A DNA stretch of 64,000 nucleotides from Ectothiorhodosinus mongolicus (lineage in GTDB: Bacteria; Pseudomonadota; Gammaproteobacteria; Ectothiorhodospirales; Ectothiorhodospiraceae), in the NCBI RefSeq assembly GCF_022406875.1, contig NZ_CP023018.1, positions 1,192,784 through 1,256,783 on the forward strand. The letters run 5' to 3'. Shown one piece after another: positions 1-64,000 of this stretch (the stretch's first letter is position 1; the number at the start of each line of letters is the position of its first letter). The notes beneath the pieces were generated by a model. It made no database searches and was not told the DNA's origin. It saw nothing but the letters and a program-made list of their open reading frames with translations. Position numbers and translations under genes: made by a program.

Positions 1-1
1 G

Positions 2-94
2 TTTTTTGAGTCAGACGAAATCTGCGCTACATCCTACAAAGATCGTGGCGGCAAGTATCAGGGGCAGACGGGTGTGACGCTGCCCAAGACCTAA
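2..94 (+). CDS. C-terminal end of an unidentified protein (partial)
   Basis: An open frame enters from the left edge and ends with TAA at 92-94. Only 30 residues are visible; they end in a polar, Gly/Lys-rich tail finishing with LPKT. The frame is the only sensible coding frame before the yhcC-like gene, whose ATG lies 15 bases further on, so the two are probably co-transcribed. The fragment does not resemble the SCP2-like protein UbiT that might be expected near ubiU and ubiV. I cannot name the family. Confidence 0.45.
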
Positions 95-109
95 TCTAGG
101 CTGGGTTTT

Positions 110-1039
110 ATGCAATTGGCCGAGCACGTTAATACGCTTGGGTCTGATATGCAGGCCCATTTCGGTACGCGTATTCATAAACTCACCGTCAGTGCCGGAT
201 TTATTTGCCCCAACATGGATGGCAGTAAGGGCGAGGGGGGTTGCACCTTTTGCAACAACGCCAGTTTTGCACCGCAGGGGCATGACGGTGGTGAAGTGGC
301 TCGGCAACTGGCCGAAGGTGCCGAGGTGGTGCGCAAACGCACAGGTGCACGCCGCTATCTTGCATATTTCCAGGCTTACACCAATACCTATGCCGAAATT
401 GACCGCCTAAAAGCCTTATATGACGAGGCCTTGCAAACGCATGATGTGGTGGGTTTGGCAGTAGGTACGCGCCCTGACTGCGTGCCTGATAAGGTGCTGG
501 ACCTGCTCGCTAGCTATCAAGACCAAGGTCAATTCATTTGGTTGGAGCTGGGATTACAGTCTTCTTTTGATGAAACCTTGGCGCGGGTCAATCGCGGCCA
601 CGGCTATGCGGAGTATTGTGATGCAGTGAAAAGAGCGCGCCAACGCCAATTGCGTGTGTGTACACATTTAATGCATGGCTTGCCGGGTGAAGAGGAATGG
701 CATCAGTATCAGACCCTGCGCCGTGTGATTGATGAGGGTGTGGATGGCCTCAAGTTACACCCGGTCCATGTCGTGCGGGGCACACAGTTAGCGAAGCAGT
801 GGCGGGCGGGTGAATTTCAGCCTTGGACTTTGGAGCGCTACGTGAATCTGGCCGTAGATCTGATTGAGATGACGCCGCCCGAAGTTGTGTTCCATCGCCT
901 AACGGCTACAGCCCAAGAGCCTTTGTTACTGGCGCCGGAGTGGTGCAGCACCAAATGGCCAGCGCTTAATGGGATTGATCGTGAGTTGCGGCGACGTGGG
1001 TCTTATCAGGGCTGTCGCTTAAGCGGAGAGAATAAATGA
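110..1039 (+). CDS. yhcC: TIGR01212 family radical SAM protein (YhcC-like)
   Basis: A 309-residue radical SAM protein of the YhcC/TIGR01212 family. Near residue 33 the family's spaced cluster motif is visible: a Cys in ICPNMDG followed by the GGCTFCNN pair, which together would ligate a [4Fe-4S] cluster that cleaves S-adenosylmethionine. The mid-part has the LELGLQSSFDETL segment typical of radical SAM TIM barrels. The substrate of this family is not established to my knowledge. The ATG at 110 follows a short gap after the upstream stop, and the 3' end overlaps ubiU by 4 bases (ATGA), so the two are translationally coupled. Physical linkage to ubiU/ubiV hints at a role under low oxygen, but that is inference. 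Confidence 0.9.
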   Translation: MQLAEHVNTLGSDMQAHFGTRIHKLTVSAGFICPNMDGSKGEGGCTFCNNASFAPQGHDGGEVARQLAEGAEVVRKRTGARRYLAYFQAYTNTYAEIDRLKALYDEALQTHDVVGLAVGTRPDCVPDKVLDLLASYQDQGQFIWLELGLQSSFDETLARVNRGHGYAEYCDAVKRARQRQLRVCTHLMHGLPGEEEWHQYQTLRRVIDEGVDGLKLHPVHVVRGTQLAKQWRAGEFQPWTLERYVNLAVDLIEMTPPEVVFHRLTATAQEPLLLAPEWCSTKWPALNGIDRELRRRGSYQGCRLSGENK

Positions 1040-2052
1040 GTGATAAAGGTTTGGAACTGGTATGTCCGGCAGGTGGATTGCCAGCGCTGCGCACCGCTGT
1101 GGATCATGGCGCAGATGCTGTGTATCTCAGCCTACGCGGCGAGGTGAATGCGCGCAATTTTCCCGGCTTAAACTTTGATCGCAAGACCTTGGTTAAAGGC
1201 ATTCAATACGCCCATTCTCATGGTGCGCGGGTGTATATGGCGCTGAACACCTACCCCCAGCCGGATCTTTTCGACCAGGCAACGGCGGCGATTGATGTCG
1301 CTGCTGCTGAGGGTATTGACGCAGTGATTCTCGCGGATATGGGGGTGATGCGTTACGCCGCTCAAACCCATCCCGAGCTCAAGCTGCACTTATCGGTGCA
1401 GGGCTCAGCCACCACGGCAGATGCCCTGAATTTCTATCATGAGCGTTTTGGTGTGCGGCGTGCAGTTCTGCCTCGAGTGCTTTCCTTGGCGCAGGTTGAA
1501 CAGGTGATCAAGCGCAGCAAAATTGATATCGAGGTGTTTGGTTTTGGCAGTCTATGCGTCATGGTCGAGGGCCGCTGCATGCTATCGTCTTATGCCACGG
1601 GTGATGCACCTAATACGCATGGGGCCTGCTCACCGGCTCACGCTGTGCGCTGGATTGAGACGGACAAAGGGCGCGAAGCACGACTCAACGGCGTACTGAT
1701 TGATACCTTTAAACCCGGTGAAAGCGCTGGCTACCCGGTGATTTGTAAGGGCCGCTATCAGGTGGGAGACGCTCCTGAGCACTTCTATGCCATCGAAGAG
1801 CCGACCAGCTTGAGCACCCTCGATATCCTGCCAGATCTCTACCGCATCGGCGTTCGCGCTATCAAGCTTGAAGGCCGCCAGCGCAGCCCCGCCTATGTGG
1901 CTGAGGCGACACGGGTGATGCGCGCGGCCATCGATGCCTGTCATGAAAACCCCGAGGGTTTTCGCGTCAAGCCAGACTGGGCTCAGGCTTTGGCTGGCAT
2001 GTCTGAGGGACGCACCCAAACGCTTGGGGCATTGCACAGGGCTTGGCAATGA
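1036..2052 (+). CDS. ubiU: UbiU, O2-independent ubiquinone biosynthesis protein (peptidase U32 family)
   Basis: 338 residues, matching UbiU (YhbU) in length and content. It opens with the family signature LELVCPAGGLPALRTAVDHG. Four cysteines in the second half (LCVMVEGRC, GACSP, VICKG) have the arrangement that binds a [4Fe-4S] cluster in UbiU. Known role: the UbiU-UbiV heterodimer, with UbiT, hydroxylates the ubiquinone ring without oxygen, using prephenate as oxygen donor. The start overlaps the yhcC-like stop (ATGA at 1036) and the stop overlaps the ubiV start. No ubiT is seen in the window, so it may lie elsewhere. Older annotations would call this a collagenase-like U32 protease; the Cys pattern favours UbiU. 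Confidence 0.93.
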   Translation: MSDKGLELVCPAGGLPALRTAVDHGADAVYLSLRGEVNARNFPGLNFDRKTLVKGIQYAHSHGARVYMALNTYPQPDLFDQATAAIDVAAAEGIDAVILADMGVMRYAAQTHPELKLHLSVQGSATTADALNFYHERFGVRRAVLPRVLSLAQVEQVIKRSKIDIEVFGFGSLCVMVEGRCMLSSYATGDAPNTHGACSPAHAVRWIETDKGREARLNGVLIDTFKPGESAGYPVICKGRYQVGDAPEHFYAIEEPTSLSTLDILPDLYRIGVRAIKLEGRQRSPAYVAEATRVMRAAIDACHENPEGFRVKPDWAQALAGMSEGRTQTLGALHRAWQ

Positions 2053-2942
2053 AGCTCTCACTAGGACCTATTCAATACTACTGGCCGCGGCAAAAGGTCA
2101 TGGACTTCTATGCCATGGTCGCCAAGGCGCCCGTGGATCTGGTGTATCTCGGCGAGAATGTCTGTTCCAAGCGGCGTGAACTGCGTGCTGCCGATTGGCT
2201 GGATGTGGCACATCGCCTAGCGGATGCGGGTAAGACGGTAATCCTCTCGAGTTTGGCGCTGCTCGAAGCTGAGTCAGAGCGGCTGGCTCTTGAGCGACTC
2301 GTCGGTAATGGCCATTTTATGGTGGAGGCCAATGATGCGACTGCATTGGGCCTTTTGGTTGGTCAGAACTTTGTGGCTGGGCCTCATATCAACACCTATA
2401 ACGCCGCTACTCTCGCAGAGCTGCGGGCTATGGGAGCCATTCGTTGGGTCTTGCCAGTAGAGTTGTCGTCTAGTGTTTTGCAACAAATGCATGATGCGCG
2501 CCCTGAGGGCTTGGAAACCGAGGTGATTGTCTTTGGCAAACTACCTTTGGCATTCTCCGCACGGTGTTTCACAGCGCGCGCCCATAATGTTCCCAAAGAT
2601 GCCTGTGGATTGGCCTGCTTGGATGACCCGGGCGGCAAGTATCTTAATACTCAGGACAGTGGCGAGTTACTGACTGTCAATGGTATTCAGTTGCAGTCGG
2701 CAGAGCCTTCTAACCTTGTTGAGGTGCTGCCTGATATCGCTGCCATGGGGGTAGATGTAGTGCGTTTACTACCGGAGCCGGAACATATGGCGGAGGTGAT
2801 AGAGGCATTCCGCGATTGCATCGATGGTCATCTCAGTCCGCAGCAGGCCCTGGCGCGCATCGAGGGTTTATTTCCAAGGTTTAGTGACGGCTACTGGCAT
2901 GGTGCAGCTGGCATGAGCTGGCATCAGCAAATGCCTGTTTAA
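2049..2942 (+). CDS. ubiV: UbiV, O2-independent ubiquinone biosynthesis protein (peptidase U32 family)
   Basis: 297 residues from the ATG at 2049, which overlaps the ubiU stop as ATGA; a TTG six bases upstream could extend it by two residues but is less likely. The N-terminus (MKLSLGPIQYYWPRQK) and the four cysteines, one in GENVCSKRREL and three in the ARCFTARAH...DACGLACLDD stretch, match the [4Fe-4S] ligands of UbiV. It acts as partner of UbiU in anaerobic ring hydroxylation of ubiquinone precursors. The 3' end overlaps the convergent hemW gene by 4 bases, so no terminator separates them. The pair implies that the organism makes ubiquinone when oxygen is scarce. Confidence 0.93.
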   Translation: MKLSLGPIQYYWPRQKVMDFYAMVAKAPVDLVYLGENVCSKRRELRAADWLDVAHRLADAGKTVILSSLALLEAESERLALERLVGNGHFMVEANDATALGLLVGQNFVAGPHINTYNAATLAELRAMGAIRWVLPVELSSSVLQQMHDARPEGLETEVIVFGKLPLAFSARCFTARAHNVPKDACGLACLDDPGGKYLNTQDSGELLTVNGIQLQSAEPSNLVEVLPDIAAMGVDVVRLLPEPEHMAEVIEAFRDCIDGHLSPQQALARIEGLFPRFSDGYWHGAAGMSWHQQMPV

Positions 2943-4120
2943 TGATCTTTTAGAAATAATCCCGTGAGATCGTTGAGGAAGCGCCGACCTAGGGGCGTCG
3001 CGTTCCAATGCGTGGGCGTCTCTTCCAACAAATCTCGCTCGATAGCTTGGTTGATCTCTTTCGCGATGACCTTTATGGGAAGGCCTGTACGTTCACTGAA
3101 TAGCGATTTGGGGACGGGTTTTTGTAACCTGAGTGCGTTGAGCATGAACTCGAATGACAGATCCGCATGATTCAAGGTCCGCTGGCTGACTATTTCTGCG
3201 GCTTCTTGATCTGAAGTTTTGCCCGAGAAGGCCCGCAAATAAGCCTCTGGCTGTCGCGGCTTGACACGCCGAATGACGGTGTCTGTAGCAGGACTGGAAA
3301 TCTTTCCATGGGCACCAGAGCCAATGCCGATGTAGTCGCCAAATTCCCAGTAGTTCAAATTGTGCCGGCATTGTTGCTTCGCTCGGCTGTAGGCCGACAC
3401 TTCATACTGTTCAAATCCTTGCGCCGCTAGTAACTGCTGTCCCGCTGCCTGCATCTCCCATAATTCTTCGTCATCTGGCAAATCTGTCGGCGGAAAGCGC
3501 GCGAACAGGGTGTTGGGTTCCAATGTCAGTTCATACCAGCTGAGGTGTTCACTGCCCAGGCTTAGCGCAATCTGTAAATCCTCAAGCGCTGCTTCCCTGC
3601 TCTGTGCAGGCAAGCCAAACATGAGATCGATATTGATGTTTTCAAAACCGGCTTGTCGCGCCGTGGCAAACGCCTGGCGGGATTCATCCGCGCCATGAAT
3701 ACGCCCCAAGGCCTTGAGTGAAGTCTCAGAAAAGCTTTGTACACCCAAAGAGATGCGATTAATCCCAGCTTGTCGATATCCGATGAAATGATCTTGTTCG
3801 ACAGTGCCCGGATTGGCCTCTAGAGTGATTTCCAAATTGGGGCGCATATTCAGCCGAGCGCGCAACTCAGATAAGAGGCGGTTTATGGCATCAGCACTGA
3901 ACAGGCTGGGTGTGCCGCCGCCGATAAATATGCTTTCTAAAGATCTACCCCAGACCAGCGGTAGCTCGGCCTCCAGATCCCGGATCAATGCATCGATGTA
4001 GTCTTCTTCAGGGATCGATGTTTTCACCGCATGTGAGTTGAAATCACAGTAAGGGCACTTGCGCACACACCAGGGCAGGTGCACATAAAGTGCCAAAGGA
4101 ATCACGGCATTTAAGGTCAT
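2939..4120 (-). CDS. hemW: HemW, radical SAM heme chaperone (formerly coproporphyrinogen III oxidase-like)
   Basis: 393 residues. The cluster motif CVRKCPYCDFNSHA near residue 18 has the CX3CX2C spacing with Phe after the last Cys, as in HemW rather than true HemN. It is followed by FIGGGTPSLF and LEANPGT, both usual in this family. HemW binds heme and a [4Fe-4S] cluster and is thought to deliver heme to membrane respiratory enzymes; it does not oxidise coproporphyrinogen. The start overlaps the rdgB stop by 4 bases, giving an rph-rdgB-hemW operon as in many gammaproteobacteria. Databases often mislabel such genes as hemN. Confidence 0.93.
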   Translation of the reverse strand: MTLNAVIPLALYVHLPWCVRKCPYCDFNSHAVKTSIPEEDYIDALIRDLEAELPLVWGRSLESIFIGGGTPSLFSADAINRLLSELRARLNMRPNLEITLEANPGTVEQDHFIGYRQAGINRISLGVQSFSETSLKALGRIHGADESRQAFATARQAGFENINIDLMFGLPAQSREAALEDLQIALSLGSEHLSWYELTLEPNTLFARFPPTDLPDDEELWEMQAAGQQLLAAQGFEQYEVSAYSRAKQQCRHNLNYWEFGDYIGIGSGAHGKISSPATDTVIRRVKPRQPEAYLRAFSGKTSDQEAAEIVSQRTLNHADLSFEFMLNALRLQKPVPKSLFSERTGLPIKVIAKEINQAIERDLLEETPTHWNATPLGRRFLNDLTGLFLKDH

Positions 4121-4710
4121 TTCAAGGGCGGCAGTTTGTGCAGCAAATTTCTCAGCGCTTGGCCGCGATGGCTGAGGCGGTTTTTCTCTTCTGCCGGCAA
4201 TTGTGCTGCGGTCTTGCCTTGCTCAGGAATGAGGAAAATAGGGTCATACCCATGGCCTTGATCGCCGGCGGGCTCAATGGCTATTTGTCCTTCCCAATGG
4301 CCCTCAGCAATCACGGGTGATGGATCGGTGGCATGGCGTAAAAACACGATAACGCTGCGGAAACGGGCAGTGCGCTGAGCAGCGCTAACGCCAGATAAAG
4401 CCCGCAACAATTTGTGGTTATTCTCCTCGGTAGTCGCGCGCGCACCCGCGTAACGAGCTGAATAAATACCGGGCGCACCTTGCAGGAAATCCACCTCGAT
4501 ACCCGAATCATCAGCTAGGGCCGGCAGGCCTGTATGCTGCGCAGCATGACGTGCTTTAATCAGCGCGTTTTCAACAAAACTTAATCCGGTTTCGGCGACT
4601 TCAGTGACCTCAAATGCAGATTGCGGCACGATTTCAAAACCGCTGCTTTGTAGCATCTGTGAAAACTCGCGCAGCTTGCCCGCATTGCCGGTGGCTAGCA
4701 CAATTTTCAT
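4117..4710 (-). CDS. rdgB: RdgB, dITP/XTP pyrophosphatase
   Basis: 197 residues, the usual length of the Ham1/RdgB family. The N-terminal [11 protein letters not shown] binds the triphosphate. [23 protein letters not shown] carries the catalytic Asp and the purine-site residues. The C-terminal LSHRGQAL motif is also present. The enzyme hydrolyses dITP, dXTP and XTP to monophosphates and so keeps deaminated purines out of DNA and RNA. It overlaps rph upstream (ATGA) and hemW downstream (4 bases), showing a tightly coupled three-gene operon. Confidence 0.95.
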
Positions 4711-5426
4711 GCAGTGGAGCCTGCAGCCTGTTGTTCAGCCATAATCTCGCCAATGCCTTTTTCTGCCAGCACGAGCATTTCCTGCAACTCATTTTTGTGG
4801 AAGGCATGCCCCTCTGCCGTGCCCTGCAGTTCAATAAAAGCACCGGCATCGTTCATGACAATATTCATATCGGTCTCCGCCTCGGAATCTTCCCGATAGT
4901 CTAGGTCTAGGATGGGGTGGCCGCGATAGATGCCCACTGAGACAGCGGCAACACTGCCAATCAGCGGGTCTCGCCGCACTAAGCCGGCTTTTTTGAGATG
5001 AGCTACAGCGTCGCAGAGTGCCACGTAGGCTCCACTGATGGCGGCAGTGCGCGTACCCCCGTCTGCTTGCAAGACGTCACAGTCCAAAGTGATCTGTCGC
5101 TCGCCCAAGGCTTCGAGGTTGACCACGGCTCGCAAGCTGCGTCCGATGAGTCGTTGAATCTCCTGGGTGCGTCCCTGCTGTTTGCCGCGGGCAGCTTCAC
5201 GTGGCATGCGATCATGCGTCGAGCGCGGTAACATCCCGTATTCAGCCGTTACCCACCCGCGGCCTTTGCCCTTAAGCCATGGGGGTGTGCGCTCATCCAC
5301 AGAGGCTGTACACAAGACTCGGGTTTTTCCATATTCGGCGAGCACTGAGCCTTCAGCATGTTCGGTGAAGTTGCGGGTAAAACGCACGGGGCGCAGTTCG
5401 TCGATAGCACGGCCACTGGGTCGCAT
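4707..5426 (-). CDS. rph: RNase PH, tRNA 3'-end processing exoribonuclease
   Basis: 239 residues from the ATG at 5426 ([16 protein letters not shown]), the normal family start; a longer frame begins 42 bases upstream, but the AGGA-like ribosome site just before 5426 favours the short form. RNase PH is a phosphorolytic 3'-5' exonuclease that trims tRNA precursors. Visible family segments are [16 protein letters not shown], the [15 protein letters not shown] stretch and [18 protein letters not shown], which together shape the active site and phosphate site. It forms the first gene of rph-rdgB-hemW and is divergent from yicC, the arrangement seen in E. coli. The divergent promoters overlap in the 68-base gap. 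Confidence 0.95.
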
Positions 5427-5434
5427 GGTGAATC

Positions 5435-5464
5435 CTGTCAGCAAATGGAACCGCACAGTATAAT
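5435..5464 (+). promoter_or_regulatory. Putative sigma70 promoter for yicC
   Basis: A perfect TATAAT lies at 5459-5464 with CTGTCA (4 of 6 matches to TTGACA) at 5435-5440, spacer 18. It would start transcription near 5471, 24 bases before the yicC ATG. On the opposite strand, TATACT at 5457-5462 could serve as the -10 of rph, so the two divergent promoters would overlap face to face. Based on sequence match only. Confidence 0.55.
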
Positions 5465-5494
5465 GCATGGGCTAATTCGCCCGCAGGAGTTCTG

Positions 5495-6361
5495 ATGTTA
5501 TCCAGCATGACCGGCTTTGCCCATAGTGAATCCAGTGGTGAATTTGGCACCCTGATTTGTGAACTGCGCGCTGTGAACCACCGTTACCTAGAGATCTCGG
5601 TGCGCTTGCCCGATGAATTGCGTAGCCTGGAAGCGGGTATCCGCGAGCGCCTACAGGCTGGAATCAATCGAGGCAAACTGGAGTGTAGTTTGCGTTGGCG
5701 CCGCTCTGGACAAACGGCCGAAGGCCCTCAGGTCAATGAGGAGTTTGCTAAACAGCTGATCGCGAAGATCAGTGAAGTGGAGCACTGGATGCACAATGCC
5801 GCGCGCTTTACCGTGATGGATTTGCTGCACTGGCCGGGGGTGGTGGTCGAGCCAGAGCAGGACATGACGGCTCTATCTACCTCGGTCATGGATCTAGTGA
5901 AACAAACCTTGGACGAGTTACAACAGGCGCGCCATCGTGAGGGCCAGCATATTCAGGGCTTGCTGCGGTCTCGCCTTGAGCAAGTACAGGTGCAGGTGGA
6001 TTTTGTTCGGCAGAGGCGCCCGCAGGTGGTTCAGTCACTGCAGGATAAGCTTCGCGGCCGCATCGCCGAACTAGAACTCGACTGTGACCCAGGGCGGCTG
6101 GAACAGGAGCTTGTGCTGCAGGCGCAGCGCCTCGATGTCGCCGAAGAGCTGGACCGACTCGATGGACACTGCAAGGAAATGCTGCGCATTCTGGGCACTG
6201 ATGAGCCCATGGGGCGTCGCCTAGATTTCCTGATGCAGGAATTCAATCGCGAGGCCAACACCCTAAGCGCCAAATCGCATGACCTAGAAACCACCCAAGC
6301 AGCGGTCGAACTCAAAGTCTTGATCGAACAGATGCGCGAACAAATCCAAAACCTCGAATAA
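5495..6361 (+). CDS. yicC: YicC family endoribonuclease
   Basis: 288 residues, full length for the YicC/YloC family. The N-terminus MLSSMTGFAHSE and the motif ELRAVNHRYLEISVRLPDELR are the family hallmark. The C-terminal half ends in RRLDFLMQEFNREANTLSAKS, the DUF1732 signature with conserved acidic and basic residues. Members cleave RNA and in E. coli affect small-RNA turnover. An AGGAG sits 7 bases before the ATG. The gene is divergent from rph. Its own 3' end is intact, but only a few bases after the TAA a truncated hsp20 coding sequence begins, which is unusual (see that entry). Confidence 0.93.
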   Translation: MLSSMTGFAHSESSGEFGTLICELRAVNHRYLEISVRLPDELRSLEAGIRERLQAGINRGKLECSLRWRRSGQTAEGPQVNEEFAKQLIAKISEVEHWMHNAARFTVMDLLHWPGVVVEPEQDMTALSTSVMDLVKQTLDELQQARHREGQHIQGLLRSRLEQVQVQVDFVRQRRPQVVQSLQDKLRGRIAELELDCDPGRLEQELVLQAQRLDVAEELDRLDGHCKEMLRILGTDEPMGRRLDFLMQEFNREANTLSAKSHDLETTQAAVELKVLIEQMREQIQNLE

Positions 6362-6363
6362 AA

Positions 6364-6597
6364 AAAGCCAAAAATCGGGTGCTGACCATCTCTGGTGAGC
6401 GTCGTGAAGAAACCCACGAAGAGAAGGAGCATTACAAGCGCGTTGAGCGTATTCGCGGCAGTTTCTACCGGCGTTTTAGCCTGCCTGATTCGGCCGATGC
6501 GGAGCGTATCAGTGCTCGCAGCCACAATGGTGTACTGGAAGTACGCATTGCCAAACAGGAAAAGGTTCAGCCACGCCGTATCAGCGTGGAGTCCTGA
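6364..6597 (+). pseudogene. 5'-truncated Hsp20 (alpha-crystallin) small heat-shock gene remnant
   Basis: The frame ending at TGA 6595-6597 encodes about 77 residues that match the second half of an Hsp20 protein: RVLTISGERREE, then a charged stretch with HYKRVERIRGSFYRRFSLP, the NGVLEVRIAKQE beta strands and a C-terminal ISV (the I-X-I/V anchoring motif). The N-terminal arm and first strands of the alpha-crystallin domain, roughly 60-70 residues, are missing; reading upstream in the same frame goes directly into the out-of-frame yicC 3' end. The only early start is a GTG at 6379 with no good ribosome site. So this looks like an hsp20 gene whose 5' half and promoter were deleted up to the yicC stop. 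A short expressed peptide cannot be excluded. Confidence 0.75.
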
Positions 6598-6618
6598 TCG
6601 ATCGATGTGTTTAGGTCG

Positions 6619-6645
6619 GCCGCTGGTCTTTAACCGGCCAGCGGC
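6619..6645. repeat. Inverted repeat between the convergent hsp20 remnant and moaE
   Basis: GCCGCTGG at 6619-6626 and CCAGCGGC at 6638-6645 are perfect complements around an 11-base loop. It lies between two converging reading frames, where a bidirectional terminator could sit, but neither side has a T-run, so Rho-independent function is doubtful. Confidence 0.5.
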
Positions 6646-6685
6646 ATTGGCCTACCAGGTTTCGGCCCGAGTCGATCCCCGCAGT

Positions 6686-7120
6686 TTATCCGGGCGTGTT
6701 CGACTCCACCCAGCGATTTTGCCCGGTGCTCAAAGTCTCGCGTTTCCAAAACGGAGCGTTGTGCTTTAAATCCTCCATGATGCTGCGACAAGCCGCAAAA
6801 GCCGCAGCGCGATGCGCCGACCAAACCGCCACCAAAACGATCGGGTCGCTGGGGCAAATCTGGCCGACTCGGTGGGCAATGAGCACATCCAGTAAGTCCC
6901 ACTGTTCTCGAGCGCGCCGCTCAATGACTTCAAGCTCTCTCTCGGTCATCCCCGGGTAGTGTTCTAAAAACATGCCTTCGACCGTATCTCCTTCATTAAA
7001 GTCGCGCATGCTGCCAACGAAACTGGCAGTGGCGCCATAGCTTCCCGGCTGCAGCTGCGATTCATGAGCCAACAGCAAGGCATAAGGTTCGAGGGATTGT
7101 TCGAATAATTGAACGGACAT
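6686..7120 (-). CDS. moaE: MoaE, molybdopterin synthase catalytic (large) subunit
   Basis: 144 residues. MoaE converts cyclic pyranopterin monophosphate to molybdopterin, taking sulfur from the MoaD C-terminal thiocarboxylate. The GATASFVGSMRDFN segment, the HYPGMTERELE stretch, HRVGQICPSD and the near-terminal LKHNAPFWKRET with the catalytic Lys are all present. The ATG at 7120 is one base from the moaD stop, so moaD-moaE form an operon. It feeds molybdenum cofactor to enzymes such as the sulfite-dehydrogenase-like protein encoded 14 kb away. Confidence 0.95.
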   Translation of the reverse strand: MSVQLFEQSLEPYALLLAHESQLQPGSYGATASFVGSMRDFNEGDTVEGMFLEHYPGMTERELEVIERRAREQWDLLDVLIAHRVGQICPSDPIVLVAVWSAHRAAAFAACRSIMEDLKHNAPFWKRETLSTGQNRWVESNTPG

Positions 7121-7121
7121 T

Positions 7122-7355
7122 TCAGCCCCCAGTCACTGGCGGAAAAAATGCCACTTCATCGCCGTCTTTTACGCCCGCCGACAGTGATGCATATTCTTGA
7201 TTGATGGCTACAAGGAGCTTTGCCGGCATCTCGTGATCGGGATTGGCAGCCCGCCAAACGTCACTCACGGTGGATGTTCCCGAGCAATCCACAATATCGC
7301 TATCACGACCTAGGGTATCGCGCAGACTTGCTAGATAGCGTACGTTAATGGCCAT
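7122..7355 (-). CDS. moaD: MoaD, molybdopterin synthase sulfur carrier subunit
   Basis: 77 residues with the ubiquitin-like fold of MoaD: INVRYLASLRDTLG at the start and FFPPVTGG at the very end. The terminal Gly-Gly is adenylated by MoeB and then thiocarboxylated to carry sulfur to MoaE. I chose the ATG at 7355 because a GAGGA lies 6-8 bases before it; the longer frame adds 13 residues that the family lacks. It is divergent from moaC and precedes moaE by one base. Confidence 0.93.
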   Translation of the reverse strand: MAINVRYLASLRDTLGRDSDIVDCSGTSTVSDVWRAANPDHEMPAKLLVAINQEYASLSAGVKDGDEVAFFPPVTGG

Positions 7356-7433
7356 AACAATCCTCGGTGAGAAATACTGCTCCACAGATAACACATTAAC
7401 GATTCGGGCAAAAGAAGCGATAGGATGCCGTGT

Positions 7434-7919
7434 ATGGGTGAGTTAACGCATTTCAATCAAGCAGGCGAGGCGCATATGGTGGATGTGGGTGCCAAACCCA
7501 ATACCCGCCGCATTGCCGTAGCCCATGGGCGCATCCATGTACAAGCAGAGACCCTGGCTTTGATCCGCAGTGGCGGTCACAAGAAAGGGGATGTGTTGGG
7601 TATCGCCCGTATCGCCGGCATTATGGCGAGCAAGCGCACGGCCGATCTTATACCCCTGTGTCACCCTCTGGCGCTGACCCATGTGGAATTACAATTCGTG
7701 ATCGAGGAATCCGAGCCTGCGGTCAGCTGCACAGCAACGGCGGAGACAGTCGGTCCAACGGGCGTAGAAATGGAGGCGCTAACTGCCGTTCAAGTTGCAC
7801 TTCTGACCATCTACGATATGTGTAAAGCGGTAGACCGGGGCATGGTGATTGATGCTGTCGGTTTGCTCAGTAAATCCGGCGGTCGCTCTGGCGACTGGCA
7901 ACGGCAAAGCCCTCTCTAA
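7434..7919 (+). CDS. moaC: MoaC, cyclic pyranopterin monophosphate synthase
   Basis: 161 residues from the ATG at 7434 ([21 protein letters not shown]), the same length as E. coli MoaC; an ATG nine bases upstream is less likely since AGGA at 7421-7424 is correctly spaced for 7434. MoaC closes the pyranopterin ring in the first step of molybdenum cofactor synthesis, after MoaA. Seen here: [13 protein letters not shown] with the active-site His, the [19 protein letters not shown] core and the [11 protein letters not shown] tail. It is divergent from moaDE; no moaA is visible in the window. Confidence 0.95.
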
Positions 7920-7941
7920 CCTATGAGTGATTGACTAAGCT

Positions 7942-10062
7942 ATGTTCAAACGACTGCTTATTGCTTTAGGTGGACTTGTTGTCGTGGTGGTTTTGTTGGC
8001 CGCCTATCTCATCGCCACCTTTGATCCTAACGACTATAAAGCGCGTATTGAGAACCTGGTGGAGGCGCAAACTGGGCGCGCTTTGGAGATCTCCGGTGAT
8101 ATTCGCCTATCGATGTTCCCGTGGCTGGGGCTTGAGCTCCGTGAGACTCGGTTGGCCAATGCACAAGGGTTTAGTCCAGACGATTTTCTTCGGGTGCAAG
8201 AAGTGGAGGTGTCCGTTGCTTTGTTGCCTTTGCTGCGCCGTGAATTGCAAGTGCAAAGCCTGAGATTCGAGGGCCTTGAACTGTATTTGGCGATAGATGC
8301 GCAAGGACGAGCTAACTGGGAGGATTTGATACAGCCCACTGAAGCAGCAGTCGACACTCCGGCCACAACCGATTCACGGGAAGGCCTCACCCTGGCGGAT
8401 GTGGATATCGACGGCCTGCGTATCGCCGATGCGCGCCTTTATTGGGATGATCAACAAACCGATACGCGCCTGCGCGTCGAGCCATTTAACCTGACCTTGG
8501 GACGTTTGCGCCCAGGGGCAGAAACCCCTTTGGATGCGCAGTTAGATTTATGGCTTGAAGACCCAGAGGTGCATGCTAGCTTGGGGCTGACTGGACTACT
8601 GCGCTTGGATTTGCAGGAGCAAAGATATGCCTTGCGGCGCCTTATGCTGGTTGCTCAGCTTGAGGGTGAGCCTTTGCCCGCCGAGATTAATGTCAGTCTG
8701 CAGGGTGACGTCGTCGCTGACCTGAGTGCACAAGTCGTGCGCATGGAGCGTTTGTCACTGGATGCTCTAGGCGCCACGCTGACCGGTCTCGTCACCATTA
8801 GCGGATTGGATAGTTCGGAGCCTTCGGTGAGCGGGGAATTCCGTAGTGATCTACTCAACCCGAGAAGTCTACTCTCCGAACTGTCCATAGATTTGCCACC
8901 CATTGCGCGCGAGGACGCGTTTAGCGCGGCATCGATTGATGTGGAATTTGAGATGCGAGGTAATGCCATACAGCTATCGCCCATCAGCCTGCGCCTGGAT
9001 GACAGTAATCTGCAAGGCAGTTTTACTTTGACGGACTTCGCCCAGCCTGCCATTCGCACACGCCTCGAGCTCGATCGCATCAATGTGGATGATTATCTGC
9101 CTGTGGGTGAGGCGATGGACGAACCTGCAGCGGGCACCCCGGCTGAGTGGTCTGATGAAAAGATAGAGCTACCTTTGGAGGCCTTGCGAAGTTTGAATCT
9201 CGATGGCGAGTTTAAGGTAGCGCAGTTAACCGTGATGAATCTGGCCCTCACCGATGCCAATGCCGCCATTCGAGCGCGCAATGGGCTCTTGGAATTGCGC
9301 AGTCTTACTGGCAATGCCTATCAAGGCTCATTGAGCAGCACCGCCAGTTTAGATGTGCGCGCAGAGGTTCCTGCAATAACCGCGGGTGCGCAGCTGGGCA
9401 ATGTGCAGTTTGGTCCGCTACTCGTGGACTTATTGGGCAATCAGCTGGTCACCGGCGCGGCCCATGCCGAACTGAATGTGAATACCCGCGGACAGTCGAT
9501 CAAACAATGGATAGCGGCGCTCAATGGCAATGGCTCAATGCGCGCCGAAGATGGTGCGGTCATGGGTATCAATGTCGCCCAAATCATTCGTGATGCTGAG
9601 GCTAGGTTACGTGGGCGCAGCGCAGCAGCTGAAGAAGAACCGCGTAAGACCGACTTCACAGCAATCTCCGCCAGCTTTGCTATCCGTAATGGTGTGGTGA
9701 GTAATGATGATTTGACGGCCTCTTCGCCGCTGCTGCGTGTCACCGGGCGGGGTCAGGCGGATTTGAACGCACAAACGCTGGATTATCGATTGGACACGCG
9801 ACTGGTAGCCACGCTAGAGGGGCAGGATGGCCAGCCCTTGGACCAGCTGCGCAATGTCAACCTGCCCATCACTATTCGCGGCACATTTGCTGAACCACGG
9901 TTTGGTCTGGACTTACAGGCCATTTTAGGGGATCGCCTGCGAGAGGAGATTCGCGAGCGAGTGACACCACAAATTGAAGAGCAAAGGGATCGGGTGCGCG
10001 AAGAGGTGGATCGCTTGCGTGATTCAGTGGGTGATTCTTTGTTGGATCGTTTGCGCCGCTGA
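7942..10062 (+). CDS. asmA: AsmA family protein
   Basis: 706 residues. A single N-terminal transmembrane helix (about residues 5-27, rich in Val and Leu) is followed by FDPNDYKARIENLVEAQTGR, the typical AsmA opening. A large periplasmic domain of repeated beta-strand blocks follows, with an AsmA_2-like region near residues 500-660. The last 45 residues are a highly charged Arg/Glu helix. AsmA-like proteins are inner-membrane anchored bridges implicated in lipid transport to the outer membrane. It starts 22 bases after moaC and ends 17 bases before mutY. Confidence 0.88.
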   Translation: MFKRLLIALGGLVVVVVLLAAYLIATFDPNDYKARIENLVEAQTGRALEISGDIRLSMFPWLGLELRETRLANAQGFSPDDFLRVQEVEVSVALLPLLRRELQVQSLRFEGLELYLAIDAQGRANWEDLIQPTEAAVDTPATTDSREGLTLADVDIDGLRIADARLYWDDQQTDTRLRVEPFNLTLGRLRPGAETPLDAQLDLWLEDPEVHASLGLTGLLRLDLQEQRYALRRLMLVAQLEGEPLPAEINVSLQGDVVADLSAQVVRMERLSLDALGATLTGLVTISGLDSSEPSVSGEFRSDLLNPRSLLSELSIDLPPIAREDAFSAASIDVEFEMRGNAIQLSPISLRLDDSNLQGSFTLTDFAQPAIRTRLELDRINVDDYLPVGEAMDEPAAGTPAEWSDEKIELPLEALRSLNLDGEFKVAQLTVMNLALTDANAAIRARNGLLELRSLTGNAYQGSLSSTASLDVRAEVPAITAGAQLGNVQFGPLLVDLLGNQLVTGAAHAELNVNTRGQSIKQWIAALNGNGSMRAEDGAVMGINVAQIIRDAEARLRGRSAAAEEEPRKTDFTAISASFAIRNGVVSNDDLTASSPLLRVTGRGQADLNAQTLDYRLDTRLVATLEGQDGQPLDQLRNVNLPITIRGTFAEPRFGLDLQAILGDRLREEIRERVTPQIEEQRDRVREEVDRLRDSVGDSLLDRLRR

Positions 10063-10079
10063 TTCGATCAGTTCGCCAT

Positions 10080-11120
10080 ATGAGTTTTGCGGACCAACTC
10101 CTGGCTTGGTTTGACTGCCATGGTCGGCATGACCTGCCATGGCAGGTGGATAAGACTGCCTACCGCGTCTGGGTGTCTGAGGTGATGTTGCAACAGACCC
10201 AGGTGAGTACCGTAGTCGCTTATTTCCAGCGCTTCATGCAGCGCTTTCCTGATGTGGGCAGTTTGGCTCGGGCAGACACCGATGAAGTGCTGCATTATTG
10301 GTCTGGTTTGGGTTATTACGCGCGGGCCCGCAACCTGCATAAGGCAGCAAAGCGCATTGTCGCAGACTATGCCGGTGAGTTTCCGAAACAGCGGGAACAG
10401 CTGGAGGCCTTGCCCGGTATCGGCCGCTCAACGGCGGCAGCCATTCTCGCCATTACCTATGGTCAGCGCGAGGCGATTTTAGATGGCAACGTGAAGCGGG
10501 TTCTTTGCCGTCAAGCTGGCATTGAAGCTTGGCCTGGCGAAACCACAGTATTAAAGCAGCTTTGGACCTTGGCTGAACGGCTCACGCCTAGTCAACGCGT
10601 AAGCGATTACACGCAAGCCATTATGGATTTGGGGGCTACCGTTTGCACCCGCACAAAACCCCAATGCGAGATCTGTCCAGTGGCGCAAAGCTGCGCGGCG
10701 CGATCACAAAATAAACAACAGAGTTTACCCGCGCGGCGACCCTCGCGGCGGCCCAGTGAGCAGGTTTTGATATGGCTGATCGTTGAAAGCGACCAGGGCA
10801 TACTTTTGGAGCGTCGAAACAATCAGGGGATCTGGGGTGGGCTTTGGGGCTTCCCAGAATTCGATCAAAAGGAACAGGCCCTTGATTGGTTGCAGAGTGA
10901 ATCAGCGCATGATGTTGAACTGGGGCCGATAATGCCCGTCATACAACATCGTCTCACCCATCGGCTGATGCACATCCAACCCATTCGGGTGCGTTTGAAT
11001 AACCCTGCATTTAGCGTTATGGAAGCGGATCAGCGGCTTTGGTATAAAGGGGAGCCTCAAGTGGCTCTGGGTTTAGCGGCCCCCGTAACTCAGCTGTTGA
11101 AACAATTGCATGTGACTTAA
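10080..11120 (+). CDS. mutY: MutY, adenine DNA glycosylase
   Basis: 346 residues. MutY removes adenine mispaired with 8-oxoguanine. The helix-hairpin-helix region has the catalytic Glu in VSEVMLQQTQVSTV and the LPGIGRSTAAAILA hairpin. The catalytic Asp is in LDGNVKRVLCR. Four cysteines in CTRTKPQCEICPVAQSC have the C-X6-C-X2-C-X5-C spacing of the [4Fe-4S] cluster. The C-terminal third is the NUDIX-like domain that recognises 8-oxoG. The stop TAA overlaps an out-of-frame ATG and yggX follows at once, as in E. coli. Confidence 0.96.
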   Translation: MSFADQLLAWFDCHGRHDLPWQVDKTAYRVWVSEVMLQQTQVSTVVAYFQRFMQRFPDVGSLARADTDEVLHYWSGLGYYARARNLHKAAKRIVADYAGEFPKQREQLEALPGIGRSTAAAILAITYGQREAILDGNVKRVLCRQAGIEAWPGETTVLKQLWTLAERLTPSQRVSDYTQAIMDLGATVCTRTKPQCEICPVAQSCAARSQNKQQSLPARRPSRRPSEQVLIWLIVESDQGILLERRNNQGIWGGLWGFPEFDQKEQALDWLQSESAHDVELGPIMPVIQHRLTHRLMHIQPIRVRLNNPAFSVMEADQRLWYKGEPQVALGLAAPVTQLLKQLHVT

Positions 11121-11131
11121 TGGAGAGAATA

Positions 11132-11404
11132 ATGGCGCGTATGGTGAATTGTGTGGTTCTCGGGCACGAGGCTGAAGGCCTTGATTTGCCGCCTTATCCG
11201 GGCGAGATGGGTAAGCGCATCTACACCAGCGTATCCAAGGAGGGCTGGCAGAAATGGGTCAGTCATCAGACCATGTTGATCAATGAGTACCGCTTGACGC
11301 CGATTGAGCCCAAGGCGCGCAAATTTCTAGAAGAGGAAATGGAAAAATTCCTATTCAGTGGCGGTGCGACGATGCCCGAGGGCTATGTAGACCCCAATAA
11401 GTAA
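11132..11404 (+). CDS. yggX: YggX, Fe(2+)-trafficking/oxidative-damage protection protein
   Basis: 90 residues, matching E. coli YggX (91). MARMVNCVVLGHEAEGLD starts the small fold with the conserved Cys-7, and YPGEMGKRIY and the SHQTMLINEYRL segments follow. The family protects Fe-S enzymes from oxidative damage and may move iron. The ATG at 11132 is chosen since GGAGA at 11122-11126 is well placed; an ATG at 11120 overlaps the mutY stop but lies too close. It forms an operon with mutY, linking DNA oxidation repair to Fe-S protection. Confidence 0.93.
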   Translation: MARMVNCVVLGHEAEGLDLPPYPGEMGKRIYTSVSKEGWQKWVSHQTMLINEYRLTPIEPKARKFLEEEMEKFLFSGGATMPEGYVDPNK

Positions 11405-11407
11405 GCG

Positions 11408-11441
11408 GCTTTATGTGCGCTTTTTCTTGCGCACATAAAGC
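11408..11441. repeat. Perfect 13-bp inverted repeat over the yggX/fur-family gene junction
   Basis: GCTTTATGTGCGC at 11408-11420 and its exact complement at 11429-11441 flank an 8-base loop (TTTTTCTT). It starts 4 bases after the yggX stop and covers the last codons and stop of the converging fur-family gene. It could fold in both transcripts, so a bidirectional terminator or 3'-end stabiliser is plausible, though no T-run follows either arm. Confidence 0.7.
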
Positions 11442-11839
11442 TCCATGCGGTGATGCACGATATCGTAGCCCAACTCGGCTGCGATCTCTGCTTGCAGGCG
11501 CTCAATGCGATCCGAGCAAAACTCCACGACTTTGCCGGTATCAATATCGATCATATGATCGTGATGCTCGGTCTCGGAATGCTCAAATCGAGCCGGTGTG
11601 CCCTCAAATTGGTGCCGGTGGATGACGCCTTGTTCTTCCAGTGCGGCTAAGGTCCGGTAAACCGTTGATAGGGATATGCCGGGTACCTGTGATTCTACGC
11701 GGCGATGTAATTCAACGGCATTGGGATGATCTTCCGCTGTGGCTAAAACCCTGAGCAGGGCTTGGCGTTGACGGGTCATGCGCACACCCGCATCCCTGAG
11801 AGCTTGTTTCATTCGCTCGCTGCGCTCTGCCACATTCAT
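11411..11839 (-). CDS. Fur family metal-responsive repressor (Mur/Fur-like)
   Basis: 142 residues with the Fur layout: an N-terminal winged helix (MTRQRQALLRVL, then LSTVYRTLAALEEQGVIHR) and a C-terminal dimer domain with HSETEHHDHMIDIDTGKVVEF. The two CXXC structural zinc motifs of Zur and of many gammaproteobacterial Fur proteins are absent; DIDTGK in place of a Cys pair is like the Fur/Mur proteins of alphaproteobacteria. It lies 24 bases after the last gene of the TroABCD-like operon, so it most likely controls Mn (or Zn/Fe) uptake and its own synthesis. Mur is my preferred reading; Fur is the alternative. Confidence 0.8.
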   Translation of the reverse strand: MNVAERSERMKQALRDAGVRMTRQRQALLRVLATAEDHPNAVELHRRVESQVPGISLSTVYRTLAALEEQGVIHRHQFEGTPARFEHSETEHHDHMIDIDTGKVVEFCSDRIERLQAEIAAELGYDIVHHRMELYVRKKKRT

Positions 11840-11863
11840 GATGGGGATTTTGCCGTAATCACC

Positions 11864-13000
11864 TTAGGCCAGTCCACGCCCGGGTCCGAAAATGGAGTGG
11901 GCTTCTGCCTCACCCTTTAGTTTTAACGACAACAGGCCGCCGCGCCGCTCGATCAAACCGCGATCATAAGCGCGGGCAATCACTGCCTGAGCATGAGACT
12001 CGGGCCAACGCAAATGATCCACCAAAGCATGCAGAGTATTCTCTTCTGCCATTCGCTCGGTGTTTTGATGTGTGTAAAGATGGGCAACGAGAGCCCGGCA
12101 GTCATGGTCCAGCTTTTCAGTGCGACGACTGAGCGCCTGTGCCAATAGGCCTCGCTCTGGAGCCAACACGAAGGCTACCGCGAATATCACCCCGGTCATG
12201 CTGGCCATCATGCCGCCAATGGAGACATCCCAATAGATCGCCAGAAAATATCCGCTAACGCAGGCCAGCAGTGAGAAGAGAACCGACAGCGTGACCATGC
12301 TGTGTAAGCGGCGTGTTAACAGGTAAGCCGTTGCCGGGGGGACGATGATAAAGGCGATAAAAAGAATCGCTCCCACAGCCTCGAATGAGGCCACGGCAGT
12401 CACGCTGGTCAAGCCCAATAACCCATAGTGTATCAAGCCAGGCATGAGTCCTAGCGCAGCCGCCAAAGCAGGGTCGAAAGTACCGATTTTCAGCTCTTTC
12501 CATAGCGCTAACACAAAAACAAGATTGATGACCAAGACGCTGCTGAGCGTGACCACGGCGATGGGTATCTGTTGATCCAGCAGGCTCGTGGTGTTGAGCC
12601 AGACAAAGGCGATCTCGCCCAAGAGCACACTATCAACATCGATATGAACATTGCGCGCATGCAGGGAAATCAAGATGACGCCCAGGGCAAACAATGCTGG
12701 GAATATCAGGCCGATAGCCGCATCCATCTTAACCAATCGCGAACGCGCCAACAGTTCCGTCAATATCACGGTCAAAAGGCCAGTTAGGGCGGCGCCTATG
12801 ACTTGTATAGGACCCGAAGTTTCTCGGGTGAGCAGCCAAACCACAATAATGCCTAAGACGATGGAGTGGCTGATGGCATCTGACAACATCGCGTTACCGC
12901 GCAAAACAAGAAAGCAGCCCAACAAGGAGGCAGATGCACCTACCAGCATTCCCGTCAGCAAAATCATATTGCTGGGTGAGGCAAAGAATGCGTCGATCAT
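11864..13000 (-). CDS. Metal ABC transporter permease (TroD/MntD-like) with C-terminal winged-helix-like domain
   Basis: 378 residues from the ATG at 13000, which overlaps the upstream permease stop as ATGA. About residues 5-285 form eight or nine hydrophobic helices of the ABC-3 permease family (Mn/Zn/Fe importers), with VLRGNAMLSDAISHSIVLGI early and the FEAVGAILFIAFIIVPPATAYLLT motif that contacts the ATPase. The final 90 residues are soluble and carry repeated His. They look like a winged helix: ENTLHALVDHLRWPE, then an AQAVIARAYDRGLIERRGG turn and a LKLKGEAEA wing. Typical TroC permeases lack this tail. It may sense metal or regulate the pump; that is inference. Confidence 0.85.
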   Translation of the reverse strand: MIDAFFASPSNMILLTGMLVGASASLLGCFLVLRGNAMLSDAISHSIVLGIIVVWLLTRETSGPIQVIGAALTGLLTVILTELLARSRLVKMDAAIGLIFPALFALGVILISLHARNVHIDVDSVLLGEIAFVWLNTTSLLDQQIPIAVVTLSSVLVINLVFVLALWKELKIGTFDPALAAALGLMPGLIHYGLLGLTSVTAVASFEAVGAILFIAFIIVPPATAYLLTRRLHSMVTLSVLFSLLACVSGYFLAIYWDVSIGGMMASMTGVIFAVAFVLAPERGLLAQALSRRTEKLDHDCRALVAHLYTHQNTERMAEENTLHALVDHLRWPESHAQAVIARAYDRGLIERRGGLLSLKLKGEAEAHSIFGPGRGLA

Positions 13001-13932
13001 GACGCACCCCGGGCTGAAGAGCCGTGCGGGTCGCGCGCCAGCGCCAAGAGCTGTCGGCGAGCCCTGCGACGGGCGATCGCTTGCCATAACAAGCCCCGCC
13101 TTGGCGCAAACAGTAAGGACACAGCGACGATCGCTGAAACGATCAAGACCACGACTGGACCGGTGGCAAGCCCGCGACTGGCAGCGCTAACCAATGCGCC
13201 GCTGGCCCCGGAAAATGCACCAATGGCAGCCGACAAGAACACCATGTGGCTAAGGCGATCTGTCCATTGACGAGCCGCTGCTGCGGGCGCTATCAGCAAA
13301 GCCACCATGAGCACTACGCCCACCAGCTGCAAGCCAACCACAATAGCCAGCGCCACCATCACCGTTAAGCCCGCCTCAATCCACATCACGGGCAGACCTT
13401 GAGCGCGCGCGAAATCAGGATCAAAGCTCACCAGCTTGAATTCTTTCCAGAACAGAGACACCAACGCCAACGCAAATATCGTGACCCCACTCATAATCCA
13501 CAAATCACTGCGTAAAATACTGGCTGCCTGACCAAACAAAAAAGTCATTAAGCCAAGGCTCGAAGCGTCTCCCTGATTTTGAATGAACGTCAGCAGCACG
13601 ATGCCCACTGCAAAAAACACGCTAAGAACGATCCCCAAAGCCGCATCGGTTTTTAAGGTGGTGCGCCGCACGATTAGCAGCATAACTAGGGCAGCCAAAG
13701 CGCCACTAAAAAAAGCACCCGCCAAGATGCTTCCCAAATCACGGCCGCCGGCGATGAGAAAGCCAAGACAAACACCGGGTAGGGCGGCGTGACTGAGTGC
13801 ATCTCCCAATAGGCTTTGCTGACGCAAAACGGCAAATGTCCCCAGTACACCGCTTAGTACGCCAAGCATGGCAGCACCCATAAGCACGGTTTGCACTAAG
13901 CTGCTGGAGAGTAGGTCGAGTATCTCGCTCAT
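12997..13932 (-). CDS. Metal ABC transporter permease (TroC/MntC-like)
   Basis: 311 residues, an ABC-3 family integral membrane protein with about eight hydrophobic helices. VLRQQSLLGDALSHAALPGVCLGF near residue 35 and LVGVVLMVALLIAPAAAARQW near residue 225 are the conserved blocks. The C-terminus is short and basic, without the winged-helix tail of its paralogue. Two different permeases with one ATPase and one binding protein is the TroABCD layout, where the two form a heterodimeric channel for Mn or Zn. It starts 11 bases after the ATPase gene. Confidence 0.92.
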   Translation of the reverse strand: MSEILDLLSSSLVQTVLMGAAMLGVLSGVLGTFAVLRQQSLLGDALSHAALPGVCLGFLIAGGRDLGSILAGAFFSGALAALVMLLIVRRTTLKTDAALGIVLSVFFAVGIVLLTFIQNQGDASSLGLMTFLFGQAASILRSDLWIMSGVTIFALALVSLFWKEFKLVSFDPDFARAQGLPVMWIEAGLTVMVALAIVVGLQLVGVVLMVALLIAPAAAARQWTDRLSHMVFLSAAIGAFSGASGALVSAASRGLATGPVVVLIVSAIVAVSLLFAPRRGLLWQAIARRRARRQLLALARDPHGSSARGAS

Positions 13933-13943
13933 GCACCCACCCT

Positions 13944-14702
13944 TTAGGGGGTCGCGGCAATAGCCGCTAACTGCCGGCCATAGGCAGCATGCAAGTTTTC
14001 TTGGTTGTAGACCTGATGCAAAGGCCCTTGGGCGATCACACGAACATTCATGATCACCATCCAGTCAAAGTAGGACTGTACGGTTGTCAGGTCATGATGC
14101 ACAACGATGATGGTGCGCCCCAGATCACGCAGCCTTTGCAGTAGGCTCATGATGATATTTTCTGTGGTGGCATCCACCCCCGCCAAGGGTTCATCCAGAA
14201 GAATAATGGGCGCCTCCTGCACCAGCGCGCGGGCAATAAAGACGCGTTGCTGCTGGCCGCCTGATAGGCGACTGATCTGGCGATCGGCAAAGTCTTGCAT
14301 GCCGACCTCAGCCAGCGCATCCAGAGCGCGCTGGCGGTCGGCAGCGCTCGGTCGACGAAACCAGCCTACTTGCGCATAAAGCCCCATTTCCACGACATCG
14401 CGCACCGTGGTAGGAAAATCCCAATCGACACTATGCCGTTGGGGTACATAGCCAATGCGTGCCCCCATTTGTTTCGCTGTGCGCCCCAAAAAGCGCACAT
14501 GGCCTGCCACCGGTCTAACCAGTCCTAGAGCGGTTTTGAGTAGAGTCGATTTGCCCGACCCGTTGGGCCCAACGACGGCAGCCATGACGCCGGGAGGAAT
14601 ATTTAAGTCGATATCCCATAATACCGGCGTGGCATCATAGGCGACTGTTAAATCCTCGATATGAAGGGCCCATTGCGGCTCATGCAGGCTGTTATCAGTC
14701 AT
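13944..14702 (-). CDS. Metal ABC transporter ATP-binding protein (TroB/MntB-like)
   Basis: 252 residues from the ATG at 14702; a TTG six bases upstream is less likely. It has Walker A VGPNGSGKST near residue 43, the signature RLSGGQQQRVFIARAL, Walker B IILLDEPLAGVD and the switch His in VVHHDL. ABC ATPases of this group (with GYVPQRHSVDWDFP) power Mn/Zn/Fe uptake. It lies between the binding-protein gene (17 bases away) and the permease gene in one operon. Confidence 0.93.
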   Translation of the reverse strand: MTDNSLHEPQWALHIEDLTVAYDATPVLWDIDLNIPPGVMAAVVGPNGSGKSTLLKTALGLVRPVAGHVRFLGRTAKQMGARIGYVPQRHSVDWDFPTTVRDVVEMGLYAQVGWFRRPSAADRQRALDALAEVGMQDFADRQISRLSGGQQQRVFIARALVQEAPIILLDEPLAGVDATTENIIMSLLQRLRDLGRTIIVVHHDLTTVQSYFDWMVIMNVRVIAQGPLHQVYNQENLHAAYGRQLAAIAATP

Positions 14703-14719
14703 ACGCAATCATTGTCGGC

Positions 14720-15721
14720 TTAGGGGCTTGGTGCAAGCCCCCATGCGTGAGCCCAGTCACTCAGAGCATTTGGCCATGGGGGTACTTCGCCCCCCAAAGC
14801 CTCGGTGATGGTCATCGTGTTATGGCGGATCATGCCAATATAAGTCCCTTCCACTGTACCTTGGCGACCCATAGCATCAGAAAATAGTTCACCACCGATG
14901 CGCACATCGTGTCCTTTTGAACGCACTTCAGCAACCAAGGCTTCGATGGTGCGGGGATTAATGGTCGTCTCGACGAACACAGCAGGAATTTGGTTCTCCA
15001 CAACAAATCGTGCAACCGCGCGGATATCGCCAATGCTGGCCTCTGACTCAGTGCTGATACCCTCAATGGCCTCGCTGGCCTCCATGCCATAAGCCTCACC
15101 AAAGTATTCAAAAGCATCATGGGCGGTGACCAGCATGCGGCGATCCTCTGGAATAGAGCCAATGGCGCTAGTCACCCAGTCATGTAGGGCCGCCAACTGT
15201 GAGGTGTACGCCTCGGCGCGAGCGCGAATATCACTGGCGCAGGCCGGACGTTGTTCAATGACTGCGTCGCTGATGACAGGGATGATACGTGCCCAACGGC
15301 TGGTATCCATCCACAGATGTGGATCGACCGCGCCGGGCTCATCGGGATCATCCAGCAGTTCCTCGCGGGCATAAGCGGCATCTACCAGACCGACGGTTGG
15401 AACGCGGCCACGCATGTCACGAAGCACCTCGGCCAGGCGCGCTTCCAATGCGGGGTGAACATAGAAAATCAATTCTGCCCGTGCCAGGCGGTTCACGTCC
15501 GATGCGCTTGCGCGATAGAGGTGGGGGTCGCTGCCAGACCCCATCAAGGCTTGAACCTCAGCGCAGTCTCCAGCGACATTACGCGCCACATCGGCGATCA
15601 TTCCAACCGTGGTCAACACCCTTAATGGCTCTTGGGCACTACCAATGTGTGGCACGGTTAGGGCAAACCAGGCGCAAAGTAGGGGCGCGGCCCAAGATGA
15701 AGTCCCGATTTTAAAACGCAT
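14720..15721 (-). CDS. troA: Periplasmic Mn/Zn-binding protein of the TroA type
   Basis: 333 residues with a signal peptide (about residues 1-29, cleavage after GSA). The cluster A-I metal site is visible: His in GSGSDPHLYRAS, His in VDPHLWMD, His in VTAHDAFEYFG, and Asp in GGELFSDAMG. This His/His/His/Asp set and the GISTESEAS block match TroA of Treponema, which binds Zn and Mn, rather than PsaA-type Mn proteins with Glu. There is no His-rich loop of the ZnuA type. It is the first gene of the operon; a palindromic operator candidate lies 20-34 bases before its ATG. Confidence 0.92.
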   Translation of the reverse strand: MRFKIGTSSWAAPLLCAWFALTVPHIGSAQEPLRVLTTVGMIADVARNVAGDCAEVQALMGSGSDPHLYRASASDVNRLARAELIFYVHPALEARLAEVLRDMRGRVPTVGLVDAAYAREELLDDPDEPGAVDPHLWMDTSRWARIIPVISDAVIEQRPACASDIRARAEAYTSQLAALHDWVTSAIGSIPEDRRMLVTAHDAFEYFGEAYGMEASEAIEGISTESEASIGDIRAVARFVVENQIPAVFVETTINPRTIEALVAEVRSKGHDVRIGGELFSDAMGRQGTVEGTYIGMIRHNTMTITEALGGEVPPWPNALSDWAHAWGLAPSP

Positions 15722-15740
15722 TCATTCGAACCTTTGCACA

Positions 15741-15755
15741 TGCAATCCATTTGCA
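15741..15755. promoter_or_regulatory. Putative Mur/Fur-family operator (TGCAA-N5-TTGCA)
   Basis: TGCAATCCATTTGCA is a 15-base palindrome with perfect 5-base arms. It resembles the TGCAAAT-containing Mur-responsive sequences described for alphaproteobacteria (from memory). It lies between the predicted promoter and the ATG of troA, where a bound repressor would block transcription, and the operon ends with a Fur-family gene. Confidence 0.6.
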
Positions 15756-15775
15756 ACTAGAAAAGTGATGGCTCG

Positions 15776-15804
15776 ATCATAACGGCGTATTTGTGGCAGC
15801 GCAA
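15776..15804 (-). promoter_or_regulatory. Putative sigma70 promoter for the troABCD-like operon
   Basis: On the minus strand TATGAT (15776-15781) matches 5 of 6 bases of the -10 box; TTGCGC (15799-15804) is a weak -35 with a 17-base spacer. The start point near 15769 would put the TGCAA palindrome at about +15 to +29. Confidence 0.45.
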
Positions 15805-15817
15805 TAGGCGGCCGCAC

Positions 15818-15846
15818 TTGACGCAAACCCGGCCAGCAGGTTTAAT
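15818..15846 (+). promoter_or_regulatory. Putative promoter for tRNA-Phe
   Basis: TTGACG at 15818-15823 and TTTAAT at 15841-15846 each match 5 of 6 consensus bases, spacer exactly 17. A start near 15853 would give a 41-base leader before the tRNA. It diverges from the troA promoter. Confidence 0.6.
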
Positions 15847-15893
15847 ACGCCACCTTGCCGTGTCACTGTTCCGGCATGTCTCGCGCTTCAAAA

Positions 15894-15969
<76 letters not shown>

Positions 15970-16052
15970 TTAATCAATGACTTACGCGATTTTTGGCAGC
16001 GAGAAGGGTTTGCTGTTGCACCTCACTCAGTACAGCGATCAGCCAAAGCACG

Positions 16053-16874
16053 CTAAGAAGGTTCGGCGCAACTTCGGCTGAGGTGGTTAAGAACCCAAGC
16101 AGCGGCACGTAGTCCCATTGTCGCTGTTACCGCTACGCTGGAACCATAGCCAGAACAGCTCAATCCTTGAGGTCCGTCTTCAGCCTCGCTCACCGTTGTC
16201 GATGGCAGTAGTGCGGATTCCTGGCAATAAACCGCTGGAATGCCGAAAGGGACTTTAAGATCCTTCGGAAAACCATGGGAGGCGCGCAGTCGTTTGCGCA
16301 GTTTCGCCAACAGCGCATCGTGCTCGGTTTTAGCCACATCATCCAAGCGCACACATCCGGGGTCTTTTTTGCCGCCAGCAGCGCCCGAGAGAATGAGCGG
16401 GATACCCGCTTCTCGACAGGCGACTACCATGCCCACTTTTGCAAGCACATGGTCAACTGCATCAACAACCACATCAGCCCCTTGGATAAGCTGTGAGGCA
16501 TTCTCCTCGGTAATGAAATCTTCAATGATACTGATTTGGATTTCCGGATTGATCTCGCGGGCCCGCTTTGCCATCACCTGCACTTTGGCGGCTCCCACGG
16601 TGGAATCCAGCGCATGAATTTGGCGGTTGATATTGGATTCGGTGACGTGATCCAAATCCACGAGTATCAGCGTGCCCACGCCGCTGCGGGCTAGGGCCTC
16701 TACCGTCCAAGAGCCGACACCACCAACGCCGGCGACGAGCACGCGTGCTTGCGTGAGTCGCTGCACTGCCCGGTCTCCATACAAGCGCATGATGCCCGTG
16801 AATCGTCGGGGCTCAGTGTGCCCACGAGAAGCTTGTTGAGCCGTTATATTGGAGATTTCTTGGGGCGTACTCAT
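16053..16874 (-). CDS. tcdA: TcdA, tRNA threonylcarbamoyladenosine dehydratase
   Basis: 273 residues from the ATG at 16874; the frame opens 78 bases earlier but the extra residues are not family-like. The E1-like fold has the nucleotide loop VAGVGGVGSW near residue 40, DLDHVTESNINRQIHA with the Asp and Arg of the ATP site, and the C-terminal SCSGYGSSVAVTATMGL region. TcdA (CsdL, YgdL) uses ATP to cyclise t6A to ct6A at position 37 of ANN-decoding tRNAs. It is divergent from the exported phosphatase gene. Confidence 0.92.
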   Translation of the reverse strand: MSTPQEISNITAQQASRGHTEPRRFTGIMRLYGDRAVQRLTQARVLVAGVGGVGSWTVEALARSGVGTLILVDLDHVTESNINRQIHALDSTVGAAKVQVMAKRAREINPEIQISIIEDFITEENASQLIQGADVVVDAVDHVLAKVGMVVACREAGIPLILSGAAGGKKDPGCVRLDDVAKTEHDALLAKLRKRLRASHGFPKDLKVPFGIPAVYCQESALLPSTTVSEAEDGPQGLSCSGYGSSVAVTATMGLRAAAWVLNHLSRSCAEPS

Positions 16875-16968
16875 CTTGTTTAGCGCTATGGTGTTCCAAG
16901 CCCAAGGATAAAGCAGGTCTCGCATCGCGTCATCGCATCGAGAGCCAAACAACGGTTAAACTTAGAAA

Positions 16969-17577
16969 ATGAGATTCGGTCTTTTCAAATCATATCTGTT
17001 GATAGCGGCACTATCGCTACTCCCAATATCAACGCTCTCAGCGCAATCGCCTTTAGACTCAGATCGCCTGCTTCAGGCGTTAACTGAGGGCGGTTATGTG
17101 ATCTACTGGCGCCATGCTGCCACCGATCACAGTCAGGGAGATCGCGATCTGCGCGATATGCGGCGCTGTGAAACTCAGCGCAATCTGTCTGAGTTTGGGC
17201 GGGCGCAGGCCCGTCGCGTTGGTGCTGGCTTTGAGTCTCTGGGAATCCCTGTGGGAGAAATTGTCTCCAGCCCCTTTTGCCGAAATTGGGAAACCGCCGA
17301 ATTGGCTTTTGGTCGTTATGAGATCGCCAATGATCTTTGGAATCTGCCAGCCTCGGCAGCCAGTCCATCGAGCCAGCGGGAATTGGTGGAGCGTCTGCAG
17401 CAGCGACTGAGTACTCCGCCATCAGACGCTTCGCAAAATACCGTCATTATCGGCCATAACTTGAACCTGCAAGCGGCAGCAAGAGTGCGTATTGATGAGG
17501 GAGGTATTGCGGTATTTAAACCCCTAGGAGATGGGCGTACTCGCTTTATGGGGACCTTGGTGCCTGAAGACTTTTAG
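16969..17577 (+). CDS. Exported histidine phosphatase family protein
   Basis: 202 residues with a signal peptide (about residues 1-25, ending LSAQ), so the enzyme probably acts in the periplasm. The catalytic motif is WRHAATD (RHA rather than the common RHG), the second phosphate pocket is SSPFCRNWETAELAFG, and the second His is in VIIGHNLNLQ. The nucleophile His, both Arg and the second His are kept, so it is probably active on a phosphoester. The substrate is unknown. Its 3' end overlaps hyuB (convergent) by 4 bases. Confidence 0.85.
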   Translation: MRFGLFKSYLLIAALSLLPISTLSAQSPLDSDRLLQALTEGGYVIYWRHAATDHSQGDRDLRDMRRCETQRNLSEFGRAQARRVGAGFESLGIPVGEIVSSPFCRNWETAELAFGRYEIANDLWNLPASAASPSSQRELVERLQQRLSTPPSDASQNTVIIGHNLNLQAAARVRIDEGGIAVFKPLGDGRTRFMGTLVPEDF

Positions 17578-19154
17578 TCGGTTTCGCTGGGTTTTTGGCC
17601 ATAACCGCCACCGCCTGGGGTCTCGATACGCAGGCGCTCACCGGCTTGTAGTTGTACCTGTATTTTTCCGGGCAAAGCCGTGGTGCTTCCATCCGCAGCG
17701 ATCCGAATATTGAGGCCCGCTTGGCCTGCTGCGCCGCCAAGCAGTCCATAAGGCATTGTTTTGCGTCTATCGGTTAATAGCGTCACCTCGGTTTCGCTTA
17801 GCATTTCGATTTCTCGAATCAAGCCGTCGCCACCGACTTGTGCTCCCTGTCCGCCTGAAGCCCGCCGCAGCGCATACTCGGTGATGCGCAGCGGATAACT
17901 GTATTCCATAGCCTCGACAGGCGTGTTCAAGGTATTGGTCATGTGCGAGTGCATTGCCGATTCACCTGGGCCCTGGGCATGCGCGCCATGTCCGCCGGCT
18001 AAGGTTTCGTAATAGGTGAAAGCTTCACGATTGCGGGGATCAACTCCGCCAATACTGACGTTATTCATGCTGCCTTGGGCGGCTGCCGGGACCCGCTCGG
18101 GGCTGAGCTGAGCCAGAGCGCCAAGTATCACATCGACGATGCGTTGTGAGGTCTCTACATTACCTCCGGCCACCGCGGCGGGGTATTGCGCATCCAGCAC
18201 GGAACCGGGGCGCGTGATCACGTGCAACGGGCGCTGACATCCTGCATTGGTGGCAATGTCATCATCCACCAAACTACGAAACACATAGAGCGATGCAGAC
18301 AGTGTGATGGCTCGCACCGCGTTCATGCTGCCCTTAACCTGATCCGAGCTTTGTGAGAAATCCAGTAGGACTTCATCGTCGTCAATACGCAGTCTGAGAT
18401 GAATGCGGATTGGGTCATGGGTGATGCCATCATCATCGAGTTGATCCTCAAACTCGGTTTCACCATTGGGTAATGCGCAGATGCATGCTCGCATGATGCG
18501 CTCAGAATGTTGATTCAGCGCTTCGGCATAAGTCGCCACTTGGGCGCTGCCATATTTCGCCAAGAGTTCCTCAAGGCGGCTTATTCCCGTGTGGTTGGCC
18601 ATGATCTGTGCTGTGAAATCGCCCTCACGCTCTTTGGGTGTGCGTACATTGGCCAATAAAAAGCGCATCAGGTCGGCGTCCATTTGGCCCTTTTTGATGA
18701 TTTTTACCGGAGGAATGATGATGCCTTCTTGATGCAGGCTGCAGGATAAGGGCATGGAGCCAGCGGTCATGCCACCGACATCGGAGTGATGAGCGCGATT
18801 GGCCACATAGAAATCGGGGCGGTCCCCCTCGGCAAAAACCGGAGCCACTAAGGTGATATCCGGCAGATGCGTGCCGCCCTCAAAGGGATTATTAAGCATC
18901 ACCATGTCGCCCGGCTCAAAGCGCAGCTTGGCGATGGCTGCCTGCACGGATAAGGGCATAGAACCCAGGTGTACCGGAATATGAGCGGCCTGAGCCACCA
19001 TCTCGCCTTGGCGATCAAACACCGCGCAGGAAAAATCCCGACGCTCTTTGATGTTGGGAGAGTAAGCAGTGCGATTGAGACTGACACCCATTTCCTCAGC
19101 GATCGCAGCAAAACGATGGCGGAAAACGGGCATCAGTATGGGGCTGATGCGCAT
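17574..19154 (-). CDS. Hydantoinase B/oxoprolinase family protein (HyuB-like)
   Basis: 526 residues of the HyuB family: an early PVFRHRFAAIAEEMG, then NIKERRDFSCAVFD and LNNPFEGGTHLPDI, followed by YYETLAGGHGAHAQGPGESA and a Gly-rich end RIETPGGGGYG. HyuB is the carbonyl-hydrolysing partner of HyuA in ATP-dependent opening of hydantoins, 5-oxoproline or related lactams. The ATG overlaps the hyuA stop by one base (TGATG), so the two are made together. The substrate cannot be told from the sequence. Confidence 0.88.
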   Translation of the reverse strand: MRISPILMPVFRHRFAAIAEEMGVSLNRTAYSPNIKERRDFSCAVFDRQGEMVAQAAHIPVHLGSMPLSVQAAIAKLRFEPGDMVMLNNPFEGGTHLPDITLVAPVFAEGDRPDFYVANRAHHSDVGGMTAGSMPLSCSLHQEGIIIPPVKIIKKGQMDADLMRFLLANVRTPKEREGDFTAQIMANHTGISRLEELLAKYGSAQVATYAEALNQHSERIMRACICALPNGETEFEDQLDDDGITHDPIRIHLRLRIDDDEVLLDFSQSSDQVKGSMNAVRAITLSASLYVFRSLVDDDIATNAGCQRPLHVITRPGSVLDAQYPAAVAGGNVETSQRIVDVILGALAQLSPERVPAAAQGSMNNVSIGGVDPRNREAFTYYETLAGGHGAHAQGPGESAMHSHMTNTLNTPVEAMEYSYPLRITEYALRRASGGQGAQVGGDGLIREIEMLSETEVTLLTDRRKTMPYGLLGGAAGQAGLNIRIAADGSTTALPGKIQVQLQAGERLRIETPGGGGYGQKPSETD

Positions 19155-21148
19155 CAGTTTGCTTCCTCAGATGTCTTTATCTGCAAAATGAGGTTACCCC
19201 AGTCATCGACACGCAAGTGCGCAAACGGCGGGACCACCACCGTCGAGGTGTATTCCACGATAATGGCAGGCCCGAGAATCTGATTCCCGGCCAATAAGGC
19301 TTTCCTGTCCCAAATCGTTGTATCCAGCCACTCACCATCAAAATAGACGGTTTGTGTACCCAGTTGCGCATGCGGCGGCGAGGCTTCTCCAGATTTAATG
19401 CGTTCCATCGGGGGCTTGGCCGGCTCGCCGATGGCACGCACTCTGAGGGTCACCATTTCTGTGGGTTTTTGCGGGTCGCAATAGCCATAGAGTTTTTCAT
19501 GCAGACGATGAAACCCAGCAATCGGATCGGCATCCAGCGGCACCATGATCTCAAATGACTGCCCCTGATAACGCATATCGGCGTATGCCTGGATCGTGAT
19601 TTGTGAGGGCCTTATACCTTCTGATTTTAATTCTTCAGTGGCGCGGCGTTGTAAGGTCTCTAGGGGGGCAGCCAATGCATCAAGCATTGTCGACGTATCC
19701 CCAAGCATCAGGGTTTGAGAATAATCCTTGATGACATCAGCCAATAACATGCCTGAGGCAGACAAGGTTCCCGGTCGACAAGGAATTAAGACCTGCGATA
19801 TGCCCAGTTCGCGAGCGAGGTCAGCGGCATGTAAGCCCCCAGCTCCGCCGAAACAGACTAAGGTGAATTCTCTGGGGTCATGTCCGCGTTCTACGGAAAT
19901 GACTCTTAATGCTCGCTCCATGGTGGCATTAGCGACGCGCAGAATGCCATCGGCGAGCTCATCTGCCGGGACATCTAAAACCTTTGCTAGCTGATTCATT
20001 GGCGCGTTGATGCGGCTTTTGTCCAAGCTCATGTGGCCGCCAAGGAAATGCTCGGCGACCAGCCGTCCTAAATAAAGGTTGGCATCAGTCACAGTGACAT
20101 CCTGGCCGCAGCCATAACAAGCTGGCCCTGGATCTGCTCCTGCGCTTTGTGGTCCTACCCGCAGCGCGCCACCCATATCAGCCCAAGCAATGGATCCTCC
20201 ACCGGCGCCCACGGTATGGATGTTGATCATGGGCACCTTGATGGGATGATCGGCAATGTGAGATTCCATGGTCATGGGCAGCGCTCGGTCCAGCAAAGCT
20301 ACATCGGTTGAGGTGCCTCCCATATCGAAACTCATGATCTTGTCAAAACCCGCAGCCTTTCCCATCTCCAGTGCCGCTACGGCGCCCCCGGCGGGCCCAG
20401 ACAAGATGGTGCGTACCGATTCACGCATCGCCGTCTCGGCGGATATGCTGCCACCATTGGACTGCATGATGCGCAGCGACCTTGGTGGCAGTGAATCCTG
20501 CAGGTACCGAATATAGGTACGCATTTTCGGCGCAACATAGGCGTTAATGACCGTGGTTGAGCTGCGCTCGTATTCCCTAAATTCGGGAAGGATTTCATGG
20601 GATAAGGAAAGCGGTAGCTCTAGGTCTTGAAGTATGTTTGCAACCGCTAACTCATGTTCTGGGGTGTTGAAGGAAAACAGCAATGAGATGGCAATAGACT
20701 CAATGCCTCTCTCGGCGATGGCTGATTTCAATTGTTGTACCGCTGCGGTATCCAGGGGTGTGATCTCATGGCCTTGGGTGTCGATGCGGCCAGCTACACC
20801 GAAACGACAGTCTCTCGCTACCAGAGCGGGCGCGCGTTTGGCCTTGAGGTCATAGAGCTTGGGACGTTGCTGGCGGCCAATTTCAATCACATCCTCAAAG
20901 CCAGTATTGGTAATCAGCGCGGTCACCGCGCCGCGGCGTTCAAGAAGGGCATTGGTCGCCACTGTTGAGCCATGCACCACTTTGCAATCCTGCAGCTGCA
21001 GTGAGTCGATGATATGCGCGAGGCCCTCGAGTACGGCTTGAGCAGGATTGGCGGGTGTTGACAGTCTTTTGTGCACCCGCCAGCACTGCCCATCATGCCA
21101 AATGAAGTCAGTGAAAGTTCCGCCTGTATCGATACCGATTGCCAACAT
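19154..21148 (-). CDS. Hydantoinase A/oxoprolinase family protein (HyuA-like)
   Basis: 664 residues. The ASKHA-type ATPase site is visible at the N-terminus (IGIDTGGTFTDFIWHDG) and in MSFDMGGTSTDVALLD near residue 270. VHGSTVATNALLERRGA and ISVERGHDPREFTLVCFGGAGG are further family marks. HyuA phosphorylates the amide oxygen of a cyclic imide or lactam for its partner HyuB. Separate A and B genes are usual in bacteria; 5-oxoprolinase fuses them. It is divergent from the sulfite-dehydrogenase-like gene. Glutathione recycling is one possible link, since gshA lies in the window, but that is a guess. Confidence 0.88.
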   Translation of the reverse strand: MLAIGIDTGGTFTDFIWHDGQCWRVHKRLSTPANPAQAVLEGLAHIIDSLQLQDCKVVHGSTVATNALLERRGAVTALITNTGFEDVIEIGRQQRPKLYDLKAKRAPALVARDCRFGVAGRIDTQGHEITPLDTAAVQQLKSAIAERGIESIAISLLFSFNTPEHELAVANILQDLELPLSLSHEILPEFREYERSSTTVINAYVAPKMRTYIRYLQDSLPPRSLRIMQSNGGSISAETAMRESVRTILSGPAGGAVAALEMGKAAGFDKIMSFDMGGTSTDVALLDRALPMTMESHIADHPIKVPMINIHTVGAGGGSIAWADMGGALRVGPQSAGADPGPACYGCGQDVTVTDANLYLGRLVAEHFLGGHMSLDKSRINAPMNQLAKVLDVPADELADGILRVANATMERALRVISVERGHDPREFTLVCFGGAGGLHAADLARELGISQVLIPCRPGTLSASGMLLADVIKDYSQTLMLGDTSTMLDALAAPLETLQRRATEELKSEGIRPSQITIQAYADMRYQGQSFEIMVPLDADPIAGFHRLHEKLYGYCDPQKPTEMVTLRVRAIGEPAKPPMERIKSGEASPPHAQLGTQTVYFDGEWLDTTIWDRKALLAGNQILGPAIIVEYTSTVVVPPFAHLRVDDWGNLILQIKTSEEAN

Positions 21149-21219
21149 GGATCTGCGATTGCTTAGGTGTGGCTCATTATGCCGTAGCGCTCATTACTTA
21201 TACCCCTATTCATTATTCC

Positions 21220-21248
21220 TTGACAGGCGCCCCGAACAGCAGTTAAAA
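21220..21248 (+). promoter_or_regulatory. Possible promoter for the sulfite dehydrogenase-like operon
   Basis: A perfect TTGACA at 21220-21225 is followed after 17 bases by TTAAAA (3 of 6). Start near 21255 would leave an A-rich leader of about 85 bases with repeated AAAAGC/AAAACA stretches before the ATG. Weak -10, so only tentative. Confidence 0.35.
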
Positions 21249-21338
21249 CCAAGCATGAAAGTCAGTAATAATAAAAGCATAAAAAAACATAAGAAGCAGG
21301 AAATGCCTCATACCCCTAACATGATTGGAGGTTCGGAG

Positions 21339-22682
21339 ATGAAGAAGTCAGGCAAGACGGAAGTAGAGCAGGTTCGTGGAGTCTTGGAAAACGCCGGCGC
21401 GCGCGCCGAAACACTCGAGCTTTTTGATGAAGTGACCTCTCGCCGTCAGTTTCTGGGACGTAGCGGGGCTGCCTTAGCGCTGATGGGTTTTGGAGCGGGG
21501 TCAGCAGCGGCGATGCAGGGCCTGTTTGGACAAGGTCTGGTGCCAGCCGCGTGGGCTGGGCAATTGGAAGGGATTGAAGATGACCAAGCTCGTGCGGCGC
21601 TGACGCAGGCCGGCAAAGAAGGCTTGCATATCTACAACGCCCGTCCTGTCAATGGTGAACCAGATCCCTGGCTGCTTAAAGATGCGGTCACGCCCATTAA
21701 ACATCATTTCATTCGCAACAATGACCTGATTTCTTCCCGCGCTATGGATCGTAATCCTCAAGGCTGGCGCCTGACCATTGATGGTGAAGTGAATCGCACC
21801 ACTCATTTCACACTGGATCAGCTGCAGTCAATGCGTACCGTGACTCTTTCGCTACCCATTGAGTGTGGCGGAAATGGGCGGGCCTTCTTTGACCCACCGG
21901 TTCGCGGTAACCAGTGGAAGCGCTGCGCGATTGGTTGCTCTGAATGGACGGGTGTGCCTCTGCGTGAACTGCTGAATGCCGCTGGCGTAAAAGATACCGC
22001 AGTTTACACGGGTCATTATGGCGAAGAGCCAATTCTCGGCAATCGTCCTCCCTTCTCACGCGGCATTCCCATTGACAAAGCCATGGAAGAGCACACCATT
22101 GTTGCCTTCAAGATGAACGGTGAAGATCTTCCAGCTGTCCATGGCTATCCTGTGCGTTTGGTGGTGCCGGGTTGGTATGGCAGCTGTTCCCACAAGTGGT
22201 TGAACAAGATCACTCTGCGAGATCGCGAGCACGACGGCCGGGGTATGATGGGTTATTCCTATCGAATGCCTGCCTATCCGGTCGCCCCGGGTGCTCGCCC
22301 ACCTGAAGAAGATATGGTGGTTGGTGGTCCTTGGCTCATTAAGTCCATCATCACAGGCCCCAAAGATGACGCTGAGTTCCGCGCTGGTGAGACGGTGACT
22401 GTCACCGGGCATGCTTGGGCCGGTGAGGGCCGCGTTCGTCGCGTCTCTATCTCCACTGACTTCGGCAATACTTGGCAACGGGCTCGTTTGGCGCGTCCTG
22501 CCAATAAGTATGCTTGGGCACAGTTTGAGGGTGAAGTGACCTTGCCCGGTCGTGGTTACTATGAAATCTGGGCACGTGCCGAGGATCGAGATGGCAACAT
22601 CCAACCTCAGGTCCAGGCCTGGAATCCGCGTGGCTATGAGGGCAATGTCGTGCACCGCGTGCCGGTGATGGTGTCGGCCTGA
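21339..22682 (+). CDS. Tat-exported sulfite dehydrogenase-like molybdoenzyme (SoxC/SorA family)
   Basis: 447 residues from the ATG at 21339, chosen for GGAGG 7 bases before it; the open frame runs nearly 300 bases further upstream without family-like content. A twin-arginine signal (SRRQFLGRSG, then Ala/Gly-rich) lies near residues 33-60. The molybdenum-pterin domain has the Cys ligand in LPIECGGNGRAFF and the WTGVPLRELL and GYPVRLVVPGWYG blocks; the last 130 residues form the Mo-co dimerisation domain (WAGEGRVRRVSISTDFG). The small cytochrome gene 20 bases on is a likely electron acceptor, so sulfite:cytochrome c reduction in the periplasm is the best guess. Substrate not proven. Confidence 0.85.
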   Translation: MKKSGKTEVEQVRGVLENAGARAETLELFDEVTSRRQFLGRSGAALALMGFGAGSAAAMQGLFGQGLVPAAWAGQLEGIEDDQARAALTQAGKEGLHIYNARPVNGEPDPWLLKDAVTPIKHHFIRNNDLISSRAMDRNPQGWRLTIDGEVNRTTHFTLDQLQSMRTVTLSLPIECGGNGRAFFDPPVRGNQWKRCAIGCSEWTGVPLRELLNAAGVKDTAVYTGHYGEEPILGNRPPFSRGIPIDKAMEEHTIVAFKMNGEDLPAVHGYPVRLVVPGWYGSCSHKWLNKITLRDREHDGRGMMGYSYRMPAYPVAPGARPPEEDMVVGGPWLIKSIITGPKDDAEFRAGETVTVTGHAWAGEGRVRRVSISTDFGNTWQRARLARPANKYAWAQFEGEVTLPGRGYYEIWARAEDRDGNIQPQVQAWNPRGYEGNVVHRVPVMVSA

Positions 22683-22702
22683 TTTTAAAGGAGTCAAAAG
22701 CA

Positions 22703-23020
22703 ATGCAAGTGCGTGGTTGGACAAAGTTTCGGTCATGGGCGTTGGCGACAGCGATCGTGTCGGTGGGCCTTGTCAGTCCCGTTACCCTGCATGCTCAGGG
22801 TTCGGCAGCAGACGGCATCACCCCCGAGGTTTTGTTCACCGCCACTTGCGGTGCTTGTCACACCTTAGACAAGGCCACGGGTCAGCGCCTTAATCGCGCC
22901 GACTGGGAGTGGGTGATGGATGATATGGAGAGCTATGGAATGATCTGGCTGACTCCTGTGCAACGAGAGTCCATTGTTGACTACTTAGTTGACAACTATG
23001 GGCGTAATGTTCCCCGTTAG
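22703..23020 (+). CDS. Small periplasmic c-type cytochrome
   Basis: 105 residues with a cleavable signal peptide (cleavage near residue 32, LHAQ). One heme-binding motif CGACH lies near residue 49, in ATCGACHTLDKATGQ. The Met in the second half (MIWLTPVQRESI or the preceding VMDDMESYGM) would be the sixth ligand. AGGAG lies 11 bases upstream of the ATG. Position right after the SoxC/SorA-like gene suggests it takes electrons from that enzyme, as SorB does for SorA. A strong terminator follows, ending this two-gene unit. Confidence 0.85.
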   Translation: MQVRGWTKFRSWALATAIVSVGLVSPVTLHAQGSAADGITPEVLFTATCGACHTLDKATGQRLNRADWEWVMDDMESYGMIWLTPVQRESIVDYLVDNYGRNVPR

Positions 23021-23053
23021 GCCCGCTCCCAACTCTGGGTTGTAGTCAAGTTC

Positions 23054-23084
23054 AAAGTCTGGGTGGAAACGCCCAGACTTTTTT
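23054..23084 (+). terminator. Rho-independent terminator after the cytochrome gene
   Basis: AAAGTCTGGG (23054-23063) pairs perfectly with CCCAGACTTT (23072-23081) around an 8-base loop, and a run of six T ends at 23084. It cleanly separates the sulfite-dehydrogenase-like pair from moaB. Confidence 0.92.
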
Positions 23085-23150
23085 GTGTCAGCAAACATCT
23101 TGTATAGTTTTGAACTTCCCAACAGATCCAGCATAGGAGTTGGCTTGAGA

Positions 23151-23672
23151 ATGTCTGAGCCCATAATCCCCTTGTCAGTCGCCGTACTGACCATCTCTGA
23201 TACCCGTAACGAAGAGACCGATACCAGCGGCAAGACGCTGGTTGAGCGCCTGAGTAGTGCGGGTCATCACTTGGTTGAGAAGAAAATTGTCCCCGATGAC
23301 GTGTATCGCATACGTGCCGAGGTTTCTGCTTGGATCGCTGATCCCAAAGTGCATGTCATTTTGACCAATGGGGGAACGGGGTTTGCCGGCCGCGACTCCA
23401 CGCCCGAAGCCGTATCCGTACTTTTTGATAAGCATATTGAGGGTTTTGGCGAATTATTTCGTCAGGTGTCTTGGGATGAAATCGGCAGCTCTACGATTCA
23501 AAGTCGCTGTCTGGGTGGTTTTGCTAATGGCACGCTGATTTTTTGTTTGCCGGGCTCAACCGGAGCCTGCAAAACAGCTTGGGATAAGATTATCTGTGAA
23601 CAGCTGGATAGTCGGCATTTGCCCTGTAACTACGTCAATGTCCTGATGCCAGGCAAGGGTGCGCATGCCTGA
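23151..23672 (+). CDS. moaB: MoaB, molybdenum cofactor biosynthesis protein B
   Basis: 173 residues from the ATG at 23151, with AGGAG 11 bases upstream; an in-frame ATG at 23085 exists, but that start lies at the edge of the terminator and adds residues the family lacks. Visible motifs: VLTISDTRNEETDTSGK at the start, VILTNGGTGFAGRDSTPEAV in the molybdopterin pocket and FCLPGSTGACKTAWD. MoaB/MogA adenylates molybdopterin before molybdate insertion by MoeA, though E. coli MoaB itself lacks proven activity. It overlaps moeA by 8 bases. Confidence 0.92.
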   Translation: MSEPIIPLSVAVLTISDTRNEETDTSGKTLVERLSSAGHHLVEKKIVPDDVYRIRAEVSAWIADPKVHVILTNGGTGFAGRDSTPEAVSVLFDKHIEGFGELFRQVSWDEIGSSTIQSRCLGGFANGTLIFCLPGSTGACKTAWDKIICEQLDSRHLPCNYVNVLMPGKGAHA

Positions 23673-24876
23673 TTTATATCCTGTGGAGTTGGCCCTGGAG
23701 AAAATGCTCGAGGGCGTGGCGCCTCAGGGCGTCGAACAATGTGATCTAGGCTTAGCTGCCGGGCGGATCTTGGCAGATTCCATGATGGCCACCATGGATG
23801 TACCCGCCTTTGATAATAGCGCGATGGACGGTTATGCCCTACACCATATCGATGCGGGTAAAGCGTTAAAGGTCTCCCAGCGCATTGCCGCAGGGGTTCA
23901 GGCCAGCGCTCTACAGCCTGGCACCTGTGCCCGTATTTTCACTGGCGGCCAAGTGCCTCCGGGCGCAGATTGCGTCATTGCTCAGGAAAGCACAGAGTCG
24001 AAGGGCGAAGATGAGGTGTGGATTCCGGAGGGATTGCGGGCTGGCAATAACATTCGTCCGCAGGGCTGTGATGTGCGACAGGGTGAGGTTTGCCTCACCG
24101 CCGGCAGTATTCTGGAAGCTGCAGCGCTCGGTCAGCTGGCCAGTCAGGGTTTCACCCGAGTTCCGGTGCGCATCCGCCCACGCCTCGTCTTATTGACGAC
24201 CGGGGATGAACTCATTGAACCGGGCAAACCCTTGGCTCCGGGCCAAATCTATAACTCCAATCAACCCATGCTTTGCCGTCTTTTGGAGCGTTTTGGGGCA
24301 GAAGTTGTTGGCGCTTGGCACGCGCCCGATAGCTATGAAAAAACCTGTGAATTGCTGCAACAAGCAGCGCTCAAGTCCGATTTAGTGGTATCCACGGGTG
24401 GCGTTAGTGTTGGCGAAGAGGATCACGTGAAAGCGGCTCTGCAGTCCTTGGGCTCGCTTGAGGTCTGGCGTTTGGATTTAAGGCCCGGAAAGCCCCTGGC
24501 CTATGGTCATCTGCCTGGGTCGCAGCAGCGTTCCATTCCTTTTGTCGGTTTGCCAGGAAACCCAGTTTCAGGCTATGTTGGGGCATGGTTATTTCTGCGG
24601 CCTTTGCTGGCAAAAATGCTGGCGTGCCCGCGTCGTCTTGAGTTGCCACGAATTCAGGCCGAGGCGCAATTTGAAGCTCAGAACGGACCGCGTCGTCATT
24701 ACATGCGGGTACGTTTGAATTACCAAAGTTCTCCTCCCAAAGCCGAGGCCTATCTGGATCAAAGTTCGGGTGTTCTGTCTTCCTGTGTGCAGGCCGATGC
24801 CTTAGCTTGCGTACCTGGCGATATGCGGGTCAGTCAGGGCGATTTATTGGACTGCTTTTTGCTCGTGCATGACTGA
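23665..24876 (+). CDS. moeA: MoeA, molybdopterin molybdenumtransferase
   Basis: 403 residues from the ATG at 23665, inside the end of moaB; a GTG two codons earlier is possible. MoeA inserts molybdate into adenylated molybdopterin. Family blocks: MDVPAFDNSAMDGYAL, FTGGQVPPGADCVI, LLTTGDELIEPGKPLAPGQIYNSN, DLVVSTGGVSVGEEDHVK and FVGLPGNPVSGYV. It lies just after the molybdoenzyme operon and completes, with moaB and moaCDE, much of the cofactor path. The stop overlaps the pgeF start (TGATG). Confidence 0.95.
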   Translation: MPDLYPVELALEKMLEGVAPQGVEQCDLGLAAGRILADSMMATMDVPAFDNSAMDGYALHHIDAGKALKVSQRIAAGVQASALQPGTCARIFTGGQVPPGADCVIAQESTESKGEDEVWIPEGLRAGNNIRPQGCDVRQGEVCLTAGSILEAAALGQLASQGFTRVPVRIRPRLVLLTTGDELIEPGKPLAPGQIYNSNQPMLCRLLERFGAEVVGAWHAPDSYEKTCELLQQAALKSDLVVSTGGVSVGEEDHVKAALQSLGSLEVWRLDLRPGKPLAYGHLPGSQQRSIPFVGLPGNPVSGYVGAWLFLRPLLAKMLACPRRLELPRIQAEAQFEAQNGPRRHYMRVRLNYQSSPPKAEAYLDQSSGVLSSCVQADALACVPGDMRVSQGDLLDCFLLVHD

Positions 24877-25619
24877 TGGCTGCGCGGATTCCCGACTGGA
24901 GCCTTCCAAATGGGGTGAAGGCCGCCTTTACTGATCGGCTCAATGGGGTCAGTCAAGGCTCATACGCGAGCTTTAACTTGTCTTTAGATGTTGGGGATGA
25001 TCCCGAAGCCGTAGAACACAATCGCGGCTTGCTGCAACAGGCGCTGGCTTTGCCCGGCCAACCTTGTTGGCTGAAACAGGTTCATGGGTGTGCCGTGGTC
25101 AACGTAGGTGTGGCTGAGTTTCCTCAGCGTCCCGAGGCGGACGCCAGTCTGTCTCGGGATTCGGGTGGTGTGTGTGCGGTATTGACCGCTGATTGTTTGC
25201 CTGTCTTGCTCAGTGACCTATCCGGCAGTGTCATTGCGGCCGCCCATGCGGGCTGGCGGGGTCTGGCTGATGGGGTGATTGAAGCGACCATCGAATCCAT
25301 GAACTGTCGTCCACAAGAGCTGACGGTCTGGTTGGGGCCGTGTATCGGTCCTAAGGCATTCTGTGTAGGTGAGGATGTGCGTCAGGCCTTCTTAAAACAG
25401 GATCCATCCAGTGATCAGGGTTTCGTTAAAACAGATACCCAAGACCAATGGCTGGGGGACTTGCAATGGCTGGCAAAGCGTCGCTTGGAAAAACAGGGTG
25501 TTAAACAAATTGCCATTGAGCGCGCGTGTACCTTTAGTGAGCCTGACACTTACTATTCTTTTCGCCGCGATAATGGCGTGACAGGTCGCATGGCAAGCCT
25601 TATTTGGTTTGCAGTGTGA
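24876..25619 (+). CDS. pgeF: PgeF/YfiH, purine nucleoside phosphorylase/peptidoglycan-editing laccase-domain protein
   Basis: 247 residues of the YfiH (laccase-domain, Cu-oxidase_4) family. The three metal ligands are visible: His in WLKQVHGCAVV, Cys in VLTADCLPVLL, and His in AAAHAGWRGLADG. The C-terminus FSEPDTYYSFRRDNGVTGRMAS is typical. Members are reported to correct peptidoglycan precursors with serine in place of alanine and to cleave purine nucleosides. It overlaps moeA by 1 base and birA by 4 bases, in one long transcript. Confidence 0.9.
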   Translation: MAARIPDWSLPNGVKAAFTDRLNGVSQGSYASFNLSLDVGDDPEAVEHNRGLLQQALALPGQPCWLKQVHGCAVVNVGVAEFPQRPEADASLSRDSGGVCAVLTADCLPVLLSDLSGSVIAAAHAGWRGLADGVIEATIESMNCRPQELTVWLGPCIGPKAFCVGEDVRQAFLKQDPSSDQGFVKTDTQDQWLGDLQWLAKRRLEKQGVKQIAIERACTFSEPDTYYSFRRDNGVTGRMASLIWFAV

Positions 25620-26233
25620 CAGCGAAGTTGGATTCCGAGGTGATTGGGCGGGTTTGGGCCAGTGGCCGGAAAATGCCCGCCTGTTATGTGTTTGATCGCT
25701 TGGATTCCACCAATGGCTGGCTGGATCGGGCCTATCGAGAGGGCATGCGGGGTCCGGTCATTTGTGCCACTCAGAATCAGTATGCTGGTCGTGGCCAGCG
25801 GGGGCGAACTTGGGAAATGCCAGTAAGCAGTGGATTGGCCTTTTCCCTGCTATGGGAGATCAGTGATTGGCCACGAATTGATTCTGAGGTGAGCGTGGCG
25901 GCCGCCAACGCAGTGGCCAATTGTTTGGTCGCATTGGGGGCGCAGGACATTGAGATTAAATGGCCTAATGACGTTCTATGCCGGGCAAAAAAGCTCTGCG
26001 GTATTCTCATCGAGTCTCATATCTCAGCTTCCCGGTCCGCTATGATTTTGGGTGTGGGCATCAATTTAAGCCTGCCTGATGGGTTTGATGTGGGCCAGCC
26101 TGTCACTGATCTGCGCCGCGCGGGTATTGAACCTCTGCCTGAGATCAATGCGCTTTTAGCACTGTTGGTTGCGGCCTTGATCGATATGCTGGAGGGGTAT
26201 CCAAACCAAGTCAGCTTTCGGAGTGATTCATGA
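25616..26233 (+). CDS. birA: BirA-type biotin-[acetyl-CoA-carboxylase] ligase (catalytic domain only)
   Basis: 205 residues from a GTG at 25616 that overlaps the pgeF stop as GTGA. BirA joins biotin to the AccB lysine. The biotin-AMP loop GRGQRGRTWEMPVSSGLAFS and the KWPNDVL catalytic block are intact, followed by KLCGILIESH and ILGVGINLSL. It lacks the N-terminal HTH that represses bio genes in E. coli BirA, and the C-terminal SH3-like domain is short or missing. So it should act only as a ligase (class I). The birA-coaX pairing is common. Its substrate AccB is encoded 5 kb away. Confidence 0.9.
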   Translation: MTAKLDSEVIGRVWASGRKMPACYVFDRLDSTNGWLDRAYREGMRGPVICATQNQYAGRGQRGRTWEMPVSSGLAFSLLWEISDWPRIDSEVSVAAANAVANCLVALGAQDIEIKWPNDVLCRAKKLCGILIESHISASRSAMILGVGINLSLPDGFDVGQPVTDLRRAGIEPLPEINALLALLVAALIDMLEGYPNQVSFRSDS

Positions 26234-27000
26234 AGTTGTTACTTGATGTGGGCAATACGCGCCTTAAATGGGCGCTTTGGGCCGGCCAAATGAGTTTGCA
26301 GCGAGGGGAGTTCACTCATCAGGGGTCAGATAGTGATTGGCCCAGCCTGTTGCAACGAGAATGGGCAAACTTGAGTGAAAAGCCTGATCAGATTGCTGTC
26401 GTGGAGGTGTTAGGCGGCGGATTTCAAAAGGAGCTAAGTGCCTTTGCTGCCGCCCAAGCTTGGCCTGCTCCGGCAGTTTTTCCTGCCGACCCAGCGCGCT
26501 TTGGACTGATATCTCACTATCATCAACCAGCGCAACTGGGCGTGGATCGTTATGCCGTTATGGCTGGCGCCCGTGCCTTGGGATTTGACAAGGCCATTAT
26601 CGTCAATTGCGGCACCGCGGTTACCTTTGATGTCTTGATGGGTCATCACCATGAGGGTGGCCTGATCATGCCGGGGCTAAGGCTGATGCGTGACAGTTTG
26701 GATCAGCTCTCCGGTATTCATGGTATGACACTAGGCGCCGAGGATACTCTGCCTGCCTTGAGCACGGCTGATGCGGTAAGCGCCGGTTGTGTGCAGGGGA
26801 TGGCTGCGGCGATCGATGGGCTGGTGAAAAAATTGCAAGCGCATTGGCCTGATGAGGCTTTCGATCGACTGTTAAGCGGTGGCGATGCGCAGCGCTTGAT
26901 GCCCTGGCTAAAGCAGGAGTTTCGCATCTGCCCTGATTTGGTGTTCAACGGATTAAACCTAGCTGCTGGGCTGAGTCTTGAAGCCAAGCCTGCGGGGTGA
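26230..27000 (+). CDS. coaX: CoaX, type III pantothenate kinase
   Basis: 256 residues. CoaX phosphorylates pantothenate as the first step of coenzyme A synthesis, without feedback inhibition by CoA. The ASKHA fold marks are LLLDVGNTRLKWALW at the start, LGVDRYAVMAGAR near residue 97 and VNCGTAVTFDVLMGHHHEGGLIMPGL. The RLLSGGDAQ near the end binds ATP. It overlaps birA by 4 bases (ATGA) and ends the moaB-moeA-pgeF-birA-coaX run. Confidence 0.95.
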   Translation: MKLLLDVGNTRLKWALWAGQMSLQRGEFTHQGSDSDWPSLLQREWANLSEKPDQIAVVEVLGGGFQKELSAFAAAQAWPAPAVFPADPARFGLISHYHQPAQLGVDRYAVMAGARALGFDKAIIVNCGTAVTFDVLMGHHHEGGLIMPGLRLMRDSLDQLSGIHGMTLGAEDTLPALSTADAVSAGCVQGMAAAIDGLVKKLQAHWPDEAFDRLLSGGDAQRLMPWLKQEFRICPDLVFNGLNLAAGLSLEAKPAG

Positions 27001-27046
27001 ATTGCTTCACCGCTTAGGCTGGTCTAACATGAGCGCGGTTTATTTT

Positions 27047-27122
27047 GCCGGAGTAGCTCAGCTGGTAGAGCAGCGCACTTGTAATGCGAAGGTCGTAGGT
27101 TCGACTCCTATCTCCGGCACCA
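27047..27122 (+). tRNA. tRNA-Thr (anticodon TGT)
   Basis: 76 bases with encoded CCA. GCCGGAG and CTCCGGC form the acceptor stem; the anticodon loop CTTGTAA holds TGT; GGTTCGACTCC is the T arm. Its 3' end is 4 bases from the stop of the converging fis gene. Confidence 0.97.
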
Positions 27123-27126
27123 CTTT

Positions 27127-27390
27127 TCAGTTGATGAGATAGTGTCTCAGCTTTTTGCGCAGTGTTGCGCGGTTCATGCCCAATAGCTGTGCAGCACGGC
27201 TTTGATTGCCTTCGCAGTGCGTCATTACCCGCTGTAGTAGCGCCGCTTCCACTTTTTCCATGACCATTTGGTAGACATTGTCTGAGGCTTCACAGCCTAA
27301 TTTGGCGAAATAAACATCCAGGGTCGTATTCACAGAATCCGCTAATGCCTCACATTCGCAGAGATCCTTAATGGTGGATTTATTGCTCAT
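27127..27390 (-). CDS. fis: Fis, nucleoid-associated DNA-binding protein
   Basis: 87 residues from the ATG at 27390, which overlaps the dusB stop (ATGA). The C-terminal helix-turn-helix is NQSRAAQLLGMNRATLRKKL, as in Fis and NtrC-type tails; the middle helix region (YQMVMEKVEAALLQRVMTHC) makes the dimer. Fis bends DNA and activates rRNA and tRNA promoters in fast growth. The dusB-fis operon is typical of gammaproteobacteria. It is a little shorter than E. coli Fis (98), at the N-terminal arm. Confidence 0.95.
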   Translation of the reverse strand: MSNKSTIKDLCECEALADSVNTTLDVYFAKLGCEASDNVYQMVMEKVEAALLQRVMTHCEGNQSRAAQLLGMNRATLRKKLRHYLIN

Positions 27391-28373
27391 GCCGCTAACC
27401 CCGTGTCGCGGTAAAAACCGCTTAGCCCCAGTTCCACTGCCTGACATTGATCGAAAGCCGTTTCCGCGGCCATGATGCGCTGTCTGTTTTGGTCGGCAAT
27501 GCTGAGGTCTTGTAGGTACCAAGAAAGATGTTTGCGGGCAGTCCTAACGCCCAGTGATTCTCCGTAAAAGCTATGCATGGCCTGTATGTGCTCAAGAATC
27601 AAACGCAGGCGAGCATCCCCCTGGGGAATCTCTGTGGGCTTTGCCCAACCCAATTCAGCAGCGATTTCGGCAAAAACCCAAGGCTTGCCCTGGGCGCCAC
27701 GACCAATCATCAAGCCATCAGCCCCGGTGACGGCCAATACCCGCTTGGCATCAGCGGCCGAGCAGATATCGCCATTAGCAATCACCGGCAGGCATGTTTG
27801 AGCCTTGACCTGGGCGATTGCCTCATAATCCACTGCTCCACTAAAACGGCAGGCGCGAGTGCGGCCATGAATCGTTAGCGCCTGGATACCACTTTGTTCA
27901 GCAATTTGTGCAATGCGCAAGGCATTCACATGTTCTTTGTCCAGGCCGAGTCGGATCTTTAGGGTCACCGGCAGTGAGACAGCATCGACCACGGCGCTGA
28001 GAATCTCGCCTACCAGAGGCTCGTCACTTAACAGAGCAGAGCCAGCCAGGCGCCGAGTCACTTTTTTCACTGGGCAGCCCATATTGATATCGATAATTTG
28101 TGCACCTCGGTCAGCCGCAACGCGAGCGGCCTCAGCCATCATACTGGGGTCGTACCCCGCAATTTGGAGGTTTCGCGGGGCCAATTCGCCCGACTGATCC
28201 AAGCGTAGGCGCGACTTGCGGGTATGCCAAAGTGAGATATCAGAGTGCACCATTTCGGACACGGCCATGCCCGCACCCCACCGCCGGCACAGCTGACGGA
28301 AGGGTAAATCAGTGGTTCCCGCCATCGGTGCAAGCACCAGTGGCGGAAAAATCTGGTGAGGGCCAATCTGCAT
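27387..28373 (-). CDS. dusB: DusB, tRNA-dihydrouridine synthase B
   Basis: 328 residues from the ATG at 28373 (MQIGPHQIFPPLVLAPMAGTT); the longer frame adds 39 residues that do not look conserved. The FMN TIM barrel has APMAGTTDLPFRQLC, the catalytic Cys in INMGCPVKKVTRRLAGSAL, and GADGLMIGRGAQGKPW for phosphate binding. DusB reduces uridine 17 in the tRNA D-loop. It precedes and overlaps fis and lies 35 bases after prmA. Confidence 0.95.
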   Translation of the reverse strand: MQIGPHQIFPPLVLAPMAGTTDLPFRQLCRRWGAGMAVSEMVHSDISLWHTRKSRLRLDQSGELAPRNLQIAGYDPSMMAEAARVAADRGAQIIDINMGCPVKKVTRRLAGSALLSDEPLVGEILSAVVDAVSLPVTLKIRLGLDKEHVNALRIAQIAEQSGIQALTIHGRTRACRFSGAVDYEAIAQVKAQTCLPVIANGDICSAADAKRVLAVTGADGLMIGRGAQGKPWVFAEIAAELGWAKPTEIPQGDARLRLILEHIQAMHSFYGESLGVRTARKHLSWYLQDLSIADQNRQRIMAAETAFDQCQAVELGLSGFYRDTGLAA

Positions 28374-28408
28374 GATGCTGCACATCATACCCCGACCGGC
28401 TGCCGCCG

Positions 28409-29287
28409 TTAAGGCTTGCGTGATCCTTCTAGCAGGGCCCAACCTTCGCGAATAGCGGCCAGACGCATGGAGAAATAGGGCTGATAGCACTCAATTAGCG
28501 CCTCCACTTGACGCTCTAGCAGGCCGGCGAGGATTATCTTGCCGCCAGTGATGGAGTGGGCTGCCAGCAGCGGTGCCAGCAATTCCAGTGGCTTGGCGAG
28601 AATATTGGCAATCACCAGATCAAAGCGCGCATCAGCTGGCAAGGCATCCGGCAAGCCGACCTGTAAATCCGTTTCAGGGATGTGATTGCGCTCGGCATTA
28701 TCACGAGTAGCCAGCAAGGCTTGGGGGTCAATATCAATGCCCACGGCATGTTTGGCCCCCAGCTTTAGGGCGGCAATGGCCAAGATGCCTGAGCCGCAGC
28801 CATAGTCCAGCACGGAGTCTGTGTTTTGGACATGCGCATCCAGCCAACCTAGGCAAAGCCCTGTGGTTGGGTGGGTTCCCGTACCAAAGGCTAGACCCGG
28901 ATCTAGCGTGATATTGATGGCGGCTGCCTGCGGAGCTTGGTGCCAGCTGGGCACAATCCATAGCCGCTTGCCAAAGGCCAGGGGTTTGAAATCTGCCATA
29001 CAGGCGCGGACCCAGTCTTGATCCTCGATGGTCTTGATGGCGACGGCGTTGGTTTCAATAGGCAGGTGTGCACAAAGCTCGGTGACAATCGTGTTTAAAT
29101 CATATTCGGCTTCAAAATGCGCATAAAGCACCACGTCTTGCCACAAGGGGGTTTCCCCAGGAAGGGGTTCGAGCAGGGGTTCGTCACCGGCGTCCTCTAA
29201 AGAGACCGAACAGGCCCCTAGCGCCCAGAGTAACTCTTCAGCGATCTCGGCCTGGGTCGCCGACAAAGATAATGCCAGTTGCTGCAT
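28409..29287 (-). CDS. prmA: PrmA, ribosomal protein L11 methyltransferase
   Basis: 292 residues. The SAM-binding motif VLDYGCGSGILAIAALKLGA begins near residue 160 and DPGLAFGTGTHPTT precedes it; NILAKPLELLAPLL is the catalytic Asn-containing block. PrmA trimethylates residues of ribosomal protein L11. The N-terminal 60 residues form the L11-recognition domain. The ATG overlaps the accC stop by one base (TGATG). Confidence 0.95.
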   Translation of the reverse strand: MQQLALSLSATQAEIAEELLWALGACSVSLEDAGDEPLLEPLPGETPLWQDVVLYAHFEAEYDLNTIVTELCAHLPIETNAVAIKTIEDQDWVRACMADFKPLAFGKRLWIVPSWHQAPQAAAINITLDPGLAFGTGTHPTTGLCLGWLDAHVQNTDSVLDYGCGSGILAIAALKLGAKHAVGIDIDPQALLATRDNAERNHIPETDLQVGLPDALPADARFDLVIANILAKPLELLAPLLAAHSITGGKIILAGLLERQVEALIECYQPYFSMRLAAIREGWALLEGSRKP

Positions 29288-30642
29288 CAGCTATTGTCCG
29301 CTTGCGCCTTGAGTTTTTTCTCCAGGTAATGGATATCCGTGCCACCATTTTCGAAAGCGGCATCATGCAGTAGTTCACGGTGCAAGGGGATATTGGTCTT
29401 GATGCCCTCAATCACGATCTCAGACAGTGCGCCACGCATGCGAGCTATGGCGATCTGGCGGGTTTTTCCATAGCTAATCAGCTTGCCAATCATCGAGTCA
29501 TAATGGGGCGGGACGCGATAACCGTTGTAAATATGCGTATCGACGCGAATGCCGGGTCCGCCGGGGCTGTGGTACTGGGTAATCGTCCCCGGTGAGGGCA
29601 TAAAACTCTGCGGATCTTCAGCATTGATACGGCATTCGATGGAATGGCCCCGCAGTTTGACCTGGTCTTGAGTGAAGGATAAAGGCTCGCCAGCGGCGAC
29701 TTGTATTTGTTCGCGAACCAGATCGATGCCACTGATTTTTTCGGTAACGGGATGCTCCACCTGCAGGCGGGTATTCATCTCGATGAAATAAAACTCGCCG
29801 TTTTCATAAAGAAATTCAAAGGTGCCCGCACCACGGTAGCCTATGCGTTGACAGGCTTCCACGCAGCGCTGGCCGATTAGCTGACGCTGTTCTTCGCTGA
29901 TGCCGGGTGCCGGCGCCTCTTCGATGACTTTTTGGTGGCGGCGCTGCATAGAGCAGTCGCGCTCGCCCAAACAAATGGCATTGCCATGGCTATCAGCGAT
30001 CACTTGGAATTCGATGTGGCGCGGTTTTTCCAAGTACTTTTCCATATACACCACGGGATTATTAAACGCCGCTTGAGCTTCATTACGGGTCAGCGAAATA
30101 GCATTGAGCAAAGCGCCATCGGAATGCACCACCCTCATGCCCCTACCACCGCCGCCGCCAGCGGCTTTGATAATCACCGGATAGCCGATTTCCTTGGCCA
30201 AAGCCAAGTTCTTCTCAGCATCATCGCCCAATGCGCCCCCTGAGCCCGGCACACATGGCACGCCTGCCGCCTGCATGGCAGCTTTTGCTGAGACCTTATC
30301 GCCCATCAAACGAATGGTCTCAGCACGCGGCCCGATAAAGACAAAGCCACTGGATTCCACCCGCTCGGCAAAGTCGGCATTTTCCGATAAAAAGCCGTAG
30401 CCCGGATGGATGGCTTCGGCGTCAGTGACCTCGGCAGCGCTAATAATGGCGGGAACATTGAGGTAGCTTTCGTTGGATCTGGCTGGGCCGATGCAGACCG
30501 TTTCATCGGCCAAGCGTACGTGTTTGAGGTCGCGATCAGCGTCAGAATGCACGGCAACCGTTTTAATGCCCATTTCACGGCAGGCGCGCAAGATGCGCAG
30601 CGCAATTTCCCCGCGATTGGCGATGAGGATTTTATCAAACAT
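29287..30642 (-). CDS. accC: AccC, biotin carboxylase subunit of acetyl-CoA carboxylase
   Basis: 451 residues, the family length. ATP-grasp features: [17 protein letters not shown] near residue 155, [18 protein letters not shown], and [16 protein letters not shown] with the carboxybiotin Glu/Arg residues. AccC carboxylates the biotin on AccB with bicarbonate and ATP, the first half of malonyl-CoA synthesis. It follows accB by 9 bases and overlaps prmA. BirA in the same window would biotinylate AccB. Confidence 0.97.
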
Positions 30643-30651
30643 CAGTCAGTC

Positions 30652-31116
30652 TCAATCAATGACAAACATGGGTTCGCCGTATTCCACGGGCTGCCCATTT
30701 TCCACCAATACCGCCTTGATCACACCAGCGCGGTCAGCTTCAATCTGATTGAGCATTTTCATGGCCTCGATAATGCACAGCGTGTCACCGGCTTTCACAC
30801 TTTGGCCGATTTCCACAAAAGGCTTGGCGCCGGGCGAAGACGAGCGATAAAAGGTTCCCACCATCGGTGCAGTGATGGCTTCGCCGCTGACTTCTTCAGG
30901 CATATCCGCGGTCGCCTCTGGGTTGCCTGAGGGCGATGCCGCCGTTGGTGCGCTGGCAGGCGGCGCGCTGTATTGCGATGGCAGGATCATGGTGGAGCTG
31001 CTGCCGGCAGGTGCGCGGGTAATGCGGACCGATTCCTCCCCCTCCTTAATTTCAATTTCATTGATACCCGATTCTTCGAGCAACTCGATGAGTTTTTTAA
31101 CTTTTCTTATATCCAT
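30652..31116 (-). CDS. accB: AccB, biotin carboxyl carrier protein
   Basis: 154 residues. N-terminal [21 protein letters not shown] is typical; a Pro/Ala/Ser-rich linker covers roughly residues 35-75; the C-terminal lipoyl-like fold has [12 protein letters not shown] with the biotinylated Lys between two Met. It carries carboxybiotin from AccC to the carboxyltransferase in fatty-acid synthesis. It lies 6 bases after aroQ and 9 before accC. Confidence 0.96.
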
Positions 31117-31122
31117 TAGAGG

Positions 31123-31566
31123 TTAGCGACTTTGAGTTTTAGAGAGGGCGGCTTGCAGCGCGAGTTCGTAGCCGACAGGGCCCAGACCCATGATGACACC
31201 GGCAGCGATATCCGAGAGATAAGACTGGTGGCGAAAGGCTTCGCGCGCAAAGATGTTGGAAAGGTGAATTTCAATAAACGGGATGCTGACCCCTAAAAGC
31301 GCATCACGCAAAGCGATGCTGGTGTGGGTTAAAGCCCCCGGATTAATGATGATGACATCGATGCCTTCGCTGCGAGCTTGGTGAATGCGCTCCACCAGTT
31401 CATGTTCAGCGTTAGACTGAAAACTGAGCAGCTCGCACTGACGCTGTGATGCCTGCGTCTTGAGGGTGGCAATGATGTCATCGAGGGTTTGAGTGCCGTA
31501 GACATTAGGCTCACGCTGGCCAAGAAGATTTAAATTGGGACCATTGAGCAACAGAAGTTTTGACAT
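31123..31566 (-). CDS. aroQ: AroQ, type II 3-dehydroquinate dehydratase
   Basis: 147 residues, usual for the dodecameric type II enzyme. The N-terminus [21 protein letters not shown] has the Tyr-containing active-site loop; [18 protein letters not shown] and [18 protein letters not shown] carry the Asn, His and Arg of the site. It converts 3-dehydroquinate to dehydroshikimate. It heads the aroQ-accB-accC-prmA-dusB-fis run on the minus strand. Confidence 0.97.
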
Positions 31567-31732
31567 AATGAAGACACATCCTGATTGGATCGAGCCAGAG
31601 TGATGCCCGATGAAGTGTCAGGATTTTGCCGCAGTTGTACTTGGCTGTCCAGTGATCTGCTTTAAAGGCGCATTTTCGACGACATTGGCTTCAAAATACG
31701 CGAAGTTACGCGCATATTAAGTCTGTCAAACC

Positions 31733-33538
31733 TTAATACGCGACAGCCCCTTGTGCATGGCTAACGAAACTGCCTGCGCCAATATAACCGACTAGCCGAT
31801 AGTCTCGCAGCTCTTCGCCCGCGGTATCAAAGAAAATCATCGCGGGTGGGCCGAAGAGTTCAAAACGCTGCATCAACTGACGATCCTCTGCGGTGTTGGC
31901 GGTGACATCGACTTTTAGCAAGCGCACTCCCTCCATGGCAGCAATCACCGCGGGATCGCGAAACGTGGTGCGTTCCAAACGCACACAATCCACGCACCAG
32001 TCGGCATAGAAATCAAGCATAGTGGGTTGATTTTGCTGGCGGGCCATCTGCAGTTCTTGCTCCAGCTGCTCGATGCTTTGCACGGGTCTGAATACTAGTT
32101 CAGCCTGCTGTTGTTGGCCACCACCCATGGCCAGCCCGCTGAGCGGCCGGAAAACGTCACGCGCCCCTGAGGCAGCCCCGATCATCAACAAGATGCCGTA
32201 GACCATGAGCACTAAGCCAAAGCCTTTCCAAAGCCGACGCCAACCACTCACGTCATCAGCCAGGTTGGTGAGCGCACCCATATAAACAGCCGAGACGATA
32301 AGCAATACCGCCCACAAGAGCATGGTGGCCTGAACAGGGGCAACGCGCTCTAACAGCCAAATGCCCATCGCCAGCAGTAGCACGCCAAAAACGGCCTTGA
32401 CCGTATCCATCCAACCACCGGCTTTGGGCAGAATTTTACCGGCTGAGGTGCCCAGCAGCAGTAGCGGTAGCCCCATGCCCATACTTAAGCTAAATAGTGC
32501 TAATCCACCCAAGACTGCATCGCCTGTCTGACTGATATACAACAGCGCGCCTACCAAAGGTGCGGTCACACAGGGCCCGACGATCAAAGCAGATAAAAAG
32601 CCCATAATCGCCGCACCCAATAAAGTGCCGCCTTCCTGCTTATTGGAGATGTTGGCCAGCCGAGTTTGGATGCTGGTAGGTACTTGTAGCTCGTAAAAAC
32701 CGAACATCGACATGGACAGGGCGATAAATACAGCGACAAAGCCACCGATGATCCATGGGTTTTGGAAAGCCGCCTGTAAGTTGGCGCCCGCTAGGCCTGC
32801 GAAGACACCCGCCAAGGTGTATGTGAAGGCCATCGCCAGAACAAAGACCAAGGAGATGAAAAAGGCTTTGCGTGTAGTGAGGTTTTTCTGCCCGACGATG
32901 ATATTGGATAGGATGGGTATCATCGGGAACACACAGGGTGTGAAGGTCAGCAGTAAGCCAAAGCCAAAAAAGGCCAGAGCTACCAGCCAGAATCGACCAT
33001 CGGCAAGCTGTGCGGCAATGCGGTCTTGCTCAGATACCGGAGCGGCTGAACGCGTGTCCACAGTCGGGGGGCCGCGCGGTGGAGTGGCCAGACGAAATTC
33101 ATTCAGTAGGACCTCAGCGGTTTGAAAATGCGGTGGATAACACACGCCAAGATCAGCGCAACCCTGCGAGCGCGCGCGAACGGTGAATGACTCAGGCGCA
33201 TCCGTGTCTCGATCAATACTGATGCGGATTTGAATGAGATCACGATAGGTTTCAACGCGGCCAAAGAACTCATCTTCTTTCCAAGTGCCTCCCGGGCGGT
33301 CAATTTCACCCATGCGAACGCCATCGGTTTGCAGTTCGAATTGGAACTGCTCGCCATACATATAGTAGCCCGGTGCAATGCGCCATTCGGCCACCAAAGT
33401 GCTGAAGTCTTCCATGTAGGCCTCAAAAGCAAAGGCCTCGTCAGGGGGCAGCAACTCATCATCCATAAATGCCTGCGCCTGCCAGGGCAGAAGCATGATG
33501 AGGCCAAGTAATAGTATCTTGATGAGGGCTTGCTTCAT
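31733..33538 (-). CDS. dsbD: DsbD, thiol:disulfide interchange protein
   Basis: 601 residues. Signal peptide about 1-23. The periplasmic alpha domain (to ~170) has a Cys pair in QGCADLGVCYPPH. Eight membrane helices follow, with FTPCVFPMIPIL and VGPCVTAPLVGALL holding the electron-carrying cysteines. The C-terminal thioredoxin-like gamma domain has DWCVDCVRLER. DsbD moves reducing power from cytoplasmic thioredoxin across the inner membrane to periplasmic DsbC, DsbG or CcmG-like proteins. It lies 79 bases after the adaptor gene of the channel/thioredoxin set, so it may join the same transcript. Confidence 0.95.
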   Translation of the reverse strand: MKQALIKILLLGLIMLLPWQAQAFMDDELLPPDEAFAFEAYMEDFSTLVAEWRIAPGYYMYGEQFQFELQTDGVRMGEIDRPGGTWKEDEFFGRVETYRDLIQIRISIDRDTDAPESFTVRARSQGCADLGVCYPPHFQTAEVLLNEFRLATPPRGPPTVDTRSAAPVSEQDRIAAQLADGRFWLVALAFFGFGLLLTFTPCVFPMIPILSNIIVGQKNLTTRKAFFISLVFVLAMAFTYTLAGVFAGLAGANLQAAFQNPWIIGGFVAVFIALSMSMFGFYELQVPTSIQTRLANISNKQEGGTLLGAAIMGFLSALIVGPCVTAPLVGALLYISQTGDAVLGGLALFSLSMGMGLPLLLLGTSAGKILPKAGGWMDTVKAVFGVLLLAMGIWLLERVAPVQATMLLWAVLLIVSAVYMGALTNLADDVSGWRRLWKGFGLVLMVYGILLMIGAASGARDVFRPLSGLAMGGGQQQQAELVFRPVQSIEQLEQELQMARQQNQPTMLDFYADWCVDCVRLERTTFRDPAVIAAMEGVRLLKVDVTANTAEDRQLMQRFELFGPPAMIFFDTAGEELRDYRLVGYIGAGSFVSHAQGAVAY

Positions 33539-33571
33539 GATGAACAGCTGTCCTTAATCCAATTCAAATAT

Positions 33572-33584
33572 GGGGTCAGACCCC
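33572..33584. repeat. REP-like palindrome GGGGTCAGACCCC
   Basis: A 13-base palindrome in the 79-base gap between dsbD and the adaptor gene (GGGGTC, A, GACCCC). This short element recurs in intergenic spaces of many gammaproteobacteria as I recall, near REP-type or transposase-linked repeats. Only one copy was noticed in the window. Confidence 0.45.
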
Positions 33585-33617
33585 GCAAGGTTGGTATGGT
33601 TTCCGTCCTGGGTGCGT

Positions 33618-34379
33618 TCATGGCAGAACAATCCTTGCTTCCATGCCTGCAAGCAGGCCGTGGTCACTTCCTGGTTCAAAGCTGACCTCGAGCGCGTAAA
33701 GGCCGGGTTGATCAGGCAAGGACTCCTGGCCAATGTGGCTGACCTGAGCGTCATACTGTTGCTGACCGATCCGCACCAGTACGGAGTGGTTTTGCGATGC
33801 CCGGGCCAGCTGTGTGTGAGTCACTAAGGCTCGCGCTAGCATTCGCTGTGCATCAGCAATGATGATTAAAGGCTCAGCCTGCAAACGATTGTAATTCAGT
33901 GCTCCGGCTGGGATTAGAACATCGATAACCCGCGCATCCCAAGGTGCTATGAGCTGAGTGTATTCAAGCTCTAGCCTGGCCTGAAGCAGTTCAGCCCTAG
34001 CCTGCTGATGCTCGGCGCGGGCCATCGATAAGGCGATTTCGGATAGGGATAATTCACGCCGCGAGATCAAGGTTCGATCGTACATCTCCTCGGTGCGTTC
34101 AAATTCTCTTTGCGCCTCCTCATAAGCCAGACGCAATCGATGTTCCTGAGCCTCGGCCCGCATCAGTTGCGCTTCTGCACCCCGGCTATCCAGCTGCATC
34201 AGAACATCACCCTGCTTGACTGCATCCCCCGCTTGCACAGCGATATGCGTCACATAACCGGAGACCGAGGTCGCCATGCTCAGGCGCTCAGCCCATTGCA
34301 GCCGTGCCTCTAGCTCTTGCGCCAGCAAAGTCCCTGGGATAAAAAACAGCGGAAGAAAAAACCAAGCCAAAGGTTTCAT
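33618..34379 (-). CDS. Short HlyD/RND-type periplasmic adaptor (membrane fusion) protein
   Basis: 253 residues from the ATG at 34379 (MKPLAWFFLPLFF, signal peptide ending LLAQ); it overlaps the TolC-like stop as ATGA. The lipoyl half-motif SVSGYVTHIAVQAGDAVKQGDVLMQLD is followed by a long coiled-coil hairpin (about 75-145) and then the second lipoyl half (YTQLIAPWDARVIDVLIPAG) with a beta-barrel domain. The membrane-proximal domain of larger adaptors is missing. Such proteins link an inner-membrane pump to a TolC channel, but no pump gene is adjacent. Confidence 0.85.
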   Translation of the reverse strand: MKPLAWFFLPLFFIPGTLLAQELEARLQWAERLSMATSVSGYVTHIAVQAGDAVKQGDVLMQLDSRGAEAQLMRAEAQEHRLRLAYEEAQREFERTEEMYDRTLISRRELSLSEIALSMARAEHQQARAELLQARLELEYTQLIAPWDARVIDVLIPAGALNYNRLQAEPLIIIADAQRMLARALVTHTQLARASQNHSVLVRIGQQQYDAQVSHIGQESLPDQPGLYALEVSFEPGSDHGLLAGMEARIVLP

Positions 34380-35683
34380 GATCCATCGCCTCGCAATGTC
34401 AGGGTGCTGAGCTCCGGCTCTCCGACCAGGATGGCCAGACGTTCCCAAGCCAAGGCCAGACGAAACTCTGTTTCTGCAGTAAACAAGATTGCTTCAGACT
34501 GGCGCATCATAGAGTCGCCGAAATCGGTGGCCACCTCCATCTCATAAAGTGATCGACTGCGATCCAGATATAGGTCTCGGTAATCGGCATGAATTTGCGC
34601 TTGCTCGCGTTGTGTCCGCAATCTTTGGATCTCCAGCCAGGTATCCAGCAGTTCTTGACGCAGCCTAAGTTCAAAAAGTTGTAGCTCAGCAATCACAGCA
34701 TGATGCGCAGCTTGAGCGCGCACTAGCGCGGCATTCTCTTGCCCCCCTTGATAAAGGGGCAAATCCAGAACTAGGCCAAGCATATATGGGTTACGATCGC
34801 CGCCGAATTCTCGGTTCCACCAGCCAGCTTGGGCCTCTGCGCTCAGCGTGGGGCGCCGCTGAGCTCGGGCGGCAGCCATCGCTTGGCTCGCGGCCTCAAG
34901 CTCTAGTCTATGGGCAAGCAACTGCGCATTAGACTGCATGGCTTGAGTCAGTAATTCATTAAAGTCGACTGCCTGCCGATCATTACCCCGCAGTTCCGGG
35001 GCCCGCAATTGTGCCGGCAGTTGTTCAGGGCGATTCAGGATATTGGCCAAGTGTTGGCGTCTGGCACGTTGCTGTTGCAGGCTAGACAGACGCTGCAGTC
35101 GCGCCTGCTGAAAGTGGTTTTCGTCTGCCAATAAGTCCACATCAGAAACCCGCCCCAGCTCATGCCGATTTCTCTGTCTATTGAGCTCCACGAAGGCTAC
35201 CGCCATGGCCTCATTGTCTCGGGTATAGGTCAGATCAGCCAGTAGCACATCGAAATAGGCCGCCATAATGTTTAAGCGATGTTGTTGGCGCTGTTGAGCC
35301 CATTCGAGTTCGCGGCTGCGGATTTGGGTTTGTGCTGAGTTCTGCAAAGACCGACTGCGACCGAAATCATACAGCGGTTGGCGCGCGCTCAATAAAGCGC
35401 GAGAATCATCATTATCTCGAATAGGCGCCTGTGGGTTTGGGTCGATCCAGCGGGGGTTAAGTTCCAGGCCAAGCTGCAATCTGTTATGGCTCTGTGCCTG
35501 CAGCGCTTCAGCCTCTGCGGCCATTTGCTGGGCGCGATACCACTGAAGATGGGGATGCGCTTCATCCGCTAGAGTGAGTGCTGCATGAAGCGTCAATGGG
35601 CTTGGCAAGACATCGGTTTGGCCAGCAGACCAAGGCGCCAGCCAGAGCAGCATCAGGCAAAGATGCGGTCTCAAAGCGCGCAT
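34376..35683 (-). CDS. TolC-family outer-membrane channel protein
   Basis: 435 residues from the ATG at 35683, with signal peptide (ends WSAGQ); the longer frame upstream overlaps the thioredoxin gene and is not plausible as protein. Two long Gln/Ala/Arg-rich helical repeats, each with a beta-strand turn, are visible: LQLGLELNPRW and SRALLSARQPLYDFGRS in the first half, LSAEAQAGWWN and LGLVLDLPLYQGG in the second. This two-repeat plan makes the trimeric TolC-type tunnel. It starts 10 bases after the thioredoxin-fold gene and is coupled to the adaptor gene. Confidence 0.88.
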   Translation of the reverse strand: MRALRPHLCLMLLWLAPWSAGQTDVLPSPLTLHAALTLADEAHPHLQWYRAQQMAAEAEALQAQSHNRLQLGLELNPRWIDPNPQAPIRDNDDSRALLSARQPLYDFGRSRSLQNSAQTQIRSRELEWAQQRQQHRLNIMAAYFDVLLADLTYTRDNEAMAVAFVELNRQRNRHELGRVSDVDLLADENHFQQARLQRLSSLQQQRARRQHLANILNRPEQLPAQLRAPELRGNDRQAVDFNELLTQAMQSNAQLLAHRLELEAASQAMAAARAQRRPTLSAEAQAGWWNREFGGDRNPYMLGLVLDLPLYQGGQENAALVRAQAAHHAVIAELQLFELRLRQELLDTWLEIQRLRTQREQAQIHADYRDLYLDRSRSLYEMEVATDFGDSMMRQSEAILFTAETEFRLALAWERLAILVGEPELSTLTLRGDGS

Positions 35684-35693
35684 TTTTTGAGGT

Positions 35694-36260
35694 TCAAAGG
35701 TCGCGCGCAGCTTGTTGGCGTTCGCGACGATAACGGCTAAACGGCTGCTCTTTATAGGCACCGCTAACCACATATTCCCCCAACCAAATGAATTCTTCAG
35801 GTGTGGAGGTGGCACCCGTTAAACGCGCGATAGGCTCGCCCTGCAGATCATAAAACTGAAATACAGGCGTTGCCCTTACCCGATTGCCCTCAAAAGCCCA
35901 CTCGCGCTCGGTCGTCGTGTTTCCCTGAAAATCATTGATTTCAATGGCGCCTTCAACATCCACCGAAAAGCTAGAGAAATGTTCGCGAAAGAAATCCTGG
36001 ACCTCACGTTGATTGAGAATGTTCTCCTTCATGCGGTGGCAGAAAGGACATTCATCCATCTCAAAAAACACCATGATGGCGGTTTTTCCGTCAGCCTTGG
36101 CGGTTTCTAATTCTTCCTGAAAATCACCAAAAGTTGGCTGGAAGAAATACTCATAGGGATCACGCTCCTCCGCCATTGAAGGTGCGACAAGCATCATTGC
36201 AAGTGACAGCCCAAAGGCCAGTCTGGCAAAGAAGTTCGAACGCTGCAGCCGAGACGGCAT
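35694..36260 (-). CDS. Exported thioredoxin-fold protein (SoxW-like)
   Basis: 188 residues, signal peptide about 1-30 (cleavage after SMA). The active site is MDECPFCHRMKENIL, a CPFC motif as in SoxW-like and related thioredoxins, with the cis-Pro in RATPVFQFYD. It should be a periplasmic thiol oxidoreductase, kept reduced perhaps by DsbD, which is encoded 2.2 kb downstream on the same strand. It is first in a four-gene minus-strand set with the TolC-like and adaptor genes. The exact partner is unknown. Confidence 0.82.
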   Translation of the reverse strand: MPSRLQRSNFFARLAFGLSLAMMLVAPSMAEERDPYEYFFQPTFGDFQEELETAKADGKTAIMVFFEMDECPFCHRMKENILNQREVQDFFREHFSSFSVDVEGAIEINDFQGNTTTEREWAFEGNRVRATPVFQFYDLQGEPIARLTGATSTPEEFIWLGEYVVSGAYKEQPFSRYRRERQQAARDL

Positions 36261-36407
36261 AATGACTCCTGATTCAGGGGTATATTACGATTGGCGATAA
36301 GATCATAACAGCAGAGTCGTGCCCGAGGAATCCTGCGCTGCATCATCCTATGCCCATTTTACCCAAGCCTAGTTGGCCTGTTATAAGAGGTTCAAAGGGG
36401 GTAAGAG

Positions 36408-36899
36408 ATGCCAACGTTTCCTGTGTTTTTGGCGCTATTTTTCATCGTGCCATTGGTCGAGATTTTCATCTTAATCCAGATGGGGGGCTGGATCGGCGTC
36501 TGGCCTACCGTCGCGCTGGTGATCTTTACCGCTGTCCTCGGGGCTTATTTGTTGCGGTTGCAGGGTTTTGCGACCTTGCGTCGATTTCAGCAAAGCTTGG
36601 ATCGTGGAGAGCTCCCAGCCACACAACTGGTCGAGGGGTTTTTCCTATTATTGGGCGGGGCATTATTACTCACTCCGGGTTTTTTTACCGATGCGATTGG
36701 CTTTGCCTGTTTGATTCCGACCACCCGAGTGCTGATGGCGCAAGCAGTGATCAAGCGAGGCCTGATTCAGGCGCACTCGCGTTCCAGTGCCTCTGAGCAT
36801 GATGGTGCGGGGCCTGCTTCTGGCGCAGGAGATCGCCGTACCATTGAGGGTGAATGGGAGCGTGAGCCAGACCCGCCGGGAAAGGATAAAACTCCTTAG
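36408..36899 (+). CDS. fxsA: FxsA family membrane protein
   Basis: 163 residues. The N-terminal 100 residues have three or four hydrophobic segments with [20 protein letters not shown] and [23 protein letters not shown], both hallmarks of FxsA. The C-terminal 45 residues are polar and low-complexity. FxsA is a cytoplasmic membrane protein linked to relief of phage T7 exclusion by F plasmid; its normal role is unclear. GGGGG lies 7 bases upstream of the ATG. Position just before groES is the same as in E. coli. Confidence 0.9.
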
Positions 36900-36902
36900 C
36901 CC

Positions 36903-36930
36903 TTGACATCCAGAAAACCGATCCTATTAT
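36903..36930 (+). promoter_or_regulatory. groESL promoter (sigma70-type)
   Basis: TTGACA at 36903-36908 and TATTAT at 36925-36930, spacer 16. Both boxes are near perfect. Expected start near 36937, inside the CIRCE element. No clear sigma32 -10 (CCCCAT) is seen at this spot. Confidence 0.85.
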
Positions 36931-36956
36931 TGGCACTCACCCAAGGGGAGTGCTAA
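36930..36956. promoter_or_regulatory. CIRCE operator (HrcA binding site) upstream of groES
   Basis: TTGGCACTC-N9-GAGTGCTAA, with one mismatch from the TTAGCACTC-N9-GAGTGCTAA consensus (G for A at position 3). It overlaps the -10 box and start point, so HrcA binding would block transcription until heat titrates HrcA and GroEL. Confidence 0.95.
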
Positions 36957-37015
36957 CAATCCCCTTGACCCATAGAAAATGTTTCAACCCATCGTTTTAC
37001 AAGGAGTCAAGGTCC

Positions 37016-37306
37016 ATGAAAATCCGTCCGTTGCATGATCGGGTGATCATCAAGCGCATGGAAGAGGAGCGCACCAGCCCCGGCGGCATCGTGATCCCCG
37101 ACAGTGCTGCTGAAAAACCCATTCGCGGTGAAGTCGTCGCCGTTGGTAAAGGCAAAATTCTGGAGAGTGGTGAAACACGCGCCCTGGATTTGAAAGTCGG
37201 AGACAAGGTCATGTTTGGTAAGTACTCCGGTACTGAAGTCAAGGTTGATGGCGAAGATCTGCTGGTCATGCGTGAAGAAGACGTCATGGCTGTGATCGAA
37301 GGCTAA
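37016..37306 (+). CDS. groS: GroES, 10 kDa co-chaperonin
   Basis: 96 residues from the ATG at 37016, with AAGGAG 10 bases before it; [18 protein letters not shown] is the family start. The mobile loop ([15 protein letters not shown]) binds GroEL and the roof loop and [17 protein letters not shown] are typical. The heptameric lid closes the GroEL chamber. It precedes groEL by 51 bases under a shared CIRCE-regulated promoter. Confidence 0.97.
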
Positions 37307-37351
37307 AGCCCAGCGTACCCCCGCCAAAACAATCGATTTCAAGAGGAATAA

Positions 37352-39004
<1,653 letters not shown>

Positions 39005-39029
39005 GCCCGTCACCGCTTGGTGTCACAAG

Positions 39030-39055
39030 GGCCCCGCATTCGCGGGGCCTTTTTT
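39030..39055 (+). terminator. Rho-independent terminator of groESL
   Basis: GGCCCCGC (39030-39037) and GCGGGGCC (39042-39049) pair around ATTC, followed by six or seven T. It ends at the stop of the converging rep gene, and may serve both strands only poorly since the A-run on the other side is short. Confidence 0.93.
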
Positions 39056-39057
39056 AT

Positions 39058-41061
39058 TTACCCCAGAAGACTTTTCAGGTTGCTCAGATGCGCACGCGCC
39101 GTCAGGCGCGCCTCTTGCGGATCGGGCGGTGCTTTGTCTGGCCAAACCAAACACTCCGACGGCAGTTCTTCGAGGAAGCGGCTCGGCTCGCAGGCCTGTA
39201 CCTCACCAAAGCGCGCCCGTTGGTGGTTATGGGAGATACACAGGGTTTGTTGTGCACGGGTGATGCCAACATAAGCCAGGCGTCTCTCTTCCTCCAATGC
39301 GTCCTGTTCTAGGCTGGTGCGGTGCGGCAGCAGTTCCTCCTCAAAACCCACCAGGAACACATGCGGAAACTCTAGTCCTTTGGCGGCATGTAGGGTCATT
39401 AAATGCACGCCATCAGCCTCGTTCTCACCGCTGGCACGATCCAGCATGTCCAGCAAACACATATGCGCGACAATATCCGCCAAAGATCGGCCCTGTTGGT
39501 CGTCTTGTTCACGGCTCAGGCGACCAATCCAATCGACCAGATCTTGCACGTTGGCGATGCGCTTCGCGGCGACTTTGGGATTGCTGGATTGATCTTGGAG
39601 CCAGTCCTCGTAAGCCACTTCTCGAATCATGGAGGCCACAAGTTCAGCCGGCGGTTGTTCATCCATTTGGCGCTGCCATTCGCTAACCAGATCGGCGAAC
39701 TGTTCTAGGCGCAGTGCGGCCTTTTGCGATAGCACCTGTTGCAAGCCCATCTCCATGCTGGCAGCGAACAGGCTGAGTCTGCGCTCCCCGGCATACCCGC
39801 CAAGTTTTTCAAGGGTTGAGGCGCCGATTTCGCGACGTGGCACGTTGATGATTCTGAGATAAGCGGCGTCATCATCCGGATTAGCCAGCAGGCGCAGATA
39901 AGCCAATATGTCCTTGATTTCCGATCGCTCAAAAAAGCTTTGGCCACCGCTGATGTGATAGGGAATCCGGTTTTCCCGTAGAAGCTTTTCAAAAACACGC
40001 GATTGCTGATTGCCGCGGTACAAAATTGCGTAGTCGCGATAGTTGCTGCGTGCTTTGAACCGATGTTTCATGATTTCTGAAACGACTCGCGCGGCTTCAT
40101 GATCCGGATCTTTACAGCTCAGGATACGAATCGCCTCGCCTTCACCTAGAGCGCTCCAAAGTCGTTTGCTGACCTCATGGGGATTATTATCGATGAGCTG
40201 ATTGGCGGCTTTTAAAATGACATTGGTCGAGCGGTAATTCTGCTCCAGTTTGATGAGCTGCAGACGCGGAAAGTCCTGCTTAAGCTGCATGAGATTTTCC
40301 GGACGCGCCCCTCGCCAAGCGTAAATCGACTGGTCATCATCACCCACAGCAGTAAGTCCACCCTCAACATCCACCAAAGCTCGCACCAAGGCATACTGGC
40401 CGGCATTGGTATCCTGATATTCATCAACCAGTAGATGGCGAAAGCGCTCGCGCCATTGTTGTCTGAGCGTAGGATCTCGTTGCAGGAGTTGCGCAGGAAG
40501 CAGCACTAGGTCATCAAAATCCACGGCATTGTAGGCGCGCAGCGCTTGTTGATAGCGCGCGTAAAGCTCGGCGTGGCGAATGTCTAATTCATCTTCGGCT
40601 TGTGCCAATGCTTGCCCCGGATCCAGCAGATCATTTTTCCAACCACTAATGCTGTCTCGGGCAACAGCCAGCAGCACATCATTGCTATCCCGCTGCGTGA
40701 TTTGTTTGAGCACATTTAAGGCATCAGCAGCATCAAAAATGCTAAAACCGGGTCGCAAGCCTGTCTGTTCTGGCTCGCGGCGCAGAAAATTCAGACCAAA
40801 GGTATGAAAAGTCGATACGGTCAGCCCCCGAGTCTGTGACTTATCCAAGAGATCGCCGACCCTATGCTGCATTTCCCGAGCCGCTTTGTTGGTAAAAGTG
40901 ATTGCTGCAATGCGCCGCGCCGCAATACCATGGTCACGAATCAAATGCGCAATCTTTTCCGTAATGACACGAGTTTTGCCGCTGCCAGCACCGGCCAAAA
41001 CCAGTAGTGGGCCAGAAAGATGCTCAACGGCGGCGCGCTGTTGTGGATTAAGTGACTGCAT
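39058..41061 (-). CDS. rep: Rep, ATP-dependent DNA helicase (SF1A)
   Basis: 667 residues, the length of E. coli Rep. Helicase motifs in order: LNPQQRAAV (Q motif), VLAGAGSGKTRV (I), AITFTNKAA (Ia), LLVDEYQDTN (II), VGDDDQSIYAWRGA (III), ILKAANQLI after LEQNYRS (IV), VHLMTLHAAKGLEFPHVFLVG (V) and RLAYVGITRAQ (VI). Rep clears proteins ahead of the replication fork. The C-terminal tail that binds DnaB is present in outline. It converges on groEL with 53 bases between stops. Confidence 0.95.
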   Translation of the reverse strand: MQSLNPQQRAAVEHLSGPLLVLAGAGSGKTRVITEKIAHLIRDHGIAARRIAAITFTNKAAREMQHRVGDLLDKSQTRGLTVSTFHTFGLNFLRREPEQTGLRPGFSIFDAADALNVLKQITQRDSNDVLLAVARDSISGWKNDLLDPGQALAQAEDELDIRHAELYARYQQALRAYNAVDFDDLVLLPAQLLQRDPTLRQQWRERFRHLLVDEYQDTNAGQYALVRALVDVEGGLTAVGDDDQSIYAWRGARPENLMQLKQDFPRLQLIKLEQNYRSTNVILKAANQLIDNNPHEVSKRLWSALGEGEAIRILSCKDPDHEAARVVSEIMKHRFKARSNYRDYAILYRGNQQSRVFEKLLRENRIPYHISGGQSFFERSEIKDILAYLRLLANPDDDAAYLRIINVPRREIGASTLEKLGGYAGERRLSLFAASMEMGLQQVLSQKAALRLEQFADLVSEWQRQMDEQPPAELVASMIREVAYEDWLQDQSSNPKVAAKRIANVQDLVDWIGRLSREQDDQQGRSLADIVAHMCLLDMLDRASGENEADGVHLMTLHAAKGLEFPHVFLVGFEEELLPHRTSLEQDALEEERRLAYVGITRAQQTLCISHNHQRARFGEVQACEPSRFLEELPSECLVWPDKAPPDPQEARLTARAHLSNLKSLLG

Positions 41062-41118
41062 GGATAGCCAGAGAAGAGATGACTGGGCATGTTAACGGAA
41101 TTTGCTGTGATGGAGTGA

Positions 41119-41715
41119 ATGTCGATGTTGGAGATCAATGATCAGGGATGGGTTCGGGGTGCCCACCAATTGCCCTCTCCCAATCAGGACGATCGCCCCC
41201 TAGATTGCCCGCTGGAATTGGTGGTCATTCATGCCATCAGTCTCCCCCCCGGTGAATTCGGTGGACCCTGGATTGATGATCTGTTTGGCAATCAACTCAA
41301 CCCCCAAAGTCATCCTTATTTCGCGCAAATCGCAGAATTACGGGTATCTGCGCATGTCTTGATTCGTCGTCAAGGACAGATCACTCAATATGTAGGTTTT
41401 GACCAGCGCGCATGGCATGCCGGCGTCTCCCGTTACCAGGGCCGTGAGTCTTGCAATGACTTTTCCGTAGGTATTGAGCTGGAAGGGGACGAGGATACAG
41501 TTTTTACCACTGAGCAATATACGGCCTTGACCCAACTATTACGCGCCTTAGCGGATAAATATCCCAGCCTGGCAAAGCCGCTTTGCGTCGTAGGCCATGC
41601 GGATATTTCACCGGGGCGTAAAACCGATCCGGGCCCGATGTTTGATTGGGAATTTTTGCGTACATCGCTACGTGCAGAGGGCCTCAACGAGTGTCGGCTT
41701 GGGGTGTCTCACTAA
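41119..41715 (+). CDS. ampD: AmpD, 1,6-anhydro-N-acetylmuramyl-L-alanine amidase
   Basis: 198 residues; ATG at 41119 or 41125 are both possible, with the TGGAG ribosome site better spaced for 41125. The zinc ligands are His in VVIHAISLPPGEFGG, His in VVGHADISPGRKTDPGP, and the Asp in that last block; RAWHAGVSRYQGRESCND is also conserved. AmpD recycles cell-wall muropeptides in the cytoplasm and so keeps AmpR-type beta-lactamase genes silent. It overlaps the next gene by one base (TAATG). Confidence 0.94.
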   Translation: MSMLEINDQGWVRGAHQLPSPNQDDRPLDCPLELVVIHAISLPPGEFGGPWIDDLFGNQLNPQSHPYFAQIAELRVSAHVLIRRQGQITQYVGFDQRAWHAGVSRYQGRESCNDFSVGIELEGDEDTVFTTEQYTALTQLLRALADKYPSLAKPLCVVGHADISPGRKTDPGPMFDWEFLRTSLRAEGLNECRLGVSH

Positions 41716-42332
41716 TGACCATTTTTCGTCTTGATTTATTGCGCCATGGCGAACCTCAGGGGGGCGCACGTTTTCGTGGTGATGGCGTTGATGACCCACT
41801 CAGTGATTTGGGCTGGCAGCAAATGTGGTCAGCCATGGGCGGTGAGGATTTGCCTCACGCCTTGCCTTGGACGCAAATCATTAGTTCTCCGATGCAGCGT
41901 TGTCAGAGTTTTGCGCGCCGCTTGGCTGAGTGCACTGGCTTGCCCCTAGCCATCGAGTCCCGATTTCGCGAAGTGGGTTTTGGGGCTTGGGAAGGGCGTA
42001 CCCGAGCCGAATTGCGCGCTCAAGGGCCAGAATACCAGGCCTTTTTTGCCGACCCTGTGAACGCGCGTCCGGCGGGCTCGGAACCCCTGGAAGATTTCTA
42101 TGCGCGAGTCATTCACGGGCTTGGGCACATACAGCAAGAGTATGCAGATCAGCATGTCCTGCTGGTGACTCATGCCGGGGTGATTCGCGCCACGATTTGC
42201 TACGCCTTAGATATCCCGCTAAAAGCCATGTATCGTATCAAGATTCCCTATGCCGGCGTGACTCAGGTTGAAGCCGATCAGATGGGCTTGAGCCTGATGT
42301 ATGTGAATCGTCTGCAGGGCTTGGCTCCGTGA
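41715..42332 (+). CDS. Histidine phosphatase family protein (CobC/PhoE-like)
   Basis: 205 residues from the ATG at 41715 that overlaps the ampD stop. The catalytic LLRHGEPQGG, the SSPMQRCQSFA phosphate block, FGAWEGRTRAEL and LLVTHAGVIRATI with the second His are all intact. The short length and the last motif fit alpha-ribazole phosphatase (CobC) or a related cytosolic phosphatase. MetH needs cobalamin, which would suit CobC, but no cobalamin genes flank it. Confidence 0.85.
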   Translation: MTIFRLDLLRHGEPQGGARFRGDGVDDPLSDLGWQQMWSAMGGEDLPHALPWTQIISSPMQRCQSFARRLAECTGLPLAIESRFREVGFGAWEGRTRAELRAQGPEYQAFFADPVNARPAGSEPLEDFYARVIHGLGHIQQEYADQHVLLVTHAGVIRATICYALDIPLKAMYRIKIPYAGVTQVEADQMGLSLMYVNRLQGLAP

Positions 42333-42372
42333 TAAACTTGACCATCTGAGTACCCACTTGCTGAGTTTGAAC

Positions 42373-43140
42373 ATGAGTGCTTTTTTAGAAACCGCGATTG
42401 CTGCTGCGCAAAGCGCGCAAACAGTCATCAGCCATTACTACCGCCAAAATATCGACATTACGCTCAAAGCAGATCAATCACCGGTCACCGTAGCCGATGT
42501 AGAGTCGGAAAAGGCTATCAAGTCGGTGATTTTTGCGCGCTTCCCTGAACATGGTTGTTTTGGGGAGGAAACCGGTCAAGAACGCATGGATTCGCCTTAT
42601 TTGTGGCTGATTGATCCTATCGATGGGACCAAAAGCTTTGTGCGGCAATATCCCTTTTTCTCCACGCAGATCGCCCTTCGCCACGGGCAGGATTGGTTGC
42701 TGGGCGTTTCCAATGCTCCAGAGTTTGCGCAGCTTGCCCATGCCGAACAAGGCGGTGGTGCATTTCTAAATGATCGGCCAGTGCATGTCAGTGAAGTTAC
42801 TCAGCTGGCGGATGCCACGCTCTCAATCGGCAATGTCAACACGCTTGCCGGTAGTCCAGGTTGGCAGGGCTTGGCGAGCATTGTGCAGCAAGTGAATCGC
42901 ACTCGCGGCTATGGTGATTTCTACCACTACCACCTGTTGGCTTCAGGCAGTATTGATCTGGTGATTGAATCGGATGTGAATATCTTGGATATCGCTGCTT
43001 TGGCAGTGATTGTGCGCGAGGCCGGAGGGGTTTTTACAGATTTAGAGGGGCAGCCATTGTCATTGAGGACCACCTCGGTGCTGGCAGCGGCCACTCCGGA
43101 GCTGCATCAGATCGCTTTACAAGCCATTCGTAATGCCTAA
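42373..43140 (+). CDS. Inositol monophosphatase family protein (HisN-like histidinol phosphatase)
   Basis: 255 residues from the ATG at 42373; TTG starts upstream are unlikely. It belongs to the Mg-dependent IMPase/CysQ fold: GEETGQERM has the metal Glu, WLIDPIDGTKSFVRQYPFF is the phosphate motif, and NILDIAALAVIVREAGGVFTD carries the last metal Asp. The C-terminal DFYHYHLLASGSIDLVIESDVN resembles HisN-type histidinol phosphatases, which is my first guess; CysQ or SuhB are alternatives. The gene overlaps bpt (convergent) by 4 bases. Confidence 0.82.
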   Translation: MSAFLETAIAAAQSAQTVISHYYRQNIDITLKADQSPVTVADVESEKAIKSVIFARFPEHGCFGEETGQERMDSPYLWLIDPIDGTKSFVRQYPFFSTQIALRHGQDWLLGVSNAPEFAQLAHAEQGGGAFLNDRPVHVSEVTQLADATLSIGNVNTLAGSPGWQGLASIVQQVNRTRGYGDFYHYHLLASGSIDLVIESDVNILDIAALAVIVREAGGVFTDLEGQPLSLRTTSVLAAATPELHQIALQAIRNA

Positions 43141-43838
43141 AGCTTGCGACCGTCTCTGAGCGGCTTCCAGATGCCGTCATACAGGCCATGTGCGGGCATG
43201 AAGTCCGCCTTGTAAGCCATTTTGTGGGTCTCCTGGTTCCAATAGCCCAGATACAAATGGGGTCGCTGCTGCTTTTTGGCGTAAGCGATCTGCCAAAGAA
43301 TCGCGTAAGTGCCAAGGCTGCGGCGCTCTGCCTCTGGATCAAAGAAGGTGTAGACCGCAGAAAGTGCCCCAGGTAGTTCGTCGATGACAGCCACACAAAG
43401 TAGTTGGTCACCCAGCGAAAACTCCACCAGTAGGGTTTTGCACCAAGTGCTGTGAATGAACGCCCAATAGCTCTCTGAGCTGGGGTTATCCATGCCTCCG
43501 CCTTGATGGCGATGATTGACATAGGCTTCGTAGAGTTTGAAATGGCGCGGGTCATAAACGGCATCGCGGACCTGCACGCTCAAGTCTTTATTGATGCGAT
43601 GCACACGACGTTGCTTGCGATCGGCTGCAAAGTCGTTTGTGTTAACGCGCATTGGCACACAGGCCGTGCAATTGCGGCACTGATGACGGTAAACATGCTC
43701 ACCGCTACGCCGAAAACCCAAACGTATCAGCCGGCCATAAGTCGCGGCATCCATGGGTTGGTGCGGGTCGGCAAACATGCTCACCATATCCCGATCCCCC
43801 AAATATGGGCATCTGTCCGGAATGGTGGCATAAAACAT
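43137..43838 (-). CDS. bpt: Bpt, aspartate/glutamate leucyltransferase
   Basis: 233 residues. N-terminal CPYLGDRDMVSMFADP, then the ATE-N domain with GFRRSGEHVYRHQCRNCTACVPMRV, and ATE-C with HRHQGGGMDNPSSESY and YTFFDPEAERRSLGTYAILWQI. This family transfers Leu from Leu-tRNA to N-terminal Asp or Glu, making N-degrons for ClpS-ClpAP. The ATG at 43838 begins a few residues into the usual N-terminus; no ATG or GTG lies upstream in frame, so the start may be slightly wrong. Confidence 0.92.
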   Translation of the reverse strand: MFYATIPDRCPYLGDRDMVSMFADPHQPMDAATYGRLIRLGFRRSGEHVYRHQCRNCTACVPMRVNTNDFAADRKQRRVHRINKDLSVQVRDAVYDPRHFKLYEAYVNHRHQGGGMDNPSSESYWAFIHSTWCKTLLVEFSLGDQLLCVAVIDELPGALSAVYTFFDPEAERRSLGTYAILWQIAYAKKQQRPHLYLGYWNQETHKMAYKADFMPAHGLYDGIWKPLRDGRKL

Positions 43839-43949
43839 GGGCTGACCCCTCGTGTTGGAATCAAAGCGTGCAGTAAAACTGGGAATTTGTCGCTGATGTG
43901 GGTCAGATGAACGGGATATAAGCGATATTGACAGGCCGTGGTATTATTT

Positions 43950-46900
43950 ATGGCTATGCGTGAAGCTCAAAAAACATCGCTGGAAGAGGCGCTTAGCCGA
44001 CGTATTCTGATTCTCGATGGCGCCATGGGAACGATGATTCAGTCCTATGGCCTCGTTGAGGAGGACTACCGCGGTGAGCGTTTTGCTGACTGGCCCTCCG
44101 ATCTTAAGGGCAACAATGATTTGCTGGTGCTGACCCAGCCACAGATTATTCGCGAAGTGCATGGCGCATATTTGGAAGCCGGCGCCGATATCATTGAAAC
44201 CAACACGTTCAATGCGACGCATATCGCCATGGCTGACTATGCCATGGAGGCCTTGGTGCCTGAATTGAATCGCGAAGCGGCGCGCCTTGCCAAAGAGGTA
44301 GCGGCTGAGTATTCGCTGAAAACACCAGATCGGCCGCGCTTTGTTGCCGGTGTCCTGGGGCCCACCAATCGCACGGCCAGCATCTCCCCAGACGTCAATG
44401 ACCCGGGAAAACGCAATGTCGATTTTGACACGCTGGTGACCGCTTATCGTGAAGCAACTGAAGCTTTGCTGGAAGGGGGGGCGGACCTTCTGATGATCGA
44501 GACCGTCTTCGATACTCTCAATGCCAAGGCCGCAGTCTTTGCACTAGAGACCCTCTTTGAAGAGTCAGGCTCGCGAGTGCCCGTGATGATCTCGGGCACC
44601 ATTACCGATGCCTCCGGACGTACGCTCACTGGCCAGACCACAGAGGCTTTTTGGAATAGCTTGCGGCATGCGCGGCCATTGGCCATCGGTCTAAATTGCG
44701 CCCTGGGTCCAAAAGAGCTGCGGCCTTATGTTGAGGAACTCTCACGTATGGCCGATACCTTTGTGTCGGCTCATCCGAATGCCGGCCTGCCCAACGCTTT
44801 TGGTGGATATGACGAGACGCCGGAACAAATGGCCCAAGAGATTGGCAGCTGGGCCAAAGATGGTTTTTTAAATATTGTCGGTGGTTGCTGCGGTACGACG
44901 CCAGAGCATATCCACGCTATTCGGGAAGCCGTTGAGGTGCATCCACCGCGATCTATGCCCAGTATTTCGCCTGCTTGTCGCTTATCGGGGCTTGAGCCTT
45001 TCAATATCGGCGCTGAAACCTTGTTTGTGAATGTTGGGGAACGCACCAATGTCACTGGGAGTGCCCGCTTTAAGCGCCTGATTAAAGACGGTGAGTACGA
45101 GACTGCCCTAGAAGTAGCCGCCGAGCAGGTACAAAACGGCGCGCAGATCATCGATGTGAATATGGATGAGGGCATGTTGGATGCTCTGGCAGCCATGCAA
45201 CGCTTTCTCAATCTAGCTCAGGCTGAACCCGATATCGCGCGTGTGCCTGTGATGATCGATTCCTCCAAATGGGAGGTGATCGAAGCGGGCCTGAAATGCA
45301 TACAGGGTAAAGGCGTGGTGAACTCCATTTCGCTCAAGGAAGGCGAAGAGAGTTTTGTGTATCAGGCCAAGCTATTGCGTCGCTATGGTGCCGCTGTGGT
45401 GGTTATGGCCTTTGATGAGCAGGGGCAGGCAGATACTCAGGAGCGCAAGTTAGAGATTTGTAGCCGGGCTTACCGCATCCTCACCGAGGACGTCGGCTTT
45501 CCCGCTGAGGACATTATTTTCGATCCCAATATCTTTGCTATCGCCACTGGTATTGAAGAACACAACAACTATGGCGTCGACTTCATCGAAGCAACTCGGG
45601 CAATTAAGCAGCAGCTGCCGCATGCCCTGATTTCCGGTGGAGTCTCCAACGTCTCTTTCTCATTTCGCGGCAATAATCCGGTACGCGAGGCCATTCACTC
45701 AGTATTCTTGTATCACGCCATTCGTGCCGGTATGGACATGGGCATTGTCAATGCCGGGCAATTGGTGGTCTATGACAATATCGATGAGGATTTGCGCGAG
45801 CGGGTCGAGGATGTCGTTCTCAATCGTCGAGATGATGCCACTGAGCGCTTATTAGATATCGCCGAGCGCTATCGGGGTCAGGAAGGCGAGGTGCGTAAGG
45901 AAGATTTAGCTTGGCGTGAGTTGCCCGTAGCCAAACGTCTAGAGCATGCCTTGGTCAAAGGCATTGATGCCTATGTCGTAGAAGACACCGAGGAAGCGCG
46001 CCTGAGCTTTGAGCGGCCAATTCAGGTGATTGAAGGTCCGCTGATGGACGGCATGAATTTTGTCGGCGACTTGTTTGGGGAGGGTAAGATGTTCCTGCCT
46101 CAGGTGGTGAAATCGGCGCGGGTGATGAAAAAAGCCGTGGCCCACCTGATTCCCTATATCGAAGCTGAAAAAACCGATGACAGTAAGAATAACGGCCGCA
46201 TCCTCATGGCGACGGTCAAAGGCGATGTGCATGACATCGGTAAAAACATCGTCGGTGTGGTTCTGCAATGCAATAACTTCGAGGTCATTGATTTGGGCGT
46301 GATGGTGCCCGCGCCAGTGATTTTAGAAAAGGCCAATGAGCATCAGGTGGATGTCATTGGCTTATCTGGCCTGATCACACCTTCGCTTGAAGAGATGGCG
46401 CATATGGCATCAGAAATGCAGCGCCTGGATATGAGCATTCCTTTGCTAATTGGCGGCGCCACCACCTCGCGCGCCCATACCGCGGTTAAAATCGCCCCAA
46501 ATTACAAAGGTCCAACCGTCTGGGTAAAAGACGCCTCACGCGCTGTGGGCGTGGCACAAAGTCTGGTGAGTCCCGAGTTGCGTGGGCCTTATGTGGAAAA
46601 AATACGCGCTGAATATGAGGATGTGCGAACCAACCATCATGCGCGGCAGAAAAAACAGGATTGGTTAAGCTTGGAAGACGCTCGAGCCAACGCTACGCCA
46701 GTGAATTGGCAGGAGTACCAACCACCCCGACCCGCAGTGTTAGATGCTCAAAAAGGCATGGATCTTGGCGGCCCGGCACCAAAAGTGCTCCGCCCCAATG
46801 GGTCAGACAGCGCGCTCTTGTGCTTTGATGATTATCCGTTGCAATTGCTGGTGGACTACATCGACTGGACTCCCTTTTTCCGAGCTTGGGATTTACATGG

Positions 46901-47717
46901 ATCATATCCTCGCATCTTGGATGATGAAATCGTCGGTGAGGAAGCACGCACCTTATTCGCTGAGGCTCAGCCCATGCTGCGCACCATCATTGCTGAGCGC
47001 TGGCTAACCGCCAAAGCGGTGCTTGGGTTTTTCCCGGCACGCTGCGTCGATCATGATGATATTCAGTTGTATCATGATGCCGCTGGCACAGAGCCTTTGA
47101 TGCGCTTGCATCATTTGCGTCAACAGGTGAGAAAGCCTCGTCAGGCACCCAATATGTGTTTAGCGGACTTCATTGCCCCGCTGGAACTCGGCCGCGAGGA
47201 CTATCTCGGCGGGTTTGCCGTTACAGCCGGTATTGGGCTGGATGAGCATGTGGCTCGCTTTGAAGCAGCCCATGACGATTACTCAGCCATCATGATAAAA
47301 GCGCTGGCAGATCGTCTGGCTGAGGCCTTCGCTGAGCACATGCACGAGCGGGTGCGTCGCGAATTCTGGGGTTATGCTGCCGATGAAACACTCAGTAATG
47401 AGGATCTCATTGATGAGCGCTACCTAGGTATTCGTCCGGCACCAGGCTATCCCGCCTGCCCCGAGCATACGGAAAAAGGATTGCTGTGGACTTTGATTGA
47501 CCCCGTGACGCACGCCGATATGACCCTGACGGATAGCTATGCAATGTCACCCGCATCATCAGTCTCTGGGTTTTATTTTTCCCACCCGGAGTCACGCTAC
47601 TTCGGCGTGGGCAAAATAAATCGCGACCAGGTCGAGCAGTATGCGCGCCGCAAGGACATGCCCTTGGAACAGGCCGAGCGTTGGCTCGCTCCCAATTTGG
47701 GGTACGACCCCGATTAG
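43950..47717 (+). CDS. metH: MetH, cobalamin-dependent methionine synthase
   Basis: 1255 residues from the ATG at 43950; GTG at 43938 and ATG at 43956 are alternatives. Domains in order: homocysteine-binding (to ~330, with [10 protein letters not shown] and [12 protein letters not shown] zinc ligands), methyl-folate-binding (~355-630, with [14 protein letters not shown]), the B12 cap and B12-binding domain (~660-890, with [15 protein letters not shown], whose His is the lower ligand) and the SAM activation domain (~910-1255, [15 protein letters not shown]). All four modules are complete. It makes methionine using cobalamin. No cobalamin riboswitch was recognised upstream. Confidence 0.97.
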
Positions 47718-47728
47718 GATGTATGGGT

Positions 47729-49270
47729 ATGACTGACTCCGCAGAGATATCTGAAGATGTGCATCATCTGGTCCTGCGCAATCTGCGCTTGGATGACTAC
47801 GAGCACATTCATCGGATTACCCGCCGGGTTTATCAAGATGTTGATGGGCCCTGGAGCCGCGAACAGTACAAGGCTCAGCTCAAGCGCTTCCCTGAGGGGC
47901 AGATTTGTATTGAGGACAATGGCCGGGTAGTGGCTGCCGCCATGAGTTTAATCGTCGATTATCGGCGTTGGGGCGATCGCCATAAGTACTGGGATATCAC
48001 TGGCAAGGGTTTTTTTACCACCCATGATGCCAAGGGCGACACGCTGTATGGCGCTGATATTTTTGTCGATCCGGACTATCGAGGTCTACGCCTGGGTCGG
48101 CGTCTATATGATGCCCGCAAAGCTTTGTGTGAGAACCTAAACCTGCGCGCCATCGTCGTCGGTGGGCGTATCCCCGGTTACCACGAATATCAAGATGAGC
48201 TAACCCCGCGCCAATACGTCGAACAGGTCCAGTTGCACGAATTAAACGATACGGTGCTGACTTTTCAGTTGGCCAATGGGTTTCATGTTAGGCGAATTTT
48301 GCGCAACTACTTGCCGGGAGATGAGGCTTCTTCCGAGTATGCCGTGTTGCTGGAGTGGATCAACATCAACTATGAGGAGGAGGAAGAAAACCTCATTGAT
48401 GCTGCCAAAACCGTCGTGCGCGTTGGCGCTGTGCAATGGCAAATGCGGCCCATGGCATCGGTCGATGATTTGCTACAGCAGGTGGAATACTTTGTTGATG
48501 CTGTCTCAGGCTATCAGTCGGATGTCATCTTATTTCCAGAGTTTTTCAACGGACCCCTCATGGGTCAGTTCAATCAAGATAATCCAGCCGAGGCTGTGCG
48601 CCATATGGCGGAATTCACCGAGCCTTTGCGCGCAGAAATGCAGCGCTTAGCGCTGGCCTATAACATCAATATCATCGCCGGCAGCATGCCCGAATATGAG
48701 GACGGGGTGCTGCGTAATGTGTCTTACCTATGCCGTCGCGATGGAAGCTGGGAACGCCAGTACAAGTTGCATATCACGCCAGATGAAAGCGCTTATTGGG
48801 GCCTTCAAGGCGGCAATGAGTTGCGTGTTTTTGATACCGACTTTGGCAAGGTCGGTATCTTGATTTGTTATGACGTCGAGTTTCCTGAATTACCTCGCAT
48901 CCTGGCTGATCAGGGACTGCAAATACTCTTTGTGCCGTTTTGGACTGATACCAAAAACGCTTACCTACGGGTGCGGCGTTGTGCGCAGGCTAGGGCCATC
49001 GAAAACGAGTGTTATGTAGTCATCTCGGGCAGCGTGGGGAACTTGCCGCGCATCGAAAACATGGATATGCAATATTCTCAAGCGGCGGTATTCACCCCCT
49101 CAGACTTTGCCTTTCCTCATGATGCTGTGGCTGCCGAAGCCACGCCCAATACCGAGATGACCCTGATTTGTGACCTGGATTTGGAGAATCTCAAGAAGCT
49201 GCGCCGCCAGGGTAGCGTGCGCAACCTACGTGATCGCCGACTCGATCTTTATTCGGTGAAGTGGAAATAA
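47729..49270 (+). CDS. GNAT acetyltransferase-nitrilase fusion protein
   Basis: 513 residues from the ATG at 47729, preferred since AGGA sits 9 bases before it; an ATG six bases earlier is possible. Residues ~10-200 are a GNAT domain (GLRLGRRLYDAR is the acetyl-CoA loop). From about 225 a carbon-nitrogen hydrolase begins: catalytic Glu in ILFPEFFNG, Lys in WERQYKLHITP, and Cys in GILICYDVEFPE. An acidic linker (NYEEEEEN) joins them. The fusion family is known, but its substrate is not. It starts 12 bases after metH and is probably co-transcribed. Confidence 0.88.
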   Translation: MTDSAEISEDVHHLVLRNLRLDDYEHIHRITRRVYQDVDGPWSREQYKAQLKRFPEGQICIEDNGRVVAAAMSLIVDYRRWGDRHKYWDITGKGFFTTHDAKGDTLYGADIFVDPDYRGLRLGRRLYDARKALCENLNLRAIVVGGRIPGYHEYQDELTPRQYVEQVQLHELNDTVLTFQLANGFHVRRILRNYLPGDEASSEYAVLLEWININYEEEEENLIDAAKTVVRVGAVQWQMRPMASVDDLLQQVEYFVDAVSGYQSDVILFPEFFNGPLMGQFNQDNPAEAVRHMAEFTEPLRAEMQRLALAYNINIIAGSMPEYEDGVLRNVSYLCRRDGSWERQYKLHITPDESAYWGLQGGNELRVFDTDFGKVGILICYDVEFPELPRILADQGLQILFVPFWTDTKNAYLRVRRCAQARAIENECYVVISGSVGNLPRIENMDMQYSQAAVFTPSDFAFPHDAVAAEATPNTEMTLICDLDLENLKKLRRQGSVRNLRDRRLDLYSVKWK

Positions 49271-49284
49271 ACAGAAGCCTTGGC

Positions 49285-49980
49285 CTACCAAGGAATGTCT
49301 GCGCCGTTAATATCGATGAAGCGGCCGCTGTCTGACAGCTTGAAATCATCCATCAGGCGGCGCATGGCCATGACGCTCTCGGTCACCGTCATTTCGGCTC
49401 CCGGGCCGCCCATGTCGGTTAGTACCCACCCCGGATGCATGGCCACCACAATAATTCCTTGTTGCAGTAAGTCATGTGCGGCGCTCACAACCACCGCGTT
49501 TAGCGCGGCTTTGCTGGAGCGATAGATATAAACGCCACCCGAACTGTTGTCTGTCATGCTGCCCATCTTGCTAGAGAGGTTGACCATCAGCTTGCCCGAG
49601 CCGGCAGCCACGTTACTGGCAAATATCTCCATCATTTGTAAGGGGCCAATGCAATTGGTTCTTAAGGTGTTCATCCAAGCTTCCGGGTCGGTTTGTCCGA
49701 AAGGCTTGGTGGGTCCGTAGGAGCCGGCATTATTGATCAGGATGTCCAAAGGTAAGTCGCCGATACTTTCTTTTAATGCGGCGATGCTCACAGAGGAGGT
49801 GATGTCCAAGGGATACACTGTGATCCGCTCTGGATGCCAGGAGGCTAGCTGTTGCAAGTCTCGTGCCTCATCGGGTGCACGACAAGTGGCCAAAACTTGG
49901 CTGTCTGTATCAGCAAATTGGCGCACCATTTCCAAACCAATGCCGCGGTTGGCGCCCGTGATGAGAATGGTTTGGGTCAT
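49285..49980 (-). CDS. Short-chain dehydrogenase/reductase
   Basis: 231 residues from the ATG at 49980 (MTQTILITGANRGIGLEM); the frame opens 258 bases before, into the slp gene, and is not real there. Rossmann TGANRGIG near residue 8, NNAGSYG near 83, catalytic Ser in VNLSSKMG and Tyr-Lys in YIYRSSKAAL are all present, so it is a full classical SDR using NAD(P)H. It resembles the C-factor/sniffer-like subgroup. Substrate unknown. Confidence 0.87.
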   Translation of the reverse strand: MTQTILITGANRGIGLEMVRQFADTDSQVLATCRAPDEARDLQQLASWHPERITVYPLDITSSVSIAALKESIGDLPLDILINNAGSYGPTKPFGQTDPEAWMNTLRTNCIGPLQMMEIFASNVAAGSGKLMVNLSSKMGSMTDNSSGGVYIYRSSKAALNAVVVSAAHDLLQQGIIVVAMHPGWVLTDMGGPGAEMTVTESVMAMRRLMDDFKLSDSGRFIDINGADIPW

Positions 49981-50095
49981 GCTGTCATACTCCGAAAAAA
50001 GGGTTTGGTTGAAATGATGAAGATTGCGCCGCCGACCTGCAAGGAATTTGCTGGCCGGTTTATGGTCTACGAATACAGAGGAGCCTTGTGGTGGG

Positions 50096-50647
50096 ATGAA
50101 TATGAGACCGATCGCGATAGGCATTGCGCTGTTGGCATTGATCAGTGTTCTGGCAGGCTGTGCGAGTACCACGCCAGAAAAAGTGCGCCAGGCTCCTGAG
50201 CCCGATCTGAGCTTGGAGGAGGTGCGCGCTGACGGCAAGCGTTTTCAGGGCGAGGCTGTCCGTTGGGGCGGTATTATTGTTAAAACCGAAAATCTAAGCG
50301 ACGCCACGCGTGTCGAACTGGTTTATCGGCCACTCACAAGAGGTGGGCGCCCCTTGGAGACCGATCGCAGTTCCGGACGCTTTGTTGCACTGGTCCCGGC
50401 TTTTCTGGATCCGGTTGTCTATGCGGCTGGGCGCGAGCTGACCGTTCATGGAAAGATCCAAGATATTCAAGCGGGCCAAATCGGAAAGATGGCCTATGAC
50501 TTCGCTGTGGTGGCGGCCGATACCGTCTATCTCTGGCCTGAGCCTGTGCCATTGAGGCATGAGCCTTGGCCTTATTTCCCAGGATACTATGGTCCGTTTT
50601 ATGATCCTTGGTATCGTTTTCATCCGCGTCCCTGGCCCTATTACTGA
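50096..50647 (+). CDS. Slp family outer-membrane lipoprotein (first copy)
   Basis: 183 residues from the ATG at 50096 (an ATG two codons later is also possible). A lipobox LAGCAS ends the signal peptide, so Cys-24 would be lipidated. The Slp domain has RFQGEAVRWGGIIVKTENL, VELVYRPLTRGGRP and GRFVALVPAFLDPVVYAAGRELTVHGKI. The last 30 residues are rich in Pro, Tyr and Trp. E. coli Slp is a starvation-inducible outer-membrane lipoprotein. It is divergent from the SDR gene and overlaps the second slp copy (TGATG). Confidence 0.88.
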   Translation: MNMRPIAIGIALLALISVLAGCASTTPEKVRQAPEPDLSLEEVRADGKRFQGEAVRWGGIIVKTENLSDATRVELVYRPLTRGGRPLETDRSSGRFVALVPAFLDPVVYAAGRELTVHGKIQDIQAGQIGKMAYDFAVVAADTVYLWPEPVPLRHEPWPYFPGYYGPFYDPWYRFHPRPWPYY

Positions 50648-51150
50648 TGTCCCGTCTATTACTCCTCATGCTGGTTTTGTTGCTAACGCTCCTCTTAACT
50701 GCCTGCGCCAGTGGTCCAAGATTCGAGGGCGCTTCTATGGATTCTGAGGTCACGCCCGCCATGGTAGCCAGTGACTCGGACCCATGGATCTCATCGCAAG
50801 TCATTTGGGCGGGGGTTATTATCAGCATTGAGAATTTGAGTGAGTACACCGAGCTCGAAGTGCTGTCTTATCCGTTACGCCAGAATCAGCGGCCGGATTT
50901 ACGAAAAGCAGCCCAAGGGCGGTTTATTGTTCGGGTTCCGGGTTATCTGGAGAGTGCTGATTACGCCCCCGGGCGTGAGGTCACGGTGCTTGGAGAGCTC
51001 ATTGAGTTGTTGCCGGGGCGCGTGGGTCAGGCTTCTTATCAGTTTCCCGTCGTGTCTACCCAAGCTCCATACCTATGGCCAGTGGAAGCACAGATGCCAG
51101 CCAGTCGACCGCGCATCAGTATCGGTGTAGGTGTTATTTTTCGTAACTAA
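50647..51150 (+). CDS. Slp family outer-membrane lipoprotein (second copy)
   Basis: 167 residues from the ATG at 50647, which overlaps the stop of the first copy. A very Leu-rich signal peptide leads to the lipobox LLTACAS. The body repeats the first copy's plan: SQVIWAGVIISIENL, EVLSYPLRQNQRP, GRFIVRVPGYLESADYAPGREVTVLGEL, ending in a beta strand, RISIGVGVIF. It lacks the aromatic tail. The pair arose by duplication and then diverged strongly. It abuts the convergent traB-like gene with no gap. Confidence 0.87.
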   Translation: MSRLLLLMLVLLLTLLLTACASGPRFEGASMDSEVTPAMVASDSDPWISSQVIWAGVIISIENLSEYTELEVLSYPLRQNQRPDLRKAAQGRFIVRVPGYLESADYAPGREVTVLGELIELLPGRVGQASYQFPVVSTQAPYLWPVEAQMPASRPRISIGVGVIFRN

Positions 51151-52365
51151 TCAGCTGCCCAATAGACGTTCCGCGATACGAAATCCAGCGGCATAAGTGC
51201 CGATGGCTGATCCTAGCGTCGTCAGAATAAAAACCAGTAGCACTCGGGAGATGCGGTTCTTCCACCAACCGCCCAAATGCGCAGTGTCATGCCGCAGTGT
51301 CGAGAAATCGCCGACAGTAGGCTTGCGCAGCCATGCTTCAGCGCCGGCCGCCACAAACCCCACTCCAATAGTGGGGTTTAGCGAGGTGAGCGGCGCGGCT
51401 AAGGCAGCGATGACCACGGTCAGTGGGTGTGCTGCCGCAATAATAGCGCCAAGTCCCGCCAAACTCCCGTTAATCAACACCCAGTCAGCCACCAATTGCC
51501 AGCCAAGGTCCGGATTGCGTGAAAAGCCGATAGCAAAACCCGTGAGAATCAGCGCCACAATCACCCAAGGGATGAATTTGAGCCAGCGTGTGGGTGGGGG
51601 TAGTTGATCCAGACGTTCGAGAGTCTGAGCCGGTGGTTCAGCGGACTCAGCAGTGAGTGTGTCACGCAAACCGGCCAAATGCCCGGCCCCGACAACAGCC
51701 AGAATATGCTGATAATCGTTATTTGTGGCTTCCTGACGCAGACGCGCCGCCATATAGGCGTCTCGTTCATTGATTAAGGGCTCATACAAAGAGCCAGATT
51801 CCGCGGCAAACTCATTAAAGCTGGATTCCAGTATGTCTCCTGATTTGAGCCGCTCGATTTCCTCTTCGCTGATTTTCTCGCGGGAGACAACGCTCGCCAA
51901 TAATCCCCCAAATAAGCCCATGCGCTGCCACCAAGGGACATTGCGATAACAGCGTTTTAGGGTGACCCCAACCTCGCGATCAATCAGTAAGACCGGTAGG
52001 TGCGCCGCTTGCGCTTGATTGATCGCCGCGCGCATTTCCGCACCGGGTTCGATGCCGAATTGTTCGGCCAGTCGTTGCTGATAGGCACCCAGCGCGAGGC
52101 TGGCGGCAACCATGGGAGCCATGCCTTGACGCAATACCGCAAACAGATTCATGCGTGACAAAGCATCGGGATCAACAATGGCCTGATGTCGACTGGGACA
52201 CAATTCCACGGCTACGGCATCAAACTCGCCGCTGGCCAGCAGATCATGCACCACTTGAGCGGACACCCGTGATACATGAGCGGTTCCCAAGAGGGTGATT
52301 TTGGTGCCGTTGAGGCTAACTTCAAAACGCGGCTCGTCCGCGCCCGTTGTGGAAGGCAGTGTCAT
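51151..52365 (-). CDS. TraB/PrgY family membrane protein
   Basis: 404 residues. The N-terminal TraB domain has ITLLGTAHVSRVSAQVV (GTAHVS motif), FDAVAVELCPSRHQAI, and VVGAGHLAGL with the conserved GxxH, resembling haem-binding/peptidase-like Tiki folds. The C-terminal 150 residues have four or five hydrophobic helices (IPWVIVALILTGFAIG and others). Plasmid TraB/PrgY blocks pheromone; the chromosomal homologues have no settled role. It may be a membrane-bound metalloprotease-like enzyme. Confidence 0.86.
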   Translation of the reverse strand: MTLPSTTGADEPRFEVSLNGTKITLLGTAHVSRVSAQVVHDLLASGEFDAVAVELCPSRHQAIVDPDALSRMNLFAVLRQGMAPMVAASLALGAYQQRLAEQFGIEPGAEMRAAINQAQAAHLPVLLIDREVGVTLKRCYRNVPWWQRMGLFGGLLASVVSREKISEEEIERLKSGDILESSFNEFAAESGSLYEPLINERDAYMAARLRQEATNNDYQHILAVVGAGHLAGLRDTLTAESAEPPAQTLERLDQLPPPTRWLKFIPWVIVALILTGFAIGFSRNPDLGWQLVADWVLINGSLAGLGAIIAAAHPLTVVIAALAAPLTSLNPTIGVGFVAAGAEAWLRKPTVGDFSTLRHDTAHLGGWWKNRISRVLLVFILTTLGSAIGTYAAGFRIAERLLGS

Positions 52366-52473
52366 CGCGTGGTCCGACGATCCTTTTAAAGTCTATTAGC
52401 AACAGATGAAAGCGCCCATTATGAGCATGCAGCGCCGTACTGTCATGATGTCATTTTCCTATCTAGGGGCTGC

Positions 52474-54102
52474 ATGAAGTATTCTTGTCAGTCCGCGTTA
52501 AAGTATTCAGTCAAGGAACCCCCGCTCTTGTATTCCCTTTTTCAACAGCGTTTGCAGGCCATCATCGATGCCAATCGCCAACACAGTCTGAGTGACCGAC
52601 GCGTTGGCTTAGAGAAGGAAGCGCTGCGCGTTAATGCTGAGGGGATGATTGCCAAAACGCCGCATCCTGCAGCTTTGGGCTCAGCATTAACCCACCCAAA
52701 CATCACTACGGACTACTCAGAGGCGCTATTGGAATTCATAACGCCGCCCTGTGATGGGATTTCTGAGGCAATGGAGTTTTTGGAGGATTTGCACAGCTTC
52801 ACCTATCAGCGCCTAGATGAAGAGATTTTGTGGGCAGCCAGCATGCCGTGTGTGCTGGAGGGCGAGCAGGGCATCCCGATAGCTCATTATGGCTCCTCTA
52901 ACTTGGGGCGAATGAAAACCGTCTATCGACGTGGCTTGGGGCATCGTTATGGACGCATCATGCAAGTAATTTCGGGTTGCCACTTCAATTTCTCCATGGG
53001 TGAGAGCTTCTGGACTTCCTGGCAGGAGTTATTTGCTCCGGGGCAGTCCCTGCGTCAGTGCCGCGATGAAGCCTATTTCGGCATGATTCGAAATTTGCAG
53101 CGACTGGGTTGGTTGGTGCCTTACTTATTTGGCGCATCGCCAGCAGTATGCCGCACTTTTCTTGGCGGCAAGCCCACTACATTGGCAGAGTTTGATGAAG
53201 GGACATACTACGAGCCTTACGCCACCAGCTTGCGTATGGGTGATATCGGTTACCAGAATCGTAAGGAAGAGGAAACCGGTATCAAAGCCAATTACGACGG
53301 TTTAGACAGCTATGTAAAAAGCCTCGAGTGGGCCATTAATACCCCCTCTAGTCAGTATGAAAAAATCGGGGTTTTGGTCGAGGGTGACTATCGGCAGTTA
53401 AATGCCAATGTTCTGCAAATCGAAAATGAATACTACAGCACCGTGCGCCCCAAACCTTTAACTCAGGGTGTTGAGAAACCCACTCTGGCCTTAAAGCGTG
53501 GCGGCGTGGCTTATGTGGAACTGCGTTCCTTGGATGTGAATCCGTTTGAGCCAACGGGTTTGGACCGGTCACAACTCCATTTTCTGGAGCTGCTGATGAT
53601 TTTTGCCTTGCTATGCGACAGTCCACGCATCGACGAATTAGAGCGCTTGGCCATCGATCATAACCAAAGTGCCACAGCCCACAGGGGTCGTGATCCAAAG
53701 CTTGCGCTGCTGCGCAAAGGTGAACAAATTGGTTTGCGCGAGTGGGCCGCTGAGCTATTGCAGGCGATGGGCCCCTTGGCCGCAGCGCTGGATGTATCAC
53801 TGCCAACATCGACTTATTCCATGGCTTTGCAGGCGCAACAGTACAAGCTAGCTGATGCCTCGTTGACGCCTTCGGCGCGCATGTTGGGTGAAATGGCCGA
53901 TCAAGAGGAGGGCTTTCATCGCTTCGCTAAGCGCATTTCCTTGGAACATGCCGATTGGTTCGAACAGCGGCATTTAAGCCGTGAGCGTGAAGTTGAACTT
54001 GAGGCGCTGGCCACAGACTCACTGCTTAAGCAGGCTCAGATTGAAGCCAGTGATAAAGAAGATTTCGCTGCCTTTCTTCGGCATTACGCTGAACAGCGTT
54101 GA
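52474..54102 (+). CDS. gshA: GshA, glutamate-cysteine ligase (type 1)
   Basis: 542 residues; a little longer than E. coli (518) owing to the first ~20. RRVGLEKEALRVN, TTDYSEALLEFITPP and GCHFNFSMGESFW are hallmark blocks binding ATP, Mg and glutamate, and YVELRSLDVNPFEPTG follows. It makes gamma-glutamylcysteine, the first step of glutathione. AGGGG lies before the ATG. A glutathione-using enzyme (YqjG-like) follows 32 bases on, in the same direction. Confidence 0.95.
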   Translation: MKYSCQSALKYSVKEPPLLYSLFQQRLQAIIDANRQHSLSDRRVGLEKEALRVNAEGMIAKTPHPAALGSALTHPNITTDYSEALLEFITPPCDGISEAMEFLEDLHSFTYQRLDEEILWAASMPCVLEGEQGIPIAHYGSSNLGRMKTVYRRGLGHRYGRIMQVISGCHFNFSMGESFWTSWQELFAPGQSLRQCRDEAYFGMIRNLQRLGWLVPYLFGASPAVCRTFLGGKPTTLAEFDEGTYYEPYATSLRMGDIGYQNRKEEETGIKANYDGLDSYVKSLEWAINTPSSQYEKIGVLVEGDYRQLNANVLQIENEYYSTVRPKPLTQGVEKPTLALKRGGVAYVELRSLDVNPFEPTGLDRSQLHFLELLMIFALLCDSPRIDELERLAIDHNQSATAHRGRDPKLALLRKGEQIGLREWAAELLQAMGPLAAALDVSLPTSTYSMALQAQQYKLADASLTPSARMLGEMADQEEGFHRFAKRISLEHADWFEQRHLSREREVELEALATDSLLKQAQIEASDKEDFAAFLRHYAEQR

Positions 54103-54134
54103 GACGCGTATTTGGGATGGAGTAAGAGATTGTC

Positions 54135-55106
54135 ATGAGTTTATTGATTAACGGTGAGTTGCGGCCTGGATGGTTGGAAGAAGAGACTGAAGACGGCGAA
54201 TTTATCCGCCAGGATTCTCAGTTTCGATCCTGGATCACTGCCGATGGTGCAGCGGGTCCCACCGGTGACTCAGGCTTTACAGCCGAAGCCGGTCGTTATC
54301 ACTTATACGTTTGTTTGGCCTGCCCGTGGGCGCATCGAACTCTGATTTTTCGATGCCTCAAGGGCCTTGATGATTTGATTTCGGTATCTGTGGTCAATCC
54401 CTTCATGTTAGAGCAGGGGTGGAGTTTCCATGCCTATCCCGGCAGTACCGAAGATCACATCAATGGTTTCGGGTATTTGCATCAGGCTTACACATTAGCC
54501 CAGCCCGACTACACTGGGATCATTACGGTACCCGTGCTCTGGGACAAAAAGACGCAGACGATCGTCAATAACGAGTCCTCAGAAATTATTCGCATGTTCA
54601 ATAGTGCTTTTGATGATTTGACCGGCAATCAACAGGACTATTACCCGCTGGCTTTGCGTGAAGAGATCGATCGCATTAACGCGCGAATCTATGAGAGCGT
54701 GAATAATGGCGTCTATCGGTCAGGTTTTGCGACGACACAGGAGGCTTATGAGCGAGCATTTGATGCCTTGTTTGCTTCGCTGGATTGGTTAGAAGATTTG
54801 CTTGCGCAGCGGCGTTATCTTGCCGGAGATGTTGTGACAGAGTCGGACTGGCGGCTGTTTACCACGTTGGTGCGCTTTGATGCCGTGTATTTTGGGCACT
54901 TTAAATGCAATCAAAGGCGCATTGTTGATTACCCCAATCTGTGGGCTTACACGCGTGATTTATACCAGGTGCCGGGCATTGCTGAGACAGTGAATATGCA
55001 GCAGATCAAAACGCACTATTACGCGAGTCATGACAGTATAAATCCCACCGGGATTGTGCCTAAGGGTCCGCTGATCGATTTTTATGCGCCCCATGGTCGA
55101 GGCTAG
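54135..55106 (+). CDS. yqjG: Glutathionyl-hydroquinone reductase (YqjG/ECM4 family)
   Basis: 323 residues of the Xi-class glutathione transferase group. The catalytic Cys is in CLACPWAHRTLIFRCLKGL near residue 60; TVPVLWDKKTQTIVNNESSEI is the glutathione-binding strand, and FTTLVRFDAVYFGHFKCN and YPNLWAYTRDLYQ define the helical domain. The enzyme reduces glutathionyl-hydroquinones using glutathione. Its location after gshA fits a shared thiol role. Confidence 0.94.
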   Translation: MSLLINGELRPGWLEEETEDGEFIRQDSQFRSWITADGAAGPTGDSGFTAEAGRYHLYVCLACPWAHRTLIFRCLKGLDDLISVSVVNPFMLEQGWSFHAYPGSTEDHINGFGYLHQAYTLAQPDYTGIITVPVLWDKKTQTIVNNESSEIIRMFNSAFDDLTGNQQDYYPLALREEIDRINARIYESVNNGVYRSGFATTQEAYERAFDALFASLDWLEDLLAQRRYLAGDVVTESDWRLFTTLVRFDAVYFGHFKCNQRRIVDYPNLWAYTRDLYQVPGIAETVNMQQIKTHYYASHDSINPTGIVPKGPLIDFYAPHGRG

Positions 55107-55111
55107 GGTCA

Positions 55112-55519
55112 CTACGTCTGTTGATCCCGTGGCTGGAAGGTCAGGGACGCAGAGTTAATGCAATAGCGTAGCCCAGTAGGCCGCGGGCCATCAGGAAACA
55201 CATGGCCTAAGTGGGCATCGCAACGCGCACAACACACCTCGGTTCGGCGCATCCAGAGACTGTTGTCCTCATGCTCTGTGACTGCGTCGCTGGCGCATGC
55301 TTGCCAGTAACTGGGCCAGCCGCTGCCTGAGTCGTATTTATGCGCACTATCAAACAGCGGTGCGCCGCAGCACACGCAAGCATAAATGCCATCTGCTTTA
55401 TGATCATGATAGCGGCCGGTGAAGGCCGGCTCGGTGCCTGCCTCTCTGGTGATGCGGTAGGTCTCGGGCGAGAGCTGCTCGCGCCATTGTGACTCGCTGC
55501 GTTCTGTCTTCTCAGGCAT
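55112..55519 (-). CDS. msrB: MsrB, peptide-methionine (R)-S-oxide reductase
   Basis: 135 residues. Two CXXC zinc pairs are visible, CVCCG and CARCD; the catalytic Cys is in [13 protein letters not shown], and GSGWPSYW and [10 protein letters not shown] are family marks. It repairs methionine-R-sulfoxide in proteins with thioredoxin. It converges on yqjG with 5 bases between stops. The start [24 protein letters not shown] is normal. Confidence 0.96.
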
Positions 55520-55630
55520 GGAAAGTCCTCAAGATGCCAGTTAAGTACTGCTGGGGTATGATGTAAGTCGGTTCTTGTGAATGAATATCCGATCCAAACC
55601 GTCTGACGTCAAGTCGGGCAAGCAGAGGAA

Positions 55631-57799
55631 ATGAAGCGCACTCAGCGAAAAGCCAGTCGCGGTGAAGGTCTTTATATCGTGCTCGTCAGCGTTCACGGAC
55701 TGATACGCGGCAGTGATTTGGAATTGGGCAGGGATGCTGATACTGGCGGTCAGATCAAGTATGTGGTCGAGCTGGCAAGGGCTTTGGGAGCCCATCCCGA
55801 AGTGGGTCGCGTTGATTTGCTGACGCGGCGGATCGATGATCAGCGGGTTGACCCTGCTTATGCCCAGGCGGAGGAGACACTAGCAGAGGGTGTGCGGGTC
55901 ATTCGCCTCGATTGCGGTCCTAAGCGCTACCTGCGCAAGGAGCGCCTCTGGCCCCATTTGGATTGCTTTGCTGACAACGCCATCAAGCATATCCGCCATG
56001 TGGGTCTCAGGCCCGATGTGGTTCATGGCCATTATGCCGATGCCGGTTATGCCGCAGTGCGCATTGCCAACTTATTGGGCGCGCCACTGGTCCAAACCGG
56101 TCACTCACTGGGGCGTGTGAAACAACAAAGGCTGATGGAGAAAGGGGCTTCCGAACGGGATATTGAATCGCGTTACAACATGGCCCAGCGCATAGATGCT
56201 GAGGAGGAAACACTGCTCAATGCCTATAGAGTGATCGCCAGCACGCAGCAGGAAGTGGAATCACAGTATGCGCTCTATGACCACTACCGCCCAGAACGGA
56301 TGGAAGTGATTCCGCCCGGGACTGATCTTGAACGCTTTCATCCGCCGCCCAGCCGTTGGCGTCAGCCGCCCATTGCCGCCGAACTCAAGCGTTTTCTGCG
56401 CCATCCCCAGCGTCCGATAGTCATGGCTTTATCTCGCCCGGATGAGCGCAAGAATATTCCGACACTGGTGCGTGCCTTTGCTGAGCATGGCGGGCTGCGC
56501 GAGTTGGCCAACCTAGTGATCGTGGCTGGTAACCGCGATTCAGTGCGCAGCCTAGATCGTGGCGCCCGCAAAGTTCTGACTGAAGTTTTTATGCTCATCG
56601 ATGACTACGATCTGCATGGGCAGGTGGCTTACCCCAAACATCATGCAGCCGATGACGTGCCCGATTTGTATCGGCTGGTGACCCACACCCGGGGGGTGTT
56701 TGTGAACCCGGCACTCACGGAGCCCTTTGGCTTGACGCTGATTGAGGCGGGCGCCAGCGGTGCGCCGTTTGTGGCGACAGCTGATGGGGGGCCCAAGGAT
56801 ATTCTGCGCCATTGCCAAAATGGTGTCTTAGTTGACCCGTTGGACAGCAAGGCCATGAGTGAGGCGATCTATCAAATATTGGCCGATGATAAACGCTGGA
56901 AAGCGCTATCGACAGCAGGTCTTAAGGGTGTACGCAAACATTACTCTTGGCGCGGGCATGCTGATACTTATGTTCGCAAGATCAAGCCTCTAGGGGCGGA
57001 AGCCCGCCGTGTGCGACGTGGTCAGCGTAAGCTGTCCGGCAAGCTGGTTCGGGCCGACCGCGCCTTGATCACCGATATCGACAATACCTTATTGGGTGAT
57101 CGCCAGGGGCTGAAACGGTTGTTAAATGAGTTGCGTTCCCGAGGCAGCGGCATCGCTTTTGGCATTGCCACCGGCCGACGTCTTGATTCAGCGGTGCAGA
57201 TTCTCAAAGAGTGGGGTGTGCCCACGCCTGACCTGATGATAACCTCGGTGGGCGCAGAGATTCACTACGCTGCGGAGATGACCGAAGATCCGGGCTGGAT
57301 GACCCATATTAACTACCGATGGCGGCCCGAGGCTTTGCGTGAGGCTATCCTCGAGTTGCCCGGGATTGACTTGCAGCCCGAGGAGGATCAGCGCCGCCAC
57401 AAAATCAGTTTCTTCGTCGATCCCACCTATGCGCCAGGTTTGCGCGAGATAGAACGCTTGCTGCGCCAGCAAGATCTACAGGCGAATCTTATTTATTCCC
57501 ATGACCGCTTTTTAGATCTATTGCCGCTGCGCGCCTCTAAAGGCTTCGCAGTGCGCTATTTCGCTGACAAGTGGGGTATCGAGCTGGAACGGGTATTGGT
57601 GGCTGGGGACTCGGGTAATGACGAGGATATGCTCAGAGGGCGTACGCTGGGTGTGGTTGTCGGTAATCATGCCCCAGAGTTAGAGCGCTTGAGAGGCTAC
57701 AAGCGCGTCCATTTTGCCAAGGCCAACTATGCTGGGGGTATTGTTGAGGCGCTTGAGCACTACGATTTCTTTAATGAGTGTCGAGCACCCGATCAGTGA
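55631..57799 (+). CDS. Sucrose-phosphate synthase with C-terminal sucrose-phosphatase-like HAD domain
   Basis: 722 residues. N-terminal GT4 fold: SVHGLIRGSDLELGRDADTGGQIKYVVELARAL (the Gly-rich donor loop), VVHGHYADAGYA, GHSLGRVKQQR and VNPALTEPFGLTLIEAGASGAP (the UDP-glucose Glu motif). From about 470 a HAD domain starts, with LITDIDNTLLGD and VAGDSGNDEDML intact, so the phosphatase may be active. It would convert UDP-glucose and fructose-6-phosphate to sucrose, a compatible solute. No sucrose synthase or fructokinase is adjacent. The 3' end overlaps bolA by 7 bases. Confidence 0.92.
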   Translation: MKRTQRKASRGEGLYIVLVSVHGLIRGSDLELGRDADTGGQIKYVVELARALGAHPEVGRVDLLTRRIDDQRVDPAYAQAEETLAEGVRVIRLDCGPKRYLRKERLWPHLDCFADNAIKHIRHVGLRPDVVHGHYADAGYAAVRIANLLGAPLVQTGHSLGRVKQQRLMEKGASERDIESRYNMAQRIDAEEETLLNAYRVIASTQQEVESQYALYDHYRPERMEVIPPGTDLERFHPPPSRWRQPPIAAELKRFLRHPQRPIVMALSRPDERKNIPTLVRAFAEHGGLRELANLVIVAGNRDSVRSLDRGARKVLTEVFMLIDDYDLHGQVAYPKHHAADDVPDLYRLVTHTRGVFVNPALTEPFGLTLIEAGASGAPFVATADGGPKDILRHCQNGVLVDPLDSKAMSEAIYQILADDKRWKALSTAGLKGVRKHYSWRGHADTYVRKIKPLGAEARRVRRGQRKLSGKLVRADRALITDIDNTLLGDRQGLKRLLNELRSRGSGIAFGIATGRRLDSAVQILKEWGVPTPDLMITSVGAEIHYAAEMTEDPGWMTHINYRWRPEALREAILELPGIDLQPEEDQRRHKISFFVDPTYAPGLREIERLLRQQDLQANLIYSHDRFLDLLPLRASKGFAVRYFADKWGIELERVLVAGDSGNDEDMLRGRTLGVVVGNHAPELERLRGYKRVHFAKANYAGGIVEALEHYDFFNECRAPDQ

Positions 57800-58113
57800 T
57801 CTTTGGCTCCGCCACCGAGACAGGCGGGCGACTCTTTAATGCGCCCGCCTCGCTCAATCCACTCTTTGGGCGAGTAGGGATGCAGCGCGAGTGCATGCAC
57901 GGGACCCGCCAGCTCATCGGCCAATAGACCATTGATCTGTCGATGCCGATCTAAACGCTTCATGCCCTCGAAGATCTCACTGACTACCGTGATGCGAAAA
58001 TGCGATTCTGACCCCCGAGGCACATTGTGACTGTCGCTTTCATTCAGCACTTCTAGATGATCCAAAGTGAAGTGCTGCTCGAGCTTGCGAGTGATCTGAT
58101 CTGAGATGCTCAT
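57793..58113 (-). CDS. bolA: BolA family protein
   Basis: 106 residues from the ATG at 58113; the frame opens 18 bases earlier. The class II KH-like fold has SHFRITVVSEIFEGMKRLDRHRQINGLL and GPVHALALHPYSPKEW near the end. BolA works with monothiol glutaredoxins on Fe-S cluster sensing and with transcription in stress and stationary phase. The conserved His in SHFRI and Cys near the C-terminus are present. It is divergent from pepN with 42 bases between starts. Confidence 0.93.
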   Translation of the reverse strand: MSISDQITRKLEQHFTLDHLEVLNESDSHNVPRGSESHFRITVVSEIFEGMKRLDRHRQINGLLADELAGPVHALALHPYSPKEWIERGGRIKESPACLGGGAKDH

Positions 58114-58155
58114 ATTTGTTTGACCAATCAATACCTAAGTGGAATGCTTGCCATT

Positions 58156-60774
58156 ATGAAAGATCCCGCTCCAAAATCCACCCATTTAACCGATTACACT
58201 TCTCCGGCCTGGCGGGTGCCCAAAGTCTCATTGTGCTTTGAACTGGAGCCTGAGGAGACGCGCGTCACTGCGATGCTGTGTGTCGAACACGTGGATGGCC
58301 ATCCGCAGCGGGACTTGGTGCTGTTCGGCGAAGAATTGGTTTTGGAATCTTTGTCTCAGAACGGAGAGCCGCTTGATTCGCAATATTATGAATTAACCAA
58401 GGATGGCTTGGTGATTCGCGATCTAGACGAGAGCTGTGAGTTGGAGATCGTCACGCGTATTCATCCTAAGCGCAATACGGCGCTTTCCGGGCTGTATATA
58501 TCTGAGGGTCATTTTTGTACCCAATGCGAGGCCGAAGGCTTTCGCCGCATCACCTACTTTCCCGACCGGCCCGACGTATTGAGTGTTTATGATGTGCGTA
58601 TCGAAGCCGATGAGAAGCGCTATCCCGTTTTGCTCTCCAATGGCAATCCGGTCGCTCAGGGTGAGCTCGATAATGGCCGGCATTTTGCCCATTGGCACGA
58701 CCCATTTCCTAAACCCAGTTATCTGTTTGCTTTAGTCGCGGGTGATCTGGCCTGCCACAGCGATCAATTCGTCACTGCTTCAGGTCGCACTGTGGATTTG
58801 CGGCTCTATGTTCAGGCCCACAATTTGGATCAATGCAGCTTTGCCATGCAGGCGCTGAAAAAATCCATGCGCTGGGACGAACAGGCTTTTGGACGTGAAT
58901 ACGATCTGGATATTTTTATGATCGTCGCCGTGGACGACTTCAACATGGGCGCGATGGAAAATAAGGGCCTGAATATTTTCAATTCCAAATGTGTTTTAGC
59001 CAGCCCACAAACCGCCACAGATGATGATTTCATCATGATTGAGAGCATCATCGCCCATGAATATTTTCATAATTGGTCAGGCAATCGCGTCACCTGCCGG
59101 GATTGGTTCCAGCTCTCTTTGAAGGAGGGCTTAACCGTTTTTCGCGACCAAGAGTTTACCGCCGACCAAACCTTGCCTGGGGTAAAGCGCATCCAAGACG
59201 TACAGCGCCTGCGCAATCTGCAATTTCCCGAAGATGCCGGCCCTATGTCGCATCCCGTGCGCCCTCAGAGCTATCTGGAGATCAATAATTTCTACACCAT
59301 GACGATCTATGAAAAAGGCGCTGAGGTGGTGCGTATGCTGCAAACCTTGCTGGGGGCAAGCCTGTTTCGACGGGGGCTGGATTTGTACTTTGACCGTCAT
59401 GATGGCCAGGCCGTGACCACCGATGATTTTGTCAAAGCGCTCGAGGATGCCAGCGGCCGCGATCTAAGCCTCTTCCGGCGCTGGTACGATCAAGCAGGAA
59501 CGCCGGTATTGGAAATTCAAGAGGGCTTTGATGACAGCGCGTCGGAATACCATCTCAGCCTGCGTCAACACTGTCCATCCACGCCGGGGCAGGACGTAAA
59601 AATGCCCTTGCATATTCCCGTGTCTGTGGCGTTATTTGCTGCGAGCGGCGAGAAAATCCCTTGCGGCGCTGATGCGGCTATTGAGACAACACTCGAGCTC
59701 ACGGAGCAGCAACAGACCTTTGTGTTTAAGGATGTTCATGAGCCGCCAGTGCTCTCTCTCCTGCGTGGTTTTTCAGCACCCGTCATCGTCCGTGATCAGC
59801 ACCGCCCGGAGACTCTGGCTTTCTTAATGCAGCATGAAGATGATGCTTTTAGTCGCTGGGAGGCCGGGCAACGATTTGCCCTCAATATCCTGTTGGCTTG
59901 GGTGGCTGATTGCCAGAATGATCGACAGTTGTTGTTGGATCCGCGCTTTAGTCAGGCATTCGCGGCATTGCTCAAGGATGCTCAGAGTCATCCAGCGCTC
60001 GTGGCCGAGACCATGACCCTGCCCAGTGAGTCATACCTCGGGGATCAACTCAGCACTATCGATGTGGAGGCGGTGCATATGGCGCGCTGCACTCTAATGC
60101 AGCAACTGGGTCAGCAATGTTTTTCCACAATGGTCGAAATCTATGAAAAAACCCAAGGGATTGCTGGCTTTGATGCCCTAGCATTGGGGCAGCGGCGTCT
60201 CCACAATCTGTGTCTGACCTATTTATGTGCCAGCGGTGAGTCCGAAGCCCAAGATCGGGCGCTGCAGCATTATCATCACGCCCCCGACATGACCCACACG
60301 ATGGGCGCTTTGCGTGCCTTGATAGCCCAGCCTGGGGAGGTGATTCACCAGTGTTTGGGAGATTTTGAGCAGCGCTGGAAAGACCAGCCGCTGGTGCTGG
60401 ATAAGTGGTTTTCGCTGCAAGCAATGGCGCCCTGGCCCGACTCATTGGAGCGGGTGCAGGATTTAATGCGGCATCCAGGGTTTTCCCTGCGCAATCCCAA
60501 TCGAGTGCGCGCGGTACTGGGGAGTTTTACTATGGCCAATCCGCTGGGTTTTCACGCCATCGATGGCCAGGCCTATGCGTTCATGGCGGAGCTTATTCTC
60601 GAGCTTGATGCCATCAACCCCCAGATCGCCGCGCGTTTGGCAGGCTGTTTCTCCCGCTGGCGGCGGTTTGATGCCGTTCGTCAAAATGGCCAGCAGCAGG
60701 CATTGCAGCGTATTCTTGCGCAGCCATCTGTGTCTCGTGATCTTTATGAAATCGCATCGCGCAGCCTCGGCTAG
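58156..60774 (+). CDS. pepN: PepN, aminopeptidase N (M1 family)
   Basis: 872 residues from the ATG at 58156, matching E. coli PepN (870); an ATG at 58144 is possible. Catalytic core: GAMENKGLNIFN near residue 265, then zinc motif HEYFHNWSGNRVTCRDWFQLS followed by LKEG, giving HExxH-X18-E. The C-terminal half is the DUF3458-type helical bundle. It releases N-terminal residues from peptides in the cytoplasm. Confidence 0.96.
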   Translation: MKDPAPKSTHLTDYTSPAWRVPKVSLCFELEPEETRVTAMLCVEHVDGHPQRDLVLFGEELVLESLSQNGEPLDSQYYELTKDGLVIRDLDESCELEIVTRIHPKRNTALSGLYISEGHFCTQCEAEGFRRITYFPDRPDVLSVYDVRIEADEKRYPVLLSNGNPVAQGELDNGRHFAHWHDPFPKPSYLFALVAGDLACHSDQFVTASGRTVDLRLYVQAHNLDQCSFAMQALKKSMRWDEQAFGREYDLDIFMIVAVDDFNMGAMENKGLNIFNSKCVLASPQTATDDDFIMIESIIAHEYFHNWSGNRVTCRDWFQLSLKEGLTVFRDQEFTADQTLPGVKRIQDVQRLRNLQFPEDAGPMSHPVRPQSYLEINNFYTMTIYEKGAEVVRMLQTLLGASLFRRGLDLYFDRHDGQAVTTDDFVKALEDASGRDLSLFRRWYDQAGTPVLEIQEGFDDSASEYHLSLRQHCPSTPGQDVKMPLHIPVSVALFAASGEKIPCGADAAIETTLELTEQQQTFVFKDVHEPPVLSLLRGFSAPVIVRDQHRPETLAFLMQHEDDAFSRWEAGQRFALNILLAWVADCQNDRQLLLDPRFSQAFAALLKDAQSHPALVAETMTLPSESYLGDQLSTIDVEAVHMARCTLMQQLGQQCFSTMVEIYEKTQGIAGFDALALGQRRLHNLCLTYLCASGESEAQDRALQHYHHAPDMTHTMGALRALIAQPGEVIHQCLGDFEQRWKDQPLVLDKWFSLQAMAPWPDSLERVQDLMRHPGFSLRNPNRVRAVLGSFTMANPLGFHAIDGQAYAFMAELILELDAINPQIAARLAGCFSRWRRFDAVRQNGQQQALQRILAQPSVSRDLYEIASRSLG

Positions 60775-60806
60775 GCCGTTGTTTGCCGCTTGCAAGGAGT
60801 AAGCAT

Positions 60807-61232
60807 ATGAAAGCAAAAATTAATTGGTTGGGTGAATGCGCTTTTGCTGGCGAGGCGAGCAGCGGCCATACCGTTATCATGGATGGCCCACCGGATTTCG
60901 GTGGACAGAATCGAGGAGCGCGGCCCATGGAGCTCTTGCTCCTTGGCTTGGGTGGCTGCACCGCCTTTGATGTGGTGCAGATCCTGCGTAAATCACGCCA
61001 AGAGGTGACCGATTGCCAGCTTTCCATCGAGGCTGAGCGCGCCGAGACTGACCCCAAAGTGTTCACCCGAATCCATATTCATTATCGGGTGGTGGGGCGT
61101 AACCTCAATGAAAAACAAGTGGCACGAGCCGTTAGCCTATCGGCAGAAAAATACTGCTCTGCCTCGATTATGTTGGGCAAAACCGCAGAAATTAGCCACG
61201 AGTATTCACTGCATGAGGCAGAGGCTTCCTAG
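60807..61232 (+). CDS. OsmC family protein (YhfA-like)
   Basis: 141 residues from the ATG at 60807, with AAGGAG 9 bases before it. Two redox Cys are visible: [15 protein letters not shown] and [11 protein letters not shown], the peroxide-reducing pair of OsmC-like proteins. The layout and length match YhfA. It may be an organic peroxidase. It overlaps ugd (convergent) by 4 bases. Confidence 0.9.
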
Positions 61233-62566
61233 CTTGTTGCGTTTTTCCCGCGGCCGATACCGTAATAGCTAAAGCCACTTTTATCGAGCATCTCAGGGTC
61301 ATAAAGATTGCGGCCATCGAAAATCACTGGCTGTTTTAGATGCTGACGCAGGGACTCAAAATCCGGGCTGCGAAAGACATTCCACTCCGTGACAATCGCC
61401 AGGGCGTCAGCGTCTTGCAGGGCGTGTTCGTGGGTTTCGCACAGTTCGAGTGCCGGATGATCGCCATAGATGCGACGGCACTCATCCATGGCTACCGGGT
61501 CATAGGCTCTCACTTTCGCTCCGGCCTGCCACAGCGCCTCCATCAGCTTGCGACTGGAGGCCTCACGCATGTCATCGGTGTTGGGTTTGAATGCCAGACC
61601 CCATAAAGCGACGGTTCTGCCCGAGAGCTGACCGTCGAAATGATGATGGATTTTGCTGAACAAAACGTCTTTTTGGCGCTCGTTAACGGCTTCGACGGCA
61701 CCCAATAGCTCGGCATTAAATCCCACTTGTCGAGCCGTACGCTCTAAGGCTTTTACATCCTTGGGAAAACAGGATCCGCCGTAGCCGCACCCCGGGTAGA
61801 TGAAATGATAACCAATGCGTGGGTCAGCGCCGATGCCGCGGCGTACCTCTTCAATGTCGGCATCCAAATGTTCTGCCAGATTGGCCAGTTCGTTCATAAA
61901 GCTAATCTTGGTCGCCAACATGGCATTGGCCGCATATTTGGTCAGCTCGGCGGAGCGGATATCCATGAGCATGACGCGGTCATGGTTGCGGTTGAAGGGG
62001 GCGTACAGAGCACGCATGAGCTCCCCGGTGCGAGGGTTGTCCGTACCCACCACCACCCGGTCGGGCTTCATAAAATCCTCGATGGCAGCGCCTTCTTTGA
62101 GGAATTCGGGGTTGGAGACAACGTCGAAATCTCCCTGGCTGGCGCGTTCGGTAAGACCATTTTGGACTGCGTCCCGCACCGCATCGGCGGTACCAACGGG
62201 CACCGTGCTTTTATTGACGATGATCCGGTAGTCAGTCATGTGTTCGGCTATCGATCGTGCGACCGTTAGCACATGACGCAGGTCGGCTGAGCCATCCTCA
62301 TCTGGCGGTGTGCCCACGGCAATAAATTGAAATAGGCCGTGATCAACGCCTTGTTTGGCATCGAGGCTGAAGGCTAAGCGGCCCGATTTCATATTCGCAT
62401 GAATGAGCTCGTCTAGCCCGGGTTCATGAATAGGGATTTCACCGCGATTGAGTGCATCAATCTTGTCAGCGTCAACGTCAACACACAGCACCTGATTGCC
62501 CACTTCAGCCAAGCAGGCACCGGTGACCAGGCCCACATAACCCGATCCGTAAATAGTAACCTTCAC
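61229..62566 (-). CDS. ugd: Ugd, UDP-glucose 6-dehydrogenase
   Basis: 445 residues, starting at a GTG at 62566 with GGGGAG well spaced before it; a TTG 15 bases upstream is the other choice. Rossmann [15 protein letters not shown], the [13 protein letters not shown] strand, [20 protein letters not shown] and the catalytic Cys in [14 protein letters not shown] are visible. It oxidises UDP-glucose to UDP-glucuronate for exopolysaccharide or lipid A modification. No polysaccharide cluster adjoins it here. Confidence 0.95.
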
Positions 62567-62658
62567 CCCAGAACTCCCCAAGAAAAATTCAATGCCTTAT
62601 CAATTGTGCGAGATGCTAGCAGATTCCCAGTGACTCGGCATAAAAGCCTTAAAATCGG

Positions 62659-62688
62659 TTGACAGTGCCTTGTTCAATAAAGAATAAT
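62659..62688 (+). promoter_or_regulatory. Promoter of the tRNA-Tyr/Gly/Thr-tuf operon
   Basis: TTGACA (62659-62664, perfect) and AATAAT (62683-62688, 5 of 6), spacer 18, followed by GTGCGGC, a GC-rich discriminator like those of stringently controlled stable-RNA promoters. The start would be near 62695, 11 bases before the tRNA. Confidence 0.7.
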
Positions 62689-62705
62689 GTGCGGCTTTCG
62701 TTTTA

Positions 62706-62790
<85 letters not shown>

Positions 62791-62870
62791 TTTTGGCGTG
62801 TCCAGCTTGGGTTTGGGTAGGCGAGTAGCGTGTTGGAAAAGATGAGATTTTCAGGTCTTAGGGCAGTTAG

Positions 62871-62944
<74 letters not shown>

Positions 62945-62988
62945 AAAGACAAAAAGTGCAGTATCGGCAGCAGTATGCGCCAGGGTTT

Positions 62989-63064
<76 letters not shown>

Positions 63065-63121
63065 GTAAGTAGTTTGGTTTTTTTGACACATTTTAAAACA
63101 GCAATTGCGGAGTGCTAGAGC

Positions 63122-64000
63122 ATGTCCAAGGAAAAATTTGAGCGTACCAAGCCGCATGTGAATGTGGGGACGATTGGTCATGTTGACCATGGTAAGACGA
63201 CGTTGACGGCGGCGTTGACGGTGGTTCAGGCGAAGAAGTTTGGTGGTGAGTCACGAGCTTACGATCAGATTGACAATGCGCCTGAGGAGCGTGCTCGCGG
63301 CATTACGATTGCCACGGCGCATGTGGAGTATGAGTCTGACAATCGTCACTATGCGCATGTGGACTGTCCTGGACACGCTGACTATGTGAAGAACATGATC
63401 ACGGGTGCGGCGCAGATGGACGGAGCGATTTTGGTATGTTCGGCAGCTGATGGTCCGATGCCGCAGACGCGTGAGCACATTTTGTTGGCGCGTCAGGTGG
63501 GTGTTCCCTACATTGTGGTGTTCCTGAACAAGGCGGATATGGTTGATGATGCTGAGTTGATGGAGCTGGTGGAGATGGAAGTTCGTGATTTGCTCTCGAG
63601 CTATGATTTCCCGGGTGATGACACGCCGATTGTGGTGGGTTCTGCGCTGAAGGCCTTGGAAGGTGATACTTCTGACATTGGTGTTCCGGCGATTGAGAAG
63701 CTGATTGAGGCTTTGGACACTTGGATTCCTGAGCCTGAGCGTGCGATTGACGGTGCGTTTTTGATGCCTGTTGAAGATGTGTTTTCGATTTCTGGTCGCG
63801 GTACGGTGGTGACGGGTCGAGTGGAGCGCGGCATTGTCAAAGTGGGTGATGAGATTGAGATTGTGGGTATTAAGGACACGATCAAGACCACGGTGACGGG
63901 TGTTGAGATGTTCCGTAAGTTGCTGGACCAGGGTCAGGCGGGTGACAACGTGGGTGTATTGCTGCGTGGTACCAAGCGTGATGAGGTGGAGCGTGGTCAG
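63122..64000 (+). CDS. tuf: Elongation factor Tu (partial, N-terminal 293 residues)
   Basis: Starts at ATG 63122 with GGAG 9 bases upstream and runs off the window. GTPase motifs are clear: [15 protein letters not shown] (P-loop), [14 protein letters not shown] (switch I), VDCPGHADY (DxxG) and NKADMVDD (NKxD). Domain 2 begins with [20 protein letters not shown]-Tu delivers aminoacyl-tRNA to the ribosome. Its place after tRNA-Tyr/Gly/Thr is that of tufB. Codon choice is odd for such a highly expressed gene: many ACG, GCG, TTG and GTG, unlike groEL in the same window. Confidence 0.97.

Follow-up and report, generated by a model that had tools for sequence, protein, structure and literature searches.

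A conserved trx–tolC–short adaptor gene set with no coupled pump, and its probable link to sulfur oxidation, in Ectothiorhodosinus mongolicus and other Gammaproteobacteria

Genes at the locus

The window, the whole stretch of 64,000 nucleotides of Ectothiorhodosinus mongolicus DNA that was analysed, carries four genes in a row on the minus strand. Both open reading frames and profile matches agreed with the initial annotation of these as genes for a thioredoxin-fold protein, a TolC-like channel, an adaptor and DsbD. The features are as follows.

35694–36260, minus strand: trx, open reading frame for a thioredoxin-fold protein with CPFC (Thioredoxin_2, 2.7e-19)
34376–35683, minus strand: tolC-like gene for an outer-membrane factor of 435 aa, likely start ATG at 35683 (OEP, 1.1e-35)
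33618–34379, minus strand: gene for a short HlyD/RND-type periplasmic adaptor of 253 aa, likely start ATG at 34379 (TIGR01730, 2.3e-33)
33539–33617, minus strand: adaptor–dsbD gap of 79 bp, the position of cutA in inspected relatives
31733–33538, minus strand: dsbD (NF001419, 1e-181), part of a separate conserved block

The tolC-like gene starts 10 bp past the trx stop, and the adaptor start overlaps the tolC end as ATGA, in agreement with the close coupling noted at the outset for these three genes. An alternative upstream TTG start given by the ORF tool would extend the adaptor to 276 aa. The dsbD start lies 79 bp past the adaptor stop, with a 13-bp palindrome at 33572–33584 inside the gap. 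The promoter and terminator scan gave values within about one standard deviation of shuffles and was not used. As initially described, no pump gene adjoins the set in the window; the flanks are fxsA-groES-groEL upstream on the opposite strand (fxsA by Pfam, the others named by eye) and aroQ-accB-accC-prmA-dusB downstream (named by eye).

The trx product of 188 aa carries, in addition to CPFC, an N-terminal hydrophobic, signal-like stretch, which suggests export to the periplasm. Residues C71, C74, M77, K78, T131 and P132 were invariant in all 62 aligned rows, the window included. Foldseek search with the AlphaFold2 model (pLDDT 93.7) gave the H. pylori thioredoxin-fold protein as the top match, followed by DsbD C-terminal domains and others. 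This protein (4fyb/4fyc), the DsbD C-terminal domain and DsbH are among the best sequence or fold neighbours of trx, at about 17–22% identity, and PA0953 of P. aeruginosa, a 'probable thioredoxin', is presumably also a relative. In the plasmid collection, five weak matches of 27–29% identity were obtained for the trx query and no match for the adaptor query.

The OEP match of the channel was over the family cut-off, while that of TIGR01844 (6.7e-31) was under its own. The length of the TolC-like protein was 422–464 aa in 56 of the 58 measured, the other two being shorter. Four OEP genes were found in the window genome, ruling out that this channel is the only TolC of the cell. Conserved Cys residues of the channel or adaptor as redox partners were also dropped, as no alignment column of either protein contained Cys in more than 20% of rows.

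The short adaptor and the search for a pump

The adaptor was over the cut-off of TIGR01730, covering profile positions 15–244 of 322. Its AlphaFold2 model (pLDDT 93.1) contains the hairpin, lipoyl and beta-barrel domains and resembles the AcrA core (TM 0.88 by target against 2f1m_B; Z 17.7 and rmsd 3.2 over 226 aligned residues against 2f1m_A). The alignments with AcrA, MexA and MacA stop at residues 298, 260 and 299, respectively, where the membrane-proximal domain of these proteins starts. As judged from the model, the adaptor keeps the TolC-docking half and is devoid of this pump-docking half, the latter as the initial annotation had proposed. Two helices predicted at 66–101 and 107–139 form a hairpin of the AcrA/MexA size, and the N-terminal hydrophobic, signal-like stretch leads directly into a strand predicted at 21–29. 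A-x-A was detected within residues 11–45 in 33 of 55 sequences, and no lipobox was found in the first 40 residues of the adaptors. The hairpin-tip columns 95, 99 and 106 (n = 55) were occupied by R/K in 53, L/M in 55 and S in 25 (A in 26) sequences, to be compared with the RLS motif of adaptor hairpin tips given in an excerpt of PMC3391258. In addition to the hairpin tip, W29, G41, G51 and P146 were conserved. All 56 adaptors measured, the window included, were 242–275 aa long, of which only the C-terminal end counts as independent because each start was taken as the codon nearest the expected start. The short length is thus a family trait, and the reading as a truncated or decayed adaptor was rejected.

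The module shares with the RND/MacB tripartite efflux systems (AcrA, MexA and MacA with TolC/OprM) the channel family, the hairpin–lipoyl–beta-barrel adaptor core and most of the hairpin-tip motif, but differs in having a thioredoxin in the operon and neither a membrane-proximal domain nor a coupled pump. According to the excerpted parts of PMC4446572, every adaptor whose pump has large periplasmic domains contains this domain, whereas the adaptors that serve MFS and type I ABC pumps show a hairpin extension, some of them also a membrane helix. EmrA is without the membrane-proximal domain as well (PMC4446572, excerpt), a feature shared with the modelled adaptor of the module. In contrast to the HlyD/EmrA adaptors, which pair with ABC/MFS pumps and carry the hairpin extension, this adaptor appears to have no long hairpin and has no coupled pump, and its N-terminus resembles a signal peptide followed immediately by strand 21–29.

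Co-oriented trx, TolC and adaptor genes in the same order were identified at 55 loci, the window included (a few loci represent one genome twice), a recurrence beyond chance; the conserved unit is these three genes and not four. Among 369 genomes, 97 carried trx, and in 75 of the 97 a co-oriented adaptor gene was located 1.2–3.8 kb downstream. Of the other 22, five have a diverged triad (L227, L229, L230, L231 and L236) and at least four stop at a contig end. The triad was found in the family of the host and in many other gammaproteobacterial families. Protein distances of trx, TolC and adaptor co-varied (r 0.89–0.96 for 53 loci), as is expected from plain vertical descent too. Two genomes placed in the same genus (G001 and G008) keep trx and dsbD but have no TolC and adaptor at this locus. 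Many triads are found outside sox clusters, next to genes that by eye are proS-, wrbA- and arsC-like. Among the matches listed in a literature search covering few subscription journals, neither the module nor sulfur export by it was described in titles or abstract openings (general background, in excerpts: PMC8277102, PMC7787665, PMC4287430, PMC11582611).

For detection of a pump, 108 TolC–adaptor pairs, 95 of them with at least 4 kb of sequence on each side, were scanned by tblastn without gene calling, known RND/ABC loci serving as positive controls. With the RND and ABC seeds, no coupled pump was found near the 108 pairs, and no ABC match within 9 kb. RND matches were observed on the opposite strand at 3.6 kb (L127) and 2.8 kb (L236), and the sole same-strand match (L275) is a piece of 56 residues at the locus edge, 4.8 kb away; genes of the other strand separate it from the pair, and a second adaptor lies next to it. 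MFS neighbours would have been visible, as many-helix proteins, only in a preceding scan, in which 98 pairs (90 distinct adaptors) were examined with a home-made gene caller that overlooked some dsbD genes. The many-helix neighbours listed there comprised dsbD, a few proteins seen once or encoded on the opposite strand, and one recurrent protein that looked YihY-like by eye. In the window genome, each of four full-length RND genes adjoins an adaptor gene of its own (three by Pfam, the fourth by the adaptor-query match), ruling out an orphan among them, for which a check had been suggested. One additional weak RND match (31.6 bits) was also recorded in this genome. Taken together, the module is very probably a conserved set with no pump of its own, as the initial annotation held for the window.

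The main rival is that an inner-membrane transporter, either shared or encoded at an unlinked site and most likely of the ABC or MFS type, provides the pump in trans, with trx serving sulfur or cytochrome chemistry. To our knowledge, adaptors of known function all work with a pump. TIGR01730 places the adaptor among RND adaptors, and a more distant adaptor of 381 aa, unlinked to trx (L222), is directly coupled to genes for a MacB-type permease and an ABC ATPase. Against this stand the 108 pairs with no coupled pump, the occupied RND genes of the window genome, and the modelled adaptor, which combines the missing pump-docking domain with a hairpin of AcrA/MexA size. On balance, we regard a pump in trans as rather unlikely.

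Association with sulfur oxidation

SoxY was found in 89 of the 97 trx-bearing genomes versus 100 of the 272 others, and SoxY or FCSD in 94/97 versus 103/272. When counted by family, the only manner in which kinship was handled, the SoxY frequencies were 48/51 with trx and 43/131 without. For generic adaptors used as a control, the values were 61/152 and 39/120 (p 0.21). Matches for both SoxY and FCSD were present in the window genome. These observations indicate that the module is probably linked to sulfur oxidation. Export of a thiol or metal, as initially suggested, was a guess, and the data point to sulfur oxidation instead.

The link appears to be general. As trx was absent from 58 of the 141 strong-SoxY genomes, it is not required for Sox. 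DsrA and SoxC were examined in 80 strong-SoxY genomes, 40 taken at random from the 83 with trx and 40 from the 58 without, G000 being added by hand. No difference was observed for either DsrA (25/40 with trx, 26/40 without) or SoxC (6/40 and 10/40), indicating a link to sulfur oxidation in general, with nothing pointing to zero-valent sulfur specifically. DsrA gave no match in the window genome.

Linkage of trx to sox genes was found at two loci, the other triads looked at being located elsewhere. One (L085) shows the order YeeE-trx-TolC-HlyD-SoxY-SoxZ-YeiH-rhodanese, with a broken trx frame. In the other (G202, i.e. L232/L279), soxX, soxY, soxZ, soxA and soxB are followed by trx 5.4 kb on and then by YeeE, and this trx has neither TolC nor adaptor. 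The frequency of SoxY was equal whether trx had no adaptor linked to it above threshold (20/22, the diverged triads and contig ends included) or had one (69/75), and therefore the sulfur correlation may be a property of trx alone. Along this line, trx could be a reductant of the Sox carrier like SoxW or SoxS, bearing the whole sulfur signal, while TolC and adaptor perform a separate export function in the shared operon. The protein matches this type in its thioredoxin fold, CxxC motif and predicted export signal, and resembles the SoxV/SoxW/SoxS system in its predicted periplasmic location, possible DsbD/CcdA-type donor and sox co-occurrence. It differs in being coupled to a TolC–adaptor pair; SoxW and SoxS were set beside trx by description. 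In an excerpt of PMC10451225, SoxS is described as preventing SoxYZ inactivation and SoxV is cited as reducing SoxW. According to an excerpt of PMC4949241, what SoxW does in sulfur oxidizers among the Gammaproteobacteria is unclear. The linkage of the three genes in 75/97 genomes, together with their co-variation, argues for a joint function of trx, TolC and adaptor, and this division of roles is considered unlikely.

DsbD and the proposed periplasmic duct

The initial annotation included DsbD as an integral part of a four-gene envelope system. In the window dsbD adjoins the adaptor gene, and within the family a co-oriented dsbD was located at most 4 kb away for 33 of 35 TolC–adaptor pairs; DsbD is also plausible as an electron source for trx. 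In contrast, dsbD was near only 3 of 73 pairs from elsewhere (L242 is a possible fourth, its region being cut by a contig end). In L067, L093, L242, L253 and L270, a CutA-type gene (by Pfam for L093 and L253) separates the adaptor gene from dsbD or from the position dsbD would occupy; cutA and dsbD are neighbours in E. coli as well. As cutA intervenes in the inspected relatives, the direct adjacency in the window looks like a local outcome of cutA loss. Moreover, dsbD persists in G001 and G008. We conclude that dsbD belongs to a separate conserved block, and a four-gene system is highly improbable. Of the initial reading, the pump-less set and the adaptor without membrane-proximal domain are retained, and the conserved four-gene order is abandoned. 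Of the two outcomes named at the start as refuting that reading, the first was obtained, the four-gene order not being conserved, and the second was not, as no conserved pump gene adjoined the set. Equally hard to credit, and already disfavoured, is a drug or metal efflux remnant, that is, an RND system persisting by chance after loss of its pump: adaptor and channel do belong to efflux families, but the short adaptor is uniform in all 56 measured with conserved residues and hairpin tip, and the single same-strand RND piece sits beside another adaptor.

The module may provide a way out of the cell for a product of the periplasm. The best explanation overall, which we favour tentatively and whose mechanism is conjectural, is a pump-less, sulfur-linked module that forms a periplasm-to-outside duct with a DsbD-fed thioredoxin. 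The adaptor would cap the TolC-type channel and open it from the periplasmic side. The cargo would be a periplasmic product of Sox, flavocytochrome c or sulfide oxidation, and would most likely be sulfane sulfur, polysulfide or a persulfide product; because it arises there, an inner-membrane pump would be unneeded. The thioredoxin, reduced by DsbD (its neighbour in the window) or a CcdA-type donor, would act at the duct mouth, freeing or reducing either the cargo or the sulfur carrier, much as SoxVW and SoxS serve SoxYZ.

That this duct carries sulfur intermediates is possible, with several observations against it: DsrA and SoxC show no link to trx, SoxY is as frequent where the adaptor is unlinked, the sox-linked trx of G202 stands without TolC and adaptor, many triads are outside sox clusters, and both partners are missing from G001 and G008. 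Furthermore, outer-membrane vesicles have been proposed as a sulfur carrier for a green sulfur bacterium (PMC12285230). In Sulfurovum, HlyD and TolC genes, comparable to the module by family name without implied kinship, are raised during S0 oxidation and reduction and were read as serving polysaccharide secretion (PMC10045233, excerpt).

The accepted view of TolC channels is that they form the outer third of pumps. A widely conserved channel–adaptor pair that is accompanied by a thioredoxin in sulfur oxidizers, and whose adaptor is devoid of the pump-docking domain, would break this rule. The proposed duct, if true, would be a two-part transporter of channel and cap, in which redox chemistry of the periplasm takes the place of an inner-membrane pump as the driving force. 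The pathways behind the extracellular globules of Halorhodospira are called not yet fully resolved in an excerpt of PMC3746430. A doubtful extension is that the duct vents polysulfide or carrier-bound zero-valent sulfur, freed by the DsbD-fed thioredoxin, and so supplies the outer-membrane step that is missing from the route by which Ectothiorhodospiraceae and relatives deposit sulfur outside the cell. The module would be a concrete candidate for how periplasmic sulfur crosses the outer membrane.

The trx-TolC-adaptor unit and its neighbours

The locus is located on the minus strand of the window, in a genome of 1,995,095 bases in one contig, and includes the following genes.

36260-35694, minus: trx, thioredoxin-fold protein (Thioredoxin_2)
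35683-34376, minus: TolC-type channel (OEP)
34379-33618, minus: short HlyD/RND-type adaptor (RND_mfp TIGR01730, positions 15-244 of 322 aligned)
33538-31733, minus: dsbD (DsbD family)

The trx and TolC genes are 10 bp apart, ATGA is common to the overlapping channel and adaptor genes, and dsbD starts 79 bp after the adaptor. The conserved unit is the three genes trx, TolC and adaptor (hereafter, the triad). This order was observed in 55/55 loci holding all three genes, including the window (a few loci being the same genome fetched twice), with gaps of -4 to 151 bp for trx-TolC and -4 to 201 bp for TolC-adaptor except for L085 and L118, in which the trx-TolC gap is large. The trx residues CxxC, M77, K78, T131 and P132 were invariant in all 62 aligned rows. 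Within Ectothiorhodospiraceae, strong matches were detected for trx in 35 and for the adaptor in 33 of the 37 genomes searched (own genome included; counted from tables); G006, placed in the same genus, carries the same locus as the Ectothiorhodospira haloalkaliphila record L067. A trx ortholog was found in 97 of 369 gammaproteobacterial genomes, and the adaptor followed 1.2-3.8 kb downstream on the same strand in 75 of these. Among the other 22, five hold a diverged triad (L227, L229, L230, L231, L236) and at least four reach a contig end (G094, G221, G293, G351).

Other arrangements were also seen. G015 carries two triads, one adjoining dsbD (L100 and L104 being the two loci) and the other elsewhere without it. 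In G270 and G156, trx lies apart from the TolC-adaptor pair, and the pairs (L219, L220, L235) remain near acylphosphatase- and proS-like cluster genes, named by eye. In Cycloclasticus and a Piscirickettsiaceae bin (L087-L090), a diverged trx of 35-37% identity adjoins a gene resembling, by eye, that for a J-domain protein, and neither TolC nor adaptor was found in these loci. The window genome also encodes a trx paralogue (G000:C1:348874-349848), a 338-aa open frame with two tandem thioredoxin-type matches; such two-part matches occur in many family genomes.

DsbD is a neighbour, outside the triad. The four-gene order including dsbD, as proposed in the initial annotation, was not conserved: by tblastn, a same-strand dsbD was located no more than 4 kb away for 36 of 108 TolC-adaptor pairs, comprising 33 of the 35 family pairs versus 3 of the 73 others (L241, L253, L270; family split by our own count). 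A CutA-type gene comes after the adaptor in the inspected relatives L067, L093, L242, L253 and L270, and then come dsbD and a TlpA-like gene where the contig runs on and the gene caller shows them (genes of L093, L253 and L067 being assigned by Pfam); the L242 contig ends before the dsbD place. Both cutA and tlpA are absent from the adaptor-dsbD region of the window. In G001 and G008, trx and dsbD are in place with no TolC or adaptor between. Of 84 distinct trx loci, 24 have a TlpA-like cluster gene immediately ahead of trx, so that trx is repeatedly accompanied by a second thiol protein. The palindrome GGGGTCTGACCCC at 33572-33584, inside the gap where the inspected relatives have cutA, is a single site in the window (matching both strands), against a shuffled mean of 0.03 matches.

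Search for a coupled pump

Among the genes around 98 TolC-adaptor pairs (90 distinct adaptors), neither a gene with both ABC ATPase motifs nor a same-strand RND pump was found. The scan was repeated by tblastn without gene calling for 108 pairs, at least 4 kb being available on both sides for 95, and known RND and ABC loci used as positive controls were matched as expected. No ABC match was detected within 9 kb of any pair. RND matches were detected near three: L127 (3.6 kb) and L236 (2.8 kb), both on the opposite strand, and L275 (4.8 kb), where a match of 56 residues lies on the same strand at the locus edge, past opposite-strand genes and adjoining a second adaptor. The repeat added this distant L275 match over the first scan and gave sharper counts for dsbD, and no coupled pump was found in it. 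The lack of an adjoining RND or ABC pump noted for the window holds across the 108 pairs: the triad is conserved without a coupled pump. The more distant adaptor relative of 381 aa in G169 (L222:3822-6891) differs in that genes for a MacB-type permease and an ABC ATPase are coupled to it directly; the triad is without a pump of this kind.

Supply of the pump in trans is among the strongest alternatives. The window genome has four OEP genes, and the orphan RND pump that the initial annotation considered was not found there, all four full-length RND genes having an adaptor gene alongside.

The short adaptor

The adaptor was 242-275 aa long in 56/56 cases measured, the window included; as the start codon closest to the expected start was taken, only the C-terminal end is independent. 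The longer of the AcrA, MexA and MacA chains compared have 327-397 residues. The AlphaFold2 model (pLDDT 93.1, 27 sequences in the alignment) predicted a hairpin, a lipoyl domain and a β-barrel, and its TM score against the AcrA core 2f1m reached 0.88 by target. The model alignments stop at AcrA 298, MexA 260 and E. coli MacA 299, which is where the membrane-proximal domain is known to start. Together with the uniform shortness, the model supports the earlier suggestion that this domain is missing, and shows an adaptor predicted to keep the channel-docking half only.

At the hairpin tip, the RLS-motif columns contained R/K in 53, L/M in 55 and S in 25 of 55 rows (A in 26, P in 4); by pattern search, the strict motif was found in 16/55 and the relaxed one in 40/55. 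According to PMC3391258, this motif is the TolC-binding site and its serine partly tolerates alanine. PMC4446572 states that every adaptor whose pump has large periplasmic domains carries a membrane-proximal domain, and that adaptors serving MFS or type I ABC pumps carry a hairpin extension. As modelled, the triad adaptor fits neither pairing.

Association with sulfur oxidation and possible role

The triad co-occurs with sulfur oxidation. SoxY (TIGR04488, E <= 1e-10, 369 genomes) was present in 89/97 trx-bearing versus 100/272 other genomes (odds ratio 19, p = 9e-23, a statistic that ignores kinship), and at better than 1e-40 in 83/97 versus 58/272. The respective values were 57/97 and 58/272 for FCSD, and 94/97 and 103/272 for SoxY or FCSD. 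By family, SoxY was found in 48/51 with trx versus 43/131 without (families read from tables by hand, the total of 182 inferred from numbering). As a control, SoxY was not enriched with generic adaptors among trx-less genomes (61/152 versus 39/120, p = 0.21). In 80 strong-SoxY genomes, neither DsrA (25/40 with trx, 26/40 without) nor SoxC over the cut-off (6/40, 10/40) gave a trx-linked difference, indicating that the association is with sulfur oxidation in general. Trx was absent from 58 of 141 strong-SoxY genomes.

In L085, from a metagenome bin labelled Nitrospirae, the genes are YeeE/YedE, trx, TolC, adaptor, SoxY, SoxZ, a YeiH-type transporter and rhodanese; its trx frame is split into two ORFs (L085:1755-2291), by real decay or assembly error. 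In the genome G202, trx lies 5.4 kb beyond soxX, soxY, soxZ, soxA and soxB, in the same orientation, with YeeE after it. The window itself carries at 21048-22682 a molybdopterin oxidoreductase of sulfite oxidase/SoxC type (Oxidored_molyb 1.9e-53, Mo-co_dimer 4.8e-20; SoxC model 8.2e-59, yet under its cut-off), with genes resembling, by eye, molybdenum-cofactor genes downstream.

Also among the strongest alternatives is a SoxW-like trx whose operon includes a TolC-adaptor pair for an unrelated export function. The sulfur signal could be due to trx alone, because lack of a linked adaptor makes no difference to the frequency of SoxY among trx-bearing genomes (20/22 without, 69/75 with); however, at least 9 of the 22 either hold a diverged triad or reach a contig end.

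For the triad as a pump-less envelope system, we propose that the adaptor would open the TolC-type channel from the periplasmic side for a cargo that sulfur oxidation may produce in the periplasm. Electrons for trx would come from DsbD or a CcdA-type donor, and reduced trx would work on the carrier or the cargo. No description of such a module was found in titles and abstract openings of the literature searched, mostly outside subscription journals. The parts are known; we rate as new their combination and the family-wide absence of the pump-contact domain.
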